This document shows, piece by piece, positions 1-64,000 of a stretch of DNA of 64,000 nucleotides. The stretch is taken from contig NC_091096.1 in assembly GCF_024713975.1 (NCBI RefSeq), positions 18,698,458-18,762,457 of the forward strand, in the 5' to 3' direction. Both the position numbers and the translations under genes were made by a program. Origin of the DNA: Paralichthys olivaceus (Eukaryota > Chordata > Actinopteri > Pleuronectiformes > Paralichthyidae). The notes beneath the pieces were generated by a model. The model was not told the DNA's origin, searched no databases, and saw only the letters and a program-made list of their open reading frames with translations. The stretch's first letter is position 1, and each line of letters begins with the position of its first letter.

Positions 1-5430
<5,430 letters not shown>

Positions 5431-8400
5431 CTGCCTGTGGTTCAAATGCAACAAACGGTGCCAGCGCAGGACCAAGAAAATAAGACCACAGCCACATCTG
5501 ACGAGACATCAGCATCTACTATGTCATCATCATGGCAACCGCATATTCCTGAGCTCCGCCAACCTCATTTCAGGCCGGGGGCTGAGGAGTCATCTGCCAG
5601 AAACTTACAGTTACCGCCAACAACACTAGGAATGTCCAGCACTTATCCCATCCTGTTCACCGATACAGGCTGAAGAATGTATATAAATGAAACAAGCCCC
5701 AAGCCACAGACCTGAGCGGGGCTTCCTCCTGTCTCCTGAACTGAACTGACTGACCTGAAATGTACAGACTTAAAAAGATCTCGGAACAATTTTAAGCTGT
5801 CAATCTTTAAGAAAAAAATGGGTAAGTTAATTTGTGTTAACTTTGAAAAAATGTCTCTTTTGTTAATTTGATTTTTTTTTTTCACATGACAACATTGTGA
5901 AATTGAAGAAGCTGGATGGGGGAGGGAGTGTCGATTTAGAGAAGCTATTGTAGATATTCTTCTAGTGCAGAGCGGATTCCAGTATTACTTCTTGTTCTGT
6001 TAAGTTAGTCCTAATTTAAATATACAGTAGCCCACTGTGGCTGACTATACCTTGTCTATGTGTTTTATTTTATTTGATAGTTTCTTGTGTACAGAATTTG
6101 TAAAGTTGAGACTTGTAAAAGAATATTGGTTAAAAACTGGGAGCCGATTCTGGGTTTGTTGATATACAGAAGCCTTGTCTGGATTTTGTTCATATGTAAA
6201 GAAGGAACTACATCCTTCTGACGAGAACCTATAGAAATGTAAAGAGAGCATATGAAGGATTTAAAAAGAAAATAATGGCTACTACTTTTCAAGGTGGAGA
6301 TATATACGTAAATATTCTATTTTGCAAGAAAAAAAGAATCAGGCAGATTTGCTGTCCTATCAATCATCTTTTCCTAGCTGCAATAATTACGTCCCATAAA
6401 AGCTGGACTGCTTTCGAACAATCAACCAGAAGCAACCAATCAGAAAAAAGGACCTCACAATGAACCCCACCTCTTCTCAAGGTCCCCCCCCCCCCCCCCC
6501 CCCCCGCCTCTTATTTCTTATGTATTAGGGCCTTGAAAAACAGATTGAAGCGGATAAAAACTCATAAAAACGCTTACCAATATTCAATATGTGTATGAGC
6601 GCTTTGATGCCCTCATCCCTCAAAACACTATTTGCACAATCCAGTCCATGGATGTCAGTCACTCCGGGCTGTAAATATGAAGGACCCTTTTCTCTTTCTA
6701 AAGAGCAATAACTTTCACACTGCCTTTCTGATCTTACTGCTCTTCTTTCCTCCTCTTCCTCTTCTCAGCGGTTTAGAACAGGGTAGCAGTTTTAAATAGA
6801 ATGCACTATATTTGACTCTTCATCATTAAGTATGTCTAACAATCATCTGTGTGGATGGTTTTCACTCCATCACAGAAGTGGCACAAAATGATCTGGGGTT
6901 AGGACACGAATCAAAGCACTGACTGAAAAAAATGCCGATTAGCCTCCAATGATCTTAAATGGCATTCAAAGCTGCAATATTGCATTAACGATTCACACAG
7001 GAAGAGCTGTGATAGACAATCACTTTCTGCTTTTTTTTGCAAATTCCATAATTATTAGCACTAACAGACTTGTTGCTTTTTATACATTAAAGTTATGTTG
7101 ATTGGCATTGTGCCGCTGTGTAAAGAAAACACTGGTTTTACTGGGTTGTTAATCCATCTGATCATGATGTCGTCATCAATATCTTTTGTGGTGAAGGAAC
7201 CATTTGATCGATCACATTTTATGAGTTTGTGCAGTTCTCCATTCAGCCACTAGATGCTCTGTGTGTATTGCATTTGTGACAATAAAGAAGCTTCCTTTTA
7301 AAATAAACCATTTACCAAAAGTGGCAAAACTACACAATATTAGCACAAAATTATTCTGCTGGTGGTAAATTTACAGTTTGTTACCAACCTAATTTACCTC
7401 AGCTTTAATGACAACTCTGATCTAGATCTGATCAAGTATAGATCTCTGTTCAGTTGTCTGATGTTTGCAAATTGTCACTAAACAGTGGCCAAACCTCTAA
7501 ATTTATACAGGCACAGACAAAAGCCACAACAGTAATGCATTCATTAAAAACACTGACATTTGCATCCATACATTTTTTCTCTATGCGGTGGGCAAAATGA
7601 TGTTGATGCATGGGAAACGAACATCAATATTTAACACAAGTGATTCACATGCATCTGTTCCCTGCCGTGACAGTGATCCCTTCACAGGTTCCTTCCTTCA
7701 ACCCCCGACACCAACCCCAGATCAGAGGCCAGTGACTCTTTAAGACAATCACTTGCTCATTAAGGCTCGATGCACTACACAGCATCTCTCAGGGAGCAGC
7801 TCTTTTTCTGACTTTGCATTAAAAGAGGGTTTAATATTTTTGCAAAATTAAATAAAAATTTAATTATACAAGAATAACTTTTTAGGATAAACATGGCATA
7901 CTGTGTGCTGCCAACGTATGCCTGCAATGGAATCTGCCCAGACAAGGCTTTGATAAGTGTGTTTCTGTGTGTATGTGTGTATAGAGCATGAATTCACTGT
8001 CCGAATCTCTTAAGAGCCCAGACTATATGACAAGCACTGTTGCGTAGCACAAGAAAAACAATATAAATATATAAATATATAAATACACTGTATGTCAGTG
8101 TGCTCTTGTCACCACTGTACACTCATGTTTACTGCTTATTTTGCTGCTTTCGGGACAGTGAGGGACGTCCAATAGTAAGCTGTGAATCAAGCGCCATCAC
8201 AACACCCCTGGGACAGTGAATTCCAACTCTGAATATGAAGTTCTTGTGTGTGATGTGTTTATTTTCCCTTGTTAGACTGTGAATCAGAGGGGTGGGATGG
8301 GGTTGTGAGAAGGGATTTGCTGGCAAGAACGAGTGGCAACGCAACACTGTAAGTAAAATACTGTAGCAATAAGAACTGGAGGCATTTACTACTGTCATGT

Positions 8401-11194
8401 TTGCATTGTAAGATTATTTTTTATTTTATTACTATTTACTATTATTATTGTTCTTATTATGACTACTATTCTTCTATTACTATTAGCCTATTGTTGTTCT
8501 GTTCTATTTGCATGACGTTTCATTACAATGAAACATTTGGGGCTTATTTGTGTTTTCTCTTCTCATAATATTGTGGGTTTGGTGGGAGGGGTAACTGGCA
8601 GGGTGGGCTATGGGTTTCAGGGCAAATTCTACAACAGTTCAATCAGTTCGAAGGAATTTCTTTTCACAAACTGAAAGAATTTTAAAATAAAATGCTCTTA
8701 TTTATGCACAAACAATTTAAAAATGTGTTGTTGGATTTGAAATGTTTTATTTCTCAACCTCTGAATGTGTGAGTTGGTTTAACCAGTCAATGAACAGCCC
8801 CTTTTTTTTTTTTAACTGGCCTTATTAAACCGGATCAGAGACCCTTAACCTGCAGCGGGAGGGGGCAATGTGGGGAGGGTATCCTATTCTGAATGTTATG
8901 GAGTAGCCTGTTCAGTGTGAGGGGCTGAACACATCATGCGCCTTTACCACTCCATCGACACAGACTGACATCAGAGCGCATAGTAAAGTTAGTCGTCATT
9001 TTATGTGGCGGCCCAGACAAATTGCGCAGACATTTTTAATACACTTGGTTTTAAATGCATTTCTTACACTTAAGTCAAATACACTCCACCCTAACCTCCT
9101 ACTTCGTCTTCTGAGAAAACCTGTGTGAATGTGTGTGTGAGAGACAAAGAAACAGAGAGTGAGATGATGTTTGCTCTACCAATGCTTTGTAAACTTTCTT
9201 GATGCATTACACATGCGTGCAATTGGAGTAGTGTTGAAAATTGTTAATTTATTGTTTAGAATGTCTTTGCATCCCAGCAAGAGCAAATAAAACAAAATGT
9301 AGCAATCTGTAACCTAAACCTGAAAGGTGCTCAGGGTACAGAACCTCTTTTACACAGGACTAACAAAACAAATAAACACAAAAAATGACTTTCTTTTTGT
9401 TTTCAAAGTGCCATAGCTAGTGAGGAGACAAGGGACTGGCAGACTGGGGCGTAGATGCTTTACTGTGCGAGTTTACTTAAGAAACCAATCAAAAAAAAGG
9501 GGAACTCCACGGAAAATGTGTATTTGATTACACTGACAAACTGTTTTTACATTTTATGCTTTTTTCATTTGTTGAGGGGGGACTCTGCTTGACTCTGAAC
9601 TCTGACTTTTACTACATCTCCTTTAGCTCTACTGCAGAGTTTTCAATTTCACACAAGAATGAAAGAACACCCACATATGATGGATCTGGCAGTAAGAGGT
9701 TCAGAGCTATGCAGGGCCCTTTGTGGGTCCTCCTTTGAGATGTATATACAATGTGAAGGTCTGAAGTGATTTTTGTTAAATTCTATATTTTATCGCTTTT
9801 GTAGACATTTTGTTGTGGGAAGAAAAAAATAAAAGAAATTTTATGGGTGCATTTCTGCTTCTTTTTCTGTGTCACGCATTCACTTTGTTCAATTATAATT
9901 TTTTTCAATTGTGCCAAACATGGAACTATTTTACCCTGGAGTGGGTGGTGTACATGCATAATAAATATACCAGTAAGTTTCATTGTCCTTATATCTCAAT
10001 ATTTATAGAGCAAAGTACAAAAACATTTAAATTAGCCCTTTGTAAAATCTTATAAAAGAAACCTGCATTTCCGCATATGATTCATGATACAGCATAAACA
10101 TCCATTTTTATAAGAATACAAAACAACACATCTTTGCTCCTACTGGAATTTACTTTATGTATTGAAAAAATATGTTAGCATCCTTAGTGCAAATAACAAA
10201 GCTGTCCAATCACAGACTGCTAATGAGATATCGCAGTGTTTCCACTTTTAAGGAATAACGTGTGATGCACTATATCATCGCACTGTTTTCTGAGAACATA
10301 TGTGTGACTGTGTGCTCAGACAACCAGTTTGGATATTTGTGTTGTTAAAAGTGTGTGTGTTTTTTTTTGCCTACTTCCTGGGTCAAAGGTTAAATTCTGC
10401 TTTCTCCATCCTCTTGTTCTTCTTTCCCCAACGTTGACTCTGCTCCGCTGCTGTTCTCACAGCTGTCCAGACGTTTCCTTAAATCTGAACAACAGAAACA
10501 TCAGTTAGTGACATGTCACTCCAATAACACAGTCATTACCACAAGAAAGAGAATACTGACAGGACTGGGAGGAAGTCCATGCATCGAGCATGAATAATTT
10601 GGTTTGATTTGTGGAAGAAATCTTGGAGAGGACACAAGAAGAGGAAGAGGAAACACAACGCACCTTTGAAATATCAAAACAACTGTGTCTGAATGTTTGT
10701 GCTTGTGTGTTTGTTTGCTGGGCTTGTTTGTTTTTGAGCACAGTTTCTTTCCGAGCAGTTATCCTCTAGATGCCGGTATCATGTCTACCAAGAGACGTTA
10801 ATTAATAGCTAATCAAAGCTAATGTCTCAGCAGCACATTGCCAGCACAAAGAAGTGATTAATATGTAATCAAAGGCCGTGCAGCACAACGCACAAAGCAG
10901 GGCCCACCCCCATGCCTCAAACACAACCGTTGTTATAGAAATAAATGAACATTCGTGGCTTAATTAGATGGTGTTGGTATGCGCTGCCTTCATTTCAAGT
11001 TGTTGGGGATTCATCTCAGAGCCAATGTTGGCCTCCTGAGTGACGACACAGAGGTGACACGAGAATAAGTCCATAAACATGTGCACAAGAGGAAAAAACT
11101 GAGAAAAGAACAACCTATGCAAACACTACAACATATCACACTCATTTAGACACACATGCAGAACTTGGTTATCATGTGCTCTTTGTGTATATTT
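5431..11194. other. rorb 3' UTR and convergent intergenic region
   Basis: No coding exon is supported between the rorb stop and the trpm6 stop. The rorb 3' UTR begins here. AATAAA signals occur at 7281-7286 and again near 9287, but which is used cannot be told from sequence. A pure C run lies at 6484-6505. The rest is AT-rich, and the open frames are short and unsupported. Both flanking genes end here, so no promoter is expected. Confidence 0.6.
6484..6505. repeat. Poly(C) tract
   Basis: Twenty-two consecutive C residues (G on the other strand) in the presumed rorb 3' UTR. This is unusual because most mononucleotide runs in the window are A or T. Confidence 0.95.
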
Positions 11195-13644
11195 CTAACC
11201 TTTGAGGCCCAGTCTGCGACAACTGATGCTACAAGAATGTTTCTGCAGGAAAGCATTCATGGCCGCAACTCCAAGGTTATCAGGTCCAAAAAGCATCTCA
11301 CCCCTGTTACCACTGCAGCAAGGTCAGAGAGACAGCACAGGAGAGTAAAGAAAAATGTTTCTCCTAAATATATATCTGACATCATTTCAATCTGAAAACA
11401 AATTCTCATCAATAATCTTGATGCATTTGTGAGAAATGGTCACAGTACCTTTGGTTTTCTGCCATAATGACAGTGGGATCAGTAAGCTCGTCTCCTACTC
11501 CTGTGAAGAAAATAAATGAAGTAATAGAAAAAGATGAGAACCAGACAGATACACAATCAACACCTCACACATTAGTAGATAGTGTTCAACATGCCACAAA
11601 CAAACAAAGATCTACCTTGTATATCAAGCACCAGCAGCTCTCTGCTTGAGTACTCGTACGTCCAGTGTGAGAACGCCAGCAGCAATTCTTCCAGGGAACC
11701 GCAGGGGGTGATCTCTTCTCCCGTGTTATTATTGTACTTCCTGAAGTCACCGCACATGTTTCTCTCAATGGTCAGCCACTGGCCATTTGAATGCCAGAGG
11801 ACCAGTGATACATCAAGAAATCTAGAGTATAGAAAAGACGATTACTACTTGCACAGACCCACAAAGACACATTAGCAAGAAAACACACAAACCTCGGTGA
11901 GTGGTGCATATCATCAGGTTTGACCTGGTTGAACACTTGCATCATCTTCTGAGCTGCTCTTTGCTGCTGGATCTCCTTCAGGCATGTCAAACAGAGAGCT
12001 ACATGAAGCTTAAGTTACAGGGAACGCAAACATGCTAAGTAGTGATTCATTGCCTAAATTTATTTTACAGAATTTTGGAGCACTTACTCTTAAACAAAGC
12101 TGCATTGCTGTGCTGCCATGGAAATACCTCTGCCAGGCACGAACTACCTCTATCCTGAAGGCTTTGACCACATATACCAGACCAGGTCTGAGCACGTCCC
12201 TTTCTGCCCAGGTACACAAAACCCTGCAGCCCTTCCGAAGTCCCCCATCCAGAGAGCCCTCCTCACTGGAGAGGGGCTGCAGCATGGCAGACAGTCCTCG
12301 AGAGGACCAAGAGGAGACCATGCTGAGTTCAGGGTCGGAATCAGAGGGCACCTCCTCCAGAGAGTAGATGGTCACCTCTTCACCTCCTGTGAGGAATGTG
12401 ATAAAGATTTCAAAAAGTCCATGGAAAAATAAAGAAATAAAAAGACAAATGTCTTCAAAGTAAAATAAAGATAATTAAACTAAAAATGTGACACAAAATG
12501 TACCTAAAATGGAAACAGGAGTGAAGGGGATGGTGTGAGCCAGTCTCATCAGATTGTTTCTCTCCATGGCTATTAAAACATAACACAGTCAATTATACAT
12601 AAGTACAGAAATAAAAGTATAATTCTATTGAAATCAGAGAAACACAGGTAATTCCAGGTAAGCAAAGATACAGTGCAGCAATATTGTTGACAGCCTAAAC
12701 CCAGATTTTCTGCACATATCATTCATTATACCTGAATAGTGTGGGTACAAATTATCAGTGGACTGGAATGAAGAGCTCCTGACTGCAACACAATTATTAG
12801 AATACATCAACAGTTAGTCTCACAATAACAAACAAATTAATAATGTAAATAATGTATTTTATTTATCAAAACGTGTAGCAAGAAGTTCTCAAATACCTTC
12901 AGGGGCAATGCCACTCTGTAAACTGCAAAAGAATCATAAAGATATTACAGTATTTAGAAATTCACAGATACGATGGCAGGACAAAAGAAATGCAGACTTA
13001 CGAAGACCTGCGGCTCATGGATCTGGCCCAGCTGTTCCATGCTGAATGAGTGGGGCTCCGCACATCCTGAGGATCAGTGCAAAGACAGATCAATTCCATA
13101 CATGTTCTGCTCATGATATACCGTTTATTTCCTCCAGATTTCTAGTGTTCTGCACTAGTTTCCTGCAAATTTAGTTGACCATAGATGTACCTGATGGGAA
13201 AACACTTGTTTCTGCAACAAATCCATGGGTTCAAAATCTGAAACAAAATATCATCAATGGTTATTACTATTTAAAACAAAATATATACACAGCATATTTT
13301 ATAGGGGCAGATGTGTTTGCCACTTTATATATGCTGGGTTGGTTGCATAATAAATCCAGAAAGGCCTTGGTAGGACAGAAACATTTTCGATGTAATTCTT
13401 TCTGTGATACTGTACACACACATTCAGTGGGATGAAGCGTGTTCCCAGTTAATGGCTTAAAGCTCTCTTTACTCATACACTGCAGTTTAGGTATTAAGTC
13501 TAAATAGGTCTGTAGTTCCTTACTAAGCTGACTGAGGCTAGTTGAAGCCGACCAACATGTAGGTTCTCCTCTCATCCACCGTCGCCTTCTCCAGCAGGCA
13601 TCTGACAAGTGGGAATGCACAGTTCCCTGTTTTCCATTAGAAAT

Positions 13645-13685
<41 letters not shown>

Positions 13686-16600
13686 CAGGTGGAGTCACAG
13701 AATATAAAGAACATCCAGCAGGGTTTCAGACTCTTCAGTCTTAACAAAAATGTGTCACATTACAGTATCTGGGCTGTTCTCTTGTATCTTCACTGTCTTC
13801 CTGTTCTGGGTTTTGCCTCTGCTGTCCAAGACTTGAGTGAAGTCAGTGGACTTGGACCATTCTACAGAAACAAAGACACACGTCAGTTGTTGTAAAGTTG
13901 AGATAATTTGTAATGCAAAAGTAAACTCAGTAAAAAAATGAAATAGCATTAAGTTTGTTTCTCTATTATAATGAGTGAACAAGATGCAGAGAAACAAATG
14001 CTACACATCTGAATAATCCATGTCCCTTTATAAATTCACACTTTGAACATTGAAAGAATTTTGAGCCAATATATTTTTCTTGCTTTAAACCATCAACTAG
14101 CAATAAATTATTTTCTAATCCCTGCATTACAAACTCTAACAATACCTCTCCTTCTGCTGCACTGCAGCGATGTGTCCTCCATCATCCTCCCACGAGACAA
14201 ACTCTCTTTTTTCATTGTTTCATTGAGAGAGGGAAATGATCCCCTCATTGGACTCAATGGTGTGCCAGAGAGAGTCATATTCTCCATGCTGGATGACAGT
14301 GACCTGCAGCAGCCATAGGGAGGGTCCCTGGACAGACAAGCCCCCCTGCAGCTTTTCACATGTCTTCCACAGATGTTGGAGGATCTGGAGGGACAACTCA
14401 GTTGACTACTGTCCTGAGAAAAGGCTGGATTGACCAAACCCTCAGAAATGTCTTGAGGGTCAGACAGAAGGACAGCATTGCTCGAGGTTCTGGATAGTGT
14501 CATGTTAGACAGCTGTTCCTGTGTCTTTTCCCCCTCCTGCTCTTCTTCTGCTTCCTCATCTTCTTCTTCCTCTTCCTCCTCTTCCATAGAAGTCTCCTCT
14601 TGATTGGGATACAGGTAAGGGTCACATGTCCAGAATTTATGATATGGTGACTCCAAGCCTCTGGCAGAAAGAGGAGACCCACAGCAGGATGGTCCACAGG
14701 ACTCACAAGGTGTCTGATCCCTGAGACTGGGATGAACTCCATAACTGTGAGAGAAGGCAGCATGGGACGCTGGTCGAGAAATATCAGACTCTGAATCCTG
14801 GGGGAAAATTATACATTGAAAAAACACTAGTTATTCTGTGGTAGTTTTATTGTTGTACAGCAGAGAAGACAGTGTCTGGTTGCATAATTAGCTCTCAACA
14901 AAGGTTGAGGACAGGCAACATAATTTCTTTCACTTCACAGCTATTATTATAAAATGACGATATTGACAAAAAAGCAGTAAATACCTGATTTTCCCCTCCC
15001 TCTTCATCCTCAGCGTTCACTTGTCGTCCTCCCCTGCTCCCCCTGGCCTCGACATGGCACTCTTGTGATGTCCATCTACTCTCCCCGAGATTAAAGCCCT
15101 TCAACAAAGAAGGAGGGGTACTTTTACATGACTTGGCCATCATCTGTCGCATGTTTAGTACATCATAGTCTGCTCCACTTCTGTGCAGGAGGGTCCAGCT
15201 GTGTGGAAGGATGTGTCGGGAAGCTGTAATAGATCCACACTGAGCCAAGCGTGCCTCCTCCTGATGAAGGCTGTCTGAAGCAGAGAGCAGCGTAAGAGTG
15301 TCCATCGCCAGGGCTGAAAGATCCTGGAGTTGCCCAAGCTGACTGTCCAATTCTGAGAAGCTGTCCTGAATGAAGTTCACTTTCTCTGAGACCTCCCCCA
15401 TTATCACGCACATCTCCGCTGCTCTAGTGGAACAAAAATAAATAAATACTATTCAAACGTCAGAAAGTGTTTTACTTATTTTAATAAAGATTCTATATGT
15501 TTGCTGTTTTTGCCATATATCAAACCTAACAGCTGACAAACAGACAACACAGTCACCTATGAGCTTCAATTTATTTAATTAATTAATTAATCCAAAATAG
15601 AGTGAGGATTGAAGCAATGTAGATCAAATTTTATATACAGGCACCACAAAAAATAACAAAACAAATCTCTAGAAGCCTACAATATTGACATCATCCTGTG
15701 CAAGGACCCAAGTGAACATAACGTACGTAAATATCAAACAATTATGATTTTGCAAGTTTAGGGAACAGGCCGTTACAGTCACTCCCTTAGAAAACCAAGA
15801 TTGAGAAGCATCTTTTCAACTACACATCAAAAACTTCAGTTTTTTACAGATCAATTAAAACATGCAACTAACCTCTCAGCTGTTGCTCTGATCTGGTTAC
15901 TTTGACTGCTGTGGAGACCTTCACTCTTCTCATGGAAGTAGGACTGTACACATTTCTCCTCAAACTCATGGAGCTTCTTACGATCATCAGGGCCAAGGCA
16001 GAGCTCTAGTAAAGATGTGTAGACAAGATTGGGGACTTTATGACTAGAAGTGCAGGGAACAGATTTGTAAAATGTTCAGCCCTCCAAACGAACTGCGATG
16101 AGTCAGCACTTTTTGCGCATATATAAACACTCCTAAAGAACTCGGACCCCTCTGAAGCTAACTGGTCTGAGTATGGTTGAAAAGGACCAAGTGTTACAAC
16201 ACCTTGAGGTACTCACTAAGTCCAGAGCCTCTCTCCTCCCGCTCAGCATCTCCACAAAATCTCTTGTAGATGGCCATCAAACCCAGGGTCATGTGACTGA
16301 GGATGATAAGGGGTGGAGGCAGCCATGGCCTCTCCTGATAGGTTGTTATGTAACGATAACGGTTGTACTTCCACAGTTTATTGGATGTTGATGCCATGTC
16401 AAAGTAAATGTTGCTGTTGGAAAGACAACATCCAGTTAAACAACCTGCCCAAGGACTGCAGATGGAAATTGGCTGATAGCTAAATCTGGCATAAATCCTC
16501 TCTTCTCATTTTGAGATAAGTGTTTTTGTGTATTGTCCTTTTTTAATAAAATAAATTACATTTAAAAAAGTAACATTTCTACATTTTTGCAATCATGCTC

Positions 16601-19600
16601 ACTTAAAAAATGCGATTAGAACGTTGACCATGATGATATATTGGAAGAACATATAGACAGCCTGGAGGAATGCCGCAAGGAATGAGGCAGGAGGACATGG
16701 ATTACCATCGTCACAAGCTGTTGACACAAAAACACAAACAAAGACGTTACACAAGTGGCATTGATAATGGAGCTACACAATGAAATGTCATAGGTCACTG
16801 TTGAGTTAGTCAGAAACGTTCAATCTGATATATGTGTGAACAGTTTCAATCATTATGTGCAGGACTAACTCATAGCGCAAAGACAGAAAAGGGATTCTTT
16901 ATACCAAACTTTTTTTGAAGCTACATATGTTGTATGCATGCAGTACTTCTATATTACCCAAAACAGTGAAGTACTGAAACTATAAAAATGTCCACCTCAT
17001 TCCGCTTTTGTCTGCAATTAATAACACTCCAGCTCCATGGTTCACTTTACTTTATCAGCAAAGCTTTACATCATCTGACCCGAGTCTTACTGTGGCAAAG
17101 GCAAGTTGAACATCTGATGTTATGCACTTTGAGTAAAAAACTGAAGGCAACACCAAAGTTGTCCAAGCTAAAATCCACTACATAAATTCACAGTTGGTCA
17201 ATAATTATCTTGTGTTTTCCATTAAAGCACTAACGATCTATTTCTGTTGCGTAGACCTCTCCATAGATCATCCAGTATGGCTGGAAGACTATGTCTCGAG
17301 CGAGGCTCCAGGACGGCTCCTCGTCTGGGGACAGGATGGCCTTTCTGGACACCCCGAAGCTCAGCAGCACTACTGCCATCATCACCACAATGTAGAACAT
17401 GTTACTGGTCTGGGCAGAGAAAGAGAGGAGAGAACAGGGTGACTAAAATGATTCTGAAGTTTCTTACTCACCAACATGTGGTTTCCTGTCTCTACTCACC
17501 ATCTTAGTGATCATGGTGAGGTAAGGACCAGCATGCTGATTGACAGCCAGCAGATCTGTCACCCTGATGAACCAGAAGATGATGTCCAGACAGTAAGTAA
17601 TTCGTCCTGCAGTCAGGTAGGGACCAGCATGCAAGCGCAACGACAGTCCAGCCAAGAAGAGCAGGATAGCAATGAAGTCGGACTTGTTCCAGTACTCTGA
17701 GAACCAAATCTTCAGTTTGTGGCTCAACTTCCTCGGCTCTGACATCAGTACCTAATTAAAAGGTATAGATTTTTCTGATATAGCTGTATAAAATGTAGTA
17801 CTCTATCAAACAAGATTCTTATGTTTTGTTTTATGTACAACATACACCGATGCACATAAAGGGTTGAATACTTTTAATGAGAGAAGAGGGATGAAGAGGA
17901 AAATAAATCTGTCTTCTCTCACCTCTCGGATTATCTCCACTGCAGTGGACAAGATGTACACGATGACCAACCACTCCTGAATACTGGGCTCGTCCTCCAT
18001 CTTCACCAGGACAACGAAGGAGAATAACATCAGGAAGGCCAAATAGAAAACCTTAAATGGTGACAGACAGATATAAAATTTGAGACATGAAAAATATACA
18101 TATAAACAATTATCACATATTAAAGAGTCAGACCCTGCTAGGCCAATCCATATAACATTTTTATTCACGAGTATAACAAAACACACTCCACCTACTGTGT
18201 GAAACCAGAACTTGACAACAGGAGCTGTGTAGAATTCATAGAGTCTTGTGATCCAGGAAACACAATTCATGGTCACAGAGGACAGAGTTTCTGACACAGG
18301 GCCGAGACATTTGTCATGGAAAGACAGGCCTCGCTCTGAATCCCGACTGCCCTACGAGGGCAGAGTAGAGCAGAATAAGAGAAAAGAACACAAGAGAAGT
18401 ATCAAAGTAAGGTCATTAAGATTCTGGTTGCTGGATAATTGAGCTACTGGCACAATACCATGTGATCAGTTCCCTCATGAGCTGGTACTGACTTCACAGT
18501 ATCAAGTCCAAACAGCCTCGCCTCATGGGACTGTGGTACATGGCACATTTCAGCCTTGCTTTTAAACTCCAGTAGGAAAACAGCAGGGGGCAGAAGAAGG
18601 CTCAAAATGATCTGAAAGAAAGAGATAACAAGATTGTTGTGAGAGTTTTTTAAACTCTACTTAATCAGAAGGTATATGCAAATTAACCAGTATTCTTAAT
18701 AATTAACTTTGAATCAAATAACTTGTCTTAATGTGAAGAGGATGCTGTGATCTCAGAAATATGCTAATTGTATTCAAATATTCACATATACACTGTATTT
18801 CAGTGCCAATAGAGAGATATCTATACAGATGTAAACATAATAGGGTTCATCTGACAAATGTTTACAATATTTACCTTCAGAAAGGAGTTTTTACTCATGT
18901 TGAGTGGACCAGTCCACAGATCTGTGAGGAGGGTCTGTGTGCAGGAGTGAGAGACGAATGGTATGTGACATGAGGAGACAGCCATCTGCAGACAGGTGAA
19001 GTGGCTCCATGCCTCCATCTCTGAAGTCAACAGCTTCATGGCCATCTGCTCGTTCTGACGAAATGCACAGTCTAACACATCCACGGCTAGCTGACCAAAC
19101 TCACTAAGACACAGAAGCATATGCACGATTTCACTGAAGGAACTCAAACTACAAAACCAACTCATGCCACTGCAAAATTCAAACCACATGACCAACTCGG
19201 CTGTTGCTTCCAAACTGATTAAAATATATGTTTTAATGTGCAGACTCACTCTAAACAATACAAGACTAGTCTGTATATAAAACATAATAACTCAAATCAA
19301 ATGACTAAAATATTTACTATGTTGGCATTGTCCCCATATGTTGACAACTGACAGCACACAATGCACACTCACAGTGAAAATGCCTTGAATCGCTCTGTGA
19401 TGTTGTCGTCCATGCTACTCTGCCGTGCCTCAAAGGCCATGGAGCGGTAAAGCTTGCAGGCTACTGTGGCACGTGCCAGAGCTTCCTCGCTGTGTTGCCA
19501 CAGGAACAGTGCCATCTGCTGCCGCTGTTGAAGCACAGCCCATACAAAGAGGTCGTTGAAGTTAAAGGGAACCAGCAGTGGAGCATCATTGAGGCCAGGG

Positions 19601-20612
19601 CTTAACGTGATGTCTCGACTGCTGCCGGGTGACACGTCTTGCTCCTAGATGGAAAAGTTAGAAGGAAGGAAGGAAAAAGATGGGGGAAAAAAACAGATAA
19701 CAGAAAATTCAGAGAACAGAATGACAGGATAAGATAACACAGGTTGTAATACAAAATGTGGTGTTTTTAAAGTTATTTTAAAGATTTATTTTAAAGCCAC
19801 TGCAGGTACATGCCTCTGCCAAACAGTGCAGCTTCAGTCTACATAAAGCAATGTTTTCCAGATTCTCATGAGGTCACTGTGACCATTACATTTAACCACT
19901 AAAATATACTCAATTCATCTTGTGTCCGCTGGAAAACTGGTCAAAATTGGTCAACATTTCCTGAAGGCAGACATGAGATATGTTTAAGAGGCCAAAGCAT
20001 GCTTTGTGAAGCCACTGTGACATTGACCTTTGACCACCCAAATGTAACCAGTTCATCTTTGAGTACGACTGAGTGTTTGTACTAAATTTGAAGAAATTGC
20101 CGCACAGTGCTCTTGAGATATCAGGTTCAATAGAGTGGGAGCAACAATCGCAAAAAATAATGACTCTGGCCAGTGGAGACATAAAAACCCCACCAACCTT
20201 GCATTTGTAAGGCTGCGCGGTTCTAAAGAAATGCAGGTCCTGGAGACTCCTGCCCCTTGAAGAGTTTGGCAGTAAGCCCCATCTCTGTTTAGACAGGGAG
20301 CTTGAACTGTTCTGTCTTCCTTCCTACAAACAGCAATGAGGCAAGAGCATTATTTTTTGGAAAATTCAAGAATAATATTCAATAAACACAAGAAAATAAT
20401 CAAACATCAAACCTTTATTGGTCATTTATCAAAAGACAGTGGAAAAAACTCAGTACTTACTTTGTCCTGCAGGCGGTTGTAAGCAGCTCTGAAGTGTTTC
20501 CGTGTGTATGTGCTGCGGTACGCTCCTCCTATGAGATACTCTATCACCAGGCCAATGTCAATGAGAGAAAGCCGGTAACCTATGGGAAGAGAAGTCTGCT
20601 CACACACACGCA

Positions 20613-20685
<73 letters not shown>

Positions 20686-23600
20686 ATCAACATGTATCTA
20701 TATTTGCATATATAGCACACTCAATATCCCATGTAAGAACAGAAAGTCAAAGTAACTTTAACTTCTATTTTTATGACTGTAGCCGGTGTCATCTTCATCA
20801 TTTACCTGTTTTGCATCTTCAACAAGGTGCTGCAAGAAATGATCCGTCTGCCCCTGCGGCTGTGGAGGGACATTTTTTTTATCATTCATGAGAACGTACA
20901 AGTAAACAAAAAAACAACTATGAAATCAAAGCAAAAAAAGACTGGTTACTTTTAACACAGTTGCATACGGCATATACAATCGCAGCTCTGGGATTCATGG
21001 CTTGTTTTTAAGAGGGACTTATTATCCCAGAGTTATGAATAAGTAAACAGACTTTGATAAACCAAAGATAAAGGCAGTGAGGAGAAAGCCAAGTGTGAGT
21101 GTAGTGATGACAAAGAGTTCTCTGATCTCAAAAGCATCCAAAAACAAACTGGGAAAATACCCAGGATGCTGCTGACCACAAAACACTGATAATATTGGTG
21201 CAAAACACTTTCAGTGCATTATTTTGATTTGCATCAAAGCCACCGTTTTGGAATTTGTGCTTCAATAGCCACAAACAAAAGAATTCCCCATTTGTGCAGC
21301 AAAGTGAGAGCCAAGGGAAAACAAAGGAAGACTAAGAACAGCAGGATAAACAAAATACTGTGGGCTAAAGGTATTTTCTGGAAAAAAAATCTTTGAATAA
21401 TAGTTTTTTCAATATTTTTGAATGCTGTATTACTATCCTTAATAAGGGAGAACTAGAAAATTGATAACTGCAAAGAAAAATATGATTAACATTAGAAGAA
21501 AAACTAATTATAACAACCATGTTGTAGAGCTCCTCGAGGCGATCCACAGTGAGGAAGCGACTCATAGTCATACCGTTGTCAATCAACAGTTTGACAAAAC
21601 TGACGCGGTCCATCACCAGAGCATCCAGCATGGCCTGTTCCAGAGAACCCACCTAGATATATCACATGACATTATTACATTCAGTATGATCCCTCAGTGT
21701 CATGTAATTTGACCACATATTGCAACAGTGATTCGCTCAAGTCAGTCTCGCCTGCCAGTGCTGTCTATACACCAGGATGTCTTTCTGTGCTATGTCAGCC
21801 CGGTCCCAGGCAAGAGCCATACTCAGCTGCTCTGCAGGGCTGGCCTTGGTGCCTGTTTATTGCACATAAAAAAAATAAACAACAGAACATATATCTATGC
21901 GTTCCTATGCAATAACAAACATTTAATAGGTCAATGAAAACAACCAAGAGAAGAAAAACAAGTACCCTTAAGTGTCGCTGTCAAAATGGCTGCATCAGGT
22001 GCCACCTGGTCCTCTGACTCAGAGTCAAAGATGGTTATCTGTTGTTTAAAGACATACAACGTAATTAGGCTGTGTCAAATCACAAAGTTAGTTGTTTGTT
22101 GGCATTGTTTTACTTACAGACTGTCTGTTATCCATACACTGCAGAAAGAGATTGTATAGGTGAAAGGCTTCTGCTCTGTCAACCCTAAACACATCTCTAA
22201 TCCTGACGAGGAAGTCCTCCTTAATGTCTGCATCCAACTGCCTGAAAATACATTATCATTAAAATCATTAAAGTAAATAATAATAAATGAAAAACCTAGT
22301 TACATTTTAGACTGTATATAATGATGGACAAAATGACTGCTCCCCAAAAGTGAAGCCAAAGCATCTCTTCACCTGGGGGCTGGCTGCAGTATCGGTCATA
22401 AATCCCACCTCCTGTATGTTAGTGGATGGGACATGGAACAAACTAAATAGTGAAAGCACACCTCAAATACACTTTTCTCAAAGATGGCTTCTGTCATCTT
22501 AGGTTGTTGTTTTCACACCGATGTATGTTCATGTTTCTGGTAAGTTTGGAGTTGATTAGTCACTTAATGCTAAATCAACGGGTTGAAAGGGCATGATGGG
22601 CAGCTGGGACTGACTTGTGATTGGTCGAGCAATTATAGTAACAGGACCTCGCTACATTTCCCAATCGCTACTGTGCTGATTCTTTCTCCAAAGGTGCAAG
22701 ATGGCCGCATTTATATCCAGAATATTTTAGCTTCCTTTCTGGATGGTAGGAGAAGTGGAGACTTGTCGTCCATCTTTTTTTACAGTCTGTGTTTTACAAA
22801 GATTGATGGATCTGTTACACCAACTACTGTAGATAAGAGAAGATAAGCATGCATACCTGTCAGCAGCAGTGTGCTTGTGTAAGAAGGCAAGCAGGTCAGC
22901 AGCCCTGCCCGAGCCCTCAAACACAAACACCGGCACAGGGGGTACACTGCTTACATAGTCCAACACTGTGGACACAATAGCAGGGCCTCCTTCCACTACC
23001 ACACACACCACAGGCACGCCTTGGTTCAGTCCTACACCAAAAGGGATTAGTGGGTAAGTGGGTTTCTCACTTCATTGAAGAACAACACACAGAAACGGAC
23101 TTACGTGGGTGTATCTTCAGTAGCTGAATGTGTTTCTCCAGCCTCCTCCTGAGGCCTTGCTGGCAGCCATGTTTTCCCAGCGTTCCGTCATCCACCAACA
23201 GAAAGTGGGAGTGGAAACCGTTGAGACAGGCCCTCTTGCTCAAAGGGTTCCCCAGTGGCTGGTAGGGTCGAAACACCTGAACCATGTTGAGAGAAAGTCA
23301 AATCATGTTCTAACCTAATCATAATCTGATCTCAGTTATGGTGTAAAACAATTGCCAAATTTTTGTAGAGTATTATGGTGTTGTTGTAAAGTTGACATTT
23401 AATATTTTGGATGTCAAACGTCATCATGTTTATCTTGTAATACATTTGTCTAAAATAGTTAGAATTAGCTAATTAATTCTGGAGTTGCTTTGTGACATTG
23501 GAAAAAAATCGAATTAGTCCAGCATTATGTGTGAAGGTTTACAATAACTTTAAAACGTTCACAATATCATTTTTTGTTAATGAGGCCAAAACATGTTTTT

Positions 23601-26600
23601 TGAGGGTAACAGAGATCTTAATTTTGATATTTGAACACAAACTATCATCTCATTTTTGAGTCAAAATGAACAATTGTGGCAAATTTGTGGGGATTTCCTC
23701 ATGGCCTTCCTGAGATATTGCATTAACTAGAATGGGACAGACGGAAACTGAAAGGTAAGGCCGCCAGCTACAGCTGCCTCTGGTGTGGAGGCTAAACGAT
23801 GCACTTGGATAAAATCAAAACATTTTTGGTGTCAACTGTGTGTGGCCGTGTAGTCTCTTACATCTCTCCCTATAAGGTCCATATTGTTGTCAATCACGCC
23901 CCACGGTGTGATGCCGACTGTGTTTCTCTTCCTCAGATCATGGCCCCCGAATGTTTTCACTGCCTCACCCACATGCTTAGACACACCTAGAGAGAATGTA
24001 AAGAGCAGTTGAATGCAAAGCAAATATACTATTCCTCAGCATGATAAAGAATTTTGCTGACTTAAGTCAGGCACAAACAGACCATTTTGCTACATGATAA
24101 TCAAATTCTTCCTTGGGCAACAGCGAACAAATGGACATAGGAATCTGCTACAACCTACAGATTAGACACTGAGAACGAAAGGACTGACATTTCACACCAC
24201 CACCACTGCTTTTCTGCTGTACTGCTGGTAAAGACCATGGCTCAAGATTCAGTGTTGTTTGAGCCTAATAAGAAATACTAACCCACACTCAAGCAACTAT
24301 TTGTAATACCAACCCGAATTAATTCCATCAGTGAGTATCCATGCCCCTGTGCTGAGGGCGGCAGTGATCAGCCCTTTGCTGAAGGCCTGCTTGACTTTAC
24401 GGGGCAGGGTAAAGTTTTCTGAGCCTCCTTGGACAGTCAGCAAAAGCTTGGGTCTCTCCATCTGCCACTCCCTTAGCATCAGCTGGAGCAAAGCCTCTGC
24501 CTTTGAGTCCACAGCCACTCGTATGTACTGCAGGAGAAAGCACATGGAACAATTCGGAACTGATCGGCTCCTTGTGCGTGTGACTGTTGTGTCATTACTA
24601 CAGTAGATAGTATCTTTGCACTCAAACAGCTCACTAATGTCTGCTTAAACCTAAGCCTGGTGAGACAATCATCAAAATCAATGCCTTGTTCATGCTAGAG
24701 TAAATTAGTGGTCTCACAGACCTTCCCCCGACAGACACGTGTAGCAGTATCTTCAAAGTCTACAATCCCATAGGCATTGGTGGGACTGGCTTTGGTGTGG
24801 AGTTCTGTGGACCAGCTATCTTCTATGTCCTCTCCAGGACCAGGACAGAGGGACATGGGAGGAGGTGACTCTTCCCAAGAGTGCTCCCCAATTAGGCGAC
24901 CACAGCAACATCTGGCCAACAAAAAGGTAGCATTGCAGGTGGAGAGAGAAACGTAGAAAAAGACGGATCAATCACTAACATTTCATTGTTCTTCTTGAAC
25001 TTGTTTTAGCTTAAAAAAGTAAGTGTATACATGATAAAGGGAGGATTGCTGGTTATAAATCTCAGGAACCTATAAGAGCCCACCCCCACTGGGCTCTGTA
25101 AACCATCTGCAACTATTCCTCCCCTTTTCCTGTCTCCCTCCCATCCACTTCACCTCTATTCTACTGAGTGTATTCATTCATAAGTCTACAAAGTTGACAC
25201 CATTACATTTAAAGAAATACAAAATTTCAAGTTTAAAATTAAGGGTGTGAGGGGGGAAGTGTCACACAGAAATCCACACAATAAGAAAAGAAGGGCTCCA
25301 TTAGAAAAGGTGGGGTATGTCTGTGTATTGAGGTTGGTATGAAGATATATGAATGCATTATTCATAAATTTATACCTGATCAGGTTTTGGCATACTTGAC
25401 ATACCGGAATACATCTGTAGAAAGAAAACAGGAAATTACGCATTATCAAAGAATCCACACGGCCCCTATTCCTGGAAGGAAGGGATGAATGCCAAATAGC
25501 TCTGCTCTCAGAAGAATACTGTTTTCAGCAACTGCTGTTAAAATGATGGTAAGTATTAAGTAATAACAAAGCGAGTGTTTTAATCTGAGAATCATAACAT
25601 CTTCAACACTAAACACGTTTTTGGAGCATCAACAGTGTTATCAGGTTCCAGTTTACCTGTGAAGGTCCCGAGAGGAAGGGATAAACTTCACACACTCTCT
25701 CTTGAAGAAGTTTTCCTCAATCCAAGACTTTCGAGACTGAAATAACAAAAGAAATGTTCACTTACAGCACACAGATCCCGGAGCATGCAAGCAGCATAAT
25801 CTGAATTTAATGGTCAGACCCATCCTCAAGCAAGAAAACACACCATTCCTGAAAAAGTGAGTGACCTTCCGAAGCTCACTGAGGCGCAGGCAGAAGTCTA
25901 CATACATTTCAGTCCCAAAGGGAACTAACATCAGTTAATCCCACTACCCCCTTTCCCTCCTTGTTAGAGAAACCTGCTCTCTTAAAAACACTGAGCTATG
26001 AAACAGTCACCCTCTCATTCAACTTCATAGACTCTTTTCTTTATGCTCTTTTCAAGGTCTCTCCTGCTCCCATGTTCCGTTCCCATCCAGATTTAACAAT
26101 GGCCTCACTGAGACCAGCATTGTTAGTAGGAAACATGCACACATCCCCTTCCTGAGATAGAACACATGTTTGAGGAGCTGGAGTTCACCCTCCCCAATCT
26201 GATTGTGTAAACACAGAATAGAGATCTGTAGTGTAATTTAAGCAGCTGATTTTTTACAGCAAAAATATACAGCTGTGGTAAAGAAAAATTAGGAGACCAC
26301 TGCAAGATTGTCAGTTTCTCTGGTTTTACTATTTAAGGTATGTGTATTTTTATTCTATTCTTTTAACCACTGAAAACATTTCTCCCACATTTCAGATCCA
26401 TATTGGAATGAAATGGCTGCCACACACAGAAGCAGTGCAGATTTGGGACAAATCTGGAGTGGTCTCTGGAGTGGTTGCTGTTTCTTCACAGACAACATAC
26501 GTCATTAGTCTGACTCATGCTGCCAAAACAGAAAGCAATGAAACATAAATCAGATAAAGAGCCTTTACACTATGGTAATTTCACATATATAGTTAATAAT

Positions 26601-27268
26601 GCAGATTGATGGCAATATAAACAGGACGATGCTAATAATATAATTTCTTAATTTTACATGTACTAACAGTCTTTATAATTATTTGGACAAAATATTGCAT
26701 TGTATATCACACAATGTTCTGTTCTTCCATGTAACCATTCATGATCAACTTAACAGGGGTTTGTGATATATATATGATAATAATCTCCTAAATAATCTTT
26801 TTTCTTGACTTTTAAGAGATCATCATTAGAATTAAAAAGTTAAATATGTAAAACATCAGAAGTTTTACAAAATGAGAATGAGGAGTAAAAGTTGCTGTGT
26901 CTGTAACTTTCCCTCAGCTAGCCATGGTAAATTATTGAAATTAATAACCCTAAATAAATTAAAGTACAGCTAAATGACCTCTTTGAATTGACTCCTGCTC
27001 TGTTTAAATATGACCAGCTGTATAAACTGTATATTACATGTCTGAAGTGCAGCCAGAGACAAATTCAACTCACAGCCCAGTAGACCTGTTGTGGCTACAT
27101 GTTTTAGCTAACACTGAAAGTTTGCTGACATTAGCTATTAGCTAACGACAGCTAATAAGTGAACTAATAGCTTGACCTTTTCAAACAGTCATTAATAGCT
27201 GAGCTTCATTACACACTCTGTCTGTTCTCTACATAGAATCGTTGTAAATAACGTGAAGAACTTACCAT
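11195..27268 (-). CDS. trpm6: TRPM6 channel-kinase, complete
   Basis: Divalent-cation (Mg2+/Ca2+) channel of the plasma membrane fused to a cytosolic alpha-kinase. Thirty-nine coding exons were traced, from the ATG at 27268-27266 through 25657-25736, 25376-25414, 24722-24911 and so on to 11195-11303. They sum to 5853 nt, or 1950 aa; human TRPM6 is 2022 aa with 39 exons. The N-terminal TRPM homology domain starts [12 protein letters not shown]. Six membrane segments lie in exons 18459-16603. The pore keeps GEVYATEID (E about 1030 and 1035), followed by [15 protein letters not shown] coiled coil and an acidic linker follow. The kinase (from about residue 1702) keeps [18 protein letters not shown] (catalytic D about 1895), LTDPTV and the zinc ligands in [13 protein letters not shown] and [12 protein letters not shown] favour TRPM6 over TRPM7, as does synteny with carnmt1 and rorb. 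The tail ends soon after the zinc motif, earlier than in mammals. Confidence 0.96.
13647..13682. repeat. (GA)n microsatellite in a trpm6 intron
   Basis: About 18 GA units. On the gene strand it reads (CT)n and lies about 20 bases before the acceptor of the exon starting at 13626, so it serves as that exon's polypyrimidine tract. Confidence 0.9.
19795..20190 (+). repeat. Fish interspersed repeat, copy 1 (trpm6 intron)
   Basis: The stretch carries the run of phrases typical of a fish repeat: GTGACATTGACCTTTGACCA, then 'aaatttgaagaaatt', then 'gagatatc' and a purine-rich end. A second diverged copy in the same orientation lies at about 23470-23790. The family name is not certain. It looks like an old, decayed non-coding element, lying between the exons at 19373-19644 and 20198-20323. 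Confidence 0.6.
20601..20682. repeat. (CA)n/(CACG)n microsatellite at a trpm6 acceptor
   Basis: Compound dinucleotide array of about 80 bp. Read on the gene strand it is (TG)n followed by (TGCG)n, and it ends five bases before the acceptor of the exon starting at 20595 (TSLPIGYRL). Confidence 0.95.
22303..22800. mobile_element. MITE-like element in a trpm6 intron
   Basis: The two ends are imperfect inverted copies built on 'agactgtatataa..gatggac' and its complement near 22785. Inside is non-coding sequence with no usable frame. It fills most of the intron between the exons 22118-22241 and 22857-23031. The superfamily was not determined; the terminal repeats suggest a non-autonomous DNA transposon. 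Confidence 0.5.
23470..23790 (+). repeat. Fish interspersed repeat, copy 2 (trpm6 intron)
   Basis: Diverged second copy of the element at 19795-20190. It shares the phrases around 'gaggccaaaacatg', 'caaatttgtgg..atttcct' and 'gagatattgcattaactagaatgggacag', and ends in a GC-rich 'gcctctggtgtggaggc' tail. Non-coding. Confidence 0.55.
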
Positions 27269-27400
27269 GGCTGCCCGCCGGAGTCCAACACTTTTAATAT
27301 GGAATGAGTTGACAGAGATCTTGAGGCAGAGCCCACCTCCTCATCTTTACTCCTCTGACGAGCTCTGGCTGCTCCTTTATCAGCCTCTGGTCCAAAGTGC
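27100..27400 (-). promoter_or_regulatory. trpm6 exon 1 and proximal region
   Basis: The first trpm6 exon is non-coding apart from its final three bases, which are the start codon and directly precede the donor GTAAGT at 27265. The transcription start was not identified. In the adjoining intron, at about 27104-27165, is a cluster of TTAGC/GCTAA/TAGCT words. Similar clusters occur near the bag4 and carnmt1 starts. Confidence 0.45.
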
Positions 27401-27776
27401 AGGGAGAGTGTTTCTAAGCAAGAAGCATGGAGGAGTTCACCACCTCCTCCTCCTCCTCACAACATGTTTCACACTGTGTCTGTCTGGACACTTTACATAC
27501 ACTCATCCAACCTTTAGTTCAGCAGCTACACACCCGAGACCAGTGGTGGAGGAAGTACTCAAGTACTTTAACAAAAGTAAAGTTGTTTAAGCGTATACTC
27601 CTGCTCAGTCATTAGCTGTAGCTTCTGTATGTTTTCTGTTCTACAGTAATACAGACTGGGTCATTTTATTTAAGAATGAAGACGAGGAGGTGTATAGTGT
27701 AAAATATAGTGAAGTATTTGATATTTGCTGATATATGTAGAAAACTAACTGAAAATAAATCCACTTACTAAACATA

Positions 27777-28892
27777 TATACTCAGCAAAAAAAGAAACGT
27801 CCTCTGACTTTCAACAGTTTTTACTTTCAGTAAACTTAATGTGTGTAAATATTTGTATGAACACTAAAAGAGTCAACACCTTAAGGCATAAACTAAAAAT
27901 GTTTCACAGACATGTGACTAACAGAAATAGAATAATGTGTCCCTGAATGAAGGGAGGCTCAAAATCAAAAGTACCAGTCAGTATCTGGTGTGGCCACCAG
28001 CTGCTTGAAGTACTGCAGTGCATCTCCTCCTCATGGACTGGACAAGATTTGTCAGTTCTTGCTGTGAGATGTTACCCCACTCTTCCACCAAGGCACTTGC
28101 AAGTTCCTGGACATTTCTGGGGGGAATGGCCCTAGCCCTCACCCTGCAAAACCGTGACTCATCAGTGAAGAGCACTTTTTGCCACTCCTGTCTGGTCCAG
28201 CGAAGGTGGGTTTGTGCCCATAGGCGGCGTTGTTGCTGGTGATGTCTAAGGACCTGCCTTACAACAGGCCTACAAGCCCTCAGTCCAGCCTCTCTCAGCC
28301 TATTGCGGACAGTCTGAGCACTGATGGAGGGATTGTGTGTCCCTGGTGTGACTCGTGCAGTTGTTGTGGCCATCCTGTACCTGTCACGCAGGTGTGATAT
28401 TCGGATGTACCGATCCTGTGCAGGTGTTGTTACACGTGGTCTTCCACTGCGAGGATGATCAGCTGTCCTTCCTGTCTCCCTGTAGCGCTGTCTTAGACGT
28501 CTCACAGTGCGGACATGGCAATTTATTGCCCTGGCCACATCAGCAGTCCTCATGCCTCCCTGCAGCATGCCTAATGCACGTTCACGCAGATGAGCAGGGA
28601 CCCTGGGCATTTGTCTCTGGGTGTTTTTCACAGTCGGTAGACAAGTCTCTTTAGTGTCCTGCGTTTTTAGAACTGTGACCTTAAATCCCTACTCTCTGTA
28701 AGCTGTTAAGGTCTTAACGACCATTCCACAGGTGCATGTTAATTCATTGATTATGGTTAATTGAACATGCATGGAAAACATTGTTTGAACCCTTTACAAT
28801 GAAGATCTGTAAAGTTATTTGGGTTTTTACAACATTATTGTTGAAATACACAGTCCTGAAAAAGGGACGTTTCTTTTTTTGCTGAGTTTATA
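27777..28892 (-). mobile_element. Internally deleted Tc1/mariner transposon
   Basis: Terminal inverted repeats CTCAGCAAAAAAAGAAACGT at 27781 and its complement ending at 28886 are flanked by TA-rich target sequence. The copy is about 1.1 kb; intact fish relatives are about 1.5 kb. Only the terminal repeats and the first and last parts of the transposase remain. It lies between trpm6 and c9orf40. Confidence 0.93.
27978..28631 (-). CDS. Tc1-family transposase, catalytic core deleted
   Basis: Uninterrupted 217-codon frame inside the Tc1 copy. Residues 1 to about 115 are the paired-type helix-turn-helix DNA-binding region (ERALGMLQGGMRTADVARAI, then RRLRQRYRETGR) with a GRPRV hook. The first catalytic aspartate is present in VLFTDESRF at about residue 157. 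Directly after it the frame jumps to RVRARAIPPRNVQELA, the C-terminal part, so the second D and the E of the DDE triad are missing. The deletion is in frame. It cannot be a transposase, though the DNA-binding part could still be made if it is transcribed. Confidence 0.85.
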   Translation of the reverse strand: MKNTQRQMPRVPAHLRERALGMLQGGMRTADVARAINCHVRTVRRLRQRYRETGRTADHPRSGRPRVTTPAQDRYIRISHLRDRYRMATTTARVTPGTHNPSISAQTVRNRLREAGLRACRPVVRQVLRHHQQQRRLWAQTHLRWTRQEWQKVLFTDESRFCRVRARAIPPRNVQELASALVEEWGNISQQELTNLVQSMRRRCTAVLQAAGGHTRY

Positions 28893-28945
28893 TAAAAATG
28901 TACCTAAGTACAGAAACTAAATAACTTGTTATATCCAACTTCTGC

Positions 28946-30333
28946 TAATGGCTTGTTATGGCATTGAGTCCTCTGTATGAACAGCTGGACCACATCAGGT
29001 TAGAGAAGGAATCTTTCTTTTACAGAACACAATTATACTTGCAAAGCAAAATCAATATTTTTACAGCAGACTGCTGTGTTACTGTTCAATTTTTACCTGT
29101 GCATACTGTTACAATGGCTTTTGTGGTCAGCTCTGCCAGACGATCTGATCTTTCAAATCCCTTCTGTGGACATAGCTCTCTATGAAAGCCTTTGATTGAT
29201 GATAGAACAGTCCTATTGCAAGCATGTCCCATTTGTTGATAATTATTTAGCAGTTATCTTCAGTATCATTTCATGTATTCTTGGTTTTATTTGCTTGACT
29301 TAATTAAGTCCATATGTTCTTATGTTAAAATCTTGTTAAGCACTTTGTAACTTTGAAAAGTGCTGTATACTTATTTTATAATCTACTGTACAATATGTGC
29401 TATTTTCTACCATGTTAAGTTCAGATTTTGTAGCTTCTCATAAAAGAATATATTTCGATCAAGGACGCCTAACTCTGTTTATCCACTGCTTTCGGCCCCT
29501 GACAGATTAACTGATGAAACATTTAAAGTAAGAAAACATGAAACCACACATGTATAGAAAACTGCATTTATTGCCAAAATCACAGCTGAAAGAGACAATC
29601 AGGACTGATGGCAATAAGATGAGTAAGATGATATGAGTAACACGTAAATTAAAAAAAACCTGCTAATACAGCATATGTTAAAGCCCTCTGTGAGTTGAAT
29701 TTAAAATGTATCTTTCCCACAACATAGTCACATAATGTGTTACAACAAACTGCTTTAAGAACTGTTTGTATAAAATACTGCTGCAGGTTTGTCAGGATTC
29801 AGCATAGAACAAAAAGGTTCCTGTCACTGTTAATACATATAATTGAATGATGGATGAATAAGCATCATTGTTGCCTCCGCCAAAGAAATTATGTTTTCAT
29901 TGTGCAAAATTACAAAAAACTACTGAACTGATTTTATTGAAACCTGGAGGAAGGATGGAGTACTGACCAAGGAAAAACATTAACCTTTGGAGTGGAGGGA
30001 GCGGATCCAGGATTTTTTTTGTTTTTACTTCTTTAACATTGTGAGATACTTAAAGATTTTGTGAATTTCTCAAGAAATAATGTAGAGATGTTTATAAAAA
30101 AAAATTCAGGCATATGTAGAGAGCTAATATATATATGAACAGGTGTAATAGTTTGGGGAGGTATCCGTTCTCTGGATTCTCTCACTTCTACAGCCCATGT
30201 ATCAGTCCGACAGGGCTCGTTGGACAGTCAGGTTGTCGCATCTCACCTGGATGCAATTCTGGCAACCTACTAACCTACTGGAGAGTGAGCATCATGTTTT
30301 CATCATCACGTTGGCCTGCTGGTGTAAGCAACC
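28946..30333. other. Intergenic / c9orf40 3' region
   Basis: No gene seen apart from the likely c9orf40 3' UTR at the right edge. A decayed fish repeat lies at about 29868-30115. Confidence 0.5.
29868..30115 (+). repeat. Fish interspersed repeat family 2, copy 1
   Basis: Shares with 32583-32765 and 57910-58245 the order 'gcctccgccaaag..ttatgttttca', 'actgatttt..gaaa', 'tggaggaaggatgg', 'ggatccaggatttttt'. Non-coding, diverged. The family is common in fish genomes, but I cannot assign its class. Confidence 0.5.
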
Positions 30334-31023
30334 TCACGTCTCCATGGCATCAGAGGAACGGTCTTTGACCTTTGACCTCTGTTCCGTTTGGGGATGGCTG
30401 TTGTAATCTTCCAGCAGTGAGAGGTCGAGTTCGGGTAAGGGGGGTCTCCAGAACTGGAAGGAGTTGTACGCGCAGTCTTCAGTGTTTGTGTCTATATCTG
30501 CAACCTAAGAGCGAATAGGAAGCAAAGGATTGAGACACGTCCAAAAGAAGATAACAGCAACATTCAAGACTGACTGCCCCGGGTGAGATAAAATAAATCC
30601 AGACAATACAGAAGCCACTGAGTGAGCTTTTTAAAAAGATAGTTGGGGCTAGGGAGAGAGAAAGAGAGATAGGTGATAATGTGATTTGAACGATTAAAAT
30701 CTATTTATTATACAATAGAGCCAATAATTTTTCCTACTTATTATTTGTCTCCGAAAATGTCAATTTCCATCAGCTTGTCAGGAATAAGCTGTTTTAAAGT
30801 TGGAGTTGATTTTGATGTTTTGAATCACACTTTGGAATCAAGTCAAATATTGTTAAAAAAAACGTAAAAAATGACTGTGCTTAGTTTTACTGTGTCACAT
30901 TTGGTTTAATTTTTAACAAGAACACAACACGCATTTAATTACTTTAGATACTTTCTTCCTCAGTTCCTGTTTTTACTTTTTTATTTCCTAGTTCTCCATC
31001 AAGACCTTGCTTAGGGTGTGTGT

Positions 31024-31057
<34 letters not shown>

Positions 31058-31742
31058 TTGAGAGGAGGTTGTTTTGATGTGAAACACTGACATTTTGTTT
31101 GTATGATAAGTGCTATATAAATAAAGTCTGATTGATTTGTTATACCTCCTCACTGTGATTGCACAATAAATGAGCAGTATGTTGATGTCCATTGAACCTT
31201 GATACCTGATAAAAATTAGTTTGTGATAATTATTGATTTCATCTCACAGCCCTGACAAGGATAGGTTCTACTCTGGGTAAAGAGTGACACCTAGTGCACA
31301 TTCAGTGCCACCTCCTTCTCTGGGCTGCAGACAGGAATGTGCAGATTCTTCTACATTGTTGGAAACTTACTCTATCAGGAGCTCCAGGAGGAGAGGTCTG
31401 GCATTCTTCTCGAGGTCGTTTCTTGTGGTTTGCAGGTGAACCGCAGCTGTGAGGCTCCTGGAAACTTCCAGAAGTCTGCACCGTCACAACATCAGCCTCG
31501 TGCTTCCTGGTGCACACACCTGCTCCTTCTGGTTTCTGCTCCGGCTCCTCGGGGCAGTGCGGCCTCTTCCTGCAGCGGCTGCCCAGCACAGCCAGCAGGG
31601 CCGGGGGGCTGCGGCTCACAGGCCGGGCTGCCGGAGGGTCTGTCTCCAGCTGCAGGTCCACACTGAGGAGGGAGCGGGGGAGCGTTTTGGAGGGAAGGTC
31701 GTGCAGCAGCAGCAGCGGCTCCTCGGCGCGTCTCTTCGCCAT
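30334..31742 (-). CDS. C9orf40-like protein, two exons
   Basis: Exon 1 is 31371-31742 (starts MAKRRAEEP, donor GTAAGT) and exon 2 is 30504-30334, giving 180 aa against 194 in human. The family is defined by the N-terminal MAKRRA motif and a conserved C-terminal segment. Here that segment reads AYNSFQFWRPPLPELDLSLLED, compared with YNTFQYWRNPLPPIDL in human. The middle is low-complexity, rich in Pro, Ser and Arg. The molecular function is unknown. Position between trpm6 and carnmt1 on the same strand matches human chromosome 9. The exon 1 frame is GC-rich, and antisense open frames across it are shadows. Confidence 0.88.
31016..31055. repeat. (TG)n microsatellite
   Basis: About 20 TG units within the c9orf40 intron. 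Confidence 0.9.
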
Positions 31743-32180
31743 GACTTACAGCTCTGGTGTACAGCACTAACACTACAACACGTGCTACTGGGCCGCCATC
31801 GCTACCTGCTCCTCACTGCGTATTGTTCGACGTCATGTGTTGTTCACGGTTCGGCCGCAAAACACTGAGAACCGGAAGTACAATTATTATGTAACCAATC
31901 AGAGGAGAGCACCGGTGTCTGTCGCCGCCCAGAGCGTCCAACGCTTCCGGTGGCGGGTGAATTCACATGGTCCTCCAGAAGTGCAGAAGTCATCACTTCC
32001 TCCCCCCGTTACAGAGAACATGGTGGTGGGACAAGGTGACAGGTTATTAGATTAGACCTAACAAGCAGCATTAATGTGGACTGCACTTTAATTCTGGTTT
32101 AACTTTCTTAAATGTGCGTTGTTCATTGTGTCTGTGCAGTGTGGTTCATGTGCATTCCATTCACTGTACATATTTCACAT

Positions 32181-32232
32181 TACCTTACATTTCATTTAGC
32201 TGATGCTTTTATTCCAAAGCGACTTACAATAA
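32181..32232 (+). repeat. Conserved fish repeat core
   Basis: Contains the phrase 'catttagctgatgcttttatt' followed by 'ccaaagcgacttacaat', a core found in very many fish genomic repeats. Only a short part of the element is recognisable. Confidence 0.6.
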
Positions 32233-32423
32233 CAGTGAGTTTACTTTACACTGTATATATAAGTATTTATTCCATTTAGATTTTTCTAAATCTTTTCTAC
32301 TTTCTTACACTTAAACTTAATATATAGGTAAGCTATTGCATGTTACTTATTACTGATGTCCATTTTTGACTCTTATATATTAACATTGCAAATGTGATTA
32401 CTTTATCTTATGTTTATTTTAAC

Positions 32424-32472
32424 TAAGTAATTTCTTTGTGACTAGTAAACATAGTCACAAAGAAATTACTTA
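32424..32472. repeat. Perfect 21-bp inverted repeat, 7-bp loop
   Basis: Left arm 32424-32444 and right arm 32452-32472 are exact reverse complements around the loop 'gtaaaca'. Arms are AT-rich. It may be a palindromic MITE remnant or simply a cruciform-forming sequence; no gene context explains it. Confidence 0.9.
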
Positions 32473-32582
32473 AATGTTAAACATTGTGATTTTATTTTCG
32501 ATATGGTGATATTTTAGGTAAATGTTAAGCAAAGAACATTTTGCGAAAAACTAGTATCCAGGTGTTATAATTGTGAAGTAAT

Positions 32583-32765
32583 TTTAACCTCTGCCATGTA
32601 GGTTGTGTTTTTATCTGTGTTTATTTATTACTACTCAGCCAATTGCTATGAAATTCTGTGGAGGGACGAGACTTGACCCAACAAAGAACTCGGTAGATCC
32701 AGATCTGTAGACACATCCAGGATTTTAAAAATCAATTTTAAGCTCCCAAAGAGTTGAGTTTTGGG
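32583..32765 (+). repeat. Fish interspersed repeat family 2, copy 2
   Basis: Diverged copy sharing 'acctctgccatgtaggttgtg', 'ctgtggagggacgagac', 'agatccagatctgtag' and 'atccaggatttt' with the copies at 29868 and 57910. Confidence 0.5.
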
Positions 32766-33280
32766 ATTATGTTCCCGTTAAAATGATATCAAATGTGATA
32801 CAGTAAATATAGACCGATATTTTTTAAAATGTTTGGCTTTATTCCAAAGTGTGATAAGAAAGTCAATGAAAATCATCTCCAACTTTAAAACAGCTAATAC
32901 CTGAAAAAATGGAAACATCTGATGATCAATGCAAATGAGTAGATGAAGTAACATGTATTGGCACCATATTTGAAAAATAAATAGATTTTCAAATGTTCAA
33001 ATCATAATCTCCATTATCTCTCTCTCTCACACAAGTACATACAAACAGGCAGCGGAAGTCAATGAAGGCTGGAGTTCATTATGGTTAAAAGAAACACTCT
33101 TCATGATTGACTGGCTGTTCTCAAAGAAATGTACAGTATTGAGACTTAATAAAACAAAAAAGAACATTTATGTCCTCTGTTTTTTTCTGTTTCCATCGTC
33201 TATTTCAGTTTGTCAGTCTAATCTCTTCAGTCGATGGTTGTGCTCCTCTGTGTTCACTGTTTTTGACAAAGGATTTCTTG

Positions 33281-36200
33281 TCACGTCAGGCTGTCGGTGC
33301 CCTCTCGCCGAGGTGACTTAGCCGCCGGTGGGGAAATCTGTTGTTGGTCGTCCTCTTGACAGTCAAAATATATGTCTACAGGTTTTCGTGCCACAAAGAA
33401 AACACAGTCGTAAACGTATCTCAGCATAGAGCGGTCATTTTCGGTGTAGGTGGTCTGCATTGACTCCTTCTCCACCTATCAGGAGAAACATAAATACTGT
33501 TTTATTACTGGAACAACATAACTGAAGCTATGTTATAGCTTATAATATTAAACCATGAAAAGTAATTGAAGTCTCTGGTTTACCTCAATGTGAAAGCCAA
33601 ATTTAACCATGGCTGTTCTTATGTCTTCATAGCTAAGTTCAACTGAGAGCTCATTGGCCATGTTCTCAAAGTGATACAGCAACGGACCTGTAGAAACATT
33701 AGAAACACTTAAACTTGAAAAAAAAAAAAGGTAGCTCAGACATTTCCATGAGTAAAGAGCAACCGATAAAATTCAGCCAATATAAGACTTTCACAGATGT
33801 ATCAGGATTGCTGTTTATGTCTTTGTCAAAAGGGGATAATTGCCAGTTTATTTAAATGTATATATCAGTTGATATAGACATTATTTAGTTGCTAATATAA
33901 GTTCGGCATAATATCAGTTCAGCCCCCAAAAATCCACATTAGTCAGGCTCTAGTCATGAGCCTGATTCATACAGCTTTGCCTTCTTTGAAGCAAATCGAC
34001 TGTAACTATTTTCACATTATTATATTTTCCTCTTATCTATCTATACCCAAAACCTCATAATAATTCTGTGCAAAGATGAAATAAAAAGGGAAAAAACTGA
34101 AATACCACATTGACACAAGTATTCAGACACTTTGCTATGAAACGCAACCATCTCTGAAGTAAATTTGATTCATTGGAAATGATTTGGACATGCACACACC
34201 TCTAAATAAAGTCATACAGCTGACGATGCATGTCAGAGCAAATGTACAATTTGATGATGGGGTTTTTTTCATCACCAGGTTAGTGACTTGGAAAGCATTT
34301 TGTTCCCCAGGAGAGTTCACATGCAACTGTTTTACACAAAGCGTCTTACCCAGGTTGATCCAGACTCCACCAGGCTTCAGAATCTTCCAGATGGTCTCCA
34401 CATACTCAATGACATTATGAGCAGTGTCAATAAAGAAACAGGTAGCTACACAGTCCCAGGAATCTGACAGAAATGGACAATCAAACATGATTATCTTTAC
34501 ATAATATGACTGGGGTGCGTAATTTACCAATGAACTTCATCACAGTATGTGCTTTTAGAAAATAAAATTCAAACAGACAGAGCAGTCCCCTATTATTTAT
34601 TCAATGTAGTAGATAGTATAATATTGTATAATGTCATTAATTAAAGTATGTAAACATCTACCATTATGTTTAATATTATTAAAGCCCAAACAACTTACTC
34701 CCTTTTTTAATATTGTAATTTTTAAAGACATCAAGTTAATTTGTTTTATCGGGCTTTCTGTGGATGTATAAAAAATACAGTCTGGATGTTAGCTCTACCT
34801 GAGAGGACACTTTCAATTTCCAGAGATGCTGACAAATGCACAAAGTTGCCCGAAGTGCTTGCAGGCACATTCTCTTCAAAAGGTTCGTGAAATGTGACTG
34901 CATGTTACAATGTTGAAGGTGGAATACCAACAGTATTAAATACCTGTGTCAGTGTAGACCTCCACAAAGTCCCCAGCTACCATGGAGAAGTCTGCAGTTA
35001 GTGGTAAGCTCTGAGGGTTGACATCAGGAAATCTGATTGGTCGTGTTTGGTCTGAGGATTTCTTGTTGTTGCTGAACTGGTGTATCCAAGGGTACAGGGT
35101 CAGAGTGTTCAACTCTTCACACCTGAATGGAGTAGTCCAAATATATGAGGATAGGTGGATATAAGTAGTATTCTGCAGAGTAGCACCAAACAATTGTATA
35201 TGAATTAGACTTTTGTTGTGCCTTATCACAAATGCTTTAAGGTTCAGTGTGTAAGATTTAGATGAAAGGTATCTAATGGCTGAAATTGAATATAAAATAA
35301 TCCTAGTGATGTTTTCACTAGTGTGTTTCATCTAAGTTGTACAAACTGTTTTCTTTGCAATAGAATTGGTCCTTTCTATATACCAAATCTTTATATTTAC
35401 ATCAGGAGTGGGACCTCTCTACTGCGGCCGCCTTTTTTTTTTTTCAGTAGTCCAAACTGGACAAACTAAAACCTTTTGAGTTTTTATGACTGAAGGTTTC
35501 CACAGGTTCTCTTTCATGTTTGGAAGGGGAGGGTGAGGTGAGGGGTATTCAGCTGCAACATGCAACTTCACCACTAGATTTCAAAAAATTCTACACACCA
35601 AACCTTTAAAGAATACTGACATAACTACACCTCAAGTAAGCAAAGAATCATCCTCCATGAACGTATACATCGGATGGCATATACATAGTTGAGAGTTACA
35701 GGAGTGTTAGTGTCTGAGTTACCTATTGAGAACAAAGTTTGAGGAGAAGAGCATGAAGAGGCTCCATTCGTTGCCCTGGCATATATAACCCAGGCTAGCA
35801 ATCTCCCAGGCAAGACGTCCGAGCCCAGCACCCGGAATCAGTACGCTCACCTTAGACACATCACTGACATAATAAAATGTACAAAATGCACATATCACAT
35901 GGAAAATGCTGAGGAAGTCACATGATCAGAATTACTACAAGCTGCTTTGAAAACATAGCACATTGAAAAGCTGTGTGTATCATTATGAAAACATTTATTT
36001 CAGCTTGTTCTATTCTGTGTTTACTTAGCTATATGAAGCATCTCTATTTTTGGCATGCATATGTCTGTAAGGGCGCATGCACGTTTCCTACTATTGGTCA
36101 CTTGGGAAGAGTCTTTGGATCTCTTGGATGATAGGTCGGTAGCAGGAGTCTCTCTCAGCCTGGCCTTCCTCACTCCAGTCTCTGACAAACTGCTTTATGG

Positions 36201-38050
36201 TGGACTTAAGCTTGTCCATGTCAAATGTAGTAGATGGCCGAATCTTCCTCGGATCCTGCTGAATAATAATAAAGAATAACTAAAAACAACATCACAGACA
36301 TTTCGCTACACAATAACAAATATTTGAGACAATCAAGGCAAAAAAGAACCATGAAATAATATTATTAAACAATAATTTATTCCTTGTGTATACAGGCAAA
36401 AAAACAGACAAACACATGTTGACTCTCAGCCCTCATCAGGGTCTAAATAAAGGTGGTAGGCAGAGGTCCCTCTTAGGTATGTTCGTCATTAACCATTTAA
36501 CTGTTAAACGACTATAAGCATTTTGACCAATCAACACTATTGGTTAATGTGTTAAAAAATCCTTGGACATCAGCATCATCTGAGCAGGTATTCTCCACCA
36601 TGGGTCTCAGTTAACAGCCTCCACACCAGACTCACCCAACAGCATGTGGACATGTTGCTATTTCTGAATAAAAAACAGTAGGGAGGCTGTTTGCTGAGGA
36701 CTGAGTAGAACTGGCCTGGAATGAGGGTTGATTATTGTGATAGCCAACTGAACATGCAGGCAGTTTACTCTCATGCCCACCGGAGTGACTGCACGGCCAT
36801 CATGGCTGTGGCTAACCCAGCCACAGCTAAAGAAGTTATGTCGACATCTGCCAGGAAGATGCTAAAAGCTTGGAACTGTGGATGTTTTAACAGTCCAGCA
36901 AACCACCGATGCGACTGGATTTCTCCTGACTGTGATGATGAGTGAATCTTCCTTTTCAACTGTTTGTGCTGCTGTTTGTATGTAATAATTAAACCCTTGT
37001 TAAAAAATGTAGCATTGGTATTTTTAATGGGTCAAACACTTGGCCATTATGTAACATTTTAATCTCATCAGTTAATGTTTAATAATCGGTTAATGAGCAT
37101 CTTTTATTGGATTAAACAAATGTTCTAAATGTACATCCCTAGTCCCTGCCTCAATAAAGAACACAGCACTTCATGCTTCCTTCCTCCTTTGTGAACTGAC
37201 AATTAGTGACGGTATGTAGCCCGGTTTTGTCAAGCCTCACCCTCTCGCCATATCCAATGTTCTCAAACATGTCGAGGCTGTTGTGAATGATGTCCTGCAG
37301 CACCTCCTGGTTGTGGTCCACACACTGGTTGATTCGGGCCAGATTGGACAAGACACATGGCAGCAAATTCTGGTGGTGCTGCGGTATGCTCAGAAACTGG
37401 CGCTCAGCCCGCTTGACCCGCTCCTGCATGTGGGCCCTGATGGGAAGAAACACAGGGGACAGCAGAAGAAGTTCACAAGCGTTTTCAAGTCACGTTGACC
37501 CAGAGAGAGGGGACACAACCATTTACACATAGGGAAAAATAAGTGTTAGACCTGATCTGAACTATCTATAGATACAGTGTGGGTCTGGCCCTTTGGTCCA
37601 AATGGTTACTACTCAGTTTACTCTGTTTTATTGTCTTTAAGTGAGATTTCTAATTCATATATTCCACTCGTCCGTTTGCTGGATTAGAAGTGGAGACATG
37701 AGTGGATGAGAAGTCAGAGCATTATCACATTAATGTGTATTAACCTGGTTCAATAAGAGCTGGTGGGAAACACCGACTAGCGCTTGAATAAATGTTAATT
37801 GTCACAGTTAGCTGCTTCCCTTAAAACCCAGTTACATCCTCGCTAACGACATCGTTTATTACTGTCGCCTGTCTCCTTTATTCCTTTACTTCGAAACCTC
37901 ATTTTTATTTTACCTGTAAAATTTAAAAGCATCGATTATTCTCCAGAAATGCTGCCTCTCCAGCTTGGCCTCATCCTCGGGGCTGTATTTTATTCTTTCT
38001 TTGTGAAAATATGCTCCACCCTGGGTCCCGTCTTCTCCGGTGTCGTCCAT
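33281..38050 (-). CDS. carnmt1: Carnosine N-methyltransferase 1
   Basis: S-adenosylmethionine-dependent methyltransferase that converts carnosine to anserine. Eight exons: 37914-38050, 37241-37436, 36092-36258, 35723-35863, 34944-35122, 34350-34463, 33584-33687 and 33281-33475. They total 1233 nt, or 410 aa (human 409). Motifs in order: [16 protein letters not shown] near the N terminus, [17 protein letters not shown], the SAM-binding loop [61 protein letters not shown] and [14 protein letters not shown]. The start at 38050 gives the best N terminus; an in-frame ATG farther upstream would add 35 residues without family support. Exon 3 has tandem CAGCAG acceptors. The order trpm6, c9orf40, carnmt1 is as in human. 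Confidence 0.95.
35238..35613 (+). mobile_element. MITE-like repeat, copy 1 (carnmt1 intron 4)
   Basis: The ends are inverted: 'aaggttcagtgtgtaagatt' at the left and 'ctacacaccaaaccttt' at the right. The interior has the phrases 'gatgttttcactagt' and 'tgaggtgaggggt'. The same element in the opposite orientation lies at 57213-57562 in an lsm1 intron. Non-autonomous and non-coding. It lies between carnmt1 exons 4 and 5. Confidence 0.75.
36474..37142. mobile_element. Decayed hAT-type MITE (carnmt1 intron 2)
   Basis: The left end reads 'taggtatgttcgtcattaacc' and the right end is the approximate inverse of 'tagggatgtac'. Several 'attaacc/ggttaat' words occur near both ends, as in hAT-derived fish MITEs. 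An open frame of 74 codons at 36721-36945 is present but resembles nothing known. Confidence 0.45.
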
Positions 38051-38861
38051 GTCTGAAACCGAACAACACACCGTCCAATCACAGCGCGACCAACTCTTCT
38101 TCGTGACATGTATTGTTTCGAGGAGACCAGGCTCCAAGAAGCGTACTGCTGCCACCTAGGGTCAGCTGATGGAATTGCAGTTAGTCTCTATGAATACCTT
38201 TGATCAAAACAAAACAAAAGAGATACATTGTGTTGTTTGATGATGCACATTTTAATGTCTCTATGACAACAACAAAGGACTAAACAGACTGAAGCTTTAA
38301 TGTCGGTATATATAGGTCCAGAGCAATTAGTGACATTGACCTTTTCACCAGTTGGACCACAGAGTGAGAACCCTGGAGAGAAAATCTACATTTTCAGTCT
38401 GAAAATACTGACTTTCTTGAACGTCAATTATTGATATTATTAGTCTGAACTGATTCACCAGTGAACCCAACAGGTAATACTCACACTGACATTTTCTTAA
38501 ACAAATTTTTAATGTGTTGTTTTGAATTAAAATAAAATAAAATAAAAATAATTTAGATGCACTTATCTGTAAACATACACTTCTGACGACTAATTGTTGT
38601 CAATAAAACTTAATATCTTTATAAATATCTCAATAAAAGAAATGTTTTGATCAATAATATGCATCTATCAGCATGTTATATGTATTTATCAGCACTTAAG
38701 CTAGTTGCATGCTGAGTTAAAAATAATTATTATCATGTAAATGTAGAGCATTGAAATGTGATTTCCCTGATTTCTTGATTGTAGTAGATATAGTTTACAC
38801 TTGGTGTTTTTATCTCTGATGCTTTACACTTTAAAAGTGTCTCAAACCCAGTTTCTCATCA
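38051..38861. other. Intergenic, carnmt1 promoter side
   Basis: No exon seen. The carnmt1 5' end lies at the left edge. The rest is AT-rich and ends at the first exon of the tandem array. In synteny terms this is the junction between the human-9q21-like block and the genes to the right. Confidence 0.5.
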
Positions 38862-39200
38862 ATGTCACAGAGCAACACAGAGCAAATGGACGGCTTCACA
38901 ACTGAGAATATTATGGAGATGGAGATGGACGACAAGGAGTTGTTGGACAGTATCTGGGCAGTGGTCCACAAAGTGTCAAAGGACACAAATACCTGTCCAC
39001 TTCCTCAAGATGTCCCTGCTCAGGAGTGGCATGACTTATTTAGCTGGAGTTGCTCTGATGAGGGCACCCCCCCTATAGAATCACATCGCAGCTTGGAGCA
39101 GCATCCTACTGAACCCCATGCTGAACTGAACGACCAGCAGCAAAGTGTCCTGCAGTCAGGACCACAGTTCAGCCACGCAGGGCCTCACAACCAGACACAG
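38862..39200 (+). CDS. Array 5' exon 1A
   Basis: The ATG at 38862 opens a 113-codon frame ending at a GTAAGG donor in phase 0. It is acidic, with EMEMDDKELLDSIW followed by QDVPAQEW, and has no known domain. Its end (QQSVLQSGPQFSHAGPHNQTQ) and at least 130 bases of the following intron are nearly identical to exon 1B, so the pair is a recent duplication. The insert WHDLFSW..LND is absent from 1B. Confidence 0.6.
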
Positions 39201-40545
39201 GTAAGGTACTAACTACAGGTTAGAGAGAGATTCAGAGGAACTTTATCAATACCTGTATCAAGAAAGATACTTATTAATGGAGGAGGGGGTAATTCATGAG
39301 TACTCAGAGTAGTGAACCTGACTGAGTATAGAGACTTATTATAATGGCCCAGTAAAGTATATGAGTTGCTTATGGACGAGGCAGTGATATGATCCTGTCA
39401 AAAAACTATAGAAGAGATTTTTTATTTGTATTTGAAAGAACAGTTACAAAGAAATCATGTTGACAGGGGATGTAAATCATAGTAAGAGTCCATATCTCCA
39501 TTTAACTCATTGGCTGATGGTTAATACAGAAGCAAAACCACAGTGAAAAAGTATCACAACAAAACAGCTTCTAATTAAAAGTATTAGATTCGTGTATAGT
39601 TTTATTTCATAATACATGATAATATTGTATCATTGATTTGTATTTATCAGCATGTAAGCTTGTTGCAGTGTCTCAAACCCAGTTTCTTGTCAATGTCACA
39701 GGAGAACAACAATGAAAGAGATGGTTACAGATCTCAGAATATTATTAACCTGAGGGAAGAATTTGACCTTACTGAGGAGGAGCAGAATGACAAAGAGGTG
39801 CAAGACATTGTCTGCTTGGTGTTCAACAAACTGTTAAGGGACACAAACAACCATCCACCTCCTCAAAATGTCCCTGCTCAGGAGCAGCAAAGTGTCCTGC
39901 AGTCAGGCCCACAGTTCAGCCAGGCAGGGCCTCACAACCAGACACAGGTAAGGTACTAACTACAGGTTAGAGAGAGATTCAGAGGAACTTTATCAATACC
40001 TGTATCAAGAAAGATACTTATTAATGGAGGAGGGGGTAATTCATGAGTACTCAGAGTAGTGAACCTGCCTGAGTATAGAGACGTTTACTTTGGTAGAAAC
40101 CTCCTGTTTGGCACGAAGAAATTCTTCATTCATTAAATTGTAAAAACTGTGCATGATTGATTTCTTCTGTGGTTGATTAAAGAATCAATGGTGTCAGTGA
40201 TAGTGCTGTGCTTTAGTCTTAGAGGGCAGGAGTTCTGGGAAACACCACAGAGCAACTACAGGTTACAGATATTATTCATCTTTGGTTCATCATGTTCAGG
40301 AGGTCAATATTAAGATCAGGACAGAGATTACACAAGGCTGGGTTAGGTATAAATATGTGTGGTGGTGGTTCTAACTCTCTGACACCAAGGGGACAGATGA
40401 CACAGAGGAAACAGGTTGTCTTATCTCTAATTTTGTGTCTGTTCTTGTCTCCAGTTCAACAATGTGCCAGCAGTGAAGCTGACAAAACACCTGGAGGTGA
40501 GGCTGGCTCCTATTGGATTATTGTAAGTATCACACACATGAATGT

Positions 40546-40579
<34 letters not shown>

Positions 40580-43500
40580 CTGAGCTACTGTTTGTATCTG
40601 TCTTCTAATGTGTCTGATTGTGTTTATGTAGCCATGGAAAGGTGATTTATGGCGCTCCAGGAGACAGAGTTCCTTCTCCTATGAACCACCGCCACTCACA
40701 GTAAGTCTGTCTGACTAGTTCACAGTCACTTGTCTGTCATGAATTTATATTTATTTGATTGAGATGCTTTCATGTTCTTTTCTTTCCTCACAGTTTTACA
40801 CATTGGTAATTCATGCTTTCTGTGTCTTTCATGTTTTTCCACAGAAAGAGAAAACGTGAGAGCCAGCAGGAGGATGAGATGCCGTATGTCAAGCTCTCAA
40901 AGACAGAACAGACACTAAGCGCTGTTGCTGAGCCAGAAACTCCTGACTGTGGAGCCCTTCACCCCAAATTTGAAAAGAAGGTATGTGTCTTTGCTCTGTA
41001 GGTTTGAGACTCTCAGTGTCACACAAACCTCATCCAGCTGTGTCTATGACCACACTTCTAAAACCTTTCTCTAACTATAATTCTTGACATCATGACACAT
41101 CTATATATCCAGATTTAACTTGTGCAAAACAAGAAAGGCACCAGTTCAGCATTGATATATGCATTAGGATATATACCAAATAGATATTAGAAAAATATAA
41201 AAACAAATAATTTACCAAAATAAAATTTAAATCGCATTTATAAAAATACTAAATATATATACATACAGATAGACATGAATTTATACTTCTAACCAAATAT
41301 ATTTATTCAAATATTTTAATGTCCTACTTTATTTATTGGCGAGTAGGTTTTAATAATGTGACTTTACTTTTACTTTGGTTAATATAAAGTTCTCTGTTAC
41401 ATTTCATTACTGGGTGAATAAGGAGTATTTCAATGGGCAGAGAAGAGACGGGGACTTTGATACTGATTATAAAGGCTCAGTATAGTGTCTGACTTGCTTA
41501 TGGATGAGACAGTGATACGATCCTGGATGAAAACTATTATAACTAACAGGTTGTGGTTCTAACTCCCTGACACCAAGGGGACAGATGACACAGAGGATGC
41601 AGGTTGTCTTATCTTTTATTTTGTGTCTGTTCTTGTCTCCAGTTCAACAATGTGCCAGCAGTGGAGCTGACGAAACACCTGGAGGTGAGGCTGGCTCCTA
41701 TTGGATTATTGTAAGTATCACACACATTAATGCAAACACACACACACACACCTCTGAGCCTCTGTTTGTATCTGTCTTCTAATGTGTCTGATTGTGTTTA
41801 TGTAGCCAAGGAAAGGTGATTTACGGGGCTCCAGGAGACAGAGTTCCTTCTCCTATGAACCACCGCCACTCACAGTAAGTCTGTCTGACTAGTTCACAGT
41901 CACCTTGTCTGTCATGAATTTATATTTATTTGATTGAGATGCTTTCATGTTCTTTTCTTTCCTCACAGTTTTACACATTGGTAATTCATGCTTTCTGTGT
42001 CTTTCATGTTTTTCCACAGAAAGAGAAAACGTGAGAGCCAGCAGGAGGATGAGATGCCGTATGTCAAGCTCTCAAAGAAGGAACAGGCAATCAACGCTGT
42101 TGCTGAGCCAGAAACTCCTGACTGTGGAGCCCTTCACCCCAAATTTGAAAAGACGGTATGTGTCTTTGCTCTGTAGGTTTGAGACTCTCAGTGTCACACA
42201 AACCTCATCCAGCTGTGTCTATGACCACACTTCTAAAACCTTTCTCTAACTATAATTCTTGACATCATGACACATCTATATATCCAGATTTAACTTGTGC
42301 AAAACAAGAAAGACACCAGTTCAGCATTGATATATGCATTATGATATATACCAAATAGATATTAGAAAAATATAAAAACAAATAATTTACCAAAATAAAA
42401 TTTAAATCGCATTTATAAAAATACTATATATATATACATACAGATAAACATGCATTTATACTTCTGACCAAATATATTTATTCAAATATTTTAATGTCCT
42501 ACTTTACTTTTTGGCGAGTAGGTTTTAATAATGTGACTTTACTTTTACTTTGGTTAATATAAAGTTCTCTGTTACATTTCATTACTGGGTGAATAAGGAG
42601 TATTTCAATGGGCAGAGAAGAGACGGGGACTTTGATACTGATTATAAAGGCTCAGTATAGTGTCTGACTTGCTTATGGATGAGGCAGTGATACGATCCTG
42701 GATGAAAACTATTATAACTAACAGGTTGTGGTTCTAACTCCCTGACACCAAGGGGACAGATGACACAGAGGATGCAGTTTGTCTTATCTCTAATTTTGTG
42801 TCTGTTCTTGTCTCCAGTTAAACAATGTGCCAGCAGTGACGAAACACCTGGAGGTGAGGCTGGCTCCTATTGGATTATTGTAAGTATCACACACATTAAT
42901 GCAAACACACACACACACACACCTCTGAGCCTTTGTTTGTATCTGTCTTCTAATGTGTCTGATTGTGTTTATGTAGCCATGGAAAGGTGATTTACGGCGC
43001 TCCAGGAGACAGAGTTCCTTCTCCTATGAACCACCGCCACTCACAGTAAGTCTGTCTGACTAGTTCACAGTCACCTTGTCTGTCATGAATTTATATTTAT
43101 TTGATTGAGATGCTTTCATGTTCTTTTCTTTCCTCACAGTTTTACACATTGGTAATTCATGCTTTCTGTGTCTTTCATGTTTTTCCACAGAAAGAGAAAA
43201 CTTGAGAGCCAGCAGGAGGATGAGATGCCTTATTCCAAGCTCTCAAAGAAGGAACAGGCACTCAACGCTGTTTCTGAGCTTGAAACTCCTGACTGTGGAG
43301 CCCTTCACCCCGAATTTGAAAAGAAGGTATGTGTCTTTGCTCTGTAGGTTTGAGACTCTCAGTGTCACACAAACCTCATCCAGCTGTGTCTATGACCACA
43401 CTTCTAAAACCTTTCTCTAACTATAATTCTTGACATCATGACACATCTATATATCCAGATTTAACTTGTGCAAAACAAGAAAGGCACCAGTTCAGCATTG

Positions 43501-44995
43501 ATATATGCATTATGATATATACCAAATAGATATTAGAAAAATATAAAAACAAATAATTTACCAAAATAAAATTTAAATCGCATTTATAAAAATACTATAT
43601 ATATATACATACAGATAAACATGCATTTATACTTCTGACCAAATATATTTATTCAAATATTTTAATGTCCTACTTTACTTATTGGCGAGTAGGTTTTAAT
43701 AATGTGACTTTACTTTTACTTTGGTTAATATAAAGTTCTCTGTTACATTTCATTACTGGGTGAATAAGGAGTATTTCAATGGGCAGAGAAGAGACGGGGA
43801 CTTTGATACTGATTATAAAGGCTCAGTATAGTGTCTGACTTGCTTATGGATGAGACAGTGATACGATCCTGGATGAAAACTATTATAACTAACAGGTTGT
43901 GGTTCTAACTCCCTGACACCAAGGGGACAGATGACACAGAGGATGCAGTTTGTCTTATCTTTTATTTTGTGTCTGTTCTTGTTTCCAGTTAAACAATGTG
44001 CCAGCAGTGACGAAACACCTGGAGGTGAGGCTGGCTCCTATTGGATTATTGTAAGTATCACACACATTAATGCAAACAAACCTCTGAGCCTCTGTTTGTA
44101 TCTGTCTTCTAATGTGTCTGATTGTGTTTATGTAGCCATGGAAAGGTGATTTACGGGGCTCCAGGAGACAGAGTTCCTTCTCCTATGAACCACCGCCACT
44201 CACAGTAAGTCTGTCTGACTAGTTCACAGTCACCTTGTCTGTCATGAATTTATATTTATTTGATTAGGATGCTTTCATATTCTTTTCTTTCCTCACAGTT
44301 TTACACATTGGTAATTCATGCTTTCTGTGTTTTTCATGTTTTTCCACAGGAAAAGAAAACGTGAGAGCCAGGAGGAGCTTGAAACTCCTGACTGTGTAGC
44401 CGTCAACACCCTCATGGAAAAGAGGGTATGTGTCTTTGCTCTGTAGGTCTGAGACTCAGTGTCATGCAAACTTCATCAGACAGTGTCTGAGACCACACTT
44501 CTAAAACCTTCCACTATAATTCTTGACATGATAGTAAGGAGATTTTACTTATTTTCACTTTACAAGAGAACAAATCTAAATTCACTACGGGAGGTGTCAA
44601 TACAGGACTTGTGTCTACTCATGCAGATCTGTGTGGATTATGCCTATTTGTGAACTGGTCAGCCACATGTTGTGTGTTGTTTGCACTGACAGCATGTTGT
44701 TGTGTCTTCACAGCGGAGGTAGCTGTCAGAGGACAAGCAGGAGAAATATAATCATGACGTAAAGAGGCTGAGGCAGCTTCACAACCACATCTACCCAGAT
44801 TGGTCAGCAAAGGAAAATGATGTATGTACACTGCTCACATACAACTCACGCATGTTCACATCATTACACTAAATGGTGCAACACGGCCACTGCAAGGAGT
44901 TTTTATCAGCTGATATGAGATGGAACGTCTGAAGTGTTTGTTTTTGTGTACAGGGCCAAAAGTGGAAAAGGATCAGGAAGAGGCTCCAGAGATGA
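38862..44995 (+). CDS. Tandem-exon gene with a diverged TCF/LEF-type HMG box
   Basis: No named gene was recognised. Two related 5' exons, 38862-39200 (113 codons) and 39693-39947 (85 codons), both start MSQ and end HNQTQ at phase 0. Four repeat units follow, each with exon a (F/LNNVPAV..), exon b (GKVIYGAPGDRVPSP) and exon d (RKRESQQEDEMPYVK..). Then come one exon at 44723-44821 (LSEDKQEKYNHDV..LHNHIYPDWSAKEND) and a last exon at 44954-44995 ending in a basic tail and TGA. Exon d aligns with the first half of a TCF/LEF HMG box from the KEQ/KEM motif onward, without the PLNAFMLYM wedge. Exon 44723 aligns with the second half ([25 protein letters not shown]). All units together would give roughly 580 aa with four internal repeats. 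It could be one modular gene, several short genes, or a decaying family. Confidence 0.55.
39693..39947 (+). CDS. Array 5' exon 1B (duplicate of 1A)
   Basis: The ATG at 39693 gives 85 codons to a GTAAGG donor, phase 0. The ATGTCACAG context also works as an acceptor (cag before GAGAACAAC), so the exon could be either an alternative first exon or an internal exon after 1A. Both uses keep the frame. It has the acidic stretch DLTEEEQNDKEVQDIV, then LLRDTNN.PPPQNVPAQE, matching the exon 1A pattern. Confidence 0.55.
40455..40980 (+). CDS. Array unit 1, exons a-b-d
   Basis: Exons 40455-40522, 40632-40700 and 40845-40980 are 68+69+136 nt, or 91 codons, phase 0 in and phase 0 out. Donors are GTAAGT, GTAAGT and GTATGT. 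A 12-nt segment between b and d (40789-40808) is bounded by splice-like sites. Exon d ends LSKTEQTLSAVAEPETPDCGALHPKFEKK. A CA microsatellite lies in the a-b intron. Confidence 0.5.
41643..42155 (+). CDS. Array unit 2, exons a-b-d
   Basis: Exons 41643-41710, 41806-41874 and 42020-42155 have the same sizes and phases as unit 1. Exon d differs from unit 1 at seven bases by eye, all changing amino acids (LSKKEQAINAVAE; ends EKT). Confidence 0.5.
42818..43326 (+). CDS. Array unit 3, exons a-b-d
   Basis: Exons 42818-42879, 42977-43045 and 43191-43326. Exon a is six bases shorter than in units 1-2, an in-frame loss of two codons shared with unit 4. Exon d carries ten base changes from unit 2 (RKLES, PYSKLS, AVSELETP, HPEFEKK). 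Confidence 0.5.
43989..44425 (+). CDS. Array unit 4, exons a-b and shortened d
   Basis: Exons 43989-44050, 44136-44204 and 44350-44425. Exon d is 60 bases shorter, an exact loss of 20 codons. It reads RKRESQEELETPDCVAVNTLMEKR, where CVAVNTLMEKR is closer to a true HMG helix 2 (SAAINQILGRRW) than the other units. It is the unit nearest the second-half exon and may keep the ancestral junction. Confidence 0.5.
44723..44995 (+). CDS. HMG-box second half and basic tail of the array gene
   Basis: Exon 44723-44821 (33 codons, phase 0) and final exon 44954-44995. LSEDKQEKYNHDVKRLRQLH followed by IYPDWSAKEND aligns well with the TCF/LEF HMG box helix 3, and GQKWKRIRKRLQR with its KKKKRKR tail. Only one copy of this half exists, against four of the first half. 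Using the earlier acceptor at 44713 would add CGG AGG TAG, an in-frame stop where TCF/LEF proteins have RRW. Confidence 0.6.
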
Positions 44996-46609
44996 CTGAG
45001 GGTACGTTAATAATCATGTGGATAAGTGGCCACATTGCATATATCTAACTTTTGAAATTAAGTTGCATTAATCATTGACTATTTGTACATTTAGTAATAA
45101 TGAATATCAAACATAAAAAACAAACGATAAGGTTCAAAAGCTTCTTTTATCTAAAACCTATTAGAAGAGGTCAGAACTTGTCAGAAACGTATTTTTTCTT
45201 GTCCTGTTTGATCATAGTGTTAAAAGTATTAACCAATACAAGTTTGAGAAGTAGCATGAAAGTATTTTCATAAAGTGTCTCAGACCTGATCAATTTCTTT
45301 CACTTCTCTCCAGGAAGCACCTTCGCCACTGCATGATGACATGTCCATGGGACATATCTAACTGAGCAGTTTGATCCCTCCTCTCCCCACTGCACATATT
45401 CCCCTGATGTCTCCTCCTATTTTTGTACCTTTTTTTTTTGAGAACTTTATTTATATTCATTTTCCAGGTTACAGAACAGTGAACATATGACAACAAATCG
45501 GAGCTGCTCTGCCTCTCTGGAACTCCCACAATCCTGATATTATTCCTCCTTGCTCTCGCTTCCAAGTCCTCACATTTATTTTTTAATGACTCCGACAGCG
45601 TCTGGAGTTGTCTGACCTCGCGTTGTAACGTGACGATATCGTCTGCGACAGGCTCTTCCCCATTTTGGACGTGGCTCTTTAGCAATTGAGCTCTGGTAGG
45701 ATTGCAGTTCAGTTTTTACTGTGTTTATGTCTCCTCGGAGCCCCGCCATCTCTTTCTTCAGCATCTCTCTGATCTCCAGCTTGATAATACACCCGATGTC
45801 CTCACGCAGCCACGCAAGTAACTTCCGCCTGAAAGTTTCCGCGGCTAGTACTGAGGCCATGTCTGGGTCAACACTCCTGCAAGGTGATGTGCCAGAGGCG
45901 CTGGGCCTCAGTAAAGTTGGGGCGGTGTTGCTGCTTTTTTGTCACATTTTCTCACACAGATGTTTGCAGAAATGTCTAACTAAACGTTAATAAATAAAAG
46001 AAACAACAGTTTTCTCCGATAAGTGCTATTTGAATGTTTTTTTACAAAAAGGTTCTGGAGAGCCTCGACACACACACACGTAACTCCTTAGCCTGCTCAC
46101 TAGTGCCTCCATTTTTGTACCTTTTAATTATAATATCGTATATTTATTTTTACAAAAGATCCCTTTTGTCTAATCCTGTTCTCTCCTTCTCTCCTCCCCC
46201 TTTGTATAGACTGCCCGTCGCTAATGGAGCGAACCCTGCAAGCTAGTTCAGGCAGCCAACTTGAGCTGTGCTGCTCCTTTCACTGATCCACCGTGCTGCC
46301 CGCTGAGTTACATAAAAACAACCACATTCATGTTTTTCTGACTGTGATGGCTTTGATGAGATACTGGAGAACAGACTTCAAAATGTTCAAAATGTACAAT
46401 GGTCTCTGAAATTATTGTATTTGCTGAAAAATAATTAAAATACCTGTGGATAATCTCATGTCCCTGTATTTCTTCATTCAAATACTATATAGAGACAAAC
46501 ACTCACAAACAAAAGTAATTAAAGACAGACACAGATTGAAGTTTTTATCTGTTTGTTTTATACATGATGCAGCAGCAGTGCTTGAGTGAACACAAGTGTT
46601 TCATCTTCA
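44996..46609. other. Array gene 3' flank
   Basis: No exon is supported apart from the retroelement described separately. Sequence on both sides of that element reads as one continuous 3' flank. A possible polyadenylation signal ATTAAA lies at 46434-46439. Confidence 0.45.
45434..46110 (-). mobile_element. Short LINE-derived retroelement with target-site duplication
   Basis: On the minus strand it runs from about 46110 to an AATAAA plus A-tail at about 45460-45430. It is flanked by identical 15-bp copies of ATTTTTGTACCTTTT at 45419-45433 and 46111-46125, the mark of target-primed reverse transcription. It encodes the first part of an L1-type ORF1: start MASVLAAETFRRKLLAWLRE at 45860, a coiled coil, then CEDLEARARRNNIRIVGVPE. 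One frameshift lies near 45670. After that the sequence jumps straight to the 3' end, so the rest of ORF1 and all of ORF2 are absent. It lies in the 3' flank of the array gene. Confidence 0.85.
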
Positions 46610-48348
46610 TCATATGTTTGGGTTGATAATCTTGCCAACGAAGAGGGTGTCTTCTGTGACACGGTCAGTGATGACAACCATAAACGGACGATTGAACATC
46701 AGGATAGGGGTGTGGTGGAAAGACATGGGCATTATTTTGATGCCTGTAGCAGCGGTAGCAGTGGCTCCGACTTCGTCCACATCCAGGGTGGCTTTGTGCA
46801 CAACCTTCATGGGGTAGAATAGAGGCAGAGTGAGATAGCAGGTGGATGAAATGCTGGGGAAAAAAATGAATGCAATAACATACAGTATACTCTCTGCCCT
46901 GACCTCTGATACTACCAGTTTTTTCCCCACTGCGATGCCACTCAGATCTGCATGTTCATTGAACATGTCCGTCATTCCCATTTCAATCAACACGTCATTC
47001 AGCATGTAGGAAGTCTTGATGGAGAACTTTGGAACATGTATGTTATATCTCCTAAAATAATAGCAAATAGACAAACATACAGTGATTGATCTGACTGTGA
47101 AAATTGATCAGAAGGACAAAAACACAAAAATGTAGGATGACTTTAGGATGAGTTCTCCCAACCTGGACTTCATCCACTTCAGCCATTTGGTGACAAATCC
47201 TGGGCAGATGGCCTTCTCCAGTGTTGCCATATCGTCAGGCAACAGCAGCAGCATGGAGGAGGAGCTGTTGAAGGGAAGGTGGAGGACTGTTGTGTTGATG
47301 TTTTGGTCGTGATAGATGTCTACATCCTCCTTCATATTCATCATCTCAACTGGAACCTGGGAAGTTACAGTTTTAAACATGAAGCATCCAATAATTTGAA
47401 ATATCCAGTAGATATGTGACTCATGTCCATTCAGAATAAACTTTAAACCTTGGTATTCTCATCCACCATGAACTCATCCTTCTTGGTCAGCTCAGGATTA
47501 AATGAAGTGTCCCAGTTTCCTGTTTGATGAGGAGAAATAAATCACAGTTTACGACAGATATGTCAGGTTGTGAATTCAGAAATACAGAGGCTGTGTCTCA
47601 GTTCAGGGGCCGCATGCTTCGGAAGCTGCATTTTTAGAATAATTATGTCCCAAAAAGGACATCGACCGCTGAATTGAGACATAACTAGGGACTAACCAGA
47701 TATTGTTTAATGTGACTTTTTACCTTTAAAGTAGATGTAACTGATGAGAAACATGATTGTGTCTGCATTCAGGTTGTCCACCAGGTTGTCTATCTTCCCG
47801 TTAGTCTTCTCGGCCACATAGCGGTTGATGGTATTGCTACTTTCTACGGTGTTGGTAAAGTTAACATTAAACCCTTCTGTGAAGTAGGACTTGTTCAAAA
47901 CATCCAGGAATTCCGGATGTGGTGTGAAGTCGTGATCCACAAACAAAGCAGTGCCTTCGTTGGTGTCTTTTTGAGACATCTTGTTTGCCCGGTCCAGGAG
48001 TGCGTGGAATGCCTCATCCACATTTGCCTGTGTCAGCTCGGAGCTGTTGAAACCCAGACCGCTGAAAAGCTGCTGATGGGTCTCCCCCCGCGCTCCTACA
48101 GACAAGGCCGCCAGTGCCACAGACACACTCTTTGGCGAGAAGAAGATGTTCTTGCCTTGGGAGTCAGTGTGAGCAGCCAGCTTCCTGTACAGATGGTAGG
48201 TAAACTCTTTGTTTGCTGAGGACACCAGCGAGAGGCTGTTGAGAGCAGTGGCTTGGTGTGTATGATCTTCGTCAGTATCATGGCGATCGCTTCTTCCCAC
48301 GCAGACCAGTGCTGATAAGATCCCGATACACAAGGCTGCACGCATCAT
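46610..48348 (-). CDS. Secreted serpin, alpha-1-antitrypsin type
   Basis: Serine protease inhibitor acting outside the cell by trapping proteases. Five coding exons: 47724-48348, 47449-47519, 47163-47356, 46904-47051 and 46610-46804, giving 410 aa. A hydrophobic signal peptide is at the N terminus (ALCIGILSALVCVG). Serpin motifs: NIFFSPKSVSVALAALSVGA, TINRYVAEKTNGKI, ISYIYFKG. The reactive loop has the inhibitory hinge starting at Glu357 (P17), EVGATATAAT, and a Met373-Ser374 P1-P1' pair in IMPMSFHH. That is the same bond as in human alpha-1-antitrypsin, which suggests an elastase-like target. The exon pattern, with one long first coding exon, fits clade A. A non-coding exon probably ends at 48929 (donor GTAAGT). 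Confidence 0.9.
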
Positions 48349-49468
48349 GATGAACTATGAGGAAGGTGCACCAGTAAAACACTGTTTATTCGGGTTACAT
48401 AATGTTTGCAGGAACAAACACTCAACAAACATGAGCTAAATATGTTGTGAGCATATCAGAGTTATTTTCTCAATCGTACTGTTATATTATGAGTTATGAG
48501 CTCCGACAAAAACACTATTTCTTCACAGTTTGAACAATTTTCTACAAGATTTCTGTATTTCTTCTGTTTTCTCTTCTCACTGCTTTGAAATGGGCAGAAG
48601 ATGCTAATTAAATCTAATTCTTAGATGTGATTATTTAATGTAATTGAAGAAATACTTAACATAAGAACATTTTTAAGGGCTATAATTTAGAATTCCAACA
48701 GGCATACAACAGCTCAATAATTTTGTAGGATAAGGTTGTTTTTTGTTGCATAAAATAAATCAAGTCAGGATTTATATTTATATCTATTTACACAGACAAC
48801 TGTGTTTCATCAAAAATCAAAGTGTACATCTCATCTCAAGCAGTTAAAACTGTTAATAAAACTGTATATAAAATTGTATGTGAAAAAGTGTGGTTAAAAT
48901 AAAGAATGTGAGTTTTCTAACCACTTACCTTCTTCTGGTAGCAGCTCACAGTAACTCTCTGTGCTGTCTGGACAGAGGGAGATGTCCCACATAAAACTGA
49001 GCAAAGCAGATGAACTTTGGCTTTGTGTATTCTCCGCTGTATTTGCTCTGTGTAATGATTACTGTCTTACCATGGCATCAAACTAAGACAGCACTGCTTG
49101 TGTCAAGTAGCCAGCATGTACAGAAATGTGTGATCAATAGAGTCTCTTGCCCATAGTGTGCACGTGACAGTAAAAACCAATTGAAGGTTTTTGTTTGTAA
49201 GAAGTGCTGATAAATGAAACAAACATTCCCCAAAAGCTGCACCAGATCCCATTTTTACTGTTAAACTTGAATCAACATTTACAAACTGACTGAATATAAA
49301 TATTTTCACCTTAAAGTTCATAGAAATTAGAACATGATCCTGGAATGGATCAGACGCTGCAAGTCTGAGACTCTAAAACATTTATAAATCCACATAATGA
49401 CATCATTGTTTCTCATAATGGAGCCATCTTTGTCCTTAGGTTGTGGAACCACGACAGCTGAGCAGCAT
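48349..49468. other. Serpin 5' region
   Basis: Holds the serpin 5' intron and a likely non-coding first exon ending at 48929 on the minus strand. Otherwise AT-rich with no further exon seen. The dusp26-like 3' UTR lies at the right edge. Confidence 0.4.
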
Positions 49469-50553
49469 TCAGGGATGCGTGCCAAACAGCTGACCATCTA
49501 GTTCGATGAGCTGTCTGAGGAATCCTCGATTAGGGCTCACACCACGTTTATCTTTCACAGCACAAATAGCCTCCACAAGCGTCAGGTTCTGCTTCAGCAT
49601 CAGGTACGCAAGGACCAGAGTGGCAGAGCGGCTCACCCCGACGTGACAGTGCACCAGCACTTTGTCTGAGAATCACAGAGACATTGCATCACAGCATTAT
49701 TTAAACAAACACTAAACTAAACTAAGTATGTTTTTTCTACTTCCCTACCTCCCCTGCTGAGAGCCCTGTGAATAAAGTCTGCTGCTGTGGCGAAGTTGAC
49801 ACTCATGTCAAAGCCACAGGAGTCATGAGCCTCTATGCCCTTGTATGTGATCTTCATGCCCCTGTAGATTCCTGGCTGTCCTCCACGCTTACTGTGAGCT
49901 GCATTCAGGATGTGTGTGATCTGATGCTTGGACAGATCAGCCGTGTTCTCTGCACTGTGCCTGAAAAACACACAACACTGTGCAATCACCGACAGTATCT
50001 CGCAATGAAGCAGGTGTTGCCTGGTGAAACATTTGTATGCAATGCATTTCAACATGATGGATTGATATTTGGAATCCAACATCAGATATGGGAGTTAGTG
50101 CGTAGCTGACACCTGAGACACACTTTCGTGCCCAGGCATCAGTGGAACCTCTCACATGATAGCTGTAGTTTATGCCGGTTCCCAATGTGGAATGCAGCAT
50201 CAGGGATCTTAACTTACACATCTGTATTAAATGATTTATGATCAGGTCAAAGCTGTCACATACACTTCAGTAATACTTGTGAAAAAAGGCTCACTCTTCT
50301 CTCTCATGAATAATATTTGGAAAGTTAAAAAGCCCTTTGCAGTCAGGCAAGAAAGAATTGATCGAGGTACTTACTGGTCACCAATGTAGAGCCTTGGCCA
50401 GACTTCATCTGCGTGACTCATAATGGCTTTGCCAGTAAACAAGAGTCTTTCCAACTCGACCACCGCAAGTCCAGGTGAGCTCAGGTCGATCTCCACTTTC
50501 CGAGGAGGAGGCTCATCATTCCAGGATGCAGGGAGTTTTGTTGTATAGGACAT
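49469..50553 (-). CDS. dusp26: Atypical dual-specificity phosphatase, DUSP26-like
   Basis: Cytosolic/nuclear phosphatase acting on phospho-Ser/Thr and phospho-Tyr. Three coding exons: 50375-50553, 49749-49960 and 49469-49665, giving 195 aa (human DUSP26 211). Family landmarks: [36 protein letters not shown], the general acid in EAHDSCGFD (Asp about 106), and the P-loop [19 protein letters not shown] with catalytic Cys137. NRGFLRQL is at the C terminus. DUSP26 fits better than DUSP13 or DUSP29, which lack ELERLLxTGK. Human DUSP26 is on 8p12, not far from BAG4/LSM1, which supports the call. Confidence 0.88.
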
Positions 50554-52745
50554 TTCTCTTTCCAGACTTCTGATGTGAAACTGAATGCAGCTCTATCGTT
50601 TCCAAATGAGTCCAATAAATACATGCAGAGTTTTTTTGTTTTTTTTTAAAGGGGAAAAACTCTTATGGCTTCACAGTGAGAGCTGAGCAAGTTCTCCACA
50701 ACCTCTAGAGCAGAATGACCGCCACAGGTGATTTTTAGTTCCAGACTTCCTTGCCTCAGATTTACTCACCACGGGGCGTCAGAAACGTGGTCAGGCCATT
50801 TGACCCCCACATTAAATCTAGCTTGTGTGCCTCGAGCCCTCAGAGGTCTGTGTTATGCTTTTGCATCAAAATAGCTGTCTATTTAAAGATCTGAATGTCA
50901 GCCTGCAGTTGCAGGGAGAGTGGACCTCAGCAACAGTTTCACCTGACCAACATATAACAATAATATATGATGTTTCTGGTTGTTCAAAACAGAAATATAT
51001 TGTTTATGGTACCACAATCCAGAGAGAGCAAAAAATAACAGCTAAAAAGATAAACTGTATACACAGCTAAGGGTTTTAAAGAAAAATTATGGCAGAGATA
51101 AAATACTGGAGTACTCAACTAATCAGGTATGTTTAGTGCTGCAAGCTGCACCCAAAGGTTTCGGTACAACTGAGTACAACCCCCAGAACAGGAACTTATT
51201 TTTTGGGGGGGGGGATTTACCCTGAACTTTATTTAGACCCTGGTCCCCTGCAGTGGAAACACAAGTTTCCTGGCTCCAGCGGAAAGTTTCTGGGGTGGAA
51301 TTTTACTCTGTTAACTTAACAAAGTGAGATCCTGTGGTAAAAATATATACATTTAATTATTTCAGTTTTTTCCTCACCTGTGATAACTTTGATATCCATC
51401 AGGCAAACATGCCCATCATGGGTTGGACACATGCATTACATCTGAGACTGTACAGTTGTGCTCCATCTAAACAGAGCAGCACATGGAAATCAACACATAT
51501 GACAGAAGTTTCTTTCATGCAAATCTTATCATCTGTTTTTATTTTTTTCTAATGATATAAAACCATCCCCTGAAATATGGCACTCTTTTTTTTTCTAAAT
51601 CAACACGGGAGGTATGATTGAGGAAAAAAAATACCAGTGCTACACAAGACAATGGATCGTGGTGCAAAGTTAAAGGATTTCATTGCTAGAGGAAACAGAA
51701 TGTAAAGCGCTTATCAGATTGCTGTGACTGAAATTGTCCTTTACACAAAGCAATACTAAGTACATAGTTTCCTTAACTGATTGAACACTTCTGAAAAAAT
51801 AAATCAATTTCTAAATCCTATGTATATAAGTGTTCAAAAGGGGGGGATAACACAATTCAACAGCGTTTCAAGTAATTCTTAATCATGTCCTTATGGATCT
51901 GCTATAACAATAGTGAAATACATGAGGTCTGATTCAACATCTGCATTTAGAAAGCAGTTTCATCCAAAACATGGATAAAATGGGGACAGTAATCTTCAGG
52001 GGCTTTTCAATAGCCTGCCACTCTCTACGTCCAATCATGAGCTCGGAGATGTCAGGACTGTATCAAGTGCTTATCTGACATTACAATGCATGTGGGGCTG
52101 GGAGCTGAAAGGAAAAGCATTGCACCTATTCCTGCAGACATGTGAAGGAGCAACTAAGCGTATGGACCCTATCAGGGGTAAGGACAATTTCATGCAAATG
52201 GTCTGAGAGACATAATGATGGACACAGCTGAGGAAGTGCAAGTGTTCAGGATCAGAATAAGACTGATCCAGAATCCTGAGGGACAGCATGATGATAATCT
52301 GACTCTGTATCACAGGTTAGCGAAAACTTACAGTTGCTATGTGGCACTGAATAAATCTATCCTCCAGTGACCCTGTCCTGCATTATGCTGACAAGGGCAT
52401 GACGTAAAAGATGAGCTGAGCAGAGCCGCAGGTTGTGTGGTCGCCACAGCCCCTCACTGAGGCTGAAAGTTTTCAGATATGTACAACCATAAGTCTGCAT
52501 TTCTACTACCCCCATGTCACCCATACCAGCATAATTAGGCTTGAAAAGTTTGATTCCATGTACTAGTAATAGTTCTTGGGTCCCTGCCATTTACTCCAGG
52601 CATTTCATATCATGATGGTGGGGGGAAAAGGCCTACAGATAACAGCTCAGAAGAACAAGACTAGACCTTCACTGTGTCCATGGAAGATCTGGAAGAAGGA
52701 AACAGCAAAACTTAGTGACCCACAAACCCAATAAATAAATCCGCT
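50554..52745. other. dusp26 5' side and bag4 3' UTR
   Basis: No exon seen. The left part is upstream of the dusp26-like gene; the right part, downstream of the bag4 stop, is its probable 3' UTR. AT-rich with short homopolymer runs. Open frames are unsupported. Confidence 0.45.
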
Positions 52746-55694
52746 TTAGAAGGCTTTCTTCTCTAGCTGGTCCAGAATGGCCTGGATCCTCTGTACAGCC
52801 TCCCTTCGGAATTGCCGGACGCTCTCCTGTCCCTGAGTCTCGACAGAGTCCAGCTCCAGCAGCTCTTTGGTCAGCAGTTCCTCCAGACACCGGTAACTCT
52901 TGTCTGTCTTTTTGCCGACAAACTCATCAACGTCTTCCTGAAGCAGCAGCACCCTGGCCATGACCTGCTGGACCTTAGCAAGGCCAGGGTTGTCGCTCAG
53001 GGGCTGAAGTCCAGCTGGGCCTGGAGCTGGAGCTTGTGAGGGTGGGGGGTCCCCTTGTGAGGGTTTAAGTTCCCCTCTCCCTGTTTTGTTGTACATTTGA
53101 GGAGGTGAACTTATTTCTGCAGGCTTTCCGTTGGGGGGATTCTGGGATGGGGTTGGCCTGGGTTTAGGTCCCACTTGTGGTGCACGCTGGTGCAGTTGGT
53201 CCTAACGCGACACAAAACAAAAGATTGTGCTTAAGAAATTTCATAATCCTCAAACTTTATAACTAAGGTTGCTTTCATGCATGCAGTCTGGACTATTTCC
53301 TGGAATTTTCCAGAGGGGATGTTTCTGAGCCCATGTGAGAATACAACAGGAAAATGTCATTGTTAGCAAGATCAGACGAGTCTCCATATTTATAGATAAT
53401 AGTATAAAGATCGCAACAAGTGTAATGTTTAATTTGACTTTATATAAATGTACAAAACATTATTCCACTCTATTTTATATCAGCCTCTCCTTCCATTTAA
53501 CTCAATTAACAAAACAAAAACATGACAGCCACAGTGAAAAAGCTGCAGACACAAACCTTGGGTTGGTATGGGGGCGGAGCGCCTGTTCCAGTCCCCGGCC
53601 ATGCTGGAGGATGTGGTGGACGGACGTGACTTCCATAGTGGTTTTGTGGAGGCTGCTGGCCTGGCTGCCATTGCTGCTGTGAGTGTCCATATGCACCAGA
53701 GTGTGCCCATGCGTCAGCCTGAGGATTGGGATGGAGAGACTGGCCTGTGGGATATGGGGAGTTTTGAGGCATTGCATGTCCACCTTCAGTATAGTGAGGG
53801 TACGGTCCAGGAGGATATCCAGGTGTCTGAGAGCAGAGACAGAACAGGTATGTAGTATTTTCAAAATGACTTTGTTTCCTCTAGGTGTAATTTTGGTTTG
53901 GAGGAAATAAACAAGCCAATTACTTTTTACCACATTAATTCGTCCACGGATACACAGTCAGAGAAACGTAATGTCACTTTTGGCACCTCCCTTGCTACTT
54001 GTGTTTAAATGAACTCACCCCTTGACAGTGTGGACCAGCATAGTGATGATGTTGGTGTTGAGCGTGGGGCTGCCCAGACGGCCCACTGCCCTGCTCTGCT
54101 GGACAGCCCTGGTTAGGATAAGGACTTGGAGCTGGTCTCTGAGGGTCAGCACAGTAGAAAGGGTTGGACGGGTGGAAACCACTTGTTGAATACTGACTCT
54201 GCTGTGGGCTGTAGACACCATGGCCGTTTGGATAACCTCCAGGCATCACCTAAATGAAAAGCATGTGAGGAGAGAATTAATAAAGACTGTACTATTCAGA
54301 CTATTGACCTGATTCTGAATAAGACATTATTTTGATGACTAGTCTAAGTCCCTATATCAAATATGCCTATTTGGACTTGGCTGTTTGCTTTGCCTATAGT
54401 GACCTGCAGTAATTGCGCCACAGCAAATAAAGAGCGACTGCAGGACTCAGCCTGCAGAACCTTGAACTGTAGTTTGAGTTTTCGTTCCTGATGTTGTGAA
54501 CATACTGTTGTTATGATGGACACTGTTACATGGATGAGTCCCAGCCTAAAATCCCATTAATGTTACAGAGCGTAGTCCATTCATGACTCATGCCTACATT
54601 ACTTGCTTCTCCTTGTTCACACTCAAAGGCAGGGCATGGGTCATCTCATCAGGTTGATGTTGCAAAATGCTTTGTGATTGAGACATAAATGATCTTTATC
54701 TATATACAGTCTATGTACAGTTTTGCCACTCACACACACATTCATACAAAATGCTGTTTACATGGCAGTGTCCCGTTCAAACTGTTGTCTTAATCAGGTT
54801 AATATGAGAACACTAGTAAATGTGTGTAGTGATGTAACAAGTCGAGCTGAGGGAAAGGTGAGGGCACTTAGGAGACTTAAGCTAATGCGTAGATGTATTC
54901 TAGGTTGGGTTACAGCATGAGCTTCACCTGTGGGTTGTACTGGGGCTGAACCTCTGATCCCGACGGATAGGTGTTTGCATAGTGTCCTGTGGAATGAGAC
55001 TGAGGATACCAGTAGTGGGATGGGTAGCCTGGGTACTGAGGAGCGTCCTGTGAACACAGAGCATCGCAGAGAGAGGGTTGGACTAGTTATTCAAAGAAGA
55101 GGACTGTTTAAAGCAGCAGGGATTCTATCTGATCTGTGTTTCCTGGTGCAAGCTGGCAAACAGGAAACTGTAAAACATTCACAAACTGAGTAAACAGTGG
55201 CACTGATTCATTCATGACTCGCTCAGGCAGTTTGGGCTAAAGCAGATAAAAACCCGTGCAGCTAACCACAGCGAGGGCCGTGTGGAACAACAGAGGGAAG
55301 ACAGAAGACAGCCCGCTGCTAAAACAAGCCGTGTGTGTTTTACAACCACCGAGACACTTGTCGGGCCATCAGCGCTGTTGTCACGTCAGGATAAACGTGA
55401 CAAACTCGGGCAACAGGGCAACGGCAACTATTATATAATGCCAGCTAGCTCCGTTAGCTGTCGGGCTAGCACGGACAAACACGGACAAACACGGAAGCTA
55501 GCTGGGTAAAGAAATGCATTTGTGTACAAACTCGGGTCATTTTTATTTGAATTAAACACAGCGATCACACCTTGGGGGGGTTATCTCGCCCGTGTCCTCT
55601 CACTCACCATTGTGTTATTCCAGTTATGGTTTCCCGAGTCACCAGTCGAGGGCCAGCCAGACTTCAGATCCGACTGCGTCTGATGATGATGCAT
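52746..55694 (-). CDS. bag4: BAG family molecular chaperone regulator 4
   Basis: Co-chaperone (silencer of death domains) that binds the Hsc70/Hsp70 ATPase domain and death receptors. Five coding exons: 55608-55694, 54928-55047, 54019-54249, 53557-53826 and 52746-53201, all phase 0 and totalling 387 aa (human 457). The N-terminal 300 residues are a disordered Pro/Gln/Tyr/His-rich region (YPSHYWYPQSHST, QHQHHHYAGPH). The C-terminal BAG domain reads VLLLQEDVDEFVGKKTDKSY, then LEELLTKELLELDSVET and VRQFRREAVQRIQAIL. The start begins MHHHQTQSD and lacks the glycine-rich N terminus of mammals. It is divergently paired with lsm1. Confidence 0.94.
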
Positions 55695-56488
55695 CGGCTA
55701 AGCGCGCTCCGTCCTGTCACCTGCCATAGCACAAACAAACCCTGACTCTTGTCACTTCTCTGCGCAGACTCTGGGTCCGACCTGTTCACACCGGCGGTGT
55801 TTTGTTCTCCACACGGGCGCCGATCGCTTGATTGCAATCAGGAAATGATTGAATGACGCCAGGAGCTCGGAAAACTAGCTGCCTTCTCTTTAAGGAGCCG
55901 CACGAGCCAGAGTGAGGAGGTCTCACTCTGTCGCTATTTTCACGGCACTGAAAACATCTGAGGAGTGAGAGGCGCCAGGTTGTGCTGCCATTTTGTTGCT
56001 CACACTGCACAGACAAAACATGATGCACTGACTTATTATACGTAGGTTATAAAGCGTGCGTGTGTAATGGTATAATTTTTGATGATTTATGACGACACAA
56101 GCAAGTTGCCTCGCTCTTCTGACGCGGTCACTGTCTCCTGTTCATAGATGATCTCTGGTGCCGCATGTGCGTCACTACATGCTAATAGCCAATAGGAAAA
56201 ACGTCGTTCATTTATAATATTTCCGCAATAAAAACTAATAATCTCGCGTTCTGAACTATTCTTCTTTTGTGTCACATCTATTAAGACGTTTATTTTCAAA
56301 ACGGGTTCAGTAAAAGTTCAGGAACAGGAAGTTTTTCCAGCGCGCACAGGGTTAAACGTGGACCGGAAGTGTATCCCAGGCTTCTATAAAGACACTTCCG
56401 GTGCTGTTGTTGAAAGAAACACACTTTGAAACATTCATGGCTTAAAGTCACACAGAGACACCACGACGCAGACAAACAGCAGCACAAG
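55695..56488. promoter_or_regulatory. Shared bag4/lsm1 bidirectional promoter region
   Basis: About 0.8 kb separates the two start codons. On the lsm1 side are two ETS-type sites in opposite orientation, ACCGGAAGT at 56362-56370 and ACTTCCGGT at 56394-56402, with a CTATAAAG element between them. On the bag4 side the sequence is GC-rich. Human BAG4 and LSM1 are also head to head. Confidence 0.65.
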
Positions 56489-59291
56489 ATGAACTACGTA
56501 CCGGGGACGGCCAGCCTCATAGACGACATCGACAGTGAGTAGCAGAGGAAGGAGGAACCAGAGCTGCTTCACTGAGGAAGTGGTTTCTGTGGCATCGTGT
56601 CTGACTCTGGATCAGCCGTGTGTCCATACTAATAATAAACATGTCTGTGTCCTGCAGAGAAGCACCTGGTGCTGCTCAGAGATGGGAGGACACTGATCGG
56701 GTTCCTTAGAAGCATTGATCAGTTTGGTACTTGTCGTTTTTTTTTATCTCCCACTTGTTTCTCCTCATCGCCAGAACACAAATCAGCTACACCTTCTACG
56801 TGTGCATCTGGTCATCACCATCTGATGTTTGGTTTTTTTGTGTCTTAAACTCATCTGTATTTCTCTTGTCTCCCGCAGCCAATTTAGTTTTCCACCAGAC
56901 AGTTGAGCGCATCCACGTGGGAAAGAAATTTGGTGACATCCCGAGAGGAATATTCATAGTTAGAGGAGAGAATGTGGTCCTGCTGGGAGAGATAGTAAGT
57001 GTGTCTGTCTATAGTTGTGTGCTCCAATTCTGGTCAAATACAATAACTGTGAGGACAAAGACTTGTTTTCTGGTTAGAATTAGGTGTAGGGTTAGGCATT
57101 TAGTTGTGATGGTTAGGATCTGGGGAATGCATGTCTGAGTGCCCTCACAACTATAGAGGCGTGTGTCTGTGTGTCCACAGCCTTCACTCAGGTGCTAATA
57201 TCAGACTCTAAACTCGAAGGTACAGTGTGTAGAATTTTGTGATATCTAGTGAACACCCCTCACCTCACCCTCTCCTTCCAAACATTAAAAAGAACCTTTG
57301 GTAGCCTTTAATTGTCATAAAAACTCAAAAGGTGTTTAGTTTGTCCAGTCTGGACTAATGTAAAAAACATGGCGGCCTCCATAGAGAGGGTCCCCTCGAT
57401 GTAAATATAAAGTATTTAAATATAAAGGGCCTTTTCTGGGGTAAAGAAAACTACTTTTCATACAATTTAGATGAAATAACTAGTGAAAACATCATGAGGA
57501 TTATTCTACATTAAGTTTCTGCCAATAGTTCCCTTTCACCGAAATCTTTCACACTGGACCTATAACAAAAATAATAAATAATCTGATGATTATCAACATG
57601 GACTGATATGAATAGATTTTTAAATAATTTTGGCCATATTGTCCAGCCATAGAATATGGTGAGTAATTACCTCTACTGTACTATCAGTCATGTTGTTGTC
57701 ATTCACAGGTCACAGTAAGTTCATAATACTGAGTCTTGAAGAGTCTTGAACGTGTGTTAAAGAGTGCACAGAAATTTTAAGTCCTACAATTATGCTTTTG
57801 ATTATACTTCTGATATTATTATTCCAATAGCTTGTTGGGTTAGGGGTTGGGTTAATGAACTCAGCTCTTTAACCAAAGTTAACTTTGATTCATATGTATT
57901 TTATGCATTTTACCAAAGGAGGTTATGTTTTCATCTGGATTTGTTTGTTAGGAGGATTACGCAAATACTACTCCACTGATTTCCAAGAAATGTTGTGGAG
58001 AGACAGGGCATAACCCAAGGGAGAGTCTATTATTTTTGATGCAGATCTGGATCAGGAGGCAGATCCAGGACTTTCATGGATGTTGATGGACACCATCAGG
58101 CATGTTTAGGGGACTGATATTCATGAGTGTGTAAAATTTGTTGCAGATCCAAATAAAAATTCACTTGATCCAAATAAAAAAAATGGACCTAGTGAATTAA
58201 AATTTGGTTTCATAAAGGAACTGTTGGGCCTTGGCAGAGGTAGGCTCTGCTTAGTGTCATTCTGCTGCAGTTAATGACTAGAATTACTGAGGAAAGCTCA
58301 TATGAGGTCTAATTAATTCCATCTTGAGTTTATCTATAAAATGCTGAACATATAGCACAGTTAAAGGTATGTGAAACCTATTGATTAACCACTTACACAC
58401 TCTCTCATCACAATAAAAACACAATTTAAGCCCATAGATTTGATTTGTGTCATATGTGCATGAATTGAAGCTGGCATGTTGCAGGCACATTTAAGTGACG
58501 GTGTAGAACCTTCAGCCAACACAAAACATGACTCGTAAACCAAGTAACTACATGTAACTGTAAACGTACACCATGCAGACACCAAGCAGCAGAGTATAGT
58601 ATTTAATGTTATGCAAGGATGAAATGCAAAGAAGTTGCAGGCATCAAAGAATGGGAGAATGTGATACACATGTGTAGCACAGACAAAGCATCAGTGCACT
58701 GCTCAGTGCTTCAGAGGATCTACTGGGCTTTTCAAGGGAATTGAGTCTGTAAGCAGGGAGAGCAGCGCAGGTTTGTTTTAAAATGACATAGTGAGATGTT
58801 GAATGATCAGGTCAAGAGTGACAAGTCTATATCCACAGGACACTATTTGAATACTGTATGTTGGAAAGGTCCTTGTGATAAAACCCCAAAAGGAAGTTTC
58901 CATGAGAATTTGAACAGGCCACAACACTTAGGTCACTACTAATACCATTACTGTGTCCTAAACAGTATAAATGAACAGCAGATCAACACATAAAACAGTT
59001 TGTGTACTACCTCACTAGATGTACCTCACATAATTAAGTGTATTTGTGGTTAATGTCCATAATATTTTGTGAGTTTGTTACAAGCCTTGAGGAGGTGTGA
59101 CATGGTCTGTGTCTCTGCAGGATGTGGATAAACCCTGCGACACAGTCCTGCAGCAGGTTTCCATCGAGGAGATTTTGGAGGAGCAGCGGTTGCAGCAACA
59201 AGCCAAACAGGAGACGGAGAAAGTCAAAATGCAGGTCCTGAAGGACCGAGGCCTTTCCGTACCCAAAGCTGACAACTTGGACGAATATTAA
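56489..59291 (+). CDS. lsm1: U6 snRNA-associated Sm-like protein LSm1
   Basis: Subunit of the cytoplasmic Lsm1-7 ring, which with Pat1 promotes mRNA decapping in P-bodies. Four exons: 56489-56534, 56658-56726, 56879-56994 and 59121-59291, giving 133 aa, the same as human. The Sm1 motif HLVLLRDGRTLIGFLRSIDQ and Sm2 motif FIVRGENVVLLGEI are present. The C-terminal helix has QVSIEEILEEQR, and the protein ends LDEY. MNYVPGTASLIDDID is nearly identical to human. Intron 3 (about 2.1 kb) carries two repeats. Confidence 0.98.
57213..57562 (-). mobile_element. MITE-like repeat, copy 2 (lsm1 intron 3)
   Basis: Opposite-orientation copy of the element at 35238-35613, with the same inverted ends (AGTGTGTAGAATTTTG at the left, 'cacactggacct' at the right) and interior phrase 'actagtgaaaacatca'. 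Differences between the copies indicate an old insertion. Confidence 0.75.
57910..58245 (+). repeat. Fish interspersed repeat family 2, copy 3 (lsm1 intron 3)
   Basis: The best preserved of three copies: 'aggaggttatgttttcatc', 'ttgttaggaggattacgcaa', 'tactccactgatttcc', 'tggatcaggaggcagatcca'. No coding frame. Confidence 0.6.
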
Positions 59292-61144
59292 CAGCCTCCT
59301 TCGTTTCTTTTTTTTTTTTTCACGAGCCAGTTTCTCAGTTTGTATGGGACTCATAAGTTTTATTTTGAGAGAGCATGACGGTGTGTTATTTTTTTTTTTT
59401 TATGTGTACATGGCTACATCATGTCGGGCCGAATTCCTGTAGTGTACTGTATGAATTTAATTTGAATCAGTAAGAGGAAAAAGAAAAATGTGTTGGGTGC
59501 TCTCAGTTTTGCAGATCATGTGGGCAAAACGATAGATCCATGTGTTGGATCACTCTGTTGACAAGTAAGCAATTATTTTACATTTTACAGCAGCACTTTC
59601 TATCCATGAAATGGTAAATTTTTTGATTTGGAGATCCACAAAAGAAATTCTTGCTGTGCTCCATTAAAGAGTTCAGTTTTTCTTTATGGAGGATCTGCTT
59701 GGGAAAAAATTTGTGTCCACATTTTTTTCATCACCGTGTAGCAACATTCAGTTTCACTCACTGTTGTGTTGAATGTTTCACAATCAAAGGCTGTAATATT
59801 CAGATAAATGTGTGTCCTCAGCAGACAGTGACCCTGCGTCATCAGGCCGACCACAGAGCTGCAACAAACTTCAGACTGATCCTCATTCATTTATTAGCAG
59901 AGAGGACATCATTCATTTTGATTTGATTCAGTTAAGGCAGGAGGCAGATCCGTGCATCATGTCCTGTTTATAGAGATAAGAGTGGGGCAGGAGTAATCAA
60001 CCCCATCTGCTTTCATCAGTCAATAACAAGCGTGTTAATTGTTTGGTTGGACTCAATGAGTTCATATAAATCAGTCTCTGCTGGGTGGAGGTGATCAGGC
60101 CTGTAGGTGATGATGCTGAGCGAAACTCTGCTCACGTGGTACCACCAATATTCAATGCATGTTGGGTTTTTTCACTTTGATCAGTGTTCAGCATCACTGA
60201 GATGTCAAGTTTTATAAAGTTATAAAACAATTTCCTTTGCTAAACTTCAAAATAAAAGTCATGCCTTAGGGAAACTACAGCTGGACCTGGTCCTACACGT
60301 CGAGGAATGTATGGGAAGCAGGGCTTGACTATCTTTAACTTTAATCACCCTTAATATATTTTTTATTAAAAATTGAGTTAATCAGATATGTCTAAAATGA
60401 ATAGTACAAGGTAAAAGTAAAACTCTAATTGTACCCTCAAATAGACATATACAAAACACTTTGTAAGACACAAAGGAAGCACAGTTACATGTTAATGGTA
60501 ATGTACATTAACATGTAACTGTCAAACTCAGTGACCTGTAGAAAAAATGAAAAAGTCTGTTCCTCTATGTGAGGTTTCTAATCGTTTGTGAAGAAAAAAA
60601 AGGCTTCTTAACAGTGCGATCCTCAATTCTGTGAAAAATACAATGGAGCTGCAAATCGATTATATGATTGGAAGAAAATCTGCAACTATTTTGTCACTTT
60701 ATTGAATTTTCACCAAAAGAAAATCTTGCTTTTTATCAAAAGTGATGAATTTCTGTTTTTCCTGTCATCTGATAGCAATTTTAATATTTTGTTATTTTTT
60801 CAGATGCATCTGTGAATCTTCTGGATTAAAAAGAAAATTTTCAACATTTCCTGACATAGGGGAACAATCAAGGAAATAAAATAAATTAACCATAATGAAG
60901 ACTATAATTTTACAAATAGGTTCTTATTAAATATATGTGTGGAAATCTGACCACTAGAGGGCGACTTTACCTAATGCTTATTCCCCACCTTGGCTACTAT
61001 GTTCACAGAAAGAATGTGCATGTATGTGATTTAACACGACACGAGTCTCACACACATTTATATCTATCAATAATGGAATGAACTGTTTTGCTGCTTGATT
61101 AAACTGGAACATCTTTGGTGGATTTTACGCTCATAGTCTTCTGC
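59292..61144. other. lsm1 3' UTR and intergenic region
   Basis: No exon seen. AT-rich, with T runs at 59310-59321 and 59391-59401 and several possible polyadenylation signals (for example ATTAAA near 59664). Short open frames are not supported. Confidence 0.5.
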
Positions 61145-61718
61145 TGTGTCTATTATAAAGTAGCGGTAGTTTTATTTGCTGCCGCACAACTTCTGGTGGA
61201 GTCGCTCGGGTCTGTGGCTTGACGCAGCTGTGCCAGAGAGGCCCTGCCCACTTGGATTACGCACAGACCAGGGAGGGAGGGAGGGTGTGCGCGCTGCCGC
61301 TGATGTCCTCTCTCTGGTGCACTCAGCCAACCCCTGCTGTTGTGATGTGAAGCTGGCTGTATCCTGCTGTAAAGAATCCGCTGAGAGGAGCCCCGGTTCT
61401 GCAATCGGTGCCTCCAGAAACTTAATGATTCCCCGCATCGGAGAGGTCCAGCACCCGAATTACGCATGGAACGGTTGCGGGGGGATTGGAGTAGAAATGC
61501 AGCGCCGCACTTCCAGCCCGCAACAAGAAGAACAGTGCCCAGTTTACATTGCAAGCAAATCTATGACATCCTGTTTTATCAGTTACGACTTTGATACCAG
61601 TGAGGTTTGCTCGGGTACCGACGAGGAGTGAAGAGGATACGCACGGCACCCAAACTGAAGGACGCTGCTGTTTTTTTCGCACCAGAAAACCGAAATCCCC
61701 TGCATTTAAATTTTTTTG
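61145..61718 (+). promoter_or_regulatory. GRK gene promoter / 5' UTR
   Basis: GC-rich sequence directly upstream of the GRK start codon, consistent with a 5' UTR and a CpG-type promoter. It contains a long upstream open frame, 61176-61631 (151 codons), which ends 87 bases before the GRK ATG. The transcription start was not located. Confidence 0.5.
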
Positions 61719-61770
61719 ATGGAGCTGGAGAACATAGTAGCCAACACTGTACTGCTTAAAGCGAGAGAGG
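61719..61770 (+). CDS. G protein-coupled receptor kinase, GRK4/5/6 subfamily, exon 1
   Basis: The ATG at 61719 begins MELENIVANTVLLKARE and meets the donor GTAAGT at 61771 in phase 1. The sequence is identical to the N-terminal receptor-binding helix of GRK5 and GRK6; GRK4 differs. The full kinase phosphorylates activated receptors at the plasma membrane. The rest of the gene lies to the right of the window, so grk5, grk5l and grk6 cannot be told apart. Confidence 0.93.
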
Positions 61771-62115
61771 GTAAGTTGACACATAAAGGAGTTGAGTGTA
61801 AATAGTGGGTATGTAGGCCTGGCTGTGGCACATTTTGCGCACAGCAGTGTGCAGCAGAAAAGGAGGGAATGGTCGTATAATGATGACCTGCACTGTAGGT
61901 AGGAAGCCTGCGGACTGTAGGGCTCAGCACAGCAGGTAAATCCTACACATGCAACGGGAAGAACAAGTCTTGTGCAATAATACTGAAAGGGCCACATCAA
62001 CACACTGGTCACTGGTCGTCTTGTGATCGAGTTGAACCTGAGATCAGTGGATTATTTTATTCACACTGATTCTGACAGCTCGTCTGCGTTTTCCCACATA
62101 TGAAAGATTGAGAGA

Positions 62116-62151
<36 letters not shown>

Positions 62152-64000
62152 TAGGGGTGGGGGGTCTGCCTTCCACATCCGCTTTCGCTGTCTGTGCAAA
62201 TGAATGCGCTCTTTCGCAATATTATACATGCTGAGGCACACACACAGGAGCAGGGGATAACTTCTGTCTGGAGAGGGGGGGATGAACGAGCTGGCACATG
62301 AAGGTTGATTCTGGTGACGTGACTGCTGTGCATGGGGCCTGCACAGAGACAGACTGTGGCTCCACCAGTGATATACTAATGTGTGAGAAAAAGGCCCAAT
62401 CATTCATGTCTGACAATAGAGTGTAATATAAGGTATATCGTGTCATTAATGGCTGTGTGTGATTGCTTTAGGGGGGTAGGGTTGTGCAAAGGGCATGAGG
62501 AAGGCCTGCAGGTAAACATCATGCAATCTGACTCCATGATTGTCTCGCATGAATGGGAATCATTCACTGTGGGTTGTGCAGCCTCTTCAATTTCACTTTT
62601 GAGGGATTGTCAGCAGTTTGGTGATGCATTAAAAATGAAACGGTAACTGTCACCTCAAGCAAAGCTGTTTCATGTTTGCATGAACCAGGCTGTAAAAAAA
62701 TGATCAGATGTGTTCCCAGCAGTGGAACACTAGGGCTTTTCTAAATCAGTGGCCATAAAGGGGCCATCATTTACATAGAGAGGCCAATTATATGTTCAAC
62801 ATACATTGGCAATTCCTGATTCAGTAAGCTGCACATTTAAGTCATTCCTTGTTTAGTGTTAGCTAGTTAACTTCACACACATCATTGAATTTATTTTCAA
62901 AATTGCTCCTCGTTCAAGCAAGTTGTGCACTTCGTGAAAAGCTTAGTTATTATTGTTACTAAGTGACTAGGTTTTTTAAAAACTACTGCCCTGCCCCTGG
63001 ATCCACATCGGGATATCCCCTTATATTAAGTTAACTGCAAACTATCCAGGGGAAGAAAAATAAGATGACAAAAATAGTCATCTAATTTCCCTCTTAACAG
63101 AGAAAATGCTCATCTAGGAGTGAAAGGGCTTTTTTTTAATGTGACCCAGTAAGAACAACATCCCAGCATTTGTTCTTCTTTGAAACTCTGTGCTGCATTC
63201 TTAAATCTTTTTTAGTCTTTAAAGTCTAAGGGACTCAGTTTTGTGCCGTATCAAACATGCACACACGCTCTCTCATAAGTGCATACAAGAGTTTCGTTGC
63301 ATGCAGCATGTGGTTTCATATGGCAACCGTCTCTGTGGAGTTGCAAGGTGACGCAGAAGAAGACAGAGCGCTGCTGGCACACTGTTCCATTTATCTCCCA
63401 ACGATGACATGTTCGGAGTGTACACAGAGGGCAGAGAGAGTTCCATGGGAAATAATGGGATAATCAAGTGAAACAGGAAGCTGACATGCTGTCAAAACCC
63501 TTTTCCGTAGGATGCATTTTGCCTTCGCATCAGCCTGGACATTTGTTTCGTGGGAGCAGAGCACGACGGGTCGGGTGAATTAAGCTTCATGAATTAATAA
63601 GAGCAGTTAATGACCCATGACAGATCTTGCTTGTCCCCAGCTGCTCCATTGGTGCTCATCCAGCCCCGGCCCCGACTGTGTGGGAGAGTGAAAGGCCTTT
63701 TTACAGTTTCACATTAAGGCATGAGATGGTTCTTTGAGTTAATAGCTGAAGGACGACTTTCACCGCAGTTTGATCAATGGCCCCTGCGATTGCAGCCACG
63801 TGAGACTGATTCAACAGTTGAGTTTAGGTCCATTGCAGTTTGCACATTGAAATATGTCACAGCGTGTGAGCGTGTTCCTGGTCATGTTCGTTAACTGTCT
63901 GAATCATGGGAGGTTTTATCTCGCAGTGCCCAGTGCCAAAGGCTGCACACATCCCTGGTGCTTGCTCGTCCATGTCTCGCTCATGTGAATGACAGAGTAC
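61771..64000 (+). other. GRK intron 1 (continues beyond the window)
   Basis: No second exon (expected to start GGGKRKGKSKKW) was found in this stretch. A GA-rich microsatellite lies at 62112-62150. Otherwise unremarkable; open frames are unsupported. Confidence 0.6.
62112..62150. repeat. (GA)n microsatellite
   Basis: Simple GA repeat of about 35 bp with minor interruptions, in the first intron of the GRK gene. Confidence 0.9.

Follow-up and report, generated by a model that had tools for sequence, protein, structure and literature searches.

The exons at positions 38862-44995 of the window (the 64-kb stretch of DNA analysed here in full) raise the question of what a gene with a tandemly repeated front and an end resembling a TCF/LEF-type HMG box can be: a DNA-binding factor of that family, a derivative that works in some other way, or a gene that is falling apart. 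On the forward strand this interval holds a series of exons resembling a spliced gene, made up of two related 5' exons, four units each composed of exons a, b and d, and single exons e and f, as follows.

Exon e1, 38862-39200, forward strand: 113 codons, with an ATG start and a GT donor at its end
Exon e1', 39693-39947, forward strand: diverged copy of e1, either a first exon (ATG at 39693) or an internal exon from 39702
Unit 1, 40455-40980, forward strand: a 40455-40522, b 40632-40700, d 40845-40980; open, in phase, GT/AG intact
Unit 2, 41643-42155, forward strand: a 41643-41710, b 41806-41874, d 42020-42155; open, in phase, GT/AG intact
Unit 3, 42818-43326, forward strand: a 42818-42879 (6 nt shorter), b 42977-43045, d 43191-43326; open, in phase, GT/AG intact
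Unit 4, 43989-44425, forward strand: a 43989-44050, b 44136-44204, d 44350-44425 (60 nt shorter)
Exon e, 44714 or 44723 to 44821, forward strand: second half of a TCF/LEF-type HMG box
Exon f, 44954-44995, forward strand: basic tail with TGA at its end, in the position of the TCF/LEF nuclear-localisation exon

Exon layout and surroundings

This layout bears out the architecture sketched in an earlier note on the same DNA. The 5' exons described there as duplicated are 38% identical as protein (BLAST); the four tandem units follow one another at a spacing of about 1.17 kb (direct-repeat copies 1159-1188 nt apart), all open and in phase; and single copies of a second HMG half and a basic tail stand 3' of the array as exons e and f. 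Joined, units 1 to 4 measure 273, 273, 267 and 207 nt, each a multiple of three and all in one shared open frame, and the model has GT at 15 of 15 donors and AG at 15 of 15 acceptors. The frame joined from e1 to d4 comes to 1605 nt, or 535 codons, and every exon upstream of e is stop-free. Outside 38862-44995 the 64-kb window showed no further family member (tblastn with the joined protein and with single exons, E 0.27 or worse), and Rfam gave no matches at gathering scores over the window as a whole.

Each of the four units also contains an identical 12-nt stretch, TTTTACACATTG, that lies between AG and GT in the manner of a micro-exon (40794-40805, 41969-41980, 43140-43151 and 44299-44310); included between b and d, it would bring a TGA into units 1-3, and only unit 4, whose exon d begins with G, would remain open. 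Downstream of exon f, at 45419-46125, is an insert of about 0.68 kb flanked by ATTTTTGTACCTTTT, a direct repeat of 15 nt that occurs at 45419 and again at 46111; it has a T run at one end, minus-strand frames that appear coiled-coil by eye and no Pfam match, and it looks like a retroposon copy.

The flanks hold, by Pfam, a nuclear-receptor exon, TRPM exons, a carnosine N-methyltransferase, a serpin and a BAG-domain gene, together with an LSM match below cut-off, and this gene content indicates a vertebrate neighbourhood, evidently that of a bony fish. In order, the nuclear receptor, TRPM and carnosine N-methyltransferase lie at 2492-37489, and the serpin, BAG and LSM at 46613-57135; the succession joins genes that belong to separate human neighbourhoods, 9q21 and 8p11. 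The minus strand carries a 236-residue open frame with Tc-type transposase HTH domains (Pfam) at 27981-28688, and at 49720-50094 a weak dual-specificity phosphatase match (E 9.7e-5; 22.6 bits, missing the cut-off of 33.5).

Ancestry of the box and its amplification

A clear relationship with the LEF1 HMG box is evident at the 3' end of the series. Exons e and f together match this box (2lef) with an E of 6.8e-7 (phmmer against PDB chains), and the score of exon e alone was reached by none of 1000 shuffles. With d2 placed in front of e and f, LEF1 outscores all other PDB chains by a wide margin (2lef, E 6.2e-9, versus E 0.56 for SOX2), bearing out the TCF/LEF-like origin claimed in the note; d2 joined to e from 44714, with X at the stop described below, gives an ungapped LEF1 match of 74 residues, 28 of them identical (E 2.6e-10). 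A composite of the d3 front and the d4 back, picked after d4 had been seen, matches LEF1 with an E of 3.7e-12, obtained with a query that had R for L once, outside the aligned part; its other matches have E of 0.92 or worse. When exon d was shuffled, 1 of 500 trials for d1 came up to the observed score, and 0 of 500 each for d2, d3, d4 and the composite, which carried the true residue (L) in this control. Among 1656 window frames of at least 25 residues compared with the LEF1 box, only the frame starting at 44723 passes the HMMER inclusion threshold.

The ungapped alignment of exon d with the first half of TCF/LEF boxes, also proposed in the note, holds at the register set by the exon end, where the score against LEF1 was reached by 0 of 10000 shuffles for each of d1, d2 and d3 and by 16 of 10000 for d4; it is weaker when the register is left free (30, 1, 6 and 75 of 1000 shuffles for d1 to d4). 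On its own, exon d2, the only copy searched singly, has no PDB-chain match at E up to 10, and for exons a and b, taken from unit 2, no similarity to the LEF1 box could be detected (their scores were reached by 323 and 964 of 1000 shuffles). The exon at 44723 had been taken for the second HMG half; the match of e and f to 2lef upholds this, save that the box aligns best from 44714. Similarity at the level of the Pfam HMG_box profile (PF00505) was not obtained: exon d joined to e and f stays below the curated cut-off of 25.4 bits, both with d2 (12.8 bits, E 0.16) and with the d3/d4 composite (14.7 bits, E 0.044), and e and f alone, unit 2, and d4 with e and f have no listed match. With the generic profile below cut-off or absent, the resemblance is to TCF/LEF specifically, and a TCF/LEF ancestry of the box is supported at the level of sequence.

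The wedge methionine and the core aromatics of such a box have fared less well. LEF1 Y12, M13, W40 and Y52 are replaced by S, K, R and N in the joined exons and Y51 is kept, so that three of the four core aromatics are altered (Y12S, W40R, Y52N), as is the wedge methionine (M13K). In PMC10208975, LEF1 Y12, W40, Y51 and Y52 are described as forming a hydrophobic core, mutations of W40 and Y51 are reported to impair LEF1 binding, and TCF7L2 Y337S, at the position of LEF1 Y12, abolished DNA binding in EMSA. Since the fish box has Y12S, the equal of the Y337S change, along with further changes, the comparison argues strongly that HMG-type DNA binding has been lost, and loss of sequence-specific binding and of a Wnt response is predicted. 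In e1 and e1' no Pfam match of any kind, and so no beta-catenin-binding domain, was found at E up to 10, in a search whose HMMER filters drop most weak matches.

The DNA-wedging segment itself, reported as lost in the note, is indeed gone, its upstream part being absent from all d exons. In d1-d3 the segment before LYM is missing, presumably about seven residues going by the LEF1 sequence, and LYM is present as LSK; in d4 this loss is masked by a larger deletion. Because the absence is common to d1-d3, the wedge would have been lost before the amplification, and not while the exon was being multiplied as had been suggested. The phrase "fourfold amplification of half an HMG box" is likewise right about the repeat and too narrow about its extent, the copied block being 1.17 kb of three exons with their introns; and a fourfold first-half exon holds for d1-d3 only, the fourth d exon having lost most of its HMG-like part through a 60-nt deletion that removed 20 residues, including the KEQ..NAV stretch. 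When the 3' half of d4 is placed behind the front of d3, the LEF1 score rises from 40.9 to 48.4 bits, from which we infer that the gene originally ended in unit 4 followed by e and f, and that units 1-3 arose as copies.

Divergence within the array is uneven. Between units 1-3 the introns differ by 0.5-2.1% and exon d by 5-10%: for pairs 1-2, 1-3 and 2-3, exon d has 7, 13 and 10 mismatches in 136 bases, versus 13/807, 11/809 and 4/808 in the introns (Fisher p 0.017, 4e-6 and 2e-6). This first test omitted the 94 bases before exon a; with these included, the non-exon counts are 19/901, 16/903 and 7/902 (p 0.068, 2e-5 and 9e-6). The excess in exon d is significant in both tests for pairs 1-3 and 2-3, and for pair 1-2 it is not significant once the 94 bases are counted; exons a and b together are not raised in any unit pair (p 0.12-0.72). 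Synonymous versus nonsynonymous differences over sites in exon d are 2.0/27.3 vs 5.0/107.7, 4.0/27.3 vs 9.0/107.7 and 2.0/26.7 vs 8.0/108.3. Positive selection on exon d was considered and rejected, the rise at synonymous sites being no smaller than that at nonsynonymous sites, and since both classes are raised alike the pattern points to uneven gene conversion as a simpler account than selection on the protein.

At the 5' exons, e1 and e1' share a 200-nt patch of about 99% identity that extends from the end of the exon into the start of the intron, next to sequence of about 66% identity (BLAST); a near-identical patch beside far more diverged sequence is the pattern that conversion would leave. 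The intron after e1 also contains, at 39331-39409, a 79-nt piece of the inter-unit intron (about 81% identity), which suggests that an older duplication round preceded the present array.

The in-frame stop and the coding status of the gene

Exon e can be read from either of two acceptors. After acceptor 44713, that is from 44714, it begins with RR and has TAG as its third codon (44720-44722, as read from one assembly), 99 nt before the exon end; after acceptor 44722 it starts at 44723, skips the TAG and is open. Upstream of 44713, 11 of 16 bases are pyrimidines, versus 8 of 16 upstream of 44722, where the sequence is purine-rich; the ungapped alignment sets the exon start at LEF1 W40, and reading from 44714 instead of 44723 raises the LEF1 score of each of the five versions tested by 4.8-6.5 bits. 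By its pyrimidine content 44713 is the better acceptor and 44722, 9 nt downstream, the poorer one. The box is broken by an in-frame stop unless that poorer acceptor is used, and the GQKWKRIRK stretch of exon f, which aligns with the LEF1 tail, lies behind the TAG. As a general rule a stop 99 nt upstream of an exon junction is expected to bring about nonsense-mediated decay, which is therefore predicted for this transcript if f is spliced on.

Other features speak against decay, namely that all splice dinucleotides are intact and that the exons before e are stop-free. In neutral simulations, 2565 of 20000 runs stayed stop-free for e1, 2867 of 20000 for e1' and 4291 of 20000 for the units, and where exon copies differ in length, they do so by multiples of three; the open frames, taken with these lengths, mildly favour coding constraint, in the past if not at present. 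Substitution rates are less decisive: synonymous and nonsynonymous values are close for e1 and e1' (0.235 and 0.199), and for whole units they range from 0.082 vs 0.033 (units 1-2) to 0.051 vs 0.048 (units 2-3), so that some unit pairs appear to lean towards constraint. Present function is made less likely by the in-frame TAG of exon e, by the box having been lost and by a divergence of exon d that is nearly equal at synonymous and nonsynonymous sites.

On balance we favour, with reservations, the view that the locus is a lineage-specific TCF/LEF-derived gene that is no longer a DNA-binding HMG protein and is probably decaying. Its ancestor would have been a TCF/LEF gene of bony fish whose box first lost the first helix and the wedge; a 1.17-kb block comprising exons a, b and d with their introns would then have spread head to tail, through unequal exchange and gene conversion, until there were four units. 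The resulting protein, if any was made, could no longer have bound DNA as an HMG box, and with the better acceptor in use the TAG would cut the box and, were f spliced on, expose the message to nonsense-mediated decay. If the gene still works, its product would be a repeat protein in which four units of 69-91 residues carry basic motifs (KRKRES or KRKLES), and which would either end after the fourth unit or make use of the acceptor 9 nt downstream.

The latter route, by which acceptor 44722 skips the TAG, would yield a repeat protein of 581 residues that keeps the basic tail and, of the HMG box, a shortened remnant without the wedge, and such a protein might act in the nucleus without DNA contact of its own, for example by competing for TCF partners. 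Every exon of this model is open and in phase with its splice dinucleotides intact, the exon copies differ in length by multiples of three, and stop-free frames arise in only a minority of the neutral simulations; however, its acceptor follows a purine-rich stretch behind a better acceptor, its reading forfeits the 4.8-6.5 bits of LEF1 similarity, and neither 5' exon has a Pfam match that would supply a beta-catenin-binding domain, all of which makes a working gene of this kind rather unlikely in our judgement. Slightly less likely again, we think, is that a fish-lineage TCF/LEF derivative has traded its box for tandem repeats and functions as a repeat protein that does not bind DNA, the array still gaining units and exon d diverging faster than the introns.

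A working gene might instead stop at the TAG right after the fourth unit, its protein consisting of the 5' region and four repeats, with e and f as untranslated relics. The RR and TAG read after 44713, behind an entirely open upstream frame, fit such a truncation, but the position of the stop relative to the exon junction predicts by the same general rule that the message would be degraded, and exon d shows synonymous and nonsynonymous divergence that are indistinguishable; we regard this outcome as improbable. That the TCF/LEF similarity arose by chance in lysine- and glutamate-rich exons, the array belonging to an unrelated repeated gene, would account for HMG_box scores below cut-off or unlisted and for d2 finding no match alone; it is very hard to reconcile with an E of 6.8e-7 for e and f, with 0 of 1000 shuffles for e, with an ungapped match that extends over the splice junction under shuffle controls and with the presence of the TCF/LEF exon plan, and we give it little credence.

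Comparison with known TCF/LEF genes

Under the favoured reading of a derived and probably decaying gene, the locus is, judged by its sequence, a distant TCF/LEF relative in a fish genome, derived from that family without being one of its factors in function. Among the flanking genes, those with the BAG and LSM matches resemble BAG4 and LSM1, neighbours of FGFR1 in human. Teleosts have two TCF7L1 genes, whose neighbourhoods include fgfr1 paralogues (PMC9303524), and this correspondence with the BAG4/LSM1-like neighbours offers, by analogy, a lead to an origin from a tcf7l1 copy. A second lead is a relation to the two cichlid copies named "transcription factor 7-like 2-like", testis- or male-biased according to PMC4202336, whose likeness as extra fish TCF-like genes is by name only.

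Our literature search found no paper that describes this gene, and we make no claim wider than that search. The available text of the survey PMC9303524, which counts four to five TCF/LEF genes per genome in 17 of 19 gnathostomes and seven and eight in the other two, contains nothing like it. In collections not meant for fish, the unit 2 protein gave 5 pattern matches among viral contigs and unit 2 with e and f gave 22 among prokaryote genome contigs, with no confirmed relatives in either. The SOX family shares a weak second-half match only (E 0.56 to 2.6); LEF1 scores far higher, and the basic tail and the exon plan are TCF/LEF-like.

The closest counterparts are the vertebrate TCF/LEF genes (LEF1, TCF7, TCF7L1 and TCF7L2; exons IX-XI), in which exon X encodes the second HMG half and exon XI the nuclear localisation signal (PMC9303524); with TCF7L2 exons 10 and 11 as the reference for exon roles (PMC10208975), first half, second half and putative localisation signal fall in the successive exons d, e and f of the fish gene, matched by exon role, and the ungapped 74-residue match with its 28 identities gives the likeness to LEF1 itself. 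In contrast to these genes, the fish gene is without the first helix and wedge and has three of four core aromatics changed, carries tandem a-b-d units before the box and an in-frame stop within it, and has no beta-catenin-binding domain found in e1 or e1'. TCF/LEF proteins are strongly conserved Wnt effectors; a side branch that has shed its DNA-contacting part and multiplied its exons would, if our reading is true, be a transcription factor in the course of becoming something else or of falling apart, with the steps of that change still readable in its sequence.
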